Positions 1 through 52,182 of a stretch of DNA of 52,182 nucleotides are shown here, piece after piece. Positions within the stretch are counted from its first letter, which is position 1; every line of letters starts with the position of its first letter. Both the position numbers and the translations under genes were made by a program. This DNA comes from a virus: positions 1-52,182 of IMG/VR virus record IMGVR_UViG_3300006925_000024; one strand, written 5' to 3'. The notes beneath the pieces are model-generated. The model was not told the origin of the DNA, ran no database searches, and worked only from the letters and a program-made list of their open reading frames with translations.

Positions 1-3000
1 ATACCTGATTGAGTAGCATGAGTGGTTGAGGTCATCTGCGTCGATGGGTTGGAATTTGTAATAAAATCAGTAGCAAGGTTTCTGTTTGCTATACCCGCTG
101 CTTCCTTATGATTTAGAATACCTACGTTCTTGTCAATGTCGAAGAACAAATCACCAGTTTCAGCAAGACACGGCTCAGCGTTTGACAAAGATGTGTCTGC
201 TGAAATTGAGCCGTGTAAATGTATCTGAGCGTTGAATGGGCTACTATCTAACACTCCGCTTGCAGTGTAGTCACTAATGGTAGGAGGCGCTGTGTTATCG
301 GCAATCAAAGCCTCTACGTTAGGCCCAGCGTTAGCAGGTGCTACAAAGCGGTCACTGTGGTGGAATCGTTCGTCCCATTGGGTAGTGCCTCCAGCCAACA
401 AGTAATCACCTGTAGAGGTGTAGTTGTCTCTGTCCTTTCTTGCCACCAAACTAAGTTCGCCCTCGTGGGCTACAACCAACAAAGCACGAGAGTAAGTGCC
501 TTGAGCATGAATCAACTCTTTCTGTATCTCAGGCATGTCTCGCATAACTGGTGGGTTGTTAAACTGAGCACCGTCAGCCCAGCCTACAACATATGTACCA
601 AACGCTATTGGGTCATCAACGCCGTAAGATACAGAGTCAGCCTCACTATCACCATCACTTGGGAAGTTAGTAAGACTACGACCCGGTATATCTGTTGGTG
701 GCATACTCTCAGGAGAGTTAGGTAGAGGTGTTGTGTGAGGTAGATGACCAAGTACGTTAGCACAAGATGAAGAGCCGCCATACGGTGAAAATCCAAGCAT
801 AGAGTGCCAAGCCCCAAGACCAGCGGAGAAACCACTGTCTACTGATAATGTGTTTAGATACGAATATCGCTCTCCATGCCATCCTACTGCTCCGACTGGC
901 TTTGTTCTGTCTATTGCATCAGCGATACCGCTAAAGTGCGTTGCCCCAATACCATAAGTTGTAAAGCGACTACTTGCTGAGTTATCCACCCCAATAGTTC
1001 CACTCTTTGACCATATCCATACTGTTGTTCCAACAGTGGGATTACCAGTTGTGTTTACAGCAGGGTGTGGGAGCGTTACACCACCTACATTTGAACCACT
1101 GGTGCTATTGAAAGCCGTTGAAGTATTTGCATAAATGCGCCAAGCCTCTCCGTCTTCAAAGGCTTTTAGACCTGTAAGTTTGTTATTTGATAAGTAGAAT
1201 CGACAAAACAAATCTGTACCATCTCTATAGAACGCACGACTGTGATAAGAAGCCCACGCTGATGATTTGACTGAACTACTTACAGCACCACCGTAGTCGT
1301 GATTAGCCTCTGTTCGCAACCAACCTGACGCTGGAACACGATTAGCATTTGCCTGTTCATCTACACCAGCACCAGCCAAAACTACGAGGTCAATGAAGCA
1401 ATCACCACTCTTCAAATTTGATGCACTTGATGCCGTGTTACCAAGTGTATTATGAATATAGGTAATAGTCACACCCGAGTTTGAAACATTAGGGGCGGGG
1501 TTCACTGTAACAGTGCCTCCCACTGAATCAACAGAAGCAACTACGCTGTTGGCTTGTATACCAGTTCCACTTATGGATTGACCTGCTTGTATTGTAGCGG
1601 GGAATGTTCCAGTAACGGCTATGGCTGCAACACCGCTGGTAACATTTGCAGTGAATGTAACGGGTGCTGTAACGGTTCTTACCATAGGAGTGGTGCTTAC
1701 CACGTTGTTTGAGTAACCATGACCAGCAACATCAGTGGCTCCAGTAACCGTACCAACTGGTGTTGCTCCGCCGTAAACGTCGTTTCGGATATTTGTTGTT
1801 CTCGCTTCTAACCAACCGTATCGGTCTTGACGAGTAGAGTTGCCCATTGATGGCATGAACGTACCACCAATAGCCTTGAGAGCACCTTTACCGGGAAACG
1901 TATTGATAGCAGCGCCCAGTAAGCAAGCCAACTCTTCTCCGTTCTGACAACGTGTAGCGTCTACAACAATGTATTCGTGGTCTACATCGCCATGAACTAA
2001 TGTTTCTGCTGCAAAATCAGGTGATGAACTGTTATCGTTAGAGTAAAGCATTCTTGTAGCCAAAGTTCCAGCGACTCTAAACGCAGTCTTGTTAATTTGA
2101 GTGGCTCCAGTAGCAAGCGCAACTCTTAGGCTATCGCTTTCTCTTGGTGGGTTCATAGTAATTTGATTATCCATCCAAGAACCACCGGGATGGTTGCCAT
2201 TATCCATGTGCCAACACAAATCAGAGTTCTTGACCATACCTCCGCCATAGAACATAGCGTGTCTACTGGGTTGAACGACAGCGTATGCTTTTGCTACGTC
2301 ATCTGTGAAATTGGAAGCAGTGCTGTAGTGTTCAAAGGCGTTGGTAGTGAGCGAGTTACCGTAGTTTCTACCATTCTCAGGTCGCTCTCGCAAAAATACG
2401 GTATCGGGTATACCAACTGGTGACTCCCAGTTTAACACCTGTCTGTAATGGAATCGGTGCTTAGCCAACTGTGTAGCCGCACGCTCAGGCATATATTCAC
2501 CTGTACTATTTTGAATGTGATTTGGTAGGAATGGTCTACTGTTTGTCATATTAGGAACTCTTGACCAAGTGTTACCAGTGCTTACAGCGTGACCCGGATG
2601 AGGCTCAAAGGTATTTATTGGGCTGGTTACTTCTTGTGTTAGTGGGAATGCTTGTCCCGGCCCGAAAATGATGTAGGTTGTTTTGTTTTCTACACCGTCA
2701 CGATGGTCGTTATAGCGAGCCGTTGGATGTGCGAAGCGCAACACCATAGGAGATGGCACTTGCATATGGACACCAGCAGCATATGGAGCAAGGTTAGGAT
2801 GTGTTGAACCTACACCAGCCCATGCTCCTCGCTTTAGGTCTTGAGAAAGAATGTTGTCTTTGTTGTAAACTGGTGGGTTGATGCTACCATGATGTTGCTT
2901 TAACAGTGCAGTTGCTGGGAAGAAAGCCATGATAGCGTTGCAGTCAAGCGTAGAAAAAGAGGAGAGAACTTCATTAGCATTCTGAATACCAGCAGAACCT

Positions 3001-6000
3001 GTTGGCCCGTTAGCATACGGATGTGTATTATGCTCCGAGTAATCGTTCTTAGTCCCGTCATTGATGTCTATTGTAGCACCACTAAAGCCACCACCAAAGT
3101 AGAGTGGTACATAGTTATCAGGCCCGTCACGAGCACCAGTAAAGTGAATGATTGGTAAGGAATGCACGCTACCAAGAGAGCGTTTACCAGCAAACAAATA
3201 TGCTCTTTTGTCAGCGTATTTTTGAATAACAAGTGTTTCGGCTGGACTCGGAATTGCTGAAGGCCATTTTGAACTTCGTAAGTTTTCGTCAGATAATTGG
3301 CTGAATGCCTTTTCAGAAACAAATCCACCACTGTTTACATTTTGACCCTCTGTAACCGCTGTTTCGATACCGTAACTAATAGATGTTTTATTTCCAAAAG
3401 AATCTACTCTTGTGTAATCATGAGTTTGCCCGTTTTCATAGTGATTAACAGATGCTTCTTGACCTGCTGGTTTAGCAAAATGCCACATTTCATTATCGCT
3501 GTGTAAAGCCATTATAGAAGCAGAGTGAACATTAGTCATTTTTAGCGTTGGATTATCAAGATTTGGTAGAATCAAATCACCACTTGATTCGATAAAGTTT
3601 TCACCAATCAAATTCTTGCGCCATGTGTTGGTGTTAATAGGATTGTTTTGTGAGTCTACAATGTTTGGCGTAGCGGTGTTCGCATTATGACCTCTACCCT
3701 TTGTTGTAATTTGTATGATTGTCGAAGGAATGTAACCACAGTTTATGCTACGACCTTTAGCGATTAGACCATCACCTATAGGTCTTGTACCATCTCCTCC
3801 TACTGTAACTCCGTCACCGTTTAGTTTTAGACTCTCGACTTCACCATATTCAATATGACTGGCTCTGATACCAACGTCTTGTGAAAGATTTGCTGTGAAG
3901 AAGTTCGATATAGACTCGATGTTACCTTTTGTATTGTAGGCTTTGATGCTGATTGATTCTTCTGTAATTCCCCATTCACCAAAGGTGCGACCATCAGCGG
4001 CGTACATGTCGGTGCAATCAAATGTAGTTCCCTCGTTAGGGTCTGATAAATTGATAGCAGCGGCAGTTACGGCTGCCATTAATTCATCTGTAACAAGTGT
4101 AGTCCAATTAGCGACTGGAGTTATCAAAGCGGAAATAGCATCTGTTTCTTCACCAACAACATAGTTACCGATAGTGAGTTTTGGTGCAGTGCTACTGTGA
4201 GTGTGAATTTTATGCTGAGAACTGTATGTGTCACCAGTTACACCGTGGAATACATGTGTCCCAGTTCTACCAGCATTGTTGTCTCTTGTACGGTGAGTAT
4301 AGGAAAACATGTTACCCCAGTTACCGCTAAGTGAGTTAGAGAACGTAAACGTCGCATTTGTACCACCTTGACCGACAACAGTAATTGTTTCGCCGTTCGT
4401 ATAACTACCTTCACCAAGAGAAGTAATCACAACAGCAGTAACTTCTCCACTACCGTTTGTGTCGATACTTAGTGTCATCCCGCTACCATCCCCAGTCCCT
4501 GTAGCCACTGCTCCTGATAGACCAGCACCATATCCTGAACCAGCGCTTAGTGAACTTACTTCGCCTATATCGTTGTAAGGGTCAGATAAGTGAATAACAC
4601 CGTTTTCAACAGGGAATCCCATGTAACCCAGCAAGTCGTGGTGAGGGCAATCATCGTATGGGGCATAGAGTGTAACTGTAATTGTCTTATCTGTTGTATT
4701 GTAAACAACATCTGTGTTGTAAGAAGCGTTGGGAGCAGGTGCTCCTCGCCACAAGTTACCTCTCCAATTTGCAAGCGCTGCGTTATCAGGTATGGCTGGG
4801 AATCGACCTGTTGGGTCACTTATCCCATGCATGTGCTTACCGATGGTAAATCCACCTTGCGAGCAGTCTTTGTGATTAAAGTAGACGACAATTTCATTTT
4901 CTAACGTCTTTGGTAGAAGCGTATTATCTAAAGCGAATTTTTCTCCTATGTTCTTGTAGATGTAGCGTATACCATGCTCTACTCCTCTGTGGTCTTGCAG
5001 TCGCATAGCATACATAGATGAATCACCTATACTGTCAGGAAATACCTGAGCAGTAGGAATGTGACCAGTATAAGAAGTAGCAGGGTCTGTGTTCGATACT
5101 TTTGTGAGTTGGCCGTAATCATTAGCAAGTTTATCATTACCCTTTCTACCAAAGCCCCACTGACCAGCATCGGGTGCAAAGCCGGGAATACCAGCAGAAA
5201 CAAGGCCACCGAAGTTTATTCGTGCTACAGCGTTTGTTCCTACACGTAGACCCTCTGTGAAAGAAGTGTTGAAGCCTTCAACTTCAAGCGACTCTGTGTT
5301 TAGTGTGTTGTGATTCTGACCGCTACCGCTGTGTGCTGATACGGCACGCAGTCTTGGTGTAGTAGTCTCATCGTGATTATTGGAAAATTCACCTTTTGAC
5401 GCAACTACTTGCATTGATTCATCAGGCTGTGTGTACTGTCTTAAAGAAGTAATTGGAGCAAAGGGTCTACCGTGTTTATTAAGCGGCATCGGTGCTGGGT
5501 GCATGTTTTCTCCACTCAGTTCATCAGGCAAACACCAAAATGTTCTGAACCGACCACCGTGACCAATCATAAATTCAGGCTTGTAAGGAACTTGCCCTTT
5601 GCTGTTGTCGAGCCACACCGCAAAGTTACGACCAGTAGCACCGGGAACTGTACTGTGAATAATGACTGAAAATCCTTCTTCGTTACCATCTATGTCTCTA
5701 ACAACTCGACCAAGATGAGCACGAACGTAACCCATGTGTGTTCCTTTATCGTGCGATTCAAACGCTTTATCTTCATCCCACCATACAACAGGGTCGTGAG
5801 TAGAACCAGTTGTAGCAAAATCAGCCTCACCAGCAATCTTTACGGGGTATTGTTTGTTTGTGTTGTTACTGTGTGTACGCCCTTTCTTTGCAGCAGCCTG
5901 ATTTATCATACGCACAACTTCAGTAGCCGCTGCTTCAACGCTCGTGATACCGTCTCTAACTGCAACTTCACCCAAGTCGATGGTCATTCTTCTCGTAAAG

Positions 6001-9000
6001 TCCATCTGAGTCCACTGAGGTAAATGCTGTAGTCTTGTTTCACTCATGTTAGACAGGTCAAGAGCCTCTGAACGAACGCCCTTGAGGGCAAGGAATGCTG
6101 GAATAACACGAGTCCCATCGGGTGTATCAAACAGTGTAGACGTTTCTTCGTTTCTTCTGTTCATGAAGAGTGTGAAACTACCTTTTCCATCACCGCTTAC
6201 ATTGGCAGTGGCTAATGGTAGAATGTGGAGGCTTCGGTCAGAGATAAAGATGGTATCGCCTTCTTCATAGGAAGTGTCTCCTTGTCTGTTTATGACAGCA
6301 GTAACGACTGCTGCTCCTGAGATAGTAACATCGACGGTCATACCATGACCTTGACCGTTTGTAGTTGTCTTTACGTTGTAGAATGTGCCGTTGTTATAAC
6401 CGCTACCGCCATCTTTTAGTGACAAAGACTTACCTTTTGAAACTCGATGTTGCATTAAAGCCTTAATCAAAATGTCATTGGATGAAAATAACTTTCTTGT
6501 TTTGTCATGCTCCTTATTTGCGTGATAGGGAATAGCAACTGCATTATTGGTACGAGATGTAATACTGTCACCGAGCGTGCGTTTCTTAGCCAACGGGCCA
6601 CCAGTGTGATAACCAGTATGAATAAAATGACCATGTGCTTTACCGTAAAGAGCAGCCTGAGTCATAGCAGTTGTAGCATTGACGACACTCGTATTGGTTG
6701 TGAACACTTTGAAAACTGCATTATTACCACCACCTGAAATTCTGACTTTGGCTTCACGTCCTCCTCTTGAATTGTTATAACCACTACCAGCCGTATGTAC
6801 TTGTATGTCAGTGATTTGTCCTGAAGCGGCTGTGATATTGACTCTTAGACCTGTTCCACCAGCGTTTATGCTTGTTGTCGCTACGTTAGTGGCCGTTGCA
6901 TAACCAGTTCCATTTTGTCGATGCTGAAAAGTTGCACCAATGGGCTCAAGCCTTGTTACAATTCCTGTAACTGGTTGTAGCGTCTCATTCGACATGTTGT
7001 TAGCGATATTGTGAGCGTAAGCACTTTCCATAAAGTTAGAGTGCTGATACTCTCTGATGTATTTGTTTTGAGAAGGATAACCGTTAGCAACATCTATTTG
7101 AGTGATGAATGGATTCTGAGCACCACCATTGTATTTGATAGAATAGTTGCTTAAGTCAATTTCATCTGTTCCGTCTGCTACATTGAGTGATGATGATAGT
7201 CGTTCAAAGCCTAACTCAGCAGCCTTTGGTGAGGTTTGAACTTGCATGTGTATGTCTTGGAAAGCGACGAACTCACGGTCATGCGCTACGTCATATAGTA
7301 AGACACGAGCATGACCTTCTGTAGCAAGATACGGGTCAAGATAGGCTATGGTCGGTGGGTTACTAATACCGAGATTAGTGTAGTTCAACTCAATGGTTTT
7401 ATTGACGTGCTGAACAAAGTTACGAGCCGTTTCAATACAACTATCGCCAATCAAGAAGTTTTCAAGAGGAATCGAATCACGAGGCTCTGTAGCCATGAGT
7501 CCTTGACCGCCGTTGAAGCCTTTCCAAACAAGTGCTTCATTGAGCACACCACGACTCTTAGCGAACATACCCTGAACAGCGTGAGGGTTGTTGTAGGTCA
7601 TGTTCATCCATACAGTGTCACCACGACGCAATCCACCTTGAGCATAGGGGAACAACCACGTTCTGTTTAAGCAAGCCTCTTCATCATTCTTCATCATCGA
7701 ATGACATCCAGTTCTGATGTATACCTTGTCCGAGGTGGGTGAACTACTCGCTTGAGCAATCATATTATTGAGACTGGCTAAATTATCACCAGTAACCGCC
7801 GCCTTAAGGTGAATCCGACTATCAACTGCTGGTACTGTCACTGGGTTTCCTTTAATCGCTCCTTCAACGATGTAATCAACCTGACCTAATAGCGTCACAG
7901 TAACAGCACTTCCACCGATTTCATGCTCAGCATAAATCCAATCGTTAGGTTTGACATTCAAATAAAGTGTATTGGCTTGTACAAGTTGAGATTTTGTAGC
8001 AGAGGAAAGAGCCAGCGTATCAGTCGCAGTAAGACCCGTTATCTCCCACGGCGATGAGTAAAACACGGCTCTACCAGTGTGTGATTTGTTTACGGTGTTG
8101 TCTAACTTTGTGTTGTATTTATCACTTGAAAAGAAAACATCGTAACCGTATTTTGTTAATGTTGCTACTTCGCCTTTTAGTGTATCATTCTTGAGATAAG
8201 AAGGAGTTGCGTTGTTTTCCTTTGTCATTACTATAATACTCGACAGTGTATCAAGAGAATCAGTAGGCGTCAGTCCACCACTAACCAATGTGCTTTTGTT
8301 TTTATTGCCCTCTCCAAAATATACGAATGTGTTTGTGCCAATTTCCAAACTGTAGTGAGCCTGTCCCATCTTCCATTCATAATCGGAGTTGATGTCGTTT
8401 GGTTGTCTTTCAATAGATGGAAACTTGTTTACATCTTCTTGACTCATGATAAGATGAGCAAAACCAGTATACACCGAGCCATTCATAATTGGCTCTACAC
8501 TCAGAATAGTCCCCGTTGCTCGACCACTTTGTACTCTTGCTGCGTGAGGATTTGATAGTGGCCCTGCCTTAAACTCAACTGCACTCACATACTGGCGCAA
8601 ACCATAATCGACGTTACCGCCTTGTGTTTTTACACTGGCTGAGTCATAGTAGTATTCACTTCTATTCTCGAAATCAGCAGCGACGTTGAGAGCATCTCCT
8701 TTTAGTGGGACTAAGACCTCAGAGTCGTATGAGTTACCCATAATTAGAGGTGTACCTGTTACTAATCCAGATATAAAACCCTTAGACACATAGGACTTTT
8801 CTTTTACAATTTCTATGTAACCATCAGTCGTTGGGTTATTAGAGTACATAGCCCACTCTCCTGAAGGAAGAAACACCCTACGGAACAACAATACATTATC
8901 GACATTGAAGTGTTTGGTGTTAGATGTTGTTACATCACCTGCTGGAAACATGGTTGGGTTACTGACGTAAACACGATAAGCACTTGAAAGCGTTTCAAAG

Positions 9001-12000
9001 TTTACAATGTTTGATTGATTCTTTCTTTCATTAGTAAGAATACTCTTGGCATACGCCCCGTATGCGCTTCTATCAGATGGAGGAAGGTCTTGGTATCTAC
9101 GACCAACTGGAGATGGGTTCCATGTATGAGCAGTCATAGTAGGGTCGATGTGTAGTTTTAACGAATTATCAGGGCTTGGATAACTGTTGTTCTTTTTATC
9201 AATAAAGAACTGCCCTCTAAACAAAGGAATTTCGACCAAAGCACGAGTTGAAGCAAATTGAGTTCCAAGTTGGTAATCGTGAGATACGTTGTCCATTGAT
9301 TGAAACATTCGGTCATTGACTGTTGTACCGTCTGACTGTAGATTTTCAATAAAGAAGTGTCCGTCTCCCATGATGATTTCACCAAGAGGGAAATCTTGAG
9401 ACTGTGTACCTGATAAAGCACTGGCGTCTTTACGCAAACCACTACCAATCACCCATTCTTGGAACGTAGCAACAGCGTTACCATTAGGTAAAAGGAAGCG
9501 ACGAGTAGAAACATGGGAATCAGAGAATAAGAAACAAGCACCAGTCTTACTTTGATACTCTGCGTTTGCTCCATTCTTCAAATAAATTCTACCTATTTTT
9601 GGAAAAGGATAAGTTCCCCAACTCGCTAAATCAGGAGAGTCATTATTGAGAGGAGACACTTCGATAAACTGAGTTCCGTTACTGGTACTCAAATCTACCC
9701 TTACTTTGGTAGCAAGGCAAGAGAATCCTCTTCGGCTACTGTATGGTAGATGAGCCAGTGTGCTTATGTCAAAAGATGGTTTTGTATCATATGCTCCCTG
9801 ACCTACACCTCCTAACGTGACACTAACAACGGGTGCGTTGGGGTCTATTTCTTTGACCACATGAGAGTCAGGGCTACCTGAGCCTAACTCATTGATACTT
9901 CGGGTAGAAGCAACGTCAGAAAGACCAACGCAGTGAACAAGTGTGGAGCGTCCATTTTCGTCTTCTACTTGTTCAATACCACGCAACTTAGAGCGTCCCA
10001 TCAAAAACATAACAGTGGCTATGTTGCTGGAGTTAGGTCTGTCTCTCTTAGAATAAACATACTGCAACTGATTTGTACGTGCTCTATCAGAAGGTTGAAC
10101 GAAGAAACGATGTGTAATTGTAGGACTATTCTTAATTTCAACATTGTCGATAATATCAAATATCTCGTGAATAGGAGACGCTGACGAAGTTACACCTATG
10201 TCGAATTGACCAGCACTTGGGCTACCGTGAACCGTATGAGGTGTCATGCGGTTGAACTCGGAAGATAGAGTAAGAGAGCCGCTATCCGCTACTCTTTCAA
10301 TCAGTATACGATGAAATACAGAATCGTGCTGGGCTTTTGTGGTATGAGATGCTGTTAGATTCTGAGGAGTTGTGTTCCCTACAGTTCCTGATGCTGTGAA
10401 ATTAGCAGGTGTGAGTCGTTCATCTAATTCAACATCGGCTTCAAAGCCCTCGCTAATGTCGCCTACTAACGAGTGACTGAAATTGACTGAACCTAAATTA
10501 CCTTCCTTTGACTTTCCGACATCAATGTAACCACCAGCGGCATAGAGTGTAGCGTTACCAGCAGCGACATCGGTTGCTATATCGTCGTAAACATACACAC
10601 CACTGGAGACTACATAATTCGACGCTGGTACTGTTTTTTCAATCATGAGCATTGGTGCTGTTTTACTCATTGAAGCCCCTGTGAAATCAATAGCGTTGTA
10701 ATGAACTTCGACATACGGAGCAAGCCCACGACTGGCAAGTGTAGGAACGTGCAATAAGGCTACACGACTATCTCTTGATGGGTGCAAGTGAAACTTACGA
10801 ACATTTGCATCAATGTTGTTCATGTCTTGAGGCACTGGCCCTTTCAAAACAAACGGAAGTGGGTCAAAGTCGTTGCTTGTAGCACTTGCACCGCCAAGTG
10901 CTATCAGCGTTCTGTCTGCTCCGCTTAGCCCATTAGAGACAATCTCGTGGACAATACTGTCATTGACCACTCTTAAAGTTTCAAAAGATGCTGTGTCTTT
11001 GTAGTAATCAACTTGAGAGTTGATAGGGAACATTGAGTCAATACCTTTTGAAGCAGCATCATATGTTAGGGTAAGAATATCAGAATTACCAGCCTGTTGG
11101 TCAAGCGTTTCTTCATTGGCACGAGGCATCAGTCTAAGGTAATGATGCCCTTGAACATGGTTGAGCGTATGACGACCTGAGTGTCCTATCTGAAAACTTT
11201 CATCTAAATCGGTAGGCCAAGCCACCGCAAACGGGTTATTTGTATCGACAGCAGTTGTAGACATGCGGCTGGAATACACCATAGCGTGTTGCTCGTATTG
11301 ACCCTCATCAATCAACATCTGACCTGCTCTGTCAATCAACTGTGTAGCAAGATGAGGTGGCTGATATGGACGACCAGTGCCGTTTTCAATCAGACAATCG
11401 GCTGAGATTACAACGAATGAGTTTGCTCCGTTAGCCGGTGTGTGTGTAGAATGTAAAATAGGTCGCAGTCCATTTGTATTGGTTGTTGTTTTGAAATCCA
11501 AGTGAATACTCGATACCAATAATTTACCATTGTTGATGTCTATGCTATGGAGTCTTACACGCTCAGGTGGTTTACCGTTTGGCTTCTTTGAGTCTTGATT
11601 GATTGAGCCGGGATTGATGAGGAGATTGTAAGGAACGTGAGGTACGAGATGATTGATAGTTGTACCGGGTGTACTGTATCTGTCGATAACAGAGTAGTCA
11701 CCAGTTGAGTATGGAGAGACTGTAAAATCAACAGAAGAGTCAGTAATTGTTTTACCAGTCAAAGCGTCAGCCAAAGCCTGTGCATCAGTAGAATCAATAG
11801 CAAGGAGAGTGAGGTTGCTATCTGCTGAGGTGCCGGTAATAGTGTAGACATCTTTCAACGGAGTCACTGGCTCTTCAAATCTATACAACGATACCGTCTT
11901 ATCACCAACCATTGATGGGTTACGAGTTGTCATCTCGTTGCTAAACGATGAAGAGACATGAATACCCTCGATTACGCCTCTAAATTCACCACCTTTACCA

Positions 12001-12617
12001 CCAATGTAGACGTGTGAGTTGTTCGATACCAAAGTTGCATCAATAGGAATAATTTGTTGAGCCACCAAGTCGCCGTTGATATAAATTTCAGCCTTACCAT
12101 TGTTGATACAAGCAACAAGATGATAGAGTGGTCTTTGGTTTTGGCTTAGCGATGTTGCTTTATCTTTACCGCTATCAAAACGATTGTAAGAGTCGTCCAG
12201 TCCATCAAATGTAGTCACTGGGTAAACTTGTCCATCGTACCCATTTGTCTCAGGCTGTGCACTACGAAGAAAAACTTTCATTGAACCAATAGAAGAAGAA
12301 AGATTAGCCTCAAACTCAACTGGGCCGGGAGTATCAACACTTCCTATGCTAAGACGAAACTGACCATCTTTCATAAGAACCACACCACCGCAGTCGGGAA
12401 CAACCCACGCTTCGATAGCCAAGCCATTTCCTAATACGTCAGCAATCATCCCTCGCCCTGTTGCATGAGAAACTATAGACGCTGAACTTTTACGGGTGAT
12501 GGCTGTCTCTTTGTCGTAGTCTTCTCCTAACTTACTGAAGTTTCCCTGTGGTATAATGACGCTATCACTCACACCATCAAAGAATAAAGCGTGGTTAGAT
12601 TGAAGCATGATTGGCAT
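1..12617 (-). CDS. giant tail tip/fibre-type protein, partial at left edge (at least 4205 aa)
   Basis: The minus-strand frame from the ATG at 12617 shows no stop all the way to base 1, giving at least 4205 codons; the C-terminus lies outside the window. The start follows GAGGTGA by four bases (12621-12629). Residues about 8-230 look like a LamG/concanavalin A-type beta-sandwich (EIYINGDLV and VYIGGKGGEFRGVI segments), which in viruses often binds glycans. The rest is rich in Gly, Ser, Thr and Asn, low in Cys, and beta-like. Three related GSGY blocks lie near residues 1913-1974, 2055-2126 and 2683-2761. A segment near 3646-3715 (IQAGQSISGTGI) resembles beta domains common in phage structural proteins. 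It follows the tape measure and a tail protein, the usual place for tail tip or receptor-binding proteins. That role is inferred from position and composition; no enzyme motif was recognised. Confidence 0.88.
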   Translation of the reverse strand, partial: MPIMLQSNHALFFDGVSDSVIIPQGNFSKLGEDYDKETAITRKSSASIVSHATGRGMIADVLGNGLAIEAWVVPDCGGVVLMKDGQFRLSIGSVDTPGPVEFEANLSSSIGSMKVFLRSAQPETNGYDGQVYPVTTFDGLDDSYNRFDSGKDKATSLSQNQRPLYHLVACINNGKAEIYINGDLVAQQIIPIDATLVSNNSHVYIGGKGGEFRGVIEGIHVSSSFSNEMTTRNPSMVGDKTVSLYRFEEPVTPLKDVYTITGTSADSNLTLLAIDSTDAQALADALTGKTITDSSVDFTVSPYSTGDYSVIDRYSTPGTTINHLVPHVPYNLLINPGSINQDSKKPNGKPPERVRLHSIDINNGKLLVSSIHLDFKTTTNTNGLRPILHSTHTPANGANSFVVISADCLIENGTGRPYQPPHLATQLIDRAGQMLIDEGQYEQHAMVYSSRMSTTAVDTNNPFAVAWPTDLDESFQIGHSGRHTLNHVQGHHYLRLMPRANEETLDQQAGNSDILTLTYDAASKGIDSMFPINSQVDYYKDTASFETLRVVNDSIVHEIVSNGLSGADRTLIALGGASATSNDFDPLPFVLKGPVPQDMNNIDANVRKFHLHPSRDSRVALLHVPTLASRGLAPYVEVHYNAIDFTGASMSKTAPMLMIEKTVPASNYVVSSGVYVYDDIATDVAAGNATLYAAGGYIDVGKSKEGNLGSVNFSHSLVGDISEGFEADVELDERLTPANFTASGTVGNTTPQNLTASHTTKAQHDSVFHRILIERVADSGSLTLSSEFNRMTPHTVHGSPSAGQFDIGVTSSASPIHEIFDIIDNVEIKNSPTITHRFFVQPSDRARTNQLQYVYSKRDRPNSSNIATVMFLMGRSKLRGIEQVEDENGRSTLVHCVGLSDVASTRSINELGSGSPDSHVVKEIDPNAPVVSVTLGGVGQGAYDTKPSFDISTLAHLPYSSRRGFSCLATKVRVDLSTSNGTQFIEVSPLNNDSPDLASWGTYPFPKIGRIYLKNGANAEYQSKTGACFLFSDSHVSTRRFLLPNGNAVATFQEWVIGSGLRKDASALSGTQSQDFPLGEIIMGDGHFFIENLQSDGTTVNDRMFQSMDNVSHDYQLGTQFASTRALVEIPLFRGQFFIDKKNNSYPSPDNSLKLHIDPTMTAHTWNPSPVGRRYQDLPPSDRSAYGAYAKSILTNERKNQSNIVNFETLSSAYRVYVSNPTMFPAGDVTTSNTKHFNVDNVLLFRRVFLPSGEWAMYSNNPTTDGYIEIVKEKSYVSKGFISGLVTGTPLIMGNSYDSEVLVPLKGDALNVAADFENRSEYYYDSASVKTQGGNVDYGLRQYVSAVEFKAGPLSNPHAARVQSGRATGTILSVEPIMNGSVYTGFAHLIMSQEDVNKFPSIERQPNDINSDYEWKMGQAHYSLEIGTNTFVYFGEGNKNKSTLVSGGLTPTDSLDTLSSIIVMTKENNATPSYLKNDTLKGEVATLTKYGYDVFFSSDKYNTKLDNTVNKSHTGRAVFYSSPWEITGLTATDTLALSSATKSQLVQANTLYLNVKPNDWIYAEHEIGGSAVTVTLLGQVDYIVEGAIKGNPVTVPAVDSRIHLKAAVTGDNLASLNNMIAQASSSPTSDKVYIRTGCHSMMKNDEEACLNRTWLFPYAQGGLRRGDTVWMNMTYNNPHAVQGMFAKSRGVLNEALVWKGFNGGQGLMATEPRDSIPLENFLIGDSCIETARNFVQHVNKTIELNYTNLGISNPPTIAYLDPYLATEGHARVLLYDVAHDREFVAFQDIHMQVQTSPKAAELGFERLSSSLNVADGTDEIDLSNYSIKYNGGAQNPFITQIDVANGYPSQNKYIREYQHSNFMESAYAHNIANNMSNETLQPVTGIVTRLEPIGATFQHRQNGTGYATATNVATTSINAGGTGLRVNITAASGQITDIQVHTAGSGYNNSRGGREAKVRISGGGNNAVFKVFTTNTSVVNATTAMTQAALYGKAHGHFIHTGYHTGGPLAKKRTLGDSITSRTNNAVAIPYHANKEHDKTRKLFSSNDILIKALMQHRVSKGKSLSLKDGGSGYNNGTFYNVKTTTNGQGHGMTVDVTISGAAVVTAVINRQGDTSYEEGDTIFISDRSLHILPLATANVSGDGKGSFTLFMNRRNEETSTLFDTPDGTRVIPAFLALKGVRSEALDLSNMSETRLQHLPQWTQMDFTRRMTIDLGEVAVRDGITSVEAAATEVVRMINQAAAKKGRTHSNNTNKQYPVKIAGEADFATTGSTHDPVVWWDEDKAFESHDKGTHMGYVRAHLGRVVRDIDGNEEGFSVIIHSTVPGATGRNFAVWLDNSKGQVPYKPEFMIGHGGRFRTFWCLPDELSGENMHPAPMPLNKHGRPFAPITSLRQYTQPDESMQVVASKGEFSNNHDETTTPRLRAVSAHSGSGQNHNTLNTESLEVEGFNTSFTEGLRVGTNAVARINFGGLVSAGIPGFAPDAGQWGFGRKGNDKLANDYGQLTKVSNTDPATSYTGHIPTAQVFPDSIGDSSMYAMRLQDHRGVEHGIRYIYKNIGEKFALDNTLLPKTLENEIVVYFNHKDCSQGGFTIGKHMHGISDPTGRFPAIPDNAALANWRGNLWRGAPAPNASYNTDVVYNTTDKTITVTLYAPYDDCPHHDLLGYMGFPVENGVIHLSDPYNDIGEVSSLSAGSGYGAGLSGAVATGTGDGSGMTLSIDTNGSGEVTAVVITSLGEGSYTNGETITVVGQGGTNATFTFSNSLSGNWGNMFSYTHRTRDNNAGRTGTHVFHGVTGDTYSSQHKIHTHSSTAPKLTIGNYVVGEETDAISALITPVANWTTLVTDELMAAVTAAAINLSDPNEGTTFDCTDMYAADGRTFGEWGITEESISIKAYNTKGNIESISNFFTANLSQDVGIRASHIEYGEVESLKLNGDGVTVGGDGTRPIGDGLIAKGRSINCGYIPSTIIQITTKGRGHNANTATPNIVDSQNNPINTNTWRKNLIGENFIESSGDLILPNLDNPTLKMTNVHSASIMALHSDNEMWHFAKPAGQEASVNHYENGQTHDYTRVDSFGNKTSISYGIETAVTEGQNVNSGGFVSEKAFSQLSDENLRSSKWPSAIPSPAETLVIQKYADKRAYLFAGKRSLGSVHSLPIIHFTGARDGPDNYVPLYFGGGFSGATIDINDGTKNDYSEHNTHPYANGPTGSAGIQNANEVLSSFSTLDCNAIMAFFPATALLKQHHGSINPPVYNKDNILSQDLKRGAWAGVGSTHPNLAPYAAGVHMQVPSPMVLRFAHPTARYNDHRDGVENKTTYIIFGPGQAFPLTQEVTSPINTFEPHPGHAVSTGNTWSRVPNMTNSRPFLPNHIQNSTGEYMPERAATQLAKHRFHYRQVLNWESPVGIPDTVFLRERPENGRNYGNSLTTNAFEHYSTASNFTDDVAKAYAVVQPSRHAMFYGGGMVKNSDLCWHMDNGNHPGGSWMDNQITMNPPRESDSLRVALATGATQINKTAFRVAGTLATRMLYSNDNSSSPDFAAETLVHGDVDHEYIVVDATRCQNGEELACLLGAAINTFPGKGALKAIGGTFMPSMGNSTRQDRYGWLEARTTNIRNDVYGGATPVGTVTGATDVAGHGYSNNVVSTTPMVRTVTAPVTFTANVTSGVAAIAVTGTFPATIQAGQSISGTGIQANSVVASVDSVGGTVTVNPAPNVSNSGVTITYIHNTLGNTASSASNLKSGDCFIDLVVLAGAGVDEQANANRVPASGWLRTEANHDYGGAVSSSVKSSAWASYHSRAFYRDGTDLFCRFYLSNNKLTGLKAFEDGEAWRIYANTSTAFNSTSGSNVGGVTLPHPAVNTTGNPTVGTTVWIWSKSGTIGVDNSASSRFTTYGIGATHFSGIADAIDRTKPVGAVGWHGERYSYLNTLSVDSGFSAGLGAWHSMLGFSPYGGSSSCANVLGHLPHTTPLPNSPESMPPTDIPGRSLTNFPSDGDSEADSVSYGVDDPIAFGTYVVGWADGAQFNNPPVMRDMPEIQKELIHAQGTYSRALLVVAHEGELSLVARKDRDNYTSTGDYLLAGGTTQWDERFHHSDRFVAPANAGPNVEALIADNTAPPTISDYTASGVLDSSPFNAQIHLHGSISADTSLSNAEPCLAETGDLFFDIDKNVGILNHKEAAGIANRNLATDFITNSNPSTQMTSTTHATQSG
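4335..6880 (-). repeat. three diverged GSGY beta repeats inside the giant tail protein
   Basis: Blocks at about 6695-6880, 6240-6455 and 4335-4570 each encode a core of GSGYNN or GSGYGAG, a middle beta stretch with VTAV or ITDIQV, and in two of them a YxxGxTI strand (SYEEGDTIFI and SYTNGETITV). They are protein-level repeats, diverged in DNA sequence, so they are old duplications and not recent tandem copies. Similar modules are common in phage fibre and baseplate proteins. Confidence 0.6.
11928..12617 (-). other. LamG/concanavalin-like lectin domain at the N-terminus of the giant tail protein
   Basis: Residues about 8-230 contain the typical order of a LamG_3 fold: an opening ALFFDG strand, LAIEAWV, a Gly-rich turn, QFRLSIG, a YHLVACINNG strand, EIYINGDLV and a closing VYIGG..FRGVIEGIHVS strand. 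This fold usually binds sugars or other surface ligands. Here it sits at the end of the chain made first, so it may face the tail or the baseplate rather than the cell. The fold is assigned from motif pattern only. Confidence 0.6.
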
Positions 12618-12626
12618 ATCGTCACC

Positions 12627-13856
12627 TCAAATAATCATGTCAATTGGTGCAAAGACCATTTGATATGTGTAATGCTGCTCCCCAGCGCTGTAGCCTACAT
12701 CTAACTTCTGTATCGTGCCTTGAATACCAGTAGCATCGTCAGTAGTGCTAAACTCTTGATTAGCACTACCTCTATTGTTATCAGATACTTTATCCCCTGT
12801 TGATTTGAAAATACCAGTGCGAATCAAAAAGTTACGCACGCTGTATTTTTTACCATTTTCAGCGGTAATCATTGAGTTGTAAGGTATCTGTAAACCAATA
12901 GGATAGTCTCCGTTGAAAAAAGCCTGAGTGCCTGTAGCCGCTATAGCACCAGCGGCGATAAGAGCAGTACCACCTGTGGCTACACCTACTGCTATACCAG
13001 CAAGTAAAGCGGCAGTACCTCTATCTGTGTTATGTAAAATACCATACAAGTCTTGCACTTTATCACCAGCAGATTTGTTATTCAAATCTGTAGCACTCGT
13101 GCCTCCACTGAATACTCTGTGATATGGAGCGTAGTCGCCACCAGCCCTAAATTCTATAGAAGCGGAAGTAGGCATACTCCCTGTTGTGCCTTGCGTAAGC
13201 GTAAGTTTTGAACTACCAGCAGCAGGTGCGAATTCAGATGTCGATACAGAACCATTGATTGTTGAATTAAGATGGCTACCGCCCAATGCTGTGATGATTG
13301 ACTGGGCTATGACTGCTGGAGGGGTGAGTGTAGTGTGTGTGTAAATTTTTGTCCCTGAAGGGCCGGGGTCAGAATCGCTTGATGAGACATTTGATACACC
13401 GGGATTAGAAAAATCACCACTACCTGCTATAAAGAAAATCTCCAACACTGTTCCGTCTTGTTCCGTCAAAGTTAATTCACGAAGATTATCGTAAAAAACT
13501 CGGTCTGCTACTTGATTAAATTGTCCTACTGTGTTATTTTCAGCCTGATTTACAGCAAAGTCAATGACAGCAGTAGCGGCTGTAGCAGCCGATGAGCGTC
13601 GGTTTACATCGTCGTCAGTAAAGATACCTTCAATAACAATAGTAGAATTGACCATATTCAAGTCAATACCTATGCGCTTTCCTCCGAAAAGAGGAATAGG
13701 CATACCACCTACTTTTCGCTCTACACTGAGAGCAATAGAAAGAGCCTGAAGTTCCATAGGAGGAAAGGCTCCATTACCTCCACCAATGAAAGGAACGCCA
13801 TCCAGTAGACCAGCATCGAAGTGAAGGCGAATTGGTGTGCCGTAGCCGTCGCTCAT
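12627..13856 (-). CDS. putative tail protein downstream of the tape measure (409 aa)
   Basis: It starts with ATGA overlapping the tape measure stop and ends ten bases before the giant protein, so it is translated in line with both. In tailed phages this slot usually holds a distal tail or baseplate hub protein. The N-terminal third has strands typical of such proteins (IALSVERKVGGMPIPLFGG, then VNSTIVIEGIF). A Ser/Asp/Gly-rich middle follows (residues about 150-270). A hydrophobic Ala/Gly stretch near residues 285-310 could be a buried helix or a membrane-active segment. No enzymatic motif was seen. The position-based call of distal tail protein is an inference; the open frame itself is certain. 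Confidence 0.8.
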   Translation of the reverse strand: MSDGYGTPIRLHFDAGLLDGVPFIGGGNGAFPPMELQALSIALSVERKVGGMPIPLFGGKRIGIDLNMVNSTIVIEGIFTDDDVNRRSSAATAATAVIDFAVNQAENNTVGQFNQVADRVFYDNLRELTLTEQDGTVLEIFFIAGSGDFSNPGVSNVSSSDSDPGPSGTKIYTHTTLTPPAVIAQSIITALGGSHLNSTINGSVSTSEFAPAAGSSKLTLTQGTTGSMPTSASIEFRAGGDYAPYHRVFSGGTSATDLNNKSAGDKVQDLYGILHNTDRGTAALLAGIAVGVATGGTALIAAGAIAATGTQAFFNGDYPIGLQIPYNSMITAENGKKYSVRNFLIRTGIFKSTGDKVSDNNRGSANQEFSTTDDATGIQGTIQKLDVGYSAGEQHYTYQMVFAPIDMII

Positions 13857-15169
13857 CTTCCTGACCTCATTGTTGAACCACCGCTTGCACGAGAAATTTC
13901 TTGTTGAATAGTATTGCTTAACTGTCTTGCGAACTCACGCTTATTTGTTCTGTCTGTCATTCCTGAAGCATTGATGCTGATGTTGAAGGTGTTACCGCCA
14001 CCGCCACCGCCGCCGCCTGTCATTTCAACAGGAATAGAACGACCATTAGGTAAAGGCACTACAGCCTCAGTGCCGTGAAGAGTTACAGGATAACCACTGG
14101 AAGGCCCGGATGCTATACCACCTTCAGCGAATCCAAGCATTCCTCCTACTGCATCAATTCCTCCTCCAATGAAATCTCCTATAGAATCTATAGCATCTAA
14201 AACTGGCTCAAGTAAATCAGCCACCCATTCAACAGCGGCTGAAAGTGCATCAAAAACAGGAGATATGACATTTTCCCAAGCCCAAGAAATACCATCGGAA
14301 ATAGCATCCCAAGCCATTTTAAGAGGTGTGAGAATGACATTCATAACCGACGACCATGCACTAAAAAGTGGTTTTAGATAATTGTTGTAGGCTGAAACCA
14401 TTGTAGACATTATCAAATCCCAATTATCTGCTAAGAAAGTAAAGGTATCGAAAAGTGGCTCAAAAATAGGCGTTAGGATAGGTGACAGGATATTATCCCA
14501 TACCCACGCCATACCATCTATGATAATACCGAATGTTGTTCCTATGAGTTCTAAAATAGGTAACGCTATTTTTTTGAACATTTTGAAAAGTGGCATAACT
14601 ACTAAGTCCCACGCTGTTTTAAAGTAAATTGTCAACCCTTTCCACAGCGTCTTTATGAGAGCAATACCAGTCTGTATAGGATTACCAACTGCATCCCAAA
14701 GAGGGACAATTAAATTATCCCACAACAACTTCATTCCAGTAGCAAAGTTATCCCAAAGCACACCTAAGACAGTCATACCAGCCTCCATAACTGGGCCGAC
14801 ACTGTTCCATAATGGTGTGATTACTTCATCCCATAATACTTGCATACCGAGTAAAAAGACATCCCATGCTACTTTCAAAGTTTCAAATGCAACTCCAAGA
14901 GTGTCTATAACAAAATCAGCAATTGCCTGTATGACTGGCCCTGCTACCTCCCACAGCATATCAAAAATTGGCATGATATTTTCATCAAACCAGTCCTTTA
15001 TCACCTGAAACTTTTCCTTAATAAACGCTATAGCAGCACCAAAAGCACCAGTAACTGCTGATATAGCAGTGCCGAAAATACCAGCAAGAGTACCAAAGAT
15101 ATTCGCAATCGCACCTGCTCCGCTTGACAACCCACTGAGAGCAACGGTTAAGCCAGCCAGTGCTACCAT
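13853..15169 (-). CDS. tail tape measure protein, short (438 aa)
   Basis: The tape measure sets tail length and is threaded through the tail tube. The C-terminal signature is clear: an FAEGGIASGP run followed by GYPVTLHGTEAVVPLP, seen in many tape measure proteins, then a poly-Gly stretch of eight. The N-terminus has Ala/Gly hydrophobic helices. Residues about 100-210 hold Trp-rich repeats with a period of about 37 residues (LWDEVITPLW, LWDNLIVPLW, AWDLVVMPLF). The ATG at 15169 overlaps the preceding stop as TGATG and has GGAGGA upstream. At 438 residues it is short for the family. Using the usual rule of about 1.5 angstrom per residue, the tail would be about 65 nm, or less if only part of the chain spans the tube. 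Confidence 0.9.
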   Translation of the reverse strand: MVALAGLTVALSGLSSGAGAIANIFGTLAGIFGTAISAVTGAFGAAIAFIKEKFQVIKDWFDENIMPIFDMLWEVAGPVIQAIADFVIDTLGVAFETLKVAWDVFLLGMQVLWDEVITPLWNSVGPVMEAGMTVLGVLWDNFATGMKLLWDNLIVPLWDAVGNPIQTGIALIKTLWKGLTIYFKTAWDLVVMPLFKMFKKIALPILELIGTTFGIIIDGMAWVWDNILSPILTPIFEPLFDTFTFLADNWDLIMSTMVSAYNNYLKPLFSAWSSVMNVILTPLKMAWDAISDGISWAWENVISPVFDALSAAVEWVADLLEPVLDAIDSIGDFIGGGIDAVGGMLGFAEGGIASGPSSGYPVTLHGTEAVVPLPNGRSIPVEMTGGGGGGGGNTFNISINASGMTDRTNKREFARQLSNTIQQEISRASGGSTMRSGR

Positions 15170-15447
15170 CAGAAGTCCTCCCTGTTGAGGAAGTCATAGT
15201 CAAGAGATACTGTTTCTCGACCACCACTCTTTGCAGATTGTTTGTCCCGCTTGTGGGCTTTTTCTTCTTGTCTACGACCAACCATAGCCCATGTAAAAGA
15301 CTGATAGAATTGTTGTGGACTCATTTCTTGTACCTCTTTAATCGAAACTGAATAATGTTTTGCTACAATATAGGCTTGCATTTCAAGTGAGAGTTCTAAA
15401 TCGGCAGGGCTTTCTATTTTTTTGCGATGAAGAAAATCTTCAATCAC
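15169..15447 (-). CDS. tail assembly chaperone-like protein, downstream partner (92 aa)
   Basis: This small mostly helical protein starts with a GTG that overlaps the previous stop as GTGA and ends in a TGATG overlap with the tape measure gene. Two small overlapping frames directly before the tape measure are the hallmark of the tail assembly chaperone pair (lambda G/GT type). This frame is -1 relative to the upstream one and is open back through a run of six G, so it could be the T part made by frameshifting. The GTG has only a weak ribosome site. The chain has a charged C-terminus with Lys/Arg/Gln. The assignment rests on position and frame, not on sequence similarity. Confidence 0.65.
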   Translation of the reverse strand: MIEDFLHRKKIESPADLELSLEMQAYIVAKHYSVSIKEVQEMSPQQFYQSFTWAMVGRRQEEKAHKRDKQSAKSGGRETVSLDYDFLNREDF

Positions 15448-15821
15448 TTGTTCCCGCCTTTGGTAAACCCCCCTGACATCATCTCTCCAAGTTCGTTAGG
15501 ACTCGGCAATAATGCAGAGATTTGTTCACCAATGTGGCCTTTGAGTTTCATCAAGTCATCATTTGACATAACTGGATTAGTTCGCACGACCCAGTGTGAA
15601 AAAGCATATTTGTAATACCCCTCAAGGTTAAGAGACATTTGACCATTTTTGTCAATGTTAAACATTTCTTGTGCGGCTTTTTGAATATCAAAGAAAGAAA
15701 CATCACGCAACCAAACTTCCATGATGACATTAGGGTCATCAGGGTCTACGCTGATTTCGTGTTTTTGTTCGTCGTGCCTTCTCATTAAAAAATTCTTATT
15801 CGCTACTATCGTTTTGGTCAT
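15444..15821 (-). CDS. tail assembly chaperone-like protein, upstream partner (125 aa)
   Basis: The ATG at 15821 is chosen because AGGTGAG lies five bases before it; a GTG nine bases upstream (15830) is also in frame but has no such site. The protein has a strand-rich N-terminus with VIMEVWLRDVSFFDIQKA and a helical second half, similar in build to gpG-like chaperones that coat the tape measure before tail assembly. Near its end a run of six G (15468-15473 on the complement) precedes Thr-Lys-Gly-Gly-Asn-Lys and the stop. It overlaps the SAP-domain gene by 26 bases and the next frame by four. Chaperone function is inferred from synteny. Confidence 0.65.
   Translation of the reverse strand: MTKTIVANKNFLMRRHDEQKHEISVDPDDPNVIMEVWLRDVSFFDIQKAAQEMFNIDKNGQMSLNLEGYYKYAFSHWVVRTNPVMSNDDLMKLKGHIGEQISALLPSPNELGEMMSGGFTKGGNK
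15468..15473 (-). promoter_or_regulatory. possible -1 frameshift site (G6 run) in the tail chaperone pair
   Basis: The zero-frame codons are TCA GGG GGG TTT ACC. A slip back by one base in the G run would continue without stops into the 92-residue frame, reading GTT TAC CAA AGG CGG GAA CAA GTG. The pattern is not a textbook X XXY YYZ heptamer, because the run is in register as GGG GGG, so slippage is possible but not established. Confidence 0.35.
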
Positions 15822-16317
15822 TAGTCTCACCTGTGGTCACAGCCGTCTCTTCAACGGGGGTGTCCGACTCTACTTCAGCAGCCGATTCTTCGGGGGCTTC
15901 AGTCTCAGTCGTGGACTCGGATATACCCTCGTCATCACGTTTCAAGCGTAATGCGAGTTCTGCCTTTGTACCGTAGGCTGGTAGCCCACGCTCTTTACAA
16001 AGTGCCTTTAATTCTTTGACGGTCATAGCGTCATAGGTAAGTTCTGTTGGAAAATCTTCACTGTCACCAATATCTTCAGGAGTAGCCAAGTTTGATGTTG
16101 CTTCATATACTGTTTCTGTTACCTCATCAGCAACCTCTTCTTTGACCACTATAGGCAAAAGTGCAGTAACAGCCTCTTCAATGAGCCCCAGTGAGCGTTT
16201 TTTACCAGCGGCGATAATGTCACCTTCGGTTACACCAATTTGAGAAGCATACCAAAGAGCGTACTCTTCATGAGAAAGTTTAGCGTAGTTTTTTGCTCGT
16301 AGTGCTGGTGTTATCAT
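15796..16317 (-). CDS. SAP-domain protein in the tail module (173 aa)
   Basis: Residues about 97-126 form a SAP motif (MTVKELKALCKERGLPAYG then TKAELALRLK), a helix-extension-helix fold that binds DNA or RNA in many proteins and also occurs in phage virion proteins. The N-terminal 60 residues look helical. The C-terminal third is strongly acidic and Thr/Glu-rich (low complexity). The start ATG at 16317 has GAGGTGACCTAAC before it and lies 11 bases after the tail tube stop. Its place between tail tube and chaperone genes suggests a tail-related or tail-assembly role, which is unproven. Confidence 0.8.
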   Translation of the reverse strand: MITPALRAKNYAKLSHEEYALWYASQIGVTEGDIIAAGKKRSLGLIEEAVTALLPIVVKEEVADEVTETVYEATSNLATPEDIGDSEDFPTELTYDAMTVKELKALCKERGLPAYGTKAELALRLKRDDEGISESTTETEAPEESAAEVESDTPVEETAVTTGETNDQNDSSE

Positions 16318-16328
16318 GTTAGGTCACC

Positions 16329-18347
16329 TCAAGAGTGTAGTATGCTGTCTCGTGAAACGACACGCAAAGCCTTTGGTAGAATCTTCAGGGCTGATTTAAT
16401 AACACCCTTATCTTCAGGAATTGGAAGTGGTGCTTCTACGATGTAGAAGTCATCCAGTATGATGTCAATTTGCTCACGAGTCGAGGCTGAACCGGGCTTT
16501 GTGAAAGACAAACGAATGAGGTTTCCATCTTGTGATGGGTGGTCTATAGCACGTCGGACTTTGTGATACATCACAGGGTCTTCAACTATAATCTCACAGT
16601 CCATGCTATATTCAGTCTTACCTTCTACAGCGAGAGAAGCGTTACGAGAGCCACCGAATGGGATTTGGTCAGTAACACTGTCGCTTGTAGCAGCGCCATT
16701 GATGGTGTAGAATTGTTGCACACCAGTGTTACCAGTGATGGTAAACGAAACAACTTGAGCGACGTTTACTCCAGCGATAACGACTGTTCCGTTGTAAAAC
16801 ATGAAAGGCTTCTGTGTGCCTTTTTCAATACCAGCCTCTTTTCGCTTAGCAAGTGTGCTCGCTGTTTCTTCAAACATGCGATGTGTCTTGTATCGGTCAC
16901 CCTTTGTTCCACTTGAAAAATCAGTGGCTGAACCGCTGGTTTCAAGACGACCAGTATCGGTGTAGCAAAGAGAAGAGTCAAAGTTCACGCTCAATCGTAG
17001 AGCAGCGTCAGTATCAGCAGTCATAGAGAAGTCCTTGACCTTGCATCCCTTGAACACACGAGTGAGTTGCTTAGGGTCTGTTGCTCCACCGTCTGTAACA
17101 TCAGCATCAGCGCCTTCAACGTCGCTACGACGAATACTAACTTCCATAGCAAACGATGGCACAGAGTCACGGGAGTAAAGCAAACGACTGATTGGGAATG
17201 TAATAGCCCCTGTTGATTCACGATGAGGACTACCTGTGTTGGTTGCTCCTCCGCCGTCTCCTTGAAAGCGAATGATACGCACTTGACAACTATCAGCGTG
17301 GCTGTAACAAAGACCATCATCAAGGAAGATAGTGTTACCATCAATAGCAGCGATTCTACGAATCTCATTCTTTTGAGTTGTATCAAAGAAGTCATCGCCT
17401 TCAATGTTCACTGCTCCAAACGCAGCACCAGTTGCTGTTGTACCTTCACGGTGCGTTATGATGTCCTCTACTGTTGTGTCTCTAATGAGAATGTAATCAC
17501 CAGCGGCAGCACTATCAGCAGCACCAAGAGGATTTGCCGCATCGGTAAACTCAAGTGCTCCGTCTACTGTAATGAGAGACTGTCCTTTTTCGACAGCACC
17601 GTTTAGAGTGCGAGTAGCACTCATAAGTGAGTCATACAGATTTGCAGCAGCGCCGTTTGCCATGTAAGATATAGACTCCATGCCCAAGCAGTAATACAAC
17701 CATCGTGGATTGTGTAGATTGACTTCAAATGACCCACCTTCGTTCAAGAAACGACCCGGCACTTGTATAGCCGTGTCACGACCAAGACCAACAATGTGGT
17801 ATCGCTTGAGGTCTACCTTAGTTTCAGGTAGGGTTACAGCAGCGGCAAGACCGAGGAATTGGTCAGTAAGCACACGCTCGCTGCTGGAGGCTGCCGTGAT
17901 GTTCCACCCAGCCATGTTTGCATCAAAAGTTGGTGTACCAAAAGAATTGATGATAAGCACATCATTTGTGCCTGAATCAACACTCGTGCCTGTTTTCAAA
18001 GCAGGGGTAACAGTCAGTTGAGTTTTATTGGTGTTGTGATTCTTGTGTTCTAAGACAGTATAAGTGCGCCCAGTATTGTGAGAATCATCGAGTGTAAAGT
18101 TTGTAATACCGACAATTGAAATCTTGCACCCAACGAGCATACCGACTGGGTATTTCAAAAGCCCCCCAGTACAAGGTAAAGAAGCGCCACCGCCCTCAAA
18201 ACCAATGACGCTGGTGTTTGAGTTGCTGTCCGTAGATACATGCTTGAACAAAAACGATGAGCCAAAGCCACCATGTTTCAATTCTAACGCTGTCTCATGA
18301 CCGAATGAAATTTCGGTTAAATCTCCTTTGTATACTGTAGATGGCAT
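16329..18347 (-). CDS. major tail tube-like protein (672 aa)
   Basis: This large beta-rich protein has a C-terminal half typical of phage tail tube proteins: a VVSFTITGNTGV strand, IPFGGSRNASLAVEGKTEYS, MDCEIIVEDPVMYHKVRRA, and an end segment DDFYIVEAPLPIPEDKG. It lies between the neck genes and the chaperone/tape measure genes, the canonical place of the tube subunit. At 672 residues it is about two to three times a usual tube protein, with extra beta segments in the first 350 residues that could decorate the tail surface. No separate sheath gene is seen, so a long non-contractile (siphovirus-like) tail is the simplest reading. Confidence 0.75.
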   Translation of the reverse strand: MPSTVYKGDLTEISFGHETALELKHGGFGSSFLFKHVSTDSNSNTSVIGFEGGGASLPCTGGLLKYPVGMLVGCKISIVGITNFTLDDSHNTGRTYTVLEHKNHNTNKTQLTVTPALKTGTSVDSGTNDVLIINSFGTPTFDANMAGWNITAASSSERVLTDQFLGLAAAVTLPETKVDLKRYHIVGLGRDTAIQVPGRFLNEGGSFEVNLHNPRWLYYCLGMESISYMANGAAANLYDSLMSATRTLNGAVEKGQSLITVDGALEFTDAANPLGAADSAAAGDYILIRDTTVEDIITHREGTTATGAAFGAVNIEGDDFFDTTQKNEIRRIAAIDGNTIFLDDGLCYSHADSCQVRIIRFQGDGGGATNTGSPHRESTGAITFPISRLLYSRDSVPSFAMEVSIRRSDVEGADADVTDGGATDPKQLTRVFKGCKVKDFSMTADTDAALRLSVNFDSSLCYTDTGRLETSGSATDFSSGTKGDRYKTHRMFEETASTLAKRKEAGIEKGTQKPFMFYNGTVVIAGVNVAQVVSFTITGNTGVQQFYTINGAATSDSVTDQIPFGGSRNASLAVEGKTEYSMDCEIIVEDPVMYHKVRRAIDHPSQDGNLIRLSFTKPGSASTREQIDIILDDFYIVEAPLPIPEDKGVIKSALKILPKALRVVSRDSILHS

Positions 18348-18358
18348 GTCGGCTCAAC

Positions 18359-18805
18359 TCAAGGCACTAACTCCGCAAAGATAACTACTTCTATCTGAAA
18401 GGTCATCCGAAATAAAACCTTTGACCTATCAGACAAGTCGGTTCGGGTCTTGTAAACCATGCGGTCAAAGTTTACACCGTCTCCTTTTCTTACTGCGTGA
18501 ATCAATCTTCGTACTTCGTTCTCCATCAATTGTAGATGCTTACGCCCTCTTGCTGTACGAGCATCTACCGTGATGTTTAGACGAGTTGTGACAAAATCAT
18601 AGAGTAATTCGGGGGCTTCTTCATTGTGAGCCGTCTCATAACATAAGATGTAATCGTGGCGGGATAAATCAATTCTTTTACCTCTTTCAGCACCGACTGT
18701 CGCTATGTCAGCGATGACTGGTTTGATGTTACCAGTGTTCGCACGATTCCAGTCTTCTAATGTAGAGATAACCATATCAAGAGATTCAGTAAATGTAGCA
18801 ACCAT
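18359..18805 (-). CDS. putative tail terminator/neck protein (148 aa)
   Basis: A mixed alpha/beta protein of the size of tail terminator or tail-completion proteins (about 130-170 residues), located between the head-tail connector and the tail tube. It has an N-terminal helix followed by alternating strands (HDYILCYETAH, FVTTRLNITVDART, VLFRMTFQIEVVIF), the order seen in that fold family. The ATG at 18805 follows GAAGTGATAAC. The functional label depends on gene order and secondary structure impression. Confidence 0.55.
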   Translation of the reverse strand: MVATFTESLDMVISTLEDWNRANTGNIKPVIADIATVGAERGKRIDLSRHDYILCYETAHNEEAPELLYDFVTTRLNITVDARTARGRKHLQLMENEVRRLIHAVRKGDGVNFDRMVYKTRTDLSDRSKVLFRMTFQIEVVIFAELVP

Positions 18806-18809
18806 GTTA

Positions 18810-19142
18810 TCACTTCTCCTTCTTGTATGCTATTTCGTCAGGTAGTAACAGACCACCTTTGAACACTAACTTTTGCTCAATCAACATTGGTGACTCACGA
18901 AGCATACGCTTGTCAGCCCTTTCTAAAGCAGCATCGACTTCATTTTGAGGGGCTGGTTGGCTACCTTTCTTGTAACCATCATCAGTTTTTCTAATACTAC
19001 TCATACCTAATTCCTGAGCCTCAACTTTTTCTCTGTATACTTGAGGTCGTTGAGTAATGAGAGCACGCAACTCTTTCTGATACTTTGCATCGGACATCTC
19101 TTCCGTTAGCGTAGCCAAAAATTCCTTTTGCTCTCTTGACAT
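18810..19142 (-). CDS. small helical neck-region protein (110 aa)
   Basis: A charged, helix-rich protein with no motif I recognise. I place the start at the ATG at 19142, because GAGTGA lies five bases before it; an in-frame GTG at 19151 overlapping the previous stop as GTGA is the alternative. It sits between the connector-like gene and the terminator-like gene, so a neck or head-completion role is likely but not shown. The C-terminus (LLLPDEIAYKKEK) is charged. Confidence 0.65.
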   Translation of the reverse strand: MSREQKEFLATLTEEMSDAKYQKELRALITQRPQVYREKVEAQELGMSSIRKTDDGYKKGSQPAPQNEVDAALERADKRMLRESPMLIEQKLVFKGGLLLPDEIAYKKEK

Positions 19143-19147
19143 GTTTA

Positions 19148-20710
19148 TCACTCAAATACGGTAATCTCAACGTAGCGTGCCAAAATAGCATCGACTTCAG
19201 CCTTTAGTAACTGAATCTTAGAAGTTAAATCAACATTCTGTGTCCCTTCAGGAATCAAAACGCTTCGGTCATCTGACATCAAAACATCACAAGCCACCAT
19301 CTTTGTAGCAGCCTCTTCTATAGCCTTCTCAAGATAACGCTCACCGTAGATGTAAGAGCACTTAATCGCATTCCATTCAAAGAAAGGATAGGAGTTGTTA
19401 AAGTAAATAATACCCATTTCGTAATCAGCCCACCAGTCTCGTAGTCGCCCTACGTCACCACTACTCGAACCACCTTGTAGGTCGATGTTGAAGGTATCTT
19501 GGCTAATCTCACCGCTAATATCTCCTAATGCTGAACCAGTGACACGGACACATCCTGTAAAGGATGTTGCTGTTTTACCAGTATAACGGAACACTGTATC
19601 ACCCTTAACGCAAACACCAGCGTGAACAAAAGAACTTGTGTCGTCTACATTGACTGTAGTACCAACAACATCAACGATGGTTGCTTTGTGATTAGTGGTT
19701 TGCTTAATTGAAAGGTTACTGTCGGTGGTAACAATAGAACACGTCTCACCCCCCTTACCAGCACGCATACTGGTAAGTTTGATAATACCAGTCCCATAAT
19801 CAGCGTTTGCTGTAGCGAGAAACTCGTTATCGACATTGATGTCGCTTGAAGAACCTTCCAGTTTGTACGATGGTACGAATGGTACTGCCGCTTTACTTAC
19901 TCTGTCTTCTTTATTGATAAGGTCAGCAAGATTCTGTGCTGTTGTAGCGGGGTCAAAATCGGCACGCCATTGAGTGTTACCTGTTCCTATCTCTAATTCA
20001 GCAGCAGAGCCATTACCTGTTGATACTACGATTGCTCCTGTGAGCGCTCTCACGTCATCAGGAATATGAATACGAGCCTCAGCGCTGCATATCTCTCGAT
20101 AGTCGTCACCTTGCCATAGTTCAAGACGAAGAATCTGTTGTACATTTCTAAACAAAAGTGGAGCAGTACCAACATAATCTGTGTAATATCGTCGTCGGTA
20201 TGGTTTGTATGTGTCGAAGTTAATGTATTCAGCACTCACGAGATAAGGTCGCCAAGCGTTGTGTGTAATGTTGTCAATCTTGTCTTGGGCTTCTTTGATA
20301 CGAGCCTCTACAATTGAGCGTTTCATACCACGAGTTTTACCGTTGGTAAACGATGCTGTGTTTTGAACGTAGGTGTTATCAGCAGCCTGATAATCAGCAG
20401 AAGTGATAACATCGCTGAAATTGAGTTGAACACCATTAGCACTACTACTAATTGTTGTGATAACTCGCTCTGTTCCTAATGGGTCAGCATCAGAGTAAAT
20501 GAGAATGGTGTCATCTTTTGAAAAACCCACAGTTCTGTAATCAGCACCTGTAACGAAAACGGCAGTAGTAGTGCTGTCAGCACTGACTAAAACGGCTTCC
20601 TGTGGGCCTATTGAAAGGAAATCTGCAACTTTCTGTGCAGTAGTGTAGACAATAGCCGAAGGGTCAAGTGGTCGTGTTTCAGCCTCACCGGGATTAAACA
20701 CTATTGGCAT
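19148..20710 (-). CDS. head-tail connector-like protein with large beta inserts (520 aa)
   Basis: The protein combines helices typical of head-tail adaptor proteins (RSIVEARIKEAQDKIDNITH at residues about 130-150 and EKAIEEAATKMVACDVLM near residue 460) with long beta-rich insertions such as VVSTGNGSAAELEIGTG and VVGTTVNVDDTSSF. It follows the capsid genes and precedes the terminator and tail tube genes, the slot of the first adaptor on the portal ring. Ordinary adaptors have about 100-200 residues, so this one is enlarged. ATG at 20710 follows GGGGGAT. Connector function is inferred. Confidence 0.6.
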   Translation of the reverse strand: MPIVFNPGEAETRPLDPSAIVYTTAQKVADFLSIGPQEAVLVSADSTTTAVFVTGADYRTVGFSKDDTILIYSDADPLGTERVITTISSSANGVQLNFSDVITSADYQAADNTYVQNTASFTNGKTRGMKRSIVEARIKEAQDKIDNITHNAWRPYLVSAEYINFDTYKPYRRRYYTDYVGTAPLLFRNVQQILRLELWQGDDYREICSAEARIHIPDDVRALTGAIVVSTGNGSAAELEIGTGNTQWRADFDPATTAQNLADLINKEDRVSKAAVPFVPSYKLEGSSSDINVDNEFLATANADYGTGIIKLTSMRAGKGGETCSIVTTDSNLSIKQTTNHKATIVDVVGTTVNVDDTSSFVHAGVCVKGDTVFRYTGKTATSFTGCVRVTGSALGDISGEISQDTFNIDLQGGSSSGDVGRLRDWWADYEMGIIYFNNSYPFFEWNAIKCSYIYGERYLEKAIEEAATKMVACDVLMSDDRSVLIPEGTQNVDLTSKIQLLKAEVDAILARYVEITVFE

Positions 20711-20814
20711 TTCTTATCCCCCGTTACAAAACACTTTTTGGTTTTATCTTCAGCCTCATCGACTTCTTTCGACTTAGCATCAAACCAAGCATCAAGAAGA
20801 GTGCAACGGGTCAT
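20701..20814 (-). CDS. very small protein (37 aa)
   Basis: A short frame that fills the gap between its neighbours: its ATG (20814) overlaps the stop of the 99-residue gene as ATGA, and its stop overlaps the start of the connector gene by ten bases. GAGGAGG lies seven bases before the ATG. The peptide has three Cys (at residues 4, 29 and 36) and an acidic/basic middle (SKEVDEAEDKTKK). No family is recognised. Its support is the good ribosome site and the coupled overlaps, not sequence similarity. Confidence 0.65.
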   Translation of the reverse strand: MTRCTLLDAWFDAKSKEVDEAEDKTKKCFVTGDKKCQ

Positions 20815-21110
20815 GCTCTTGCCTCCTCGTCTATAGAAGCAAGGTTGTATTCCATTGGTTTCTCGCAACTACCGCATGTTTCTCGCCACATAAAGTGAAG
20901 CATACCACAGTGTTGGCATCGAGTACCTGAGCCAATGTTCAAAACATCACTGGCCTCAAGATTACGCTTACGCTGTTGTGAAGTAATACCCTTGAGTGGG
21001 TTTTCTTCGTCAATGACTTTACCAAGAAGGGTTTGTGCGTCAGAACGAATACCCTGCTTTTGAAATCTTTCAATATCACTCAGGTCAATTGTTTGCTCGG
21101 CTAACGACAT
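20811..21110 (-). CDS. small zinc-ribbon protein (99 aa)
   Basis: Cys65-x2-Cys68 and Cys79-x2-Cys82 (CQHCG and CGSCEK) form a zinc-ribbon-like knuckle pair near the C-terminus. The first half is helical and charged. GAGGAG precedes the ATG at 21110. It lies in the head-to-neck region between decoration-type genes and the connector gene. Zinc ribbons here recur in the portal and in several other proteins of this virus. Its role is unknown; assembly factor or minor structural protein are both possible. Confidence 0.75.
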   Translation of the reverse strand: MSLAEQTIDLSDIERFQKQGIRSDAQTLLGKVIDEENPLKGITSQQRKRNLEASDVLNIGSGTRCQHCGMLHFMWRETCGSCEKPMEYNLASIDEEARA

Positions 21111-21125
21111 ACATACTCCTCACAC

Positions 21126-21299
21126 TCAACTGGTAGTGACAAATATGTAAATGTTACCAAGAACATGATGCGGGTCGCATGATACACAAGTATTGCTACT
21201 AATAGCGGTGCTAATCTCTGCTGCTATAGCAGTTCTCGCTGTGTCGTCGTTAAAATCCTTCGGCGGAAAAGGCCCAAGAATTGTTACTGTTTTTGCCAT
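21126..21299 (-). CDS. small structural-region protein (57 aa)
   Basis: This short frame begins with an ATG at 21299 preceded by GAGGTGACGACAC and ends with TGA at 21126-21128. The product starts MAKTVTILGPFPP, then a helical Ala-rich middle and a C-terminal strand (GNIYIFVTTS), with two Cys near each other (CVSC at residues 38-41). It occupies an otherwise empty gap between the 104- and 99-residue genes in the same strand and spacing style. I do not recognise the family. The very good ribosome site is the main support. Confidence 0.75.
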   Translation of the reverse strand: MAKTVTILGPFPPKDFNDDTARTAIAAEISTAISSNTCVSCDPHHVLGNIYIFVTTS

Positions 21300-21310
21300 G
21301 TGTCGTCACC

Positions 21311-21625
21311 TCAAGAGCGACGACCAATTGCGAAGAAAGTTCCACCAATAGTGGCCTGTGCCGCTGCTGGTGTGTGAACAGTGATTGTAGTCCCATCTAC
21401 TGTAGCAAACTCACTAAAGGTGTGAGGCGCTGCGTCAGAAGCATCAGCGTTACCGCCTGTTTCAAGTGTTGCTGGAGCAAGAGGCCCTGTAGGGGTAACT
21501 GTAGCCATGTCAATACTTGCGAGCAAACCACTCAAATCAATGCTTGTGTCAGTTGCTGCGTATGTTCCTGTGACAACCATTCGGTCACCAAAGTAAGTTG
21601 GTCGGGGGTCTATTGATACTGTCAT
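21311..21625 (-). CDS. small beta-rich capsid-associated protein (104 aa)
   Basis: An all-beta-looking, Thr/Ala/Gly-rich protein without Cys. It is the third small gene after the major capsid gene. GGAGATGA precedes the ATG at 21625 (the same variant site as the capsid gene), suggesting high expression. This size, composition and position fit a decoration or head-fibre protein, but no motif proves it. Confidence 0.65.
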   Translation of the reverse strand: MTVSIDPRPTYFGDRMVVTGTYAATDTSIDLSGLLASIDMATVTPTGPLAPATLETGGNADASDAAPHTFSEFATVDGTTITVHTPAAAQATIGGTFFAIGRRS

Positions 21626-21627
21626 AT

Positions 21628-22005
21628 TTATTCATCTCCTGTTGTTTCTGTTTCTTCTGCACTTTCTTCAATTAGTGCCTCTGTTTCTTGAACACCGTCA
21701 GGACTCATAACAGTCTCAACAAGTTCAAGTAGAGTAGTTTTTGTTGCATAGCCTTTTGGCTTGATGTCATACTTAGCGAGCCATTTTACAATGTCGCCAC
21801 GCTTCCAACCAGCGTCAGGGATGTCGTCATTTCCTTCATCAACAGAATCGTAGCCTTTGATAATAAAGTCATCACTAAGACGATGACCCCATTTGTCAAG
21901 CCACGCTGTTGTGACTTCTAAGGGAACACCCTTTTTGAAATCAGGATAGTTGCCGTCAATGTTCCTTGTAGACCAAGAACGACCCATGTAGGTTACTGTA
22001 GGCAA
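21628..22005 (-). CDS. HeH/SAP-like capsid-region protein (125 aa, TTG start)
   Basis: The start is TTG at 22005, supported by GAGGTGAGG just upstream and by an in-register first strand (PTVTYMGRSW). Residues about 68-98 (WKRGDIVKWLAKYDIKPKG then YATKTTLLELVETV) fit a helix-extension-helix motif like SAP/HeH, which often binds nucleic acid. The tail is acidic (Glu/Thr). It lies two genes after the major capsid gene. It may be a minor capsid or head-completion protein with a DNA-contacting motif; that is inference. Confidence 0.7.
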   Translation of the reverse strand: MPTVTYMGRSWSTRNIDGNYPDFKKGVPLEVTTAWLDKWGHRLSDDFIIKGYDSVDEGNDDIPDAGWKRGDIVKWLAKYDIKPKGYATKTTLLELVETVMSPDGVQETEALIEESAEETETTGDE

Positions 22006-22016
22006 GTTACCTCACC

Positions 22017-22403
22017 TCAGTTGTAGAGTATCATTACTGTTGTAACGTTCGCTGAACCGCTTGCGTATTGTAGTGTTGCAGTTAGACCGGAGAAGATACA
22101 TCCTGTAAGAACAGGTGTTGCCTCTGCTGGTGTTGCTGTAACGCTTAGAATTGCTGTTGCTCCGCCGCCGAGAATAATTGTCTCTCCGTCTGCTCCACCT
22201 GTCACGTTGATTAGTGCCAACTTTGGTGCTGGTGCATATCCGTTTGCTGCGTCTGTTTGTAGTGCGTTGAATGAATCAATGCTTCCGGGATAAGTTCCAC
22301 CACGAGCCAAGTATTCTGTGGTGTCGTGTGACCCTGCTCGTAGTTCCCAAGCACCCACAAGGGTTGCTGTTGCTGTTCCGCTTAATGTTAATTCTGCTGC
22401 CAT
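22017..22403 (-). CDS. putative capsid decoration protein (128 aa)
   Basis: This Ala/Thr/Gly-rich, strand-rich protein is the gene directly after the major capsid protein. Its leader copies the capsid gene leader: an A-rich tract followed by ATGGAGATGA. Decoration or cement proteins of HK97-type viruses have this size, place and composition. No conserved motif was recognised, so the label is positional. Confidence 0.6.
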   Translation of the reverse strand: MAAELTLSGTATATLVGAWELRAGSHDTTEYLARGGTYPGSIDSFNALQTDAANGYAPAPKLALINVTGGADGETIILGGGATAILSVTATPAEATPVLTGCIFSGLTATLQYASGSANVTTVMILYN

Positions 22404-22435
22404 ATTTAATCATCTCCATGTTTTTTTGTTTTTTG
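22404..22435 (-). promoter_or_regulatory. A-rich leader with strong ribosome site before the decoration-type gene
   Basis: Two A runs (six and seven bases) precede CATGGAGATGATTAAAT and the ATG at 22403. The pattern duplicates the major capsid leader. It is the only other leader of this type in the window. Confidence 0.45.
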
Positions 22436-22440
22436 TGTCC

Positions 22441-23616
22441 TCACTTCAAGTCACGAATGCTTGCTTGTGCTCCAAAGAAAGTTGTCCATACTTCACCCAT
22501 TGTTCGGTAAAGTCCCTCTTGACCGAGGCGGTTGATTGCGAATGGGTCACCAGTTTCGATACCTGACTCAAAGTATTGAGTAGGAATCGCTGTACTGAAG
22601 TACATGTAGTCAGTGTCCAAAAGATACATACGGCTTATTCCGTCTGTCTTCACAACATCCTTAGAAGGAATGATTGGAACACCGTTGTAGGTTGCGACAA
22701 TGAAACCTGCTTCGATACCCGGAACACCCTTTACACCGTTGTAGGTAGGGGTGACACGCTTCTCTTCCATGAAACGCTGTTGCGCTTGGAGGAGTTGTTG
22801 TAGACGCATCAAAGTGTCATATCCAGTTAGGATGACCTTCGGGTTACCTCCACGTTCCCAAACTTGTTGGAATGTGGTGTCGAGGTGGTCGAGTGATAGA
22901 ACACGCTTGTTTGATGCTTGAGTGTCAGCAGCGCAGTTTACTTCAGCGCTTGACCAAGTGTTTGTTCTTCGGTCAATGCTGTAGATGTCGAGGTCACCGT
23001 CATCAGCGTGGTTGTTGCCGGATGTGGTCTTCAAAGTTGTTGCTGAACCTGAACCATCAGCGGCTTCAGCAGCAGTGATACGGTCAAGAGATTCAAAGTT
23101 GTTACCTGCTACTGTGGAAGAGTCAGTCAAGAGCATCTTGTTTACCATTTCAGCGTGGTGCTTACCCATTTCTTCTTTGAGAACTGAGCGCATGTCACCC
23201 ATACCGTCGTCCTTGTCAGCAAGGAAAACAGCGACTTCGCTTACATCGAATGAGTGAGCGATGGTCTTTGGCTTTGCGGCAACGTGTTGGAAGACTGGCT
23301 TAACAGTCTCAGGTAGTGTACCGTTCTCAGCAATACCACCGTGAACTGTGCCTGAGTTTGGTTTGTCAGTAATGACTCTCCATCCACTGCGTTCCCACGG
23401 CTTCTTTGGCATAATTGAAAATGCGTTAAATTCTTGGTTGAGTTGCGACCAAACCTTGCGACCATAGATTGCTTGGTATGTTCCAGCGGTGGTACTTAGC
23501 ATTGGTGCGTCGGCTTTGAGAAGTTCGCTACCAGTGTATGTGTAACCCATTGAGTTACCTGCTCCGTAGTAGTATCTTTCCATATCTGTTACTGTTCTTA
23601 CATAATTTCGTGCCAT
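22441..23616 (-). CDS. major capsid protein, HK97-fold type (391 aa)
   Basis: The gene follows the prohead protease/scaffold gene, the normal order for HK97-type viruses. The chain shows the usual pattern: a flexible N-terminal arm, an E-loop/spine-helix region (SVLKEEMGKHHAEMVNKML near residues 143-161), a P-domain helix segment KVILTGYDTLMRLQQLLQ, and a C-terminal part with YNGVPIIPSKDV and LLDTDYMYF, typical of this fold. Length 391 is standard. GGAGATGA precedes the ATG at 23616 after a run of nine A, which suggests strong translation. No N-terminal delta domain is fused; the scaffold function is probably in the C-terminus of the protease gene. Confidence 0.88.
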   Translation of the reverse strand: MARNYVRTVTDMERYYYGAGNSMGYTYTGSELLKADAPMLSTTAGTYQAIYGRKVWSQLNQEFNAFSIMPKKPWERSGWRVITDKPNSGTVHGGIAENGTLPETVKPVFQHVAAKPKTIAHSFDVSEVAVFLADKDDGMGDMRSVLKEEMGKHHAEMVNKMLLTDSSTVAGNNFESLDRITAAEAADGSGSATTLKTTSGNNHADDGDLDIYSIDRRTNTWSSAEVNCAADTQASNKRVLSLDHLDTTFQQVWERGGNPKVILTGYDTLMRLQQLLQAQQRFMEEKRVTPTYNGVKGVPGIEAGFIVATYNGVPIIPSKDVVKTDGISRMYLLDTDYMYFSTAIPTQYFESGIETGDPFAINRLGQEGLYRTMGEVWTTFFGAQASIRDLK

Positions 23617-23650
23617 GTTATTTCATCTCCATTTTTTTTTGTTGTTTGTG
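23617..23650 (-). promoter_or_regulatory. A-rich leader with strong ribosome site before the capsid gene
   Basis: On the minus strand the sequence before the capsid start has a run of nine A followed by TGGAGATGAAATAAC and the ATG. The gene after the capsid gene has a closely similar leader at 22404-22435. A-rich tracts next to a Shine-Dalgarno site favour unstructured, efficient translation. Confidence 0.5.
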
Positions 23651-23655
23651 AGTTT

Positions 23656-25044
23656 TCACTCGCTGCGGTATAGCCCTCCAGCCAGTTGGTGAACTTCATC
23701 CCAACTCATGTTTGCCAAGTCTTGTGTACTTGGTACTTCGAGTGCTGGGTTGACAGACTTAGCGATTGTTTCGCCAGCGCCACCTGAAAGATTGTCGATT
23801 CGCTCATTGAGTGCTCCGAGAGCCTTCATGACTTCATCAAGAGGAGCACGAGCGTCAAAGTTTTGTGCTTGTGCTTTTGAGATTTCTTCAGCGGATTCTT
23901 GAGCGAAGCGACCTTCAAAGTTTGCTTCAAGAGACTTACGGAACGCTTCTTCTTGCTTTGCAGCCTTGAAGACACCGTATGCTTCTTCGATTCGGTGAGA
24001 GTCGATGTCACGACCAGTGATAAAGTCAGACTTTTCGACACTGCCACCACCGCTTAGTCCAGCACGCTGGATAGCGTTAGTAGATGGGTTGCCTCCTTCT
24101 TGAGCACGACCCTTGACTTGTCCAGCAAAGTAATCAGCACCATCGCCAATTGCTTCAGGAGTGGAGCCGAGGTTTGCCTTTGCTACTGTATCAAAGTGAG
24201 TGCGAGCAGCACCAGTGTCTACACCAGCAGACTTGAGTGTGTTTTCCATCCAGTCAAGGTATTCAGATGTGATAACATCAGAGAACTCAGACTTCTTTTT
24301 GTCGTCTTTCTTGTCCTTCTCATCGTCTTCGTCTTTATCCATGTAAGTACCCTTCTCTTGTTTGTCGTCTTTGGGGTCATCGGAATCAGACTTACCCTTC
24401 TTTTTCTTTTCCATAGCGGCTTGTAGCGCAGGGGGTAGTTCTCCTTTCTCCATAGAGTCCAGTCGGCCTTCTAAGCGGCTTAATACATCGTTCATTTGTT
24501 CCATTACTTCTTCGGTCATTTTGTTCACCTTGTTTTTGTCTTCTTTTAGTATATTGAATGTGGCTTCGGGGTTAATTCCTTTTTCGCATATTGTGATTTC
24601 GTGTAGTTCCAGTTTTGATATTTCTTGATATGAGCCGTGGGATTTGTCGCTTTTGTTTACTCGTTTGAATGCTTGTCCTCCGATGCTAAAACCTGTTAGG
24701 TTTCCTTTTCGGATTTCACTTGATACTTCACGAGCCTTCTCGATGTCGTTTCTTAATTTGACTACAACAAACATTCCGGCATCGTCTACTTCGCTTTTCC
24801 ACAACCTCCCTTGATTATCTGTATAATTTGATATTACTTCTCCGACTTGAATGTTTGAATGTGCTAATTGGACGTTTCGATACTTTGGGTCAGACATGAA
24901 TTTTTTGAAAGCGTCTTTCAATGCCGACCTTGTAATTAAATCCCCTTGCTTGTCTACGAGTTCAACTGAAGCATACCCTGCCACAATGAGGTCATTAGAC
25001 CCCTTGAGGAGTTCGATACTGTTTCTACGTTGAGTTCGCAACAC
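23656..25044 (-). CDS. XkdF-type prohead protease with C-terminal scaffold-like region (462 aa)
   Basis: Residues 1-165 match the prohead serine protease pattern: VAGYASVELVDKQGDLI, then AHSN with candidate catalytic His62, then LTGFSIGG with candidate Ser120, and ELHEITICEKGINPEA at residues 147-161. The remaining 300 residues are helical and strongly charged (Lys/Asp/Glu tract near 205-250), like a scaffolding domain, ending in MSWDEVHQLAGGLYRSE. Such enzymes cleave the scaffold and often the capsid arm during maturation. The start is a GTG at 25044 with GAGGAG seven bases upstream; no in-frame ATG fits better. The capsid gene follows after 39 bases. The C-terminal MSWDE peptide recurs in the 115-residue protein at 31400-31747. 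Confidence 0.85.
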   Translation of the reverse strand: MLRTQRRNSIELLKGSNDLIVAGYASVELVDKQGDLITRSALKDAFKKFMSDPKYRNVQLAHSNIQVGEVISNYTDNQGRLWKSEVDDAGMFVVVKLRNDIEKAREVSSEIRKGNLTGFSIGGQAFKRVNKSDKSHGSYQEISKLELHEITICEKGINPEATFNILKEDKNKVNKMTEEVMEQMNDVLSRLEGRLDSMEKGELPPALQAAMEKKKKGKSDSDDPKDDKQEKGTYMDKDEDDEKDKKDDKKKSEFSDVITSEYLDWMENTLKSAGVDTGAARTHFDTVAKANLGSTPEAIGDGADYFAGQVKGRAQEGGNPSTNAIQRAGLSGGGSVEKSDFITGRDIDSHRIEEAYGVFKAAKQEEAFRKSLEANFEGRFAQESAEEISKAQAQNFDARAPLDEVMKALGALNERIDNLSGGAGETIAKSVNPALEVPSTQDLANMSWDEVHQLAGGLYRSE

Positions 25045-25088
25045 ACTAACTACTCCTCTGTTTGTTCACCTACATAAATAAAGCGGCA
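25045..25088 (-). promoter_or_regulatory. candidate archaeal-type promoter before the protease/capsid genes
   Basis: The 44-base gap holds CTTTATTTATGTA (25071-25084, minus strand), a TATA-like element about 30 bases before the GTG start, and then GAGGAG. Distance to the start fits an archaeal promoter giving a short leader. This is only a sequence-pattern match. Confidence 0.3.
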
Positions 25089-28000
25089 TCACTCTTCTTC
25101 ATCCTCATCGTCTGAATCGTTGTACTGCTTGCCCTTTTTTCGTTTTAGGCGTTTGTTACGCAAATGTTCGTATTCTTCTTCCGAATCCTCAGTAGGGCGC
25201 TCAATCATGTCCCAATCAGGGACACTTTCTTCACTGGTAAGACTGGTTGGCCCTCTTGGAGATTCAATAGCACTACCTACGTCTATACCAAGTCCACCTC
25301 TACTCGCCCCACCAGTCATTTTTTCTTTTTGTAAAGTGTCAAGTCGTTCTGTCAAGTCAGCGATACGAGTAATTGTTTTGAGCATTGTTTTCATACCCGG
25401 CTTCATGATGTTCATTTCATCATCAGCATCAATGACCCCAGCCGATTGTTTTTCACTATGTCTTCTGTCTTTTTTAGAATGCATAGAGTGATAGGTTTTG
25501 TCAGGAATAATCTCCTCAACCACACTATCTTCTTTCTTATCGACTCCTTTCATCATCAACGAGACGGCTTGCTTCCATAGCGGTTTAACACTTTCAGCCA
25601 GTTGTAATGTGTAGTCAGACTGGCCTAATTCACCTATTACTGACTGTGGTGAATGCGCCCAATTTCCAGTATGACTGGATTCTGATTTGTAAATAACCTC
25701 GTCTAACCCATCAAAAATAATAGATATTTTGTCATTTTTGAGAGTAATATCGTATGGAACTGGGATAACTGGGTGAGATTTTGCCAGTAGAGATAGCGTC
25801 TCAAGACTCGCTGGACTCTCAGCATCAGCCTCTCCTAATATCTTTGAAGAGGTTACATCATAGATTGTTTTCCCATTTCGATTCCGCTTTTTAACACCCG
25901 ATACCGATATAGAAACCGTCTCACCTTCTTTGAATGGCTTGGGACTTTTGATAGTCCCAACATCAAGATATTGTTTCCCTTCATAATCAACACCTCGATT
26001 ACCAAATCCTTCAGAGTCAAGTGGGCCGGCTCCTAAACGATAAGTGTACGGCCCTTTACCTCGTACATCTAAGATGATGAAACTGACATTTTTGTTTTTA
26101 CGAAGCAAGAACCATTTTGGATGTCTACGTTCTCCTCGCATATATGTTGAGTTTCCATCACGAAGCAACAACTGCTTATGTTCTTGTTGTAGGCTTTCTA
26201 CTGTAGATTCAAGTCCACCGTCTTCTGTAATACGAGTATCAAATGGGCCGGGAACTAAAATTTTATCATGACTGTCAAACTGTCCTCTTAGAACTTTGAG
26301 TCGTTCTCTTACTGTCATGTCCGATACATTTGTATCATCGTAGTCAAGCAAGTCAATGATGTGGATGTTGTCTTTCATTTGCACTGCGTCGATAATGTAA
26401 TTCTTCTCGGTCAGTTTTTTGAGGCTTGCTTTGTGCTCTTCGTTGATAGGTACTGCGTTGTTGTCTCCATCGTAAGCAGTAAAGCGACTTCCCTTTCTTA
26501 TGATTATCATACGCTTACCATCATAAAATGCTGAGACAACCCAATCGCCGCTAAAACCTCGTAGCGCTTCAAAATCTTTGAGACTAAAGATACGATGCAT
26601 TGGTAGAATAGGAGGAGGACGAGCCTTGTCTTCTTTCAACAAAGCGTCAGGATTCATCAACACCATCAGTGTTTCAGATGGGTCGCTTGTCGAAATAGCC
26701 ATAGGGTCAATGTTTGGAGGTAGACCAGTAATGTCAGGACGATTCATATTGGTAGAAGCAACAGGAACTTGATACCCCGATGACAATACTTGCTGAACAG
26801 CATCTTGACCGTGAACAGCAGTCATTAACTCTTCAGGAATACTATGCAAAAACTGAGGTTCAGTGTTTGTACCCACCATGATGGTTTTATTACCGGGAAA
26901 TTCAGCACCAACAGATGGGTGTAATTGTGCATAACCACTATCCATCGTACCTGATGCAAACATATCTTGAACGCTAACACCTCGACCACTCGTAACAGGG
27001 TGAATTGGGAATGAATCAAACTGTGCTTCTTTGACTTTCGTAGAAGGCGCTACTACCTTGTCCATTGTTTGTGCATTTGTTGGGTCGAATACATAGAGGT
27101 CGTGAACCCTACTCTTAGCGCTGTTAATTGGCTGATTCATATTTCCCTTTAGGCTACCAATAGCATTCATTTTCTTACCGTAGTCTTTCTTACGTTCTGA
27201 AAGTTGAACACGACTTAGACCATGTAAGTTGAGTTGATTTTCTTGATTGGGTCTAAAGAGCGTTTCTAACTGCGTCAAACTCTTTCCATACTTATCGTGA
27301 AAAACACCAGAAAATTTTCTATCAGCCTTTACTCTACCAGTAGGGTCTTCTTTAGCCGATGGTCGAGTCCGAACGTGCTCTCTTAAAATAGAATTAATTG
27401 CTTCATGATGGTCGTCAGTGGTAAACATATCATTTGCTTCTTCACCAGCGAAACTAACACCTGAGCCTAACAAATCACCATGTCGTAAAACTTTGAGGGG
27501 AGCATTCATTCCTTCAAGCAGTCTTGTAATCATGTGATTATGAGCATCATCGTTTGGTAAATTGAGAAGGGAACGAACCTTTTCAGGAGAGTGTGTAGGT
27601 AGAATCTCTTTACCAGCAGCACCCAAAACGCTTGCTATGGTGTGATGAGGTGATACAACATTATCGCCTTGAGAAAGCAATTCACTGGCGCTTTTTTGCT
27701 CTCTCGTAACTTCACCATAGCCATGCGTTTCTAAACCATGCGCTTCGTGAGGTAATCGCATCAAAGCAAGGTTAGCATCTTTGAATAAACGAGAAGTATT
27801 TGCTATGAACTTATCAGGAAACTCAGGATTAAAAGCATCAGAGTCTGCTTTTTCATATTCAGGTTTCATTTTTTGAGCCATAGCCAAGATAGCGTTCATG
27901 TCACTTTCATCTTTTTTCTCTGAATGATTGCCTAAATGTTCAAATGCATTAACAAAATCAGGCTGAGCCAATGTATTGATGTCATCAATTTGAGATTCTA

Positions 28001-30590
28001 TTTCATGCAGTCGGAGATTGGCTCGTGCGTATTCATCGCTACCTTGCTCGTAGTTCATTATCTCTTCACTAATGTTATCATACTCATCGTCTAATTCTTG
28101 AATAGCGGTTCGTTGTGACTCAGTTAATGCTCTTTTTGCATCAGTTTTCTTTGTTTTGTGTCCTTGATGAACACGAAACAATTCTTTACTACCTTCGTTG
28201 TGACTAAGTTTTGACCCAGCGGGTAAATTTTTTCGACTAAGACGACGATTCTTTTTCATAGGTTCATGAGGAGGATGAAGACGACCACCCATTGTTGCAT
28301 TACGATGAGTTCTTACTGAGTTTGTATGCGATTGTGTAACTTGCATACCCATACCGCCTATAGCGTTAATTGGATTTGTGCCGAAGTGATTTGCACCATC
28401 TTTATGAACATTCCAAGCAGAGCCGTTGTAGTAGATTTCCCTTTCTTTTTCACTCATGTAGCGAATTGCATTTGCATATTCTCCGTTTAGAGAAGATGCT
28501 TGTCGAAAAGGCATGTTCTTGTTGTTTCTTGGTTTACGATGAATGTGATTTGAAGAATCCCACAGGGAAGTGATACCATGCCCTCCGATGTGCTCTTTTA
28601 TCTCTTTTGAATACAGAGAAGGAACGTATCGACCCCAAAGCCCTATTGTTTTTGGATTAGGAATAAATTCATTACCATCCACTTTACCAATGACAGAATA
28701 ACCTTCAGCATCCTTTGGTGAAGAATCATGTATCATTTCTAAGTAATGCAAGACGTTTCTACCCATACCGCCTTGATGATGAAACTCATCAGCAAAGTGA
28801 GCACCGAGTCCGATGATATTATTATTATCGTCAGTTAAGTAATGCTCTCTTTCATTTACTGGAATGTCAGTGATGTCATAACCGTTTGACCCTCCGTGAT
28901 GAAACCAATCATGATTGCGAATTGGCTTTTGCTCTCTATTTTCCTCAGCCAACTTTTTTGCTCTGTCCATAATTTGTTTTATCTTAGGCTGAGAGACAAG
29001 CGCTCCTTCATACCCAAGTAACAAAGGATGTGAGTCCATTTCAGTCATATCTTCGTTGTAACCCATAAGACCCAGCATTGTTTTTACATTTACAAAATTT
29101 TGCTCTTTTTCATCAAGTGTCTTCAACTCTTGAAGAATACCTTCACCATGATGAACTGGATGGGCTTTTGCACCCTCATGAATTTTTGCACCTTGTCGCA
29201 TCGCACTAATTGGAAGTTGGTTGATGAAATTTTCATCTTCAGGTGGTTTCTCATACGTTCCAACGTCAAAAGCATCTTGATGCTCAGTAAGAAGTTCGTT
29301 GTATTCCGATAGAAGATTGTCATACACAGATGTCGAAGATTGGTTATCACTGTCGAAAGGAATGTCTTGCATCGCCTGTATTAAGGATTGATTAATGAAT
29401 CTTGACTCCCCAAAGGGTATATCTTCAATTGTCTCATAGTGTTTCCTAACATTCGCACCATGCATGTGTTGAGGTCGCATGTAGTGGTCAAATTCACCAG
29501 TAAATCTTTGAGCAAGATTTCTTTTGATACGACCAGCGCTAATACGCATACCGCCACCTAAGTCAATGTCTTGAGCATCGTGAGCGTCTGTACCAACTCC
29601 GTGAACGTGATTGATAACTTTCTGTCTTTCAAGCGGAGATAAAAATTCCAAACCATAGAGATAACCCTCGTAGCCAAGCGCTTCTCTAAGCGCTTTTGGC
29701 TCAAGTTCAGAATCACTCTTACCGCTGTAAAGATGGTCATGAATCTCCTGTTCCGTCATACCTTCCTTTGGGTCGTGCATTTCACTGTGATATTGGTCAC
29801 CCTCCCATCTGTCGGATGCATCTTCAAAGTGCATCAATTGTAGAGCGTGCTCATGTTCATCGGGTATGGGATATTTGTTCATCATCTCTTTAACGGAGGC
29901 TGGGTTTTCTCCTTTCCATCGCTCAAAGTCTCGGAGATAAAGGTCGTGAGCATAATTGTCTTTCAAAGGCCCGAGATGATTGTAGTGTTTGACATCTTTA
30001 TTTACCGCATTGTCAAACTTCGTCTTACCAACTACCGACAAGTTGTTTTGTTTTTGCTCATAGTTTTCTTTACCCTTTTCGGCTTCTTTATATCGTTGAG
30101 CCAAACTCATACCACCGGGTTTAGATGCTAAGTAGAAGCGTCGTAACTTTTCTATCATTTTTGACCTACCAGTTATGGCGTGCTTCTGACGCAAAGGGTG
30201 GTGGTCTTTGTGATGAGGATGAGACTCAGAATAATGCTGTCCTTGAGCAAACTCGGCATGAGGAAATGATGAGGCCAAATCAAACAAAGAACGCTCTGTC
30301 ATGCGTCCTTGCCACGGATGCTCACCGAGTCGCATCTCTGAGCCTCGTTCAAAACTAAATACACCCTTTTGCTTCTTATCGAATCGGTGTCGCTTTTTTT
30401 TAACTTGCTTAAGCAAGGAGTCGCAGATTTCATCCATAGGTGTCTCTTCGATACGAACACCATGATTTTCTAAATTCATCTTAGCAAAGTGAAAGTCACC
30501 AACAGCGTAAGGAATGTCTATACCGTCTATAACTGACTTAAGCAGTTCGTTACGACTTCTGTAATACCAGTCTGTAGGAGTTTCAATCAA
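25089..30590 (-). CDS. giant virion-type protein with inactive ATP-dependent DNA ligase-like domain (1833 aa)
   Basis: This very large protein lies between the portal-side genes and the protease/capsid genes. Residues 1-1300 are charged, His- and Asn-rich with many helices and no known motif. Residues about 1331-1586 resemble a DNA ligase core plus OB domain. SAFYDGKRM aligns with motif I (KxDGxR) but Phe1355 replaces the catalytic Lys. IIDAVQMKDNIHIIDLLDYD aligns with motif III, with the Glu lost. STYMRGERRHPKWFLLRK keeps the SxYxxGxRxPxW..K pattern around motif V, while its EGxxxK part is degenerate. The tail is a coiled-coil-like and acidic/basic segment. The start is TTG at 30590, the first codon after an in-frame stop, behind GAGGGGG. 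The role is unknown; location suggests a capsid-internal or ejected protein. Confidence 0.85.
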   Translation of the reverse strand: MIETPTDWYYRSRNELLKSVIDGIDIPYAVGDFHFAKMNLENHGVRIEETPMDEICDSLLKQVKKKRHRFDKKQKGVFSFERGSEMRLGEHPWQGRMTERSLFDLASSFPHAEFAQGQHYSESHPHHKDHHPLRQKHAITGRSKMIEKLRRFYLASKPGGMSLAQRYKEAEKGKENYEQKQNNLSVVGKTKFDNAVNKDVKHYNHLGPLKDNYAHDLYLRDFERWKGENPASVKEMMNKYPIPDEHEHALQLMHFEDASDRWEGDQYHSEMHDPKEGMTEQEIHDHLYSGKSDSELEPKALREALGYEGYLYGLEFLSPLERQKVINHVHGVGTDAHDAQDIDLGGGMRISAGRIKRNLAQRFTGEFDHYMRPQHMHGANVRKHYETIEDIPFGESRFINQSLIQAMQDIPFDSDNQSSTSVYDNLLSEYNELLTEHQDAFDVGTYEKPPEDENFINQLPISAMRQGAKIHEGAKAHPVHHGEGILQELKTLDEKEQNFVNVKTMLGLMGYNEDMTEMDSHPLLLGYEGALVSQPKIKQIMDRAKKLAEENREQKPIRNHDWFHHGGSNGYDITDIPVNEREHYLTDDNNNIIGLGAHFADEFHHQGGMGRNVLHYLEMIHDSSPKDAEGYSVIGKVDGNEFIPNPKTIGLWGRYVPSLYSKEIKEHIGGHGITSLWDSSNHIHRKPRNNKNMPFRQASSLNGEYANAIRYMSEKEREIYYNGSAWNVHKDGANHFGTNPINAIGGMGMQVTQSHTNSVRTHRNATMGGRLHPPHEPMKKNRRLSRKNLPAGSKLSHNEGSKELFRVHQGHKTKKTDAKRALTESQRTAIQELDDEYDNISEEIMNYEQGSDEYARANLRLHEIESQIDDINTLAQPDFVNAFEHLGNHSEKKDESDMNAILAMAQKMKPEYEKADSDAFNPEFPDKFIANTSRLFKDANLALMRLPHEAHGLETHGYGEVTREQKSASELLSQGDNVVSPHHTIASVLGAAGKEILPTHSPEKVRSLLNLPNDDAHNHMITRLLEGMNAPLKVLRHGDLLGSGVSFAGEEANDMFTTDDHHEAINSILREHVRTRPSAKEDPTGRVKADRKFSGVFHDKYGKSLTQLETLFRPNQENQLNLHGLSRVQLSERKKDYGKKMNAIGSLKGNMNQPINSAKSRVHDLYVFDPTNAQTMDKVVAPSTKVKEAQFDSFPIHPVTSGRGVSVQDMFASGTMDSGYAQLHPSVGAEFPGNKTIMVGTNTEPQFLHSIPEELMTAVHGQDAVQQVLSSGYQVPVASTNMNRPDITGLPPNIDPMAISTSDPSETLMVLMNPDALLKEDKARPPPILPMHRIFSLKDFEALRGFSGDWVVSAFYDGKRMIIIRKGSRFTAYDGDNNAVPINEEHKASLKKLTEKNYIIDAVQMKDNIHIIDLLDYDDTNVSDMTVRERLKVLRGQFDSHDKILVPGPFDTRITEDGGLESTVESLQQEHKQLLLRDGNSTYMRGERRHPKWFLLRKNKNVSFIILDVRGKGPYTYRLGAGPLDSEGFGNRGVDYEGKQYLDVGTIKSPKPFKEGETVSISVSGVKKRNRNGKTIYDVTSSKILGEADAESPASLETLSLLAKSHPVIPVPYDITLKNDKISIIFDGLDEVIYKSESSHTGNWAHSPQSVIGELGQSDYTLQLAESVKPLWKQAVSLMMKGVDKKEDSVVEEIIPDKTYHSMHSKKDRRHSEKQSAGVIDADDEMNIMKPGMKTMLKTITRIADLTERLDTLQKEKMTGGASRGGLGIDVGSAIESPRGPTSLTSEESVPDWDMIERPTEDSEEEYEHLRNKRLKRKKGKQYNDSDDEDEEE
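25833..26600 (-). other. pseudo-DNA-ligase (nucleotidyltransferase plus OB) domain, residues about 1331-1586
   Basis: Conserved framework features are present in the right order: the YDGKR turn, the FDL-like IIDLLDYD strand, the SxYxxGxR segment, the WFLLRK strand and an OB-like GTIKSPKPFKEGETVSISVSG. The residues that form the Lys-AMP adduct and coordinate metal are replaced (Lys to Phe in motif I, Glu to Val in motif III, degenerate motif V). It could bind nucleotide or nucleic acid without catalysis. Confidence 0.6.
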
Positions 30591-30591
30591 T

Positions 30592-30614
30592 CAAAAACCC
30601 CCTCAATAGGGGTT
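30592..30614 (-). promoter_or_regulatory. hairpin overlapping the ribosome site of the giant 1833-residue gene
   Basis: On the minus strand AACCCC, a seven-base loop and GGGGTT form a six-pair stem (30596-30614) followed by TTTTTGA. The 3' arm is the GAGGGGG ribosome site of the TTG start at 30590, and the 5' arm lies in the last codons of the upstream gene. It looks like a terminator or a translation switch. Confidence 0.4.
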
Positions 30615-31403
30615 GTTGCTGAGAACCCCGTTGTTGTCAAGACGACTTACTCCGCCACCGTCGTGAGGATTCAACATAGTGGCTAACTTGTCAAGACTTA
30701 CTTGCACTGATGTAGCACCTTTGTTGGCGACATCTTCGGCGTTGTATGGATATTGATTTGTGGTGTAGTAGGCGTTTCTTGTCTGACCGCCTGTTTCGGA
30801 CACAAACATGACATCCATTGGAGAGGAGTTATACGATGTAGAGAAGCCGGGTTGAGAACCTTCGGCAACTGATTTTTTGACTTTTGCATGTAGTGTATTC
30901 AATCCTCTTGAGGCAAGGCTTGGCATACGAGCGTCTTCTTGTCTTTCTACATCACCTGTAGCAGATTTATCAGTCAGAGGCATAGGTGGGCCACGGAAGC
31001 CGGGTCGCTTGATTCCAACACCACGTCTTTCACCACGCTTTTGTTGTCGAGGTGGGCCTTCGTTCATTCTAAAATCGCTTTCACCAGTGTCTTCTTGAGC
31101 ATCCAGTTCACTCATCGGTGACTCATCTACTTCATCAGGAAACTGTCGCTCTCCTCGTGGTTCAGGAGATTCACCCATGTTTCTTTTTTGAGCATCGGCA
31201 ATTGTGAAGGTGTTGGCTTTTTCTTTCATGTCCTTTTGCATAGCGTTGCAACCCATTTTGTTGCAACCCTTCTCAGCCATTTTACAACCGCATTCTTTGC
31301 ATTTCTCTTCTTTGGAGATATAATCAATACGGTCTATCATAAACTGTGCTTTGTTCATTAGGTCATATACTTCTCTGCTTATTGGGGATGCTATAGGTTT
31401 CAT
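30603..31403 (-). CDS. Cys-rich unknown protein of the head region (266 aa)
   Basis: Residues about 35-55 hold a Cys cluster (CKECGCKMAEKGCNKMGC) that could bind zinc. The rest is disordered-looking, Arg/Gly/Pro-rich (PPRQQKRGERRGVGIKRPG), with a more ordered C-terminus containing VSLDKLATMLNPHDGGGV. The ATG overlaps the previous stop as ATGA with GAGGTGACACA before it. The gene lies between portal-side genes and the giant pseudo-ligase protein. No family is recognised; a DNA-interacting or internal virion protein would fit the basic composition. Confidence 0.75.
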   Translation of the reverse strand: MKPIASPISREVYDLMNKAQFMIDRIDYISKEEKCKECGCKMAEKGCNKMGCNAMQKDMKEKANTFTIADAQKRNMGESPEPRGERQFPDEVDESPMSELDAQEDTGESDFRMNEGPPRQQKRGERRGVGIKRPGFRGPPMPLTDKSATGDVERQEDARMPSLASRGLNTLHAKVKKSVAEGSQPGFSTSYNSSPMDVMFVSETGGQTRNAYYTTNQYPYNAEDVANKGATSVQVSLDKLATMLNPHDGGGVSRLDNNGVLSNNPY

Positions 31404-31747
31404 TGTGTCACCTCAGTTGATTTTGCTTGTTCAGCCATTTCATGTATCTCATCCCAAGACATCAAATGAATATCATTGTTTGAGTATTCATTTTGACTCT
31501 TAAGTAATGCTGAGTCCATTTGACTTTCAACTCCAATATCACCTCTAAATGCATCTGTAGATACATCTTGGCTTAGTGGAGTAGAAGCGGGAATAAAACC
31601 TGCTTTGCGTAGCATAGAAATGGGGTCACTCACTGCGTTACGAAGTTGTTGATTTTCAGTTTTGAGCATCTGTAAATCTCCATCCATTGTTTCCATTTTA
31701 GAAATCAAAGTGTTCATTAAACGCTCAGCAGTAGATTCTTTAGACAT
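31400..31747 (-). CDS. coiled-coil protein with C-terminal MSWDE peptide (115 aa)
   Basis: An N-terminal coiled coil (residues about 5-40, TLISKMETMDGDLQMLKTEN) is followed by a flexible middle and a C-terminal helix LMSWDEIHEMAEQAKS. The MSWDE-I/V-H helix is nearly the same as the last helix of the protease/scaffold protein (MSWDEVHQLAGG). This suggests both bind the same partner, possibly the capsid or portal, as scaffold tails do. AAGGTGTTTAA precedes the ATG. No family is recognised. Confidence 0.75.
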   Translation of the reverse strand: MSKESTAERLMNTLISKMETMDGDLQMLKTENQQLRNAVSDPISMLRKAGFIPASTPLSQDVSTDAFRGDIGVESQMDSALLKSQNEYSNNDIHLMSWDEIHEMAEQAKSTEVTQ

Positions 31748-31757
31748 TTAAACACCT

Positions 31758-32105
31758 TCATCTAACGTAGCGACCAAAAGTACCAGTATGCTTTGTGAAA
31801 CCACGACCTACACGACCTGACACAATTGTACCGGGTAGAACATCGCCTCGTTGAGCGAGATTGAATTTGTCTCCACTCTCATTCATCTTCATCAGAGTCG
31901 ATTCTCCGGGTGTAACAACCGCAACGTGATTTTCCGCTTTTTTAACAGCCGAATAAATATCTTCGTTCAAAAATCCAGCAAACTTCATAATTTCATTAAG
32001 ATGTTGTTGTGCTGCAAATGGGTCACTACTCTCCAGTGCTTTGTTAAAAGCATCTGTGTGAACAGTTAGTTTTCGTGCCATAGGATTCATTTTCTTTAAG
32101 TCCAT
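31758..32105 (-). CDS. small unknown protein beside the portal (115 aa)
   Basis: A helical N-terminal half (DAFNKALESSDPFAAQQHLN) and a strand-rich C-terminal half (LAQRGDVLPGTIVSGRVGRG) are visible. It directly follows the portal gene. GAGGCGAG precedes the ATG at 32105. No motif indicates function; a head-assembly helper is possible by position. Confidence 0.7.
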   Translation of the reverse strand: MDLKKMNPMARKLTVHTDAFNKALESSDPFAAQQHLNEIMKFAGFLNEDIYSAVKKAENHVAVVTPGESTLMKMNESGDKFNLAQRGDVLPGTIVSGRVGRGFTKHTGTFGRYVR

Positions 32106-32150
32106 AGTCTCGCCTCTATTGCATTCGTAGTGATACCACCCTAAATAGCC

Positions 32151-33923
32151 TTACGCCCCACGAAGCCGTCTGCTATCTTGCATTCGTTGTGCATTTTGTT
32201 GAGGAATAGTCGGTTGCATTCCTCTTTGTTGAACACTACTTACAGGTGCTCCAGCACCGGGACTACCTCTTTGTTGAGGTCTTGCTGGTGAGCGTGGAGT
32301 ACGAATACCCATTCCTTCTCCACCGGGTTGAGATGGAGGCATCATCTGAGGAGGCATTCTACCACCCTGCATCATTTGAGGAGGCATTCTACCACCCTGC
32401 ATCATCTGAGGAGGCATACCACCCGCTTGTGGCGGAGGCATAGGCGGAGGCATACCGCCGGGTTTTTGTTGTGGAGGTTGTCCTTCAGGCTGAGGTGGCT
32501 GAGGAGGTTTCTTGCGGTAACTAAAGCGAACGTCTCTGTCACCTTCCTCAAGTAACTCAGGTTCATACCCAAGCATTTGCATACGCTGAGCAAGATTAAC
32601 TTCCATTTCATCACGGCGCAATCTTGTGATTTCATCTTCTTCTTCGTTTGGATAAAGAGTCAGTTTCCAATCAGTAATATCTAATTCACGAAGCATACGA
32701 GGGAATAGAACATCAGTATACACTTTTTGTCCATATTCTACTGCACGATTTGTTACAAGAATCTGTAGACCTTCGTTGTTTAAACCACCTGATTTACCAT
32801 TGTCAATCATAAAGATAGAAGAGACACCATAGAAAGCAGCGATACGGTTTCTTATCTCGTCACGCACAGCAATGTATTGCATCTCTTCAAGTGTGTCCAT
32901 GAACTTAATCCAATTGACACCACCACGACCCGATGCTGATTCAATACCAACCTTTGGAATGTAATGAGGGTCACGCTCCATCTTTTCATCAACACCTTTC
33001 CAAAACGATTTCATTGATTCAAGATTGTCCGTCGTAACGCTTACAATACCCTTTGGAATCCTACGCTTTTGATAGGCAGTGTAGATGTAGTTGTCCATAG
33101 CGGTTAGAGTCATGGCTTGTCGCCAAAGCGTGTTCACAGGAGCACGTCCGTACAATTTACCGGGATTGTATTTTGAAAGATGAAGAACTTCCCCTTTCAT
33201 GAAGTATTGATTCTTACCCGAACCTGCCATATTGACATAATGAGCATCAACTAAGCGAGCACCACAAACTTGACACTTTGGCTCTTGACCGGGATATGCA
33301 ACTTGGTCACGATGAATACGACAAATCTTGTATCGACCACCACGAACACCACGCTTGTCAGCGATAATTCTCATAAAGATAGGGTCACCACGAATGAGTT
33401 CTTTGACTCTGTAAAACTGCACTTCTCCAGTTTTTTCATCAACATAATACTCTTTAATCATCAATAGGAATGCGTCGTCTACGATATTCAAATCACGCTC
33501 AATTTCATGAAGAATTTGCATAAAACCCTGTTCCATAGAGTTTTCTTGTTGTAGTAACCATTTACCGTACACAACCTGCTCGGGGTCAGGTTTGCGAACT
33601 TCACCGTTGCAAGAAGGACATACTTCGACTTCATGCTGAAACTCCTCTTCACATTCAGTACATTTCATACGAAACTTCTTTTCCCAAAAATAACCTCTAC
33701 GGAATACTTCTTGACCAAGTTTTGTAATGACGGTTCTAAGAATTAAATTTTCATTTGACACAGCATAAAGTGCTGGTAGAGTAATACCTTGTGCTAAAAC
33801 TGGCTCTTGTATACCAGTGGTATACAGAGGCATCTGCGGTTGAGGGGTAGTCCTTCGTCTAAACGGGCTTGCTAATGTAGAAAGAAAACGACTTACAATA
33901 CTTTGATTTTCTTCAGCCATCAT
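32151..33923 (-). CDS. portal protein with two zinc-ribbon inserts (590 aa)
   Basis: The portal forms the dodecameric DNA channel. Portal-type features include the central helix region (TLWRQAMTLTAMDNYIYTA), the stem-like segment FMDTLEEMQYIAVRDEIRNR and AAFYGVSSIFMIDNG, and C-terminal crown helices with DEITRLRRDEMEVNLAQRM. Two Cys knuckle pairs are inserted in the N-terminal half: Cys88/91/102/105 (CTECEE, CPSCNG) and Cys201/His204/Cys217/Cys220 (CQVCG). Such ribbons are unusual for portals. The last 100 residues are Pro/Gln/Gly/Met-rich with an exact 30-base repeat. The ATG overlaps the LAGLIDADG gene stop as ATGA with GGAGGGT before it. The terminase lies upstream in the operon. Confidence 0.88.
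   Translation of the reverse strand: MMAEENQSIVSRFLSTLASPFRRRTTPQPQMPLYTTGIQEPVLAQGITLPALYAVSNENLILRTVITKLGQEVFRRGYFWEKKFRMKCTECEEEFQHEVEVCPSCNGEVRKPDPEQVVYGKWLLQQENSMEQGFMQILHEIERDLNIVDDAFLLMIKEYYVDEKTGEVQFYRVKELIRGDPIFMRIIADKRGVRGGRYKICRIHRDQVAYPGQEPKCQVCGARLVDAHYVNMAGSGKNQYFMKGEVLHLSKYNPGKLYGRAPVNTLWRQAMTLTAMDNYIYTAYQKRRIPKGIVSVTTDNLESMKSFWKGVDEKMERDPHYIPKVGIESASGRGGVNWIKFMDTLEEMQYIAVRDEIRNRIAAFYGVSSIFMIDNGKSGGLNNEGLQILVTNRAVEYGQKVYTDVLFPRMLRELDITDWKLTLYPNEEEDEITRLRRDEMEVNLAQRMQMLGYEPELLEEGDRDVRFSYRKKPPQPPQPEGQPPQQKPGGMPPPMPPPQAGGMPPQMMQGGRMPPQMMQGGRMPPQMMPPSQPGGEGMGIRTPRSPARPQQRGSPGAGAPVSSVQQRGMQPTIPQQNAQRMQDSRRLRGA
32341..32417 (-). repeat. 30-base tandem repeat in the portal C-terminus
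   Basis: Two full 30-base units (32341-32370, 32371-32400) and a partial third encode repeated GGRMPPQMMQ. The first two units differ by one base, so the expansion is recent. The repeat keeps frame and may vary in number between relatives. Confidence 0.9.
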
Positions 33924-35152
33924 AGACCCTCCCTGTATTTTCCTATAGTGTCCATGTCAATTCCCCAACCATCTAACAGAGCACGAGATTTCTTTTTGTC
34001 ATCTTTCCAGTTTTCGTATCGCACTAAGCGTTTGAGTTCTTGCTTACGAGTTTTATCTTTTTCATCAATGTAGGCTAAAACAGCCTTCGCTTGAATGGAC
34101 TTCATTTTCAAGTGAGGGGACACCCCACCAAGTAACTTTCGTAAGTCAGCCTTAGAATAAAATTGTAAACGATGTTGGCTTCTTTGGTTGTCTTTGTATA
34201 CTTTATTATCAGTAGACAAAATGCCACATTCCAGTGTTTTGAATAAATCTTCACAATGAACTTTTCCTCTATCCCCAGTAGCAATCATACCAGCCCGAGG
34301 CTCACCACGCTCAGTAATTGTAATGTACCCATCAGCGTCAATGAAACCAGCACTATACGACCATACATCTTTCATAACCAAACCATCACTGGATATAACG
34401 ACGTATGTGTTTCTCACTGCTCCTTTGACAATATCGTAGTTTTCTCCATACATATTTATGAGCGTTGTGAGTTTTCTGTCTGTTTGTGCTTTCTTTAACA
34501 TACCAGCATCAGAAAAATTACTACGTATGGTGGTAGCCTTCATCGGCCCTTTTTGCATCAATTCATTTGCAGCAAACTGTAGAAAATCTCGCTCGGATTT
34601 TTTTAATTTTTCTGTTGGATGTAGCGTAGTAGACCACATTTTACGAGCCTCGCTTCTATCTCGCATAGAGCCAGCCCAAGCCTGTTGCTCTTCAACCCCC
34701 CAAACATCTTCATGTTCATCTAACATCTTTAGAGTCTGTTCGGCGTTATCCCACATTATACAAGCACGCTCAAGATTGACACATCGAGACTCGCCAAACT
34801 TGCGTAGGCTCTTGAGTTTACGGTCATCAAGACCGAGTTGTTTTATGATATTTTCATATCCATCAGACCAAGAAAGTGATTTGATTGTTATGTCGGTTTC
34901 AAGTGACTTAATAGTGCGAACATCTTTGATAAAACTATCAATCTCATCACGATTGTCTTTGTTACCTCTTCGTGCTTTTCTTAGCCGCTTTACCAGTGTT
35001 TCAGCGTTGCAACCAAGAGAAGATTCAAACCAACCATCTCCATTAGGAGCAAAGTGGTGTTGCTTCTTAATTGGTTTTACTTCCTCATAAGGAACAGGGG
35101 TAAATGATACAACTTCACCAAAGTCGTCTTCTATTAATGCTGACCCCCACAT
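33920..35152 (-). CDS. free-standing LAGLIDADG homing endonuclease-like protein (410 aa)
   Basis: The motif SAGFIDADGYITI at residues 267-279 is a LAGLIDADG helix with its Asp. It is followed by features of the same fold: GDRGKVHCEDLFKTLECGI, YKDNQRSQHRLQFYSK and KMKSIQAKAVLAYIDEKDKT. Only one such motif is seen, so the enzyme would act as a homodimer. The first 240 residues are helical and charged, with a helix-turn-helix-like region near residues 195-230, and could bind DNA. No intein splice-site residues flank it. It sits between HMG-CoA lyase-like and portal genes, where homing endonucleases often mark mobile insertions next to packaging genes. AGAGGTCAAACT precedes the ATG. Confidence 0.8.
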   Translation of the reverse strand: MWGSALIEDDFGEVVSFTPVPYEEVKPIKKQHHFAPNGDGWFESSLGCNAETLVKRLRKARRGNKDNRDEIDSFIKDVRTIKSLETDITIKSLSWSDGYENIIKQLGLDDRKLKSLRKFGESRCVNLERACIMWDNAEQTLKMLDEHEDVWGVEEQQAWAGSMRDRSEARKMWSTTLHPTEKLKKSERDFLQFAANELMQKGPMKATTIRSNFSDAGMLKKAQTDRKLTTLINMYGENYDIVKGAVRNTYVVISSDGLVMKDVWSYSAGFIDADGYITITERGEPRAGMIATGDRGKVHCEDLFKTLECGILSTDNKVYKDNQRSQHRLQFYSKADLRKLLGGVSPHLKMKSIQAKAVLAYIDEKDKTRKQELKRLVRYENWKDDKKKSRALLDGWGIDMDTIGKYREGL

Positions 35153-35176
35153 AGTTTGACCTCTTGATTGACCTAT

Positions 35177-36022
35177 TTACCACTTGCTACTCAAAAGAGG
35201 TTTACTGTAGATTTTTGCTATTTCATTAAGTTCAGCAATATCTAACCCCGATTCATAGCCCATTTTATCTAAATATCGAACCATGTCGTTTGTTGAAAGA
35301 TTGCTACCACTACCATGAACGAAGGGACAACCTCCTAATCCACCAATACTGGTGTCAAATTCGGTGATACCCCATTCTAAAGCAGTTTGAATGTTTACAA
35401 ACATATTGTCTTTTTTGTCCTTTCTGTGATGTAAATGGAGTGCTATCTCAGAATCAATATGTTTTGACAACTCAAGAGTTCGGAAGATAAGAGAAGGGTG
35501 GGCTTTACCGACTGTATCACAAAGAACAACAGTGTCAGCCATGTGCTGTGCTGCTTGCATAGCCTTCAATACTTTTCTTTCATCTACGCTTTCATTAGGT
35601 GCTCCGAAGGCACAAGAAACGTATGCTCTAACATTTTTAGTGTCGGTATTTTGGAGCATTAAATCCAACTCACTTACAATCTCATCCATGTTTTTTCCTA
35701 AGTTGGCTTGATTAAAACTATCAGATGCTGAGAAGAAGACATTTATTTTTTTAGCGCCAGCGGCTTTCGCTCTATCCATTCCTTTTTGATTTGGAACAAG
35801 AACAGCAAAGTTGTCAATGTCACGAGTGGCCTGAAACACTTCTTCAGCGTCAGCCATGTTTGGAACGTACTTAGGATGAACAAACGAGGTAACCTCCATT
35901 TGGTTTAAACCAACATCGTAAAGTCGATGTATCAAATCAATTTTTTGATTAGTCGGTGTGAACTCCTCTATGTTTTGCAAACCGTCACGAGGCCCGACTT
36001 CGTAGAGGTTTACATCACTCAT
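35177..36022 (-). CDS. HMG-CoA lyase-like enzyme (DRE-TIM metallolyase family, 281 aa)
   Basis: HMG-CoA lyase splits hydroxymethylglutaryl-CoA into acetoacetate and acetyl-CoA in leucine breakdown. The protein aligns over its full length with that family: YEVGPRDGLQN (Arg12, Asp13), EVTSFVHPKYVPNMAD, VRAYVSCAFGAP, the metal-binding HLH (His196, His198) and GLGGCPFVHGSGSNLSTND with the active-site Cys232 and Asn241. The segment after HLH differs: HHRKDKKD replaces the usual HDTYG. The ATG at 36022 has GGGTGA five bases before it; a GTG at 36031 is the alternative. All key residues that I can align are kept, so it is probably active, though the substrate may differ. A viral copy inside the packaging module is unusual and looks host-derived. 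Confidence 0.88.
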   Translation of the reverse strand: MSDVNLYEVGPRDGLQNIEEFTPTNQKIDLIHRLYDVGLNQMEVTSFVHPKYVPNMADAEEVFQATRDIDNFAVLVPNQKGMDRAKAAGAKKINVFFSASDSFNQANLGKNMDEIVSELDLMLQNTDTKNVRAYVSCAFGAPNESVDERKVLKAMQAAQHMADTVVLCDTVGKAHPSLIFRTLELSKHIDSEIALHLHHRKDKKDNMFVNIQTALEWGITEFDTSIGGLGGCPFVHGSGSNLSTNDMVRYLDKMGYESGLDIAELNEIAKIYSKPLLSSKW

Positions 36023-36911
36023 TTTGCTCACCCATTATCCTTCGGTCAGCGAAAAATCTCGACGGGTCTTCAGCGATAAGTTGTTGAAGTGCTTCTTGTG
36101 CAGCGGCTTCTTGGGAGTTTACCCTTTGCTTACCTCGTGCTAAAGCACTAACAGCGCTCATGAATGGCTTTCTACCTTCTCCAAGATACGAAGGATTTGA
36201 ACGTGCTTCGATGTAGTCAGGATTGTTCTTACCTTCTTGGAACATCATTTCACCCATACCTTCAGCCGATGCCATTTCAGGATGTGTCGTGGCTAATGCG
36301 TTGGTAGCCTGAGTTCCAAAACGGTCAATCAAACTTTGACGTAGTGCTGGTGCTCGTTGCATAGATGAGGCTACATCTGAAAACTGTCTCGCTGTTGCTT
36401 TATCACCTGCATCTCTGAGAGAACTGGCTTCTTGGAATAGGTCATCAATGCTGGCTTTTTTGAGTGCCTTTCTTTTCATATTATTAAAGATAGCATCGTA
36501 GAGATTTTCTTCGTTAGTCTTAGCGGGAACAGAATCTTGCACCGCTTCAGGTTCAGGTTCAGGCTGACTTGCTTCTTCAAACTCTCTATGCGCCGCAAGC
36601 ATACGATTGTATTCATCAGCCTGTTCAGGAGTCATACCAGCGTATGGGTCACCATGTTTTTCACGGATTTCTTTTAGTGGCTTAACTCCGACATATCTAT
36701 TAACGTCTGCACCCAATTTTTCTCTAAAATCTTCTTGTCCTGATGCTTCGTCAGATGTGCCGTATTGTCCTCGAAAGTCGTCTCTTGTACGGATTCCTTT
36801 CTTCTTTGAATCAGGGTCAGCAGCGTGCGTAGGGTCTTTGTCGCCTTTCTTGCCTACTGAAATAATCAGCACCATACCGTGTTTCTTTCCGCCCATTTTC
36901 TTTTCTTTCAT
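36015..36911 (-). CDS. unknown charged protein next to the large terminase (298 aa)
   Basis: The ATG at 36911 overlaps the terminase stop as ATGA, which is why it is preferred to an in-frame GTG at 36923. The N-terminus is very basic (MKEKKMGGKKHG) followed by a hydrophobic strand. The middle is acidic/Pro-rich (PEPEPEAV), and residues about 160-260 are helical with RSNPSYLGEGRKPFMSAV. No motif is recognised. It lies between the terminase and the HMG-CoA lyase-like gene and may be a minor virion or packaging protein. Confidence 0.7.
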   Translation of the reverse strand: MKEKKMGGKKHGMVLIISVGKKGDKDPTHAADPDSKKKGIRTRDDFRGQYGTSDEASGQEDFREKLGADVNRYVGVKPLKEIREKHGDPYAGMTPEQADEYNRMLAAHREFEEASQPEPEPEAVQDSVPAKTNEENLYDAIFNNMKRKALKKASIDDLFQEASSLRDAGDKATARQFSDVASSMQRAPALRQSLIDRFGTQATNALATTHPEMASAEGMGEMMFQEGKNNPDYIEARSNPSYLGEGRKPFMSAVSALARGKQRVNSQEAAAQEALQQLIAEDPSRFFADRRIMGEQNE

Positions 36912-38392
36912 GGTATCATCCACCCGCCGTTTCCTCTGCCTGTGATAATGTTATCAAGACCCGGTAAGATGTCATCGAGGAGAACAATAGAGCCTTTGAA
37001 CTCTTTTGTACCCCAGTTTGCTAACGCCAGTGCCATAGCCAAGTCATCATGTACGCCCACGCTTTCCAGTCTCCCGTTCTTTTGCATTCCAAACCTATTC
37101 AATTCTTCTTCTAACTTATGAGTAAACTGCCTACTTATTTCGTTGCCGTAAGGTGTTTTGATTTGGCCCTGTTCAAAAGCCATGAGCAAAGACATGAAGA
37201 GGCTTTCCTTTCTTGTCTTGGTTGTCATGAAGGTTCTGATAGGAATATCTTCTCGCATATCCTTGAGTTCCATAGCAAACATACGCTGGAAGTTGTTACC
37301 CTCAAGTTCAATCAAGTCAGGTTGGAATCGTTGATTCAACAAAATGATTTGTCGTTTTTGTGCCATAGAACTCATACCACGCTCATGCACGACCCCGACA
37401 ATTTGTTTGACGTTATCATCAGGTAGAGTTCGTAAAACAGTCATAGCAGTAAAGTCAGCATTCTTGTCAGATGCAATCGCTGTGTCCCAGCCAATGAAAT
37501 GTTGACCAAACAAACCCATGCTGTTACCCTCTTCATCATACTCATGCTCAGCATGGTCGAGAAGTACCAGTTCTCTGTCACGAGCCTTTTCCAATATCGT
37601 CATTGGGAACATACTTGCTACGTCATGAATTGGCTCACAAAGATATTCACGAGTAAATTGAATTGCTGGCATCGAGAGTCGTCGTTGCTCAAGTGCATCA
37701 AGACTCCAACGGTCAGGCCAAAGAGGGACGCCTTCTTTATTGATAGCGGGATAAGTCTCCACTTGAAATGTTTCTTTTCTTTCTAACTCAGCGTACAAAT
37801 CGTTGTAACTGAACGGAGTTCCTACCATCATGAGTTTTCCTTCGTGGTGAAGAACAGGTAGAAGAACACCATAGAACCAATCAGCAGCACGTTGCAGTTC
37901 ACTGCCAGTAGTTCCTGATAAAATGTCATCACATACTACAACATCAGGGTGGAAACCACGAGTTGCCCCACCAACCGATTTAGCCATAATACGGCTACCG
38001 TTAGTGAACTCAAAGTAGGTTTTTCGCCACGGTATACCACCGGGTTTGAGATGTTGTAAACAAGGTGCTCCGTCGATGTTGTTACGGATAAAACGCATAT
38101 GTTCCAGCGTTTGTTCAAGAGAGTGAGAGAAAATCATAATGTGTGTATTTGGTTTGAAAGCCGCTAACCAAAGAGCGTAGGACATAAAGAAAACAGACTT
38201 ACCGTGGTCACGAGACGCTTTAACACAGTAGTAACGATTCTCATTCAAACCTTCATTCCAAGATTCGTGATGCCCTGCATAGTCAAAACCCAAGACTGTT
38301 TCAAAGAAATACTTGAAAGAGCGCCCAGCCATCTTTCTGTCCATCTCAGTGATGAGTTCTTTCATTTGCTCTTGTTCGTCTCGCTTAGCCAT
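36908..38392 (-). CDS. terL: terminase large subunit (494 aa)
   Basis: The ATP-driven motor-nuclease that fills the capsid with DNA. The Walker A-like loop is SRDHGKS (residues 60-66), with Walker B DVVVCDD at 150-156 and a coupling segment MMVGTPFSYND. The RNase H-like nuclease half shows GWDTA with Asp303, IELEGN with Glu362/Glu364 and HDDLAMA with Asp449/Asp450, as expected for the metal-binding acidic residues. The length is typical. The start overlaps the preceding gene by one base (TGATG). In the operon it is followed by an unknown gene, the lyase, the endonuclease and then the portal, an interrupted version of the usual terminase-portal pair. Confidence 0.93.
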   Translation of the reverse strand: MAKRDEQEQMKELITEMDRKMAGRSFKYFFETVLGFDYAGHHESWNEGLNENRYYCVKASRDHGKSVFFMSYALWLAAFKPNTHIMIFSHSLEQTLEHMRFIRNNIDGAPCLQHLKPGGIPWRKTYFEFTNGSRIMAKSVGGATRGFHPDVVVCDDILSGTTGSELQRAADWFYGVLLPVLHHEGKLMMVGTPFSYNDLYAELERKETFQVETYPAINKEGVPLWPDRWSLDALEQRRLSMPAIQFTREYLCEPIHDVASMFPMTILEKARDRELVLLDHAEHEYDEEGNSMGLFGQHFIGWDTAIASDKNADFTAMTVLRTLPDDNVKQIVGVVHERGMSSMAQKRQIILLNQRFQPDLIELEGNNFQRMFAMELKDMREDIPIRTFMTTKTRKESLFMSLLMAFEQGQIKTPYGNEISRQFTHKLEEELNRFGMQKNGRLESVGVHDDLAMALALANWGTKEFKGSIVLLDDILPGLDNIITGRGNGGWMIP

Positions 38393-39516
38393 CAGACCAC
38401 CCCAACGAGCATTTTTTCTATAGGCAATTGAGTTTGCTGAGTCATGCTTTGCTTTTTACCGCTTTGTTGCTTGGCTGCGTCGATATTATTTTTAATTTCA
38501 GCACCAGCCTGAGCATCTTCAACATTACCAGTTGTGTTATCAGCAATTGTTTGACCTGTTTTATCGTCAATGTCTGATGTCTCAGGAGTTGGCGAAGCAA
38601 CAGCAACTTGATTTGCGGCTCGGACATTTGCCGTATCTTGGGCTGGATTACCTGTGGTGAATGTTGTTTGACCACCTTGACCCGTAGCCATGCCGTCTCG
38701 GACTGCCACGCCACCACCCATAGGTGGTTGGTAATCTTGCATAACTGTGCCAGCGCTGGTGTCTTCACCTCTTGTTTGTGCTAACCTCGCCTCAGCACCT
38801 GCTTGCGCTTGCTTGCTCTTAAATGGAACTGGATTTCCAAACTTGTCAGTAGACATCACTTCTCTTTGACCTTGATAATTTATCATTTCATCTTCAGAGT
38901 GAGTAGGCTCAGCAACTTGAGGAGTAGGCTCAGCAACTTCAGGTTTTACAACACCAACGCTACGACCAGCGATATTGGCTGCTGCTCCACCTAAACCTTC
39001 AGCCAACGGTTTTTTTACTGAGTCTGCTGTAACTTGACCAGTTTGATACGCACCCACTCCGCCAGTAAATGCGTCTTGACCAGCAGCACCAGCATTAGCA
39101 AGTTGAGTCAAACCAGCAAGAACACCAATGGTTGACCCCATTCTGTTTCCAAAGTTGTGAGCCATCTCACCGTATTTTGAACCTCTATCGAATGCTGTTT
39201 GACCAGCACCAAGAGCACGAGTTTCGCCTTCTTTGAGATTACGTCTATTCATTTGATTAAGAGCAGTAGCGGCATATCTGTCACCAATGTGCATACCGAG
39301 TTCATTTTCACCTGATTCATCCATTCTTGGTTTTGCTTCGTATTGTTGAGTTACTGGGTGTATATTTAAGTCACCGATGCCACCAGTAACACCAGCAAAT
39401 TGTTGAGTTGGTGCTTCTTGGCTTTGTGTGTAGAACATTTGCATACCACCCGGCATACCTCCTCCCATCGGTACGGCGGGGGTAACCTCTTTACGGATAA
39501 CATAGACTTGACCCAT
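38392..39516 (-). CDS. Gly/Ala/Gln-rich unknown protein (374 aa)
   Basis: Low-complexity N-terminus (PMGGGMPGGMQMFY), then helical segments with GAGQTAFDRGSKYGEMAHNFGNRM and an Ala/Gly hydrophobic stretch (STIGVLAGLTQLANAGAAG, residues about 130-150) that could be a membrane-active or buried helix. A short VAEPTPQVAEPT repeat lies near residue 195. The C-terminus is Gln/Asn-rich. It overlaps its neighbours by one base on each side. No family is recognised; an internal or ejected virion protein is one possibility. Confidence 0.7.
   Translation of the reverse strand: MGQVYVIRKEVTPAVPMGGGMPGGMQMFYTQSQEAPTQQFAGVTGGIGDLNIHPVTQQYEAKPRMDESGENELGMHIGDRYAATALNQMNRRNLKEGETRALGAGQTAFDRGSKYGEMAHNFGNRMGSTIGVLAGLTQLANAGAAGQDAFTGGVGAYQTGQVTADSVKKPLAEGLGGAAANIAGRSVGVVKPEVAEPTPQVAEPTHSEDEMINYQGQREVMSTDKFGNPVPFKSKQAQAGAEARLAQTRGEDTSAGTVMQDYQPPMGGGVAVRDGMATGQGGQTTFTTGNPAQDTANVRAANQVAVASPTPETSDIDDKTGQTIADNTTGNVEDAQAGAEIKNNIDAAKQQSGKKQSMTQQTQLPIEKMLVGVV
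38901..38939 (-). repeat. 21-base imperfect tandem repeat (VAEPTPQ)
   Basis: An 18-base string at 38901-38918 recurs exactly at 38922-38939, encoding VAEPTPQVAEPT in the 374-residue protein. It is a short in-frame duplication. Confidence 0.8.
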
Positions 39517-41846
39517 CAGACACCACCTACACTTACTTTGACGACCTTAACAACGTCAGTAGAAACATTGAGTCGCTTTGCAATTCGTTCCCAGTCACCA
39601 GTGGCATATGCAATTGAGCGAACATCAACAGGCGTGAGGTCTACGCTCTTGGCAAGATAGTGAATAGCACGACGGTTACCGACATTGACTGGTCGAGTTA
39701 AAGCGTGCTTCATGATTTTGCTGTCATTACGAGCGTCATCTAACTGCATATTTTCCATAGCCTTCATGACTCTATCCATTGGAGAGAGTTCAGCCGATTG
39801 AGACTTCATGTATTGAGTAAGTAATCGCTGGCGTGGGTCACCCATGAGTTGTTGATACTGCTGCTCTTGAGGTGAAAGACCCATACCTTCTCCTTGAGGT
39901 ACTCTTGCTCCAGCCGCTTCTATGATTCTACGAAGCGATGCTGGGTCAGCCTGTCCGACACGACTTCGTGCCGCTGCCATTTCAGCGCTTTGCGGTGTGA
40001 AAGAAGGTGCTCCCCGTTGAGGGACAGACGGAGGTAGGGTCGTCTGTTGAGGCGCTGGGGGAGCAACAGCGACCTCAGTGGGAACAGGTTGTTGACGTGG
40101 TTCAGGTCGTCCAGTCGAAGTAGTAGAAGGTCTTGTAACCGATTCTCTTTGAACTGGAGCGAGTGCTACGTCGTGGTGACTTGGAATGTGTTCAGGTAGA
40201 TTTTCAATAATTTGTTCAGGATATTGCATAAAGCGAGAAGACAATCCAGTAGTCGGGAGTGATTCAGGTAACTGACGACGGGTTTGATGACCAAATGCTT
40301 CGCTGAGTAAATCAGCCAAAGCCTGAGTTCCTTGTCTACGTTGCTCAACAGTATCATAACTTTGAAGATTCAACCCCAGTCCTTGAATGACAGCGGGGTC
40401 GATGTTACCTTCAGCATCTCTTGGCATGTAGGCTCGCAACGCACTGTCGTGCTCATCATGTGCTCCACTCAGCATAGCCTTAGCGTAAAACTTAGCAGCG
40501 TTTTCGTGAGTTCCCAAACCTTGTGTTGTTCTTTGTCCATCCAGCGTTTCCAAGTGAGCGCCGGGTACAGCATGGCTACGCATGTTGTCAAATCCAACAT
40601 CGTGGTCTTTCCCAAAGGCATCAAGAATATGTTGGAACGCTCGCTTACCCACACCGGGTCTTGCCGCCGAACCGCTAATGATACGACCAAACAACATGTT
40701 GAAGGCTGGGGTTCGTGATAATTCGTTAATCATGTTGTCAGTGCTGGCTGGACTTCGCAACACAGTTCTAAGATTCATCATTGTATATTGAGGAGAACCA
40801 GTTGTGCCGGGAGTCGTGTTGATTGGTACTTCAACATCAGGGACTTTATCAGGGTCAATGACCTTTAGTGCTTCAGCGATGTGAACTTTTGCACTGTTGA
40901 TTGAATTTTTTGGCCCTGTTTGTTGGCGACCAGCCATCATGTGCATAAAATCAGGAGTATGATTCATGACTTCCCAAGACTGGATTCCAGTGTGGGCTGC
41001 GTCATGGGAAACACCGGGAGGAGCATTGGTAAGATGTGTGCCGGGTAGCATATACCCTTGAGGTGTTTGGATGATAGAGTCACCACCTCGACCACGAATA
41101 CGACTACCACGAGGATGTAAGTCCTTGATGTCAATATGAGGATTGTCAAGGAACTCAGCACCAACTAAATCTTTGATACCGAGTTCTTCAAGTAGAATTT
41201 TTTGTAGATTGTGATTGTAAGGAACGGCGTAGGATTCAATCATAGCACCAATTTTTTCCTTACGGTTAGGTCGATTTGTATACGCTGTGATGTATTCACC
41301 ATTATTAGTTCTATGAGCACGAGTGGTGGGTTTACGTCCACCATACCCAGCGACTTGAATTTTACGATGTTGCATGTCATCAACATCAGGAATGTCTTGA
41401 GCACCAGTTTTGTCTTGATGTTCAAGATTTGTCATTTTGATGGCACGCTGAACAATGTTTCGACCAGTAAGTTGTCCCAACTCAGGATGGTCTTGACCAA
41501 GCATACCATTTTTCTCAAGAGCCTCACCAATGGCGTGTATCACACCGTCAATTCCGTGATGGTGAGATTCTCCATTATGGTCAAGGTAGACCATTTCATC
41601 ATGCTTACCTTTGACGAATTTACCGGGAATTAATTCACCCATACCAAAGTGTCCTAACGGGTGTGGTTTTGCTACACCATAATGAGCATAAGCAGGAACG
41701 TCAGGGGTATTTGGGTCAGGGTGTATTGCTTCAGGAGGTGGAGAAGTTTTCAGATACGGAGTAAGTTTTCCCGTTTCAGGATGAGGATAATAACCGTATA
41801 CACCGTCACCCTTGAGGATAATTGACTTGCGAACTAAGACATTCAA
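39516..41846 (-). CDS. large unknown virion-type protein (776 aa, TTG start)
   Basis: The start appears to be TTG at 41846, overlapping the previous stop, with GGGAGTGG upstream; no ATG is nearby. The N-terminal 400 residues are rich in His, Gly and Asp (ESHHHGIDGVIHAIGEAL), the 540-640 region is Pro/Gln/Thr-rich and likely disordered, and the last 60 residues resemble a helix-turn-helix (RSIAYATGDWERIAKRLNVS). The His/Asn-rich style resembles the first 1300 residues of the 1833-residue protein, so the two may be related in role. No enzyme motif was found. Confidence 0.75.
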   Translation of the reverse strand: MNVLVRKSIILKGDGVYGYYPHPETGKLTPYLKTSPPPEAIHPDPNTPDVPAYAHYGVAKPHPLGHFGMGELIPGKFVKGKHDEMVYLDHNGESHHHGIDGVIHAIGEALEKNGMLGQDHPELGQLTGRNIVQRAIKMTNLEHQDKTGAQDIPDVDDMQHRKIQVAGYGGRKPTTRAHRTNNGEYITAYTNRPNRKEKIGAMIESYAVPYNHNLQKILLEELGIKDLVGAEFLDNPHIDIKDLHPRGSRIRGRGGDSIIQTPQGYMLPGTHLTNAPPGVSHDAAHTGIQSWEVMNHTPDFMHMMAGRQQTGPKNSINSAKVHIAEALKVIDPDKVPDVEVPINTTPGTTGSPQYTMMNLRTVLRSPASTDNMINELSRTPAFNMLFGRIISGSAARPGVGKRAFQHILDAFGKDHDVGFDNMRSHAVPGAHLETLDGQRTTQGLGTHENAAKFYAKAMLSGAHDEHDSALRAYMPRDAEGNIDPAVIQGLGLNLQSYDTVEQRRQGTQALADLLSEAFGHQTRRQLPESLPTTGLSSRFMQYPEQIIENLPEHIPSHHDVALAPVQRESVTRPSTTSTGRPEPRQQPVPTEVAVAPPAPQQTTLPPSVPQRGAPSFTPQSAEMAAARSRVGQADPASLRRIIEAAGARVPQGEGMGLSPQEQQYQQLMGDPRQRLLTQYMKSQSAELSPMDRVMKAMENMQLDDARNDSKIMKHALTRPVNVGNRRAIHYLAKSVDLTPVDVRSIAYATGDWERIAKRLNVSTDVVKVVKVSVGGV

Positions 41847-43111
41847 ACTCGTCCACTCCCTCTACCAACAAGAGCACCGGGGTCAAGTCCAAAGTCTCGT
41901 GGCTCATTGTCTACATCTTCTGTAGCACCTTCGTTTCGATTTGTTTGTTTTGGGCTGTTGGCTGGATAATTTGGTAATGTGCTCGCAGCACCAGCGGTAT
42001 CACCGTCACCTTTACCTTTTCTTTTGCCGTCTTTGTCTTTCTTTTCACGCATCAATTCACGAATTTCTTTTAGAGCAATTCGCATCAATGCTGCTTGATA
42101 TGCATTACCTTTGAGAATGTCACTGTGTTGAGGGATGTCCTCACTCATTGTAATCATGCTCGGCATCTTAGGACGTACTAAGTGAGGCATCTTCATCTTA
42201 GGTGGTTGAATACTTGGAGCACGAACTGCATGTAGTCGTGGTCTTGGGACACGAGGATATTGTAGTGTGTTTGTCAAACGACCTCCACCAGTTTGACCTG
42301 AGATGAAAGAGCGTTGGCTGTGTTTCATGTGTGGCGTAGTAGTGCTTCTCACACCACCTTGTAATTTACGAGCCTCTTGTGAAGCAAGATAAGCACCATA
42401 TTTCTGTGGGTCTTTACTCATCGGTTGTTTACTCGCAAGACCTCGGTGAGAAAACTCAACAGAAAGATGTTGCCTCATAAGTCCAGTTTTACGCCCCAGC
42501 GGTAGATTACGACTGATGTTCTTGGAACGCCTTGATGTGGCGTTACGAGGGTCACCTCCCCCTTTTGGACGTTCAAATTGACCAGTAGATGGTCGCCATT
42601 TAGCGTAGCCTTCTTTCTTGCGTCGTTTGCCTACGGAACGCTTCGTTTCTTTTTTTTTAATCGTGTCCGACTTAAGCAGTTGCCAAGCGATGTCCATAGG
42701 TTCAGACATTTGAATCATCTCTCCACCAGCAGCACCCGGCCCCTTAGCACCCATAGCAAGACTTGTCATGAATCCACCAGCGCCGCTTGGCATAGTTTGT
42801 TTGGATGGGTCGTCAACTGAGCCACGAGGTTTGAACTTCTCCTCTTCTTCATCTACCTCTTCATCAGGTTTTTCATCACTAATACCAAGATGATGTGAAC
42901 GGACTTTGATGTGACGAATTTTTTTGTCTTCTTTTTCTTCACGTTCTCGCTTGGCTTGTCTCTTGTCCTTGCGTCTTTCCTTATCTTTGGCATCTTCGAC
43001 ACCGCTGGGTGGGCGTTCATCTTCATGATTCGCCCTGAACATCTCGGAGGATTCTGAGCGAGGATTATACATCCTCGTGTCGGAGGTTCGGCCCATCATC
43101 CCTCCCGTCAT
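41843..43111 (-). CDS. basic unknown protein with PMDIAWQLLK peptide (422 aa)
   Basis: The first 120 residues are highly charged (Lys/Arg/Glu). Residues 138-147 contain PMDIAWQLLK, shared with the protein at the right edge through an identical 26-base stretch. After it comes a strongly basic region (KRSVGKRRKKEGYAKWRPS) and Pro/His/Arg-rich segments. A Lys/Glu-rich helix (RIALKEIRELMREKKDKDGK) lies near residue 350. The ATG at 43111 has GGGGGAT before it. No family is recognised. Basic composition and the shared peptide fit a DNA-associated internal virion protein, as inference. Confidence 0.72.
   Translation of the reverse strand: MTGGMMGRTSDTRMYNPRSESSEMFRANHEDERPPSGVEDAKDKERRKDKRQAKREREEKEDKKIRHIKVRSHHLGISDEKPDEEVDEEEEKFKPRGSVDDPSKQTMPSGAGGFMTSLAMGAKGPGAAGGEMIQMSEPMDIAWQLLKSDTIKKKETKRSVGKRRKKEGYAKWRPSTGQFERPKGGGDPRNATSRRSKNISRNLPLGRKTGLMRQHLSVEFSHRGLASKQPMSKDPQKYGAYLASQEARKLQGGVRSTTTPHMKHSQRSFISGQTGGGRLTNTLQYPRVPRPRLHAVRAPSIQPPKMKMPHLVRPKMPSMITMSEDIPQHSDILKGNAYQAALMRIALKEIRELMREKKDKDGKRKGKGDGDTAGAASTLPNYPANSPKQTNRNEGATEDVDNEPRDFGLDPGALVGRGSGRV
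42672..42697 (-). repeat. 26-base exact repeat, copy 1 (second copy at 51801-51826)
   Basis: This stretch encodes MDIAWQLLK plus flanking bases and is identical to 51801-51826, about nine kilobases away, in the same strand and reading frame. Flanking DNA is unrelated. Confidence 0.9.
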
Positions 43112-43506
43112 GAGTTATCCCCCACGATATGATGTTCAAAACACTGTCGCAACTTTTGAGCCATTTTTCTATAGAATAACGCTACTCTTGGACTGTCTTC
43201 AAATGCGTGAGTCATGTTTTTGATTGTATAATCAAACTCTTCAAGCAATCGAGGAATAAGTTGGTAAGCAGGGAAAAAGGTTACAGGATTATCGTCTTCA
43301 AACACTGTCTCAAACGATTTTGCCAGCAACTTGAACAAGTCGGGTGGTGTGATGTCTAACTCACCGTAATGCTCAAATCGTTTTGTAACACAACGGCAAA
43401 AATCAAGATAAACTGGTACAGCGTTTTCAGAAATTGGTCGGTCACATTCAACGAACGTGAACGCAGGGTGCGTCATTTGTAGTAAGTCAGGAACTGGTAC
43501 TGGCAT
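43108..43506 (-). CDS. small helical unknown protein (132 aa)
   Basis: I place the ATG at 43506, overlapping the previous stop as TGATG, with AGGTGAT about ten bases upstream. The protein is helical, with aromatic and Cys residues (FCRCVTKRFEHYGEL). A repeated pattern FKLLAKSFETVFED and LIPRLLEEFDYTIKNMTHAF is visible. The end overlaps the 422-residue gene by four bases. No family is recognised. Confidence 0.7.
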   Translation of the reverse strand: MPVPVPDLLQMTHPAFTFVECDRPISENAVPVYLDFCRCVTKRFEHYGELDITPPDLFKLLAKSFETVFEDDNPVTFFPAYQLIPRLLEEFDYTIKNMTHAFEDSPRVALFYRKMAQKLRQCFEHHIVGDNS

Positions 43507-44189
43507 CAATTCATATCACCTGCGTGTTCCAGTAAAGACTCACGGATTCTTGCCCATGAGTCAGGGCTTTCTTTTCCGAGTTCGACTTTGAGAATGTTAA
43601 TTGTGTTATTGACTTGACTGTTTTCAGACGTAGGACTCCATTGTTCGTTCATCTTCAACAAATCCTTTATTGATTCTCTGACTTCTTTGTGCAGAGACAC
43701 TGCATCTTTGACGAAACCGTCTTCATGGACACTACCCTCATTGAGCAGTTCAGACAATTTATGGTTGAGCAGTTCGACGTTTGACCTGAGCGCATTTATC
43801 TCCTCTCCTACGACTAATGTTATCTCAGCGGCTGCACTTCTTTGAACTAACGGTTGAAAGTGGTGTTTCATATGGTGGTACACCGATGCTTCAGAGATAC
43901 CAAGTTCTTCTCCAATAGCCTCTGATTCGGAGCCATCAGCAAAAAAACGTCGTTCAAAGTCGGCTCTTTCAACATGAGCACATACCTTACACTGAGGATT
44001 CGATGCCATATGATATTGACCCATGTGATTACGAAAGTGACGGTCAGTTGTGTTGAGTCGCCAACCCATGTCTTTGTCAAGTTGTTTTGGGGATATTTCA
44101 CCATCAAGTAGACCTTTTTCTAAGTCAGCACGACTCGGGTGTTGACACAAAGGGCAAGACCTTTTTGTGATAGCATCGCCCTCCGCCAT
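43506..44189 (-). CDS. tandem zinc-finger/HTH protein, possible small terminase subunit (227 aa)
   Basis: Two similar modules follow each other: CPLCQHPSRADLEKGLLDG with HFRNHMGQYH (Cys12, Cys15, His51, His55, His60), and CKVCAHVERADFERRFFADG with SEASVYHHMKHH (Cys67, Cys70, His105-110). In each, a Cys pair precedes a helix-turn-helix-like segment ending in His residues. The second half is a long helix set (KEVRESIKDLLKMNEQW). This DNA-binding plus oligomerisation design and its place first in the packaging operon fit a small terminase subunit, but a regulator is also possible. It diverges from the plus-strand gene at 44249. Confidence 0.65.
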   Translation of the reverse strand: MAEGDAITKRSCPLCQHPSRADLEKGLLDGEISPKQLDKDMGWRLNTTDRHFRNHMGQYHMASNPQCKVCAHVERADFERRFFADGSESEAIGEELGISEASVYHHMKHHFQPLVQRSAAAEITLVVGEEINALRSNVELLNHKLSELLNEGSVHEDGFVKDAVSLHKEVRESIKDLLKMNEQWSPTSENSQVNNTINILKVELGKESPDSWARIRESLLEHAGDMN

Positions 44190-44248
44190 GACACGCTTAA
44201 GGCAGCATTACCCATAATGCTTTTTCTTCTGAACCTCTTCGTAGTGAC
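44190..44248. promoter_or_regulatory. divergent promoter region with 16-base inverted repeat
   Basis: This 59-base gap separates the packaging operon (minus) from the plus-strand gene. It holds a perfect inverted repeat, GCATTA-4 bases-TAATGC, at 44205-44220. No clear ribosome site is present for either gene, so short-leader or leaderless transcripts are possible. The repeat is a candidate operator. Confidence 0.5.
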
Positions 44249-44509
44249 ATGCTCCCGCCATACGAAAGAGTTCCCAAGCAACCTCTCAAAGAACGTGGAA
44301 AGGATATACTTAAGGCTTCAAAAGATGCACTGAAAGGCCGTAGAGTCTCAACATCGGAATACATGAAACGACTGGACAAGTGCTATAGTTGCCCTTACAT
44401 GCAAAAAAGAATGGGTACGTGCCAACTTTGTAATTGCGTTATGAAAATCAAGGCTCTCGCCCCTTCGATTTCATGTCCGATAAACAAGTGGTCAGCGAGT
44501 GATTCGTGA
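44249..44509 (+). CDS. small Cys-rich zinc-binding phage-type protein, only plus-strand gene (86 aa)
   Basis: The C-terminal half has CYSCPYMQKRMGTCQLCNC and then SCPINKW, a C-x2-C ... C-x2-CxC ... CP-x3-W pattern seen in small proteins of many tailed marine phages. The N-terminal half is basic and helical (PLKERGKDILKASKDALKG). It is read opposite to everything else and its end overlaps the end of the 79-residue gene by 18 bases. The ATG at 44249 lacks an obvious ribosome site. Function is unknown in this family. Confidence 0.8.
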   Translation: MLPPYERVPKQPLKERGKDILKASKDALKGRRVSTSEYMKRLDKCYSCPYMQKRMGTCQLCNCVMKIKALAPSISCPINKWSASDS

Positions 44510-44731
44510 GTAAAGCGTAGTCAAAAAGATAAACGCTCCAAAGATACCAACGACAAAGACACTAACATCTCCACTACTCATTTCGTCTCCTTTGAAAATT
44601 AAAATAGACACACAAGCGATAATCACAGAAATAAACTGAACCATTATCATTTCAGTAATGATATTCCTACTTGGAGCAAAAATACTACTACTTGCTTCGC
44701 TTAATCTCATTCCGTAATCTCTTGATTGCAT
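44492..44731 (-). CDS. small two-helix membrane protein (79 aa)
   Basis: Two hydrophobic segments are clear (residues about 27-46, ITEMIMVQFISVIIACVSIL, and about 56-73, VSVFVVGIFGAFIFLTTL) joined by a short charged loop KGDEMSSGD. AAGGTGATACA precedes the ATG. It ends the membrane/GTPase operon. Size and topology resemble a holin, but no muralytic enzyme gene is seen and other roles are equally open. Confidence 0.75.
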   Translation of the reverse strand: MQSRDYGMRLSEASSSIFAPSRNIITEMIMVQFISVIIACVSILIFKGDEMSSGDVSVFVVGIFGAFIFLTTLYSRITR

Positions 44732-44740
44732 TGTATCACC

Positions 44741-45400
44741 TTAGTTTCTTGGTAGCCCTATAAGCCCACGAGCGACACTACCGATTCCGCCGCCAACTTT
44801 ATTCATCATACCTTCGTCTTGTAAAGCAGCACCGAGAGCGTTACCCATCATTGATTGTTGAGACATAGCCATAATTTGTTGACGTTGCATTTCAGCCTCT
44901 TGGAATTTTTGATTGCTTTGAGCCGTCATGTTGTTAAGAATCATACTCACGTTCTCAACGCTTAATGTTTGTAAATCGGACGGTAGTGTAGAGGCGTCAA
45001 GTTTCATAACACCAGTATCTTCATCCAATGAGAATGAAGCGTTTTTGAGAATGTTCAGTATACTTAGACTGGTTGTAGTAGCAATCAACTCTATGAGTGT
45101 TTGAAGTCCACCTTCTCTGATAAAACGATGAATTGGATTTTGTGATTGTAGCAGAGCCGATAGGAGTTCCATTTCTGACGGGGGGGTCACTTGCCCGTTC
45201 TGCATCATCATTTGTTGCTGAGGTGTCATTCCTACACCGCCCATCATACCCGACATAAATCCTTGATTCTGTTGTTGCATTGGTTGTGCTCCAAGAGGAA
45301 AATTACTTTGCGGTTGTTGCATTCCGTAACCCACTCCTCCTCCAGTTGCTGAAAGATTTAACCCACTTTGCGGTTGTTGCTGTGCTCCAAGATTGAACAT
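44741..45400 (-). CDS. Gln/Met/Gly-rich protein with ordered middle (219 aa)
   Basis: I choose the ATG at 45400 over an in-frame TTG at 45421; GGGGAGG lies about ten bases before it. The first 75 residues are Gln/Gly/Met-rich low complexity. Residues about 75-160 are ordered helices (LIELIATTTSLSILNILKNA). The end has QMMNKVGGG-like Gly/Met residues. It resembles small virion proteins with disordered arms, but no family is recognised. Confidence 0.7.
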   Translation of the reverse strand: MFNLGAQQQPQSGLNLSATGGGVGYGMQQPQSNFPLGAQPMQQQNQGFMSGMMGGVGMTPQQQMMMQNGQVTPPSEMELLSALLQSQNPIHRFIREGGLQTLIELIATTTSLSILNILKNASFSLDEDTGVMKLDASTLPSDLQTLSVENVSMILNNMTAQSNQKFQEAEMQRQQIMAMSQQSMMGNALGAALQDEGMMNKVGGGIGSVARGLIGLPRN

Positions 45401-45404
45401 CGTA

Positions 45405-46334
45405 TCATGCCTCCCCAGCAACTACTCCACCATCAAGGTTCTGTTGCATTTTGCTATTCTCAACATTGAGAAGTTCTTGAAACGCTTGCGTCGGCATGTT
45501 CATTTGTTGGAGTTCCATTTGAAATATACGGAGGTCAAAGACAACCATTGTTACATCATTTTGACCAGTGGCTGGATTAGCATAATGAAGTACATTGATG
45601 CCTTTTGTTTTACCAGCATCTCTTTCGAGTTCAGCAAAGAACGGCTCATATTTTTTCAGCATGGCAGGTGTAGGGTCATCTTTCTTGACAGAAGAAATAG
45701 GGACTGTTACAATTGATACACCTCTCTTCACTTTATCACGAAGACGACTTGGGTTCATTTCACTCTGTTTGTCTTCTTCAGCCTCCCACTTGACTAAAAG
45801 ATGGTAAAGGTGCATGTGTTCAGGACAGTATGTTCCTTTGAGTTTACGACCACTGGTTATTTTATCTTGAGCAACAAACGCTTCGGGTTGCCCTGTGACT
45901 GGGTTCTGCCAATACATTTCCCAAAGAGAGCGCCCTGTTTCGTCGTCACAAATACGCATGTAGAGATTATCATGTTGTATGAGGTTAGCGCAGTTACAAC
46001 CATCTACAACGCAAGTCCCTGTATCTTTTGCGTATCTGTATTTACGACCAAGTAAGAATCTTACAGGATTAAACATTGAACGCCTTGCAGGTTGAAGTAG
46101 TTTGTAGGCTTGTTTAATGTCCTTACGACGAGCCTTTCTTGGGTCAGGGTGACGACTTGGATAAAAATTAACCTTCGGAACTTCGATATTCTGAGCAGCA
46201 GCAACTTCTTGCATACTCTGTTGAGCCATCAACATTTCCTGAAGTGCCGCTTGAGTAAGTTGATTGTTACCTTGCGTAGCAAGAATAGCAAGTTCGGCTT
46301 CAGTTAAATTTTGTTGAGGTCTGTTCCATGACAT
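45405..46334 (-). CDS. unknown protein with Cys/His cluster (309 aa)
   Basis: The ATG at 46334 overlaps the AbrB-like gene stop as TGATG. The N-terminus is a Gln/Ala coiled coil (residues about 10-50). A Cys/His cluster follows: CVVDGCNC near residue 110, then a Cys and YCPEHMHLYH near residue 170, which probably binds zinc. A basic region (RKARRKDIKQAYKLLQPARR) lies at about 68-90. The C-terminal part is alpha/beta with VTMVVFDLRIFQMELQ. It belongs to the GTPase operon; function is unknown. Confidence 0.72.
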   Translation of the reverse strand: MSWNRPQQNLTEAELAILATQGNNQLTQAALQEMLMAQQSMQEVAAAQNIEVPKVNFYPSRHPDPRKARRKDIKQAYKLLQPARRSMFNPVRFLLGRKYRYAKDTGTCVVDGCNCANLIQHDNLYMRICDDETGRSLWEMYWQNPVTGQPEAFVAQDKITSGRKLKGTYCPEHMHLYHLLVKWEAEEDKQSEMNPSRLRDKVKRGVSIVTVPISSVKKDDPTPAMLKKYEPFFAELERDAGKTKGINVLHYANPATGQNDVTMVVFDLRIFQMELQQMNMPTQAFQELLNVENSKMQQNLDGGVVAGEA

Positions 46335-46531
46335 CACTTTACCACGACCTGTTCAGCCGTAGGAGTCATGACTACAACAATGTGTCCCTCTTGTACTACA
46401 AACTTCCAATGCACATCATCCCCAGCACTCATCCCAAAATGTTCAACAATCCACATAGGTACAGTGGTTCTTAGGCTACGACTGCCACCACCAGTAGAAA
46501 CGAGTGTTGTTGATGAGTTTTTGCCTGACAT
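46334..46531 (-). CDS. AbrB/SpoVT-type swapped-hairpin DNA-binding protein (65 aa)
   Basis: The core RSLRTTVPMWIVEHFGMSAG then DDVHWKFVVQEGHIVVVM follows the AbrB/MazE pattern of short strand, VP-x-hydrophobic helix, G-x-GD turn and strand pair. Length is right for a single-domain dimeric regulator. The first 18 residues (Ser/Thr/Gly-rich) are extra. GGTGTAAAT precedes the ATG. It lies directly after the GTPase gene in one operon. It might control the operon or the divergent promoter; the target is unknown. Confidence 0.75.
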   Translation of the reverse strand: MSGKNSSTTLVSTGGGSRSLRTTVPMWIVEHFGMSAGDDVHWKFVVQEGHIVVVMTPTAEQVVVK

Positions 46532-46586
46532 ATTTACACCGAAAGCATTGTTATTGAAAAGGCTACCTATGGGGTCATTTTTTGGG

Positions 46587-47309
46587 TCATGAAGTAAGTA
46601 GGCTTACCATTGTCTTCTCTACGTTCCATCCAATTCTTGTTGCCATAAATGACCTGCGAGTAGGAATACCCGCTTTCTGTAACCTGATTAGGTCGTCTCT
46701 AAACGGGTCAAAAATCTTATGCTCACCTATACGACCATCGTGCCAAAGTTTTGAAGCAGTCTCATCGAAAAAACGGTCAGCCTTATTTGCTACCAACATG
46801 ATAACTTTGGGATGATACCTTCTTCCTTTAAGCCTCGACCAAAGAGAACGATAGCGATAATTTCTCTCAATAAGACAATCAACAAGATAACGAAAACCTG
46901 CTAATTGTTCAATCCCTTCATCTCCTCCTTGGAAGGCTCTGTGGTCAAACATGTAGACGATGGCTTCACATTTGCGAGTCACCATGTCTTCAATCCAAAG
47001 GTTCCAAAAACGCTCTTGTCCTCCTATATCTGCCGAATAGACAACTCGTTTTTCACCTTGCCAAGATACTCTTTTTCTTGTTGGAGTTGGCATTTTGAAC
47101 TTACCAATTTTAAGAATGCGAGAATGCATTGTCCGTTCATCTTCGGGTATTTCTTCCATTTCACCCGGCGTTGTAAGGTAACGGTCAAGCGTTGTTTTAC
47201 CAACCATCGGCGCTCCATAGATACCAACTTTTCGTGGCTTATATGAATTGTAGAGATTTTGACCCCACATCGCAGCGCCTACTAAGGCTGTTCCACCTGC
47301 GTCTACCAT
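46587..47309 (-). CDS. Ras/Arf-like small GTPase (240 aa)
   Basis: All diagnostic GTPase motifs are present in order: P-loop GAPMVGKTT (residues 32-40), DIGGQ (94-98) matching DxxGQ with the catalytic Gln98, NKAD (175-178) for guanine specificity and SFMA (220-223) near the place of the SAK motif. Length 240 is slightly above the usual 170-200, with extra residues around 45-80. The first 25 residues are Gly/Ala-rich and could be an amphipathic membrane anchor. The ATG at 47309 overlaps the membrane protein stop as TAATG; an in-frame TTG lies 21 bases upstream. It forms an operon with two membrane proteins and an AbrB-like protein. Such GTPases act in membrane traffic and polarity in eukaryotes and prokaryotes. 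The viral role is unknown. Confidence 0.88.
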   Translation of the reverse strand: MVDAGGTALVGAAMWGQNLYNSYKPRKVGIYGAPMVGKTTLDRYLTTPGEMEEIPEDERTMHSRILKIGKFKMPTPTRKRVSWQGEKRVVYSADIGGQERFWNLWIEDMVTRKCEAIVYMFDHRAFQGGDEGIEQLAGFRYLVDCLIERNYRYRSLWSRLKGRRYHPKVIMLVANKADRFFDETASKLWHDGRIGEHKIFDPFRDDLIRLQKAGIPTRRSFMATRIGWNVEKTMVSLLTS

Positions 47310-47566
47310 TAATTCCACCACATGAGCCAATTAACAAGTTGTTCTAACTTATCAACAGTCCATTCAATAGTATTTTCATAAACGCTAAAGTCTGTGTTAT
47401 GAAACTCAATTCCACTAACAACGACTGCTGTAATCAATGATGCGAGTATGGTTTTTACCCATCCCCACGCTCTTTCGTAGGTAGTATCTACTGTGTTGGC
47501 TATGTGAATAGCACGTAGCGTACTTTCAGTAGCATCATCAGAAGGAGTGCGAAAGATTCGACCCAT
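47309..47566 (-). CDS. single-pass membrane protein (85 aa)
   Basis: A hydrophobic segment at residues about 36-53 (WVKTILASLITAVVVSG) follows a soluble N-terminal part with YERAWGWVK. The C-terminal 30 residues are amphipathic and Trp-rich (WTVDKLEQLVNWLMWW). It lies between the two-helix membrane protein and the GTPase gene, sharing a stop/start overlap with the latter, so it is a good candidate membrane partner of the GTPase. GAGGATTAACT precedes the ATG. No family is recognised. Confidence 0.72.
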   Translation of the reverse strand: MGRIFRTPSDDATESTLRAIHIANTVDTTYERAWGWVKTILASLITAVVVSGIEFHNTDFSVYENTIEWTVDKLEQLVNWLMWWN

Positions 47567-47575
47567 AGTTAATCC

Positions 47576-48193
47576 TCAAGATTTCTTTTCATATCTCTTA
47601 TCAGGCGTACCGTCTTTTTTCAAACGAACTTGTTCTTCTACACCGAGAGTGAGAGGTTGTAGAATCTGAGCCTCATGAGTAGGAATCTTACTACTGTCAA
47701 AAGTAGCAGCACCCCCACCTTGTTGGTCGTAAATACCAACCATAGACTGAGAGCCACCTTGCACGCCCCACGATGGAGGCATCTTACCGGGGTTTTGTTC
47801 CATCCATCGAAGTTCACGTTCAAGTTGTGCTTCTTGCATACGCATTTCCATATCGGCTCTGCGATTATCAAACTGTTGTTGCATACTACGGTATTGATGG
47901 TTTCTTTGTTTTTCCATGTTACCATGTCTCACTTTTTCTTGTAGGTTTTGCTCAAAGAACATTTTAAAGAAGTAGTAAGCAATACCTTGAACAAAGAATG
48001 CACCCATAGCATAGGTAAATCCATTTATCCAAACACTGTCTTGTGTTAGCCAAACCTTTGAGTCAAAGATTCCTACTGCTACTCCAACCAATGTACTTTG
48101 GGCTAAAATTAGTCCCATCAATCGTATTTCTGCATCGTGATGCTCTTGCGATTCCATAATGTCCACTGGTTTGTCCACTGCGGGGGTCACCAT
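47576..48193 (-). CDS. two-helix membrane protein with coiled-coil tail (205 aa)
   Basis: Hydrophobic segments at residues about 24-43 (RLMGLILAQSTLVGVAVGIF) and 56-80 (INGFTYAMGAFFVQGIAYYF) are followed by a long charged, Gln/Met-rich coiled coil (about 81-135) and a flexible C-terminus. This is the first gene of the GTPase operon, right after the largest non-coding gap in the window. It could recruit the GTPase or shape a host membrane. Start is ATG at 48193; an in-frame Met13 is a less likely alternative. No family is recognised. Confidence 0.75.
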   Translation of the reverse strand: MVTPAVDKPVDIMESQEHHDAEIRLMGLILAQSTLVGVAVGIFDSKVWLTQDSVWINGFTYAMGAFFVQGIAYYFFKMFFEQNLQEKVRHGNMEKQRNHQYRSMQQQFDNRRADMEMRMQEAQLERELRWMEQNPGKMPPSWGVQGGSQSMVGIYDQQGGGAATFDSSKIPTHEAQILQPLTLGVEEQVRLKKDGTPDKRYEKKS

Positions 48194-48302
48194 AAAGGTT
48201 GCTGGATGTGTTGTCCGTGTTGTCCGTTGTATAGTCTATACATTTAGAAGAATAGTAAATACAGTATATTGTGTAAACAATACATCGTACAAGTTAGACA
48301 AC
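48194..48302 (-). promoter_or_regulatory. promoter region of the membrane/GTPase operon with 16-base inverted repeat
   Basis: At 109 bases this is the largest gap between genes. It is AT-rich in the middle and includes a perfect inverted repeat TATTGT-4 bases-ACAATA at 48267-48282, the same 6-4-6 layout as the repeat at 44205-44220. On the minus strand GGACAACAC is tandemly repeated closer to the start. TATA-like stretches are present, but none stands out as the single promoter element. Confidence 0.5.
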
Positions 48303-49337
48303 TTAGAATGGATAAGGATGCATCAATTCTTTTCTTTCTTCGCCGCCTTGCTCTTGTTTGAAGTCATCCAATGAGGTAATGAGAGCCTGTGCAATCTTTT
48401 TATCTTGCTCGTCCATCGGGCCGTTCATTAGGTTTCGTAGCAACTCAAGGTCACCTCTGATACCCTTTGTTAGAGGGCGCTTTGTTCCCTTGTCTTTGAA
48501 ATGTCGTGCTCGGTTGTCATGCTCATCTTCTACTGTCAATTTACCACCTTCGGTGTGTGATATGTCTCGGTGCGAGTGGTCACCATACATCCCACGTTTA
48601 CGTCGCTCTCTGTTTAACTCTTCTCGATACTTGACTCGTTCAGGAGATGCTTCGTATTGTTTGTCATACTCCAACTTATGTCGCTTCGCTTCAGGCGACT
48701 TTCGCTCTTTACGAATCACACCAACACCTAAGTTCATTGGCTCACCTGTGGTTATCATTTGTTGATTTTGTGCTAACGGTGTCATCTCGGCCTGTCGAAC
48801 AGATATTGGAGTGTTCATATAATCTTGAAGTCTCATGTTATGCCTTGCCATTTTACCACTTGGTAGTTTTACTCCCTTTCCCCCTGTTCTCGGCGGAGAC
48901 ATTTCAAAACCTGTTTGGCCGTGTCTGAGTCTACCATGTAAAACTCTCATCATGTTTGAAAGAGTTTTTTGATTTTGAATGTCTTCATTACTTCTATTAT
49001 TTTGATAATAAGATTGAGGGACTGTATATCCTCCTTCTTGATTGGAAAAATTACCTACAAAACTTGTCGCTTCGTTTTCATTTAAGGGGAAAGGTAAATT
49101 TTCGTCTTGATAAGAACGAGGATTAGTAGATACTTCAGACGTTGGTTTAGTAAATTCACCAGTAAGATAAGGTGTCATTAAATCGCCAAGCGTAGAATTA
49201 GGATTCTGCTCTAAATGTGATTGCAAAGCATCGTAATTCAATTCAGTAGGCAAGTGTTGCATTATGTCTCCACGAAAAGACTGCCCCGATGGTATCGCTT
49301 TAAGCAAGCGCCATGCCTCGTTGAAAAACTGACTCAT
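48303..49337 (-). CDS. unknown protein with N-terminal Ala-Trp peptide (344 aa)
   Basis: I start at the ATG at 49337, one base after the previous stop, and not at an in-frame ATG 66 bases upstream that lies inside the preceding gene. The start then reads MSQFFNEAWRLLKAIPSGQ, putting the AW peptide at residues 5-13, as in the neighbouring 105-residue protein. The middle is polar and disordered-looking, Asn/Ser/Gln-rich. A charged section KLEYDKQYEASPERVKYREE lies in the second half, and the C-terminal helix set has LITSLDDFKQEQ. No family is recognised. Confidence 0.75.
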   Translation of the reverse strand: MSQFFNEAWRLLKAIPSGQSFRGDIMQHLPTELNYDALQSHLEQNPNSTLGDLMTPYLTGEFTKPTSEVSTNPRSYQDENLPFPLNENEATSFVGNFSNQEGGYTVPQSYYQNNRSNEDIQNQKTLSNMMRVLHGRLRHGQTGFEMSPPRTGGKGVKLPSGKMARHNMRLQDYMNTPISVRQAEMTPLAQNQQMITTGEPMNLGVGVIRKERKSPEAKRHKLEYDKQYEASPERVKYREELNRERRKRGMYGDHSHRDISHTEGGKLTVEDEHDNRARHFKDKGTKRPLTKGIRGDLELLRNLMNGPMDEQDKKIAQALITSLDDFKQEQGGEERKELMHPYPF

Positions 49338-49338
49338 A

Positions 49339-49656
49339 TCAACAATTCCATCGTTTAAGAGAAGCCCCTTTTGGTGTAAGTTTACCGCCTTTACTGGTAG
49401 CACCTTTCATTCCACTCATACGAGCACAAAATGATTTACGACGCTTTGCCGACTTACTACCCGGCTTGAGTGAACTTGGTTTCTTAGTTACAGGTGGTTT
49501 GAGGTTTGCGCCCGTTTTTCGCTTGGCTGCGGCACGACCCTTAGCGTTCAGTCCACCTTTCTTACTGTGTTTGTTAGGATTGTAACCATGAAAAGGCTTT
49601 GACTTCTTCTTTCCCTTTTCAATAACGTCCCATGCTTCATCAAATGCAGTCATCAT
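49339..49656 (-). CDS. small basic phage-type protein with KSFCARM motif (105 aa)
   Basis: It starts MMTAFDEAWDVIEKGKKKSK and then has SKKGGLNAKGRAAAKRKTGA, a Lys/Pro middle, KSFCARMSGMKG and a LKRWNC end. This order (GGLNxKGR, NLKPP, KSFCARM, RKWNC) is a widespread small protein family of marine tailed phages, which I recall as DUF6321 but could not verify. It is very basic and likely binds nucleic acid. ATGA overlap with the upstream gene. Function is unknown in the family. Confidence 0.82.
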   Translation of the reverse strand: MMTAFDEAWDVIEKGKKKSKPFHGYNPNKHSKKGGLNAKGRAAAKRKTGANLKPPVTKKPSSLKPGSKSAKRRKSFCARMSGMKGATSKGGKLTPKGASLKRWNC

Positions 49657-49967
49657 ATCACACCAACCATTTTTACTATTGTAGGTTTACCACCTACGCC
49701 TTGTTTTTTACTGCGCTTGCGTTTTGTCGCAGCACGCTTTTGTCCTTCAGACATTGAGCCTGAAGTTTTTGGAGTTTTATCGCTGACCTTTACACTGGGT
49801 CTACACTTTGGATAGCCCTTACTGGATTTTTTTGCTTTACCTCTACCGCAAGGAGGGTGTTTGCCGTCCTTGTCTTTACGACTAACATCAACCCACTTTT
49901 CTTTGAACCATCGGTTCAAGTCCTTGATAACAAGAACGTCGTGACATGTGCATCGGTCATCTACCAT
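49653..49967 (-). CDS. small basic phage-type protein with KWVDVSRK motif (104 aa)
   Basis: The sequence WFKEKWVDVSRKDKDGKHPP, then CGRGKAKKSSKGYPKCRPS and a SEGQKRAATKRKRSKKQG end matches a pattern common in marine phage genomes: W-x-x-E-K-W-V-D, CGR...YPKCRP, K-rich tail. The start has DDRCTCHD, so Cys pairs may bind metal. It sits between the Cys-rich 53-residue gene and the KSFCARM gene with tight overlaps. Function is unknown. Confidence 0.8.
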   Translation of the reverse strand: MVDDRCTCHDVLVIKDLNRWFKEKWVDVSRKDKDGKHPPCGRGKAKKSSKGYPKCRPSVKVSDKTPKTSGSMSEGQKRAATKRKRSKKQGVGGKPTIVKMVGVI

Positions 49968-50128
49968 TAATACACACCGACCATTTTCTTGATGTTTTTT
50001 TGTTTGTCAATAAGAGCATAACAAGGACACTTTGGAGATGAAGCCGAACATTGATTACCCTCAATCATGCATACGCAGGGTGTTTTTTTCGTACCACCGC
50101 AACAACATGAAGGTTTTTTGAGTTTCAT
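49967..50128 (-). CDS. Cys-rich small protein (53 aa)
   Basis: A short frame with nine Cys, mostly in residues 8-36 (SCCCGGTKKTPCVC and QCSASSPKCPC). Its ATG overlaps the upstream stop as ATGA and its stop overlaps the next ATG as TAATG, so both ends are coupled; GGGAAG precedes the start. The cysteine density suggests zinc or another metal cluster. No signal peptide is seen. Not recognised as a known family. Confidence 0.82.
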   Translation of the reverse strand: MKLKKPSCCCGGTKKTPCVCMIEGNQCSASSPKCPCYALIDKQKNIKKMVGVY

Positions 50129-50550
50129 TTCTTCTTCCCCTTTTTGCCTCTGAACTTACCTTTACAGTATTGAACAGCCCAACCATTAGCATACGCTGAT
50201 GGGTAAACATCGAACTTTTTCTTAGCAGCAGCCTTTCCAGCAGGGCATAATTTCTTTTCAAGGAAATCCCATGCAAATTCAAAGGGTGAGAGTTCACTTG
50301 CTAATTTAACATCATTATTTTCAAGTGCGGTTGGGTGTACCATACTATGTACGTCATATTGCTGAGCACAGTCCATACACATATGGTGCGTGTAATCTTT
50401 TGTTAAAGTTGGGTTAGCGTAGCGAATTGAAATGACAGCATTCGGATTCGGGCAAAGTGTGCAATTTTCTTCTATATCAGCGCCTGAACTAACGCTTTTC
50501 ATTTCAACAGGGGCGTTAAAAATGTCTTTCCGTAACAAATTGCTCAACAT
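50125..50550 (-). CDS. zinc-binding phage-type protein with KKFDVYPSAYANGW motif (141 aa)
   Basis: The ATG at 50550 follows GGGTGATACT; a TTG 12 bases upstream is less likely. Residues 30-33 (CTLC) and 58-61 (CMDC) make a Cys4 zinc site. Residues 90-98 carry FEFAWDFLE, the shared Ala-Trp peptide. The end LCPAGKAAAKKKFDVYPSAY then ANGWAVQYCKGKFRGKKGKKK matches a common marine phage C-terminal module, which I recall as DUF5872 but could not verify. Strongly basic tail. Function is unknown. Confidence 0.8.
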   Translation of the reverse strand: MLSNLLRKDIFNAPVEMKSVSSGADIEENCTLCPNPNAVISIRYANPTLTKDYTHHMCMDCAQQYDVHSMVHPTALENNDVKLASELSPFEFAWDFLEKKLCPAGKAAAKKKFDVYPSAYANGWAVQYCKGKFRGKKGKKK

Positions 50551-50554
50551 AGTA

Positions 50555-52182
50555 TCACCCAAACATCCTTGCTAATTCATCAGTATCAAGTCCATCAATA
50601 CCTCTTGTATTACTTTGAAGTGGTCTTTTAAGTGGATTAAAGTCATCAAGAGATGACTGAGTGTATTCTCTTACTTGTGGAGTGGTAGGGTCTGTATTAT
50701 CTTGAACATAAGAACGGTTTGTAATTGGTAAGTGAGTGCGAGGTATTATTGGCTTATCCATGCTACCAAACATTGGGTATTGATTGCCAAACATCGGTTT
50801 TAAGTCACCCCATCCTGTCATGTCTATATCGTCTTCAGCCTTTTGATTAAATTGAGGGTTAAACCCGTAAAGATACTCTTGGTCTGTTCTTCCCTCAAGT
50901 TCATTAAATGTCGATGAAGGGTTAGCATTTTTACCTTTTACTTCGATGTTTGCTGGTAACCGCCGTTGAAACTTTTCATGAAATGGCTGAGAATACTTCA
51001 TGTTTCTATTATCCGACAAAATGCCTATTTTATTCTGAAGTATGGTATCAAGTAAATTTCCATAGTAACCTTGCCGTCGATGTTCTTTAGGTGTTCTTGA
51101 ATCTAAACCTCTTACTGTGTGATTAAGATGAGGAACTTTTTCTGGTGAATATTCAAGCATCGTATTCGTTGTGGTTGAGGAGAATCTTCTACCATCATCA
51201 TCTGTTAGAAGAAAATTACGTCCACGACCACCCCGTCTGCCCGCCGCCCGCACTTCTACTTTTGTTGGTGTTGGTCGTCCTTCTTTGTACTGCATACGGT
51301 CTTCGTAACCTTCTTTAAATTTCTTTCTTGTTTTCGGACCCGACATCAATCTTGTAAACGTCTGATTATCTTCATCAACTTTCATATCAGGTCTATTTCG
51401 TATGGCTTCATTAAGAGAGTATGTAAATGGTAAATTCATTGGAAGTGTTGATTGCTCAAGTTCAACAGCACCCATTAGACCTTCGAGTGTACCCATAGAA
51501 TCAGAAGTCTGACCTCTATCTGAAAAGTACCCATGTCTTTGCTCATCACGTCTTCGGGCTAAATGTTCTGCTATATCATCCATAGAGAACATTGGTTCAC
51601 GCATTTGCGAATGAGGACTTCTTGATTCCCTATTTTCCCTCAGTCGTCGGTCATTTTCTTCTGTAGGGAATCTTCTTGATGAATATTGCGAGTTTTCAAG
51701 AGGTTCTTCTAATTGTTCAATAGCGGGTCTATTCATTTCGTCAAGTTTTCTTCGTATGGTTGACATATTGTTGTTAGGTCGCTGTTTATCTTCTCGCATT
51801 TTAAGCAGTTGCCAAGCGATGTCCATTGGTTTTGCCTTTCCAACTTCTGCACCACGGCGAGCCATATCAGAGGCACGTTGCTGTTGTGCTTGTTTCTGCT
51901 GTTGACTGTTTGCTAATGCTTGTTGTGCTACTTGCATCGCTTGATTTTTTTTCTTTTGTGGATTAAGGGTACTGGACGCCATAGTTGGCTCAGGCGCTGA
52001 TGGTGTTTCAGGCATTTCAGGCTCAGGCATCTCAGGTGCTGGTGCTGAAGGCATTGATTCTACGGCTTCGCTTGCGGGACTTGGTGCAGTTGGACTTTGT
52101 GTTTTACCGCTGATTTTACTCGTGAGTTTTTTTGCACCATCTTTGAAATAATTACTTTCTTTAACGGCTTGGTTCTTTAGCC
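50555..52182 (-). CDS. large unknown protein with PMDIAWQLLK peptide, cut by the right edge (at least 542 aa)
   Basis: The frame stays open from 52054 back to the window edge (LKNQAVKESNYFKDGAKKL in the outermost codons), and the ATG at 52054 has no ribosome site, so the real start probably lies outside. The part seen starts with Ser/Ala/Pro repeats (PEMPEPEMPETPSAPEPT), then a Gln-rich helix, then KPMDIAWQLLKMREDKQRP. Polar Arg/Asn/Glu-rich regions follow, then possible ordered parts with AAGRRGGRGRNFLLTDDDGR and PEKVPHLNHTVRGLDSR. No family is recognised. It heads the accessory cluster. Confidence 0.75.
   Translation of the reverse strand, partial: LKNQAVKESNYFKDGAKKLTSKISGKTQSPTAPSPASEAVESMPSAPAPEMPEPEMPETPSAPEPTMASSTLNPQKKKNQAMQVAQQALANSQQQKQAQQQRASDMARRGAEVGKAKPMDIAWQLLKMREDKQRPNNNMSTIRRKLDEMNRPAIEQLEEPLENSQYSSRRFPTEENDRRLRENRESRSPHSQMREPMFSMDDIAEHLARRRDEQRHGYFSDRGQTSDSMGTLEGLMGAVELEQSTLPMNLPFTYSLNEAIRNRPDMKVDEDNQTFTRLMSGPKTRKKFKEGYEDRMQYKEGRPTPTKVEVRAAGRRGGRGRNFLLTDDDGRRFSSTTTNTMLEYSPEKVPHLNHTVRGLDSRTPKEHRRQGYYGNLLDTILQNKIGILSDNRNMKYSQPFHEKFQRRLPANIEVKGKNANPSSTFNELEGRTDQEYLYGFNPQFNQKAEDDIDMTGWGDLKPMFGNQYPMFGSMDKPIIPRTHLPITNRSYVQDNTDPTTPQVREYTQSSLDDFNPLKRPLQSNTRGIDGLDTDELARMFG
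51801..51826 (-). repeat. 26-base exact repeat, copy 2 (first copy at 42672-42697)
   Basis: Identical to 42672-42697 and in the same frame, encoding MDIAWQLLK within the gene that runs off the right edge. Confidence 0.9.

Follow-up and report, generated by a model that had tools for sequence, protein, structure and literature searches.

A conserved late gene module with a predicted Ras-like GTPase and small membrane proteins in tailed viruses, most likely of archaea

Results

Genes and regulatory features of the module

The window, the whole 52,182-nucleotide stretch of IMG/VR virus record IMGVR_UViG_3300006925_000024 that was analysed, carries on its minus strand a series of genes for two predicted membrane proteins (p205 and p85), a Ras-like small GTPase, an AbrB-like protein, a Zn-binding-type protein (p310), a Q-rich protein (p226) and a third small membrane protein (p79; Table 1). 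The first-pass annotation had described the first four of these as one operon located behind the largest non-coding gap. All four ORFs were confirmed on the minus strand at the coordinates originally given, and the gap, of 109 bp, indeed ranked first among gaps between called genes (ranking of called genes only, with the plus-strand ORF between p79 and p227 counted in). The TAATG overlap reported between the p85 stop codon and the GTPase ATG was also present and set the limits of the GTPase coding sequence, while a TGATG overlap joins the stop codon of the AbrB-like gene to the ATG of the next gene. Since gene order and reading frames were conserved across 166 loci, chance ORFs could be ruled out.

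Table 1. Positions of module genes and other features in the window.
Feature	Position	Strand	Occurrence and remarks
Non-coding gap before the module	48194-48302		109 bp
TATA-like box CCTTTATGG	48190-48198	-	Edge of the 109-bp gap; consensus match
Twin CAGTGGACA repeats	48158-48181		
p205, two-helix membrane protein, charged/Q-rich tail	47576-48157 (ORF to 48193)	-	162/166 loci
p85, single-pass membrane protein	47309-47566	-	165/166 loci
Ras-like small GTPase, 240 aa, extra N-terminal helix	46587-47309	-	166/166 loci
AbrB/MazE-like 65-aa protein	46334-46531	-	93/166 loci; lineage-specific insertion
p310, Zn-binding-type protein	45405-46334	-	166/166 loci; core; group 2 homologue
p226, Q-rich N-terminus, conserved C-terminal half	44741-45400	-	166/166 loci; core; group 2 homologue
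p79, 79-aa two-helix membrane protein	44492-44731	-	166/166 loci; last module gene in group 1
Cys-rich 86-aa ORF	44249-44509	+	127/166 loci
p227, candidate TerS-like protein	43506-44189		166/166 loci
Proteins with AW motif	41843-43111, 48303-49403, 49339-49656, 50125-50562, 50555-52054		
HMG-CoA lyase-like gene	35177-36031		PF00682, 5e-29
ORF of ~4,200 residues	1-12617	-	Truncated by the window's left end

The TATA-like box, a consensus match, was retained in near relatives whose sequence diverged on both sides of it, and is probably, as judged from its sequence, the archaeal promoter of the module. Because this conserved box overlies the upstream start of p205, translation probably begins at ATG 48157, which would yield a protein of 193 instead of 205 residues. 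The twin repeats between the box and this probable start were kept in the nearest relatives and are possible operator or initiator elements. A scan for sigma-70 promoters and terminators, which is ill-suited to archaea, yielded hits at chance level only. The p226 ORF opens at a TTG codon (45421).

Downstream of p79, the counter-oriented Cys-rich ORF resembled DUF6171 (E 1.8e-5); where present in the 166 loci (group 1, window included), its place was constant and its strand always opposite to that of the module, which it bounds. The next protein, p227, contains two CxxC...HxxxH repeats with helix-turn-helix segments and invariant ligands, and is a candidate terminase small subunit. Elsewhere in the window, the motif (M/F)(D/N/E)xAWx(L/F/V)(L/I), e.g., PMDIAWQLLK, was common to five otherwise unrelated proteins. 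Its expected number in shuffled ORFs was 0.05, for a motif picked after being seen. Group 1 relatives carried 0-8 copies per 17 kb and none occurred in HCTV-1 or in three loci of a second virus group (group 2, see below); the motif is possibly a capsid-targeting or delivery tag. The long ORF at the left end probably encodes a giant tail or fibre protein.

Virus and predicted host

Genes for TerL, portal, protease and an SU10-like major capsid protein (MCP) lie on one strand with the module. The MCP had its best GenBank matches in HCTV-1 and HVTV-1, both tailed viruses of archaea (33-34% identity); family B DNA polymerase (PolB) was encoded in all ten long related contigs (95-107 kb), and the HMG-CoA lyase-like gene, a feature described for Aoguangviridae (PMC10768690), is situated within the head gene region. 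Based on the MCP relatives, PolB and HMG-CoA lyase, the source is most likely a tailed virus of archaea, large in genome (~95-108 kb) and belonging to the Magrovirales, whose characteristics of a ~90-110 kb genome, PolB and an MCP related to that of Druskaviridae were all observed. The host is probably a member of the Poseidoniales. About 340 contigs from both virus groups in IMG/VR carried the module. Contigs of both groups were also encountered in public MAGs that bear the labels Asgard archaeon HMA_bin2.96 and Maricaulis sp. IN14; these placements were most likely binning errors, and neither organism was considered a host.

Sequence and predicted structure of the GTPase

The GTPase contains the motifs GAPMVGKTT (G1), RTxH (switch I), DIGGQ (G3), NKAD (G4) and a G5-like MATRIGWN. 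G1, the switch-I threonine and G4 were found in all 163 intact copies, and G3 as defined by a narrow pattern in 151. The aspartate and glycine of G3 were invariant in the GTPase alignment, and the motifs were kept in group 2 as well. The G3 glutamine was Q in most group 1 copies and D, E or H in the others; every group 2 copy in the alignment had E at this position. As this residue is often D, E or H, GTP hydrolysis may be slow or partner-dependent.

An AF2 model based on 57 homologues (pLDDT 77) showed a Ras-like topology, b1-a1-b2-b3-a2-b4-a3-b5-a4-b6-a5, with an additional N-terminal helix; it superseded an earlier model from 19 sequences that was too weak (pLDDT 61). Foldseek returned Rab27, Rab1, Rab5, Rac and Ras as top matches (probability 1.00, E about 1e-8), and every significant viral match listed came from a eukaryotic giant virus. 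The predicted structure places the protein in the Ras superfamily. The N-terminal helix shows only moderate hydrophobicity (mean H about 0.4), and its amphipathic character is weak (moment about 0.22). Neither tblastn searches with GTPases of both groups against 50,697 GenBank phage records nor sequence searches of the PDB with GTPase and Zn-protein profiles gave a match, in the latter case at a significant level.

One GTPase copy, in IMG/VR contig G028 (L265, 1498-2208), contained a single in-frame TGA, reflecting a sequencing error, readthrough or decay. Several Asgard GTPases (L449-L459) have a GGQxxFWxLW switch II that resembles the viral one, and a number of them are fused to an N-terminal IRTLECxxC segment; by this sequence likeness, they are possible cellular kin of the viral GTPase.

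Membrane proteins and other module proteins

The membrane topologies proposed in the first-pass annotation agreed with hydropathy analysis. For p205, described there as a two-helix membrane protein with a long coiled coil, one strong and one weaker transmembrane (TM) peak were found, and nearly all homologues showed one or two; the long, charged and Q-rich tail probably forms a coiled coil. A single TM peak, as expected for a single-pass protein, was present in p85 and in 160 of its 165 homologues, and the N-terminal region of this protein is conserved (FxTPxDDxxExTLRAxHxxNTxD). Two TM peaks were found in p79 in 165 of 166 homologues. Among the 44 called genes of the window, only p205, p85 and p79 encode small dedicated membrane proteins.

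In p310, residues C108, C170 and H173 were invariant and could be aligned in group 2 as well. The p226 protein gave a very weak match with phrog_14074, a virion structural family (E 0.028). Six proteins of the module and two of group 2 had no match among PADLOC defence families, and comparison of the module proteins with Pfam, PHROG and NCBIfam yielded no holin, endolysin or other lysis match above chance level.

Gene order in group 1 and the AbrB-like gene

Gene neighbourhoods were compared among 166 group 1 loci, a few contigs giving two overlapping loci; the GTPase scan had yielded 123 relatives and a wider scan 226. The order p205 > p85 > GTPase > (AbrB) > p310 > p226 > p79 > p227 was constant wherever the contig was long enough. 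Neighbours therefore did not vary freely among the 166 loci that keep the GTPase, and the proposal of a single module made up of the GTPase, p205 and p85 was supported, both by this invariant order and by its recurrence at another site in group 2. The four-gene make-up originally put forward stood for p205, p85 and the GTPase and failed for the AbrB-like gene, which was missing from 73 of the 166 loci and from all of group 2; p310 and p226, found in both groups, and p79, found in group 1, had been overlooked.

In loci that lack the AbrB-like gene, the GTPase stop codon adjoins the p310 start; 32 of these loci have a spacing of 4 nt. When the GTPase tree was rooted with group 2, presence of the gene required two changes, and it was missing from the lineages closest to the root. 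Together, the tree changes, the root lineages and the joined flanks indicate that the AbrB-like gene is a late insertion and not part of the core. Its sequence pattern was conserved in all of its 93 loci, but its score against PF04014 (E 0.019, 15.4 bits) fell below the cut-off of 24.7, so that the 65-aa protein is not an AbrB/MazE member by the curated profile.

The GTPase was as conserved as TerL: median identities to the window were 0.72 and 0.57 for the GTPase in loci with and without the AbrB-like gene, respectively, and 0.76 and 0.55 for the terminase. In the window, GTPase and TerL genes are roughly 8.5 kb apart. Four contigs with MCP and TerL and no GTPase hit break off within ~1-6 kb of TerL in the direction of the module, nearer than this distance and thus short of the expected block. 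Most other MCP-positive, GTPase-negative contigs showed no TerL, so that neither set indicates a true absence of the GTPase. In a lineage with 53-58% identical MCP (L461, L462), no module was found in 40 kb of each contig, nor was TerL found.

A second virus group with the block at another site

Two contigs in the MAG labelled Maricaulis provided the first group 2 members, with GTPases ~30% identical to those of group 1 (E about 1e-33). Their gene order was 2-TM protein > 1-TM protein > GTPase > Zn protein > Q-rich protein. A scan revealed 118 contigs of this kind. Among 82 loci compared, 69 had the complete series protease > MCP > 106 > 91 > 2TM > 1TM > GTPase > Zn > Q-rich; the remainder showed shorter stretches in the same order, consistent with cut contigs. 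Thus, the module lies behind the MCP in group 2, between capsid and small head genes and later morphogenesis genes, and upstream of TerL in group 1. The same five-gene order at a different genome site indicates, by gene-order comparison, that the genes relocated together, as a block, between virus lineages that diverged deeply.

Profile comparison by hhalign related the two groups through the GTPase (E 1e-33), the Zn protein (3e-9) and the Q-rich protein (5e-6). For p205 and p85, matches with the group 2 membrane proteins were not significant (E 0.13 and 0.14), and their probable kinship is suggested by order, topology and short shared motifs. Two group 2 loci showed no counterpart of p79 downstream of the module. 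In HCTV-1 and vir519, which have related capsid proteins, none of the module genes occurred in the stretches searched.

Discussion

Comparison with known systems

ArvA is a small GTPase, encoded in an operon with a Zn-ribbon protein, that drives vesicle budding in Haloferax (PMC10927574). Like the viral module, the euryarchaeal ArvABC (OapABC) system combines genes for a small GTPase and a Zn protein in one operon in an archaeal setting, and the ArvA helix has been proposed to touch the membrane in a membrane-deforming role, to which that of the viral GTPase may be likened. However, integral membrane proteins occur on the viral side, G3 is Era-like (DxPG) in ArvA and DIGGQ in the viral protein, and no Pfam match to ArvB (DUF2073) or ArvC (DUF2072) was found in the module proteins. 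ArvA proteins, taken from Asgard genomes via OapB, scored 14-15 bits with the viral profile, versus 27-42 for further cellular GTPases that those genomes encode, and identification of the viral GTPase as ArvA was rejected. By analogy, it may work like ArvA without being a member of that family.

Rab/Arf-type GTPases share with the viral protein the fold, motifs G1-G4, a GGQ-type switch II and a membrane context. In contrast to them, the viral GTPase has an extra N-terminal helix, a longer switch I region (in group 1), a variable G3 glutamine and a non-canonical G5 position (MATRIGWN in group 1, SAK in group 2). The Ras/Rab/Ran-like GTPases of giant viruses (Nucleocytoviricota) have the same fold and are also virus-encoded, but their best structural matches were only 12-18% identical and these viruses infect eukaryotes; the two sets probably represent separate captures. 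To our knowledge, no such module accompanies the giant-virus GTPases.

Phage lysis cassettes (holin/endolysin/spanin) likewise consist of late-clustered small membrane proteins in a mobile cassette, whereas the viral module contains a GTPase and a Zn protein and no endolysin or known holin family. The PVAP pyramids of SIRV2 and STIV1 (PMC4456609) exemplify dedicated egress of archaeal viruses by membrane remodelling, the role that is proposed for the module. However, PVAP is a single protein of unrelated viruses that acts with no GTPase, while the module is multi-gene.

Proposed function and alternative explanations

The reading to which we give most weight, although its chances are slightly short of even, is that the late, membrane-bound GTPase module acts as a switch at the host membrane that serves virion assembly or exit. 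The GTPase would be a GTP-controlled switch on the cytoplasmic face of the membrane, held there by its N-terminal helix and by p205 and p85. The Zn protein p310 would act as a regulator of the GTPase (GAP- or GEF-like) or as its effector. The scaffold would consist of p205, including its tail, together with the Q-rich protein. Upon GTP loading late in infection, membrane would be gathered or deformed, so that virions assemble there and leave the cell. The AbrB-like gene would be a later regulatory add-on of one lineage. In archaea without peptidoglycan, where a holin-endolysin route is unworkable, the module would replace it. Endolysin-holin egress is ineffective in such archaea and the egress mechanism of most archaeal viruses is unknown (PMC4456609), which is why release is put first here. 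This reading is favoured by the fixed gene order in both groups and the relocation as a block, the cross-group homology of three proteins, the Ras-superfamily fold, terminase-like conservation of the GTPase, the confinement of small dedicated membrane proteins to the module, its late position and the analogy with ArvA. The modest hydrophobicity of the N-terminal helix, the non-significant matches of p205 and p85 with group 2 proteins and the variable G3 glutamine speak against it. A more specific version, in which a viral Ras-like GTPase is recruited by two membrane proteins and governed by the Zn protein in a new exit (or membrane-assembly) machine that deforms the membrane, is put forward only tentatively.

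The late position of the module, beside TerL or MCP and among morphogenesis genes, fits head assembly equally well as release. GTPase and membrane proteins might thus form a membrane-tethered platform that marks or times the assembly site for prohead, portal and packaging, with release left to something else. The location of the module between capsid/small head genes and later morphogenesis genes in group 2 and just upstream of the TerS-like gene and terminase in group 1 is consistent with such a platform, as is the very weak match of the Q-rich protein with a virion structural family. However, HCTV-1 and vir519 have related capsids and no such genes in the stretches searched, which indicates that the head itself is independent of them, and known scaffold or portal partners showed no homology to the module proteins; we consider this explanation unlikely, if a serious contender. 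Adjacency to structural genes, together with Q-rich and G-rich proteins similar in composition to internal virion proteins, would also agree with p205, p85 and p79 being parts of the virion, whether at an inner membrane, at the tail tip or in an ejected channel, and with co-packaging of the GTPase. Tailed virions have no membrane, and the magrovirus virion is by prediction an ordinary head-tail particle (PMC12999244, PMC10768690), so that a role as virion component appears quite improbable.

Membrane proteins combined with a host-type signalling fold could instead point to superinfection exclusion or host takeover, in which the viral protein would imitate a Ras-like GTPase of the host and block host membrane processes or incoming viruses; the lack of a defence-family match leaves room for such a private function. 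Exclusion genes are, however, usually variable, while the module is constant, has a GTPase whose rate of change is as low as that of the terminase, and occupies the position of late genes, so that this explanation seems improbable. Finally, conservation of the entire late gene order in group 1, p79 and p227 included, would be expected if the genes were merely neighbours in a conserved late operon with no joint function. The occurrence of five genes together, in the same order, at another genome site in group 2 speaks against this view and makes it very improbable.

Implications

A search of the open-licence literature revealed no paper that combines GTPase and magrovirus, and a survey of magrovirus functions (PMC10160649) makes no mention of a GTPase. 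The module is new as a system and wider than first described, with a function that we infer. It makes a Ras-superfamily GTPase, as assigned from the structural model, a core gene of prokaryotic tailed viruses. If the proposed role is true, it would represent a membrane system with a small GTPase that a virus encodes and that operates in a prokaryote. For the question of how tailed viruses exit from archaea without peptidoglycan (PMC4456609), it provides a multi-gene candidate that is constant across very common viruses of the ocean, and this candidate makes the question of archaeal egress directly testable.
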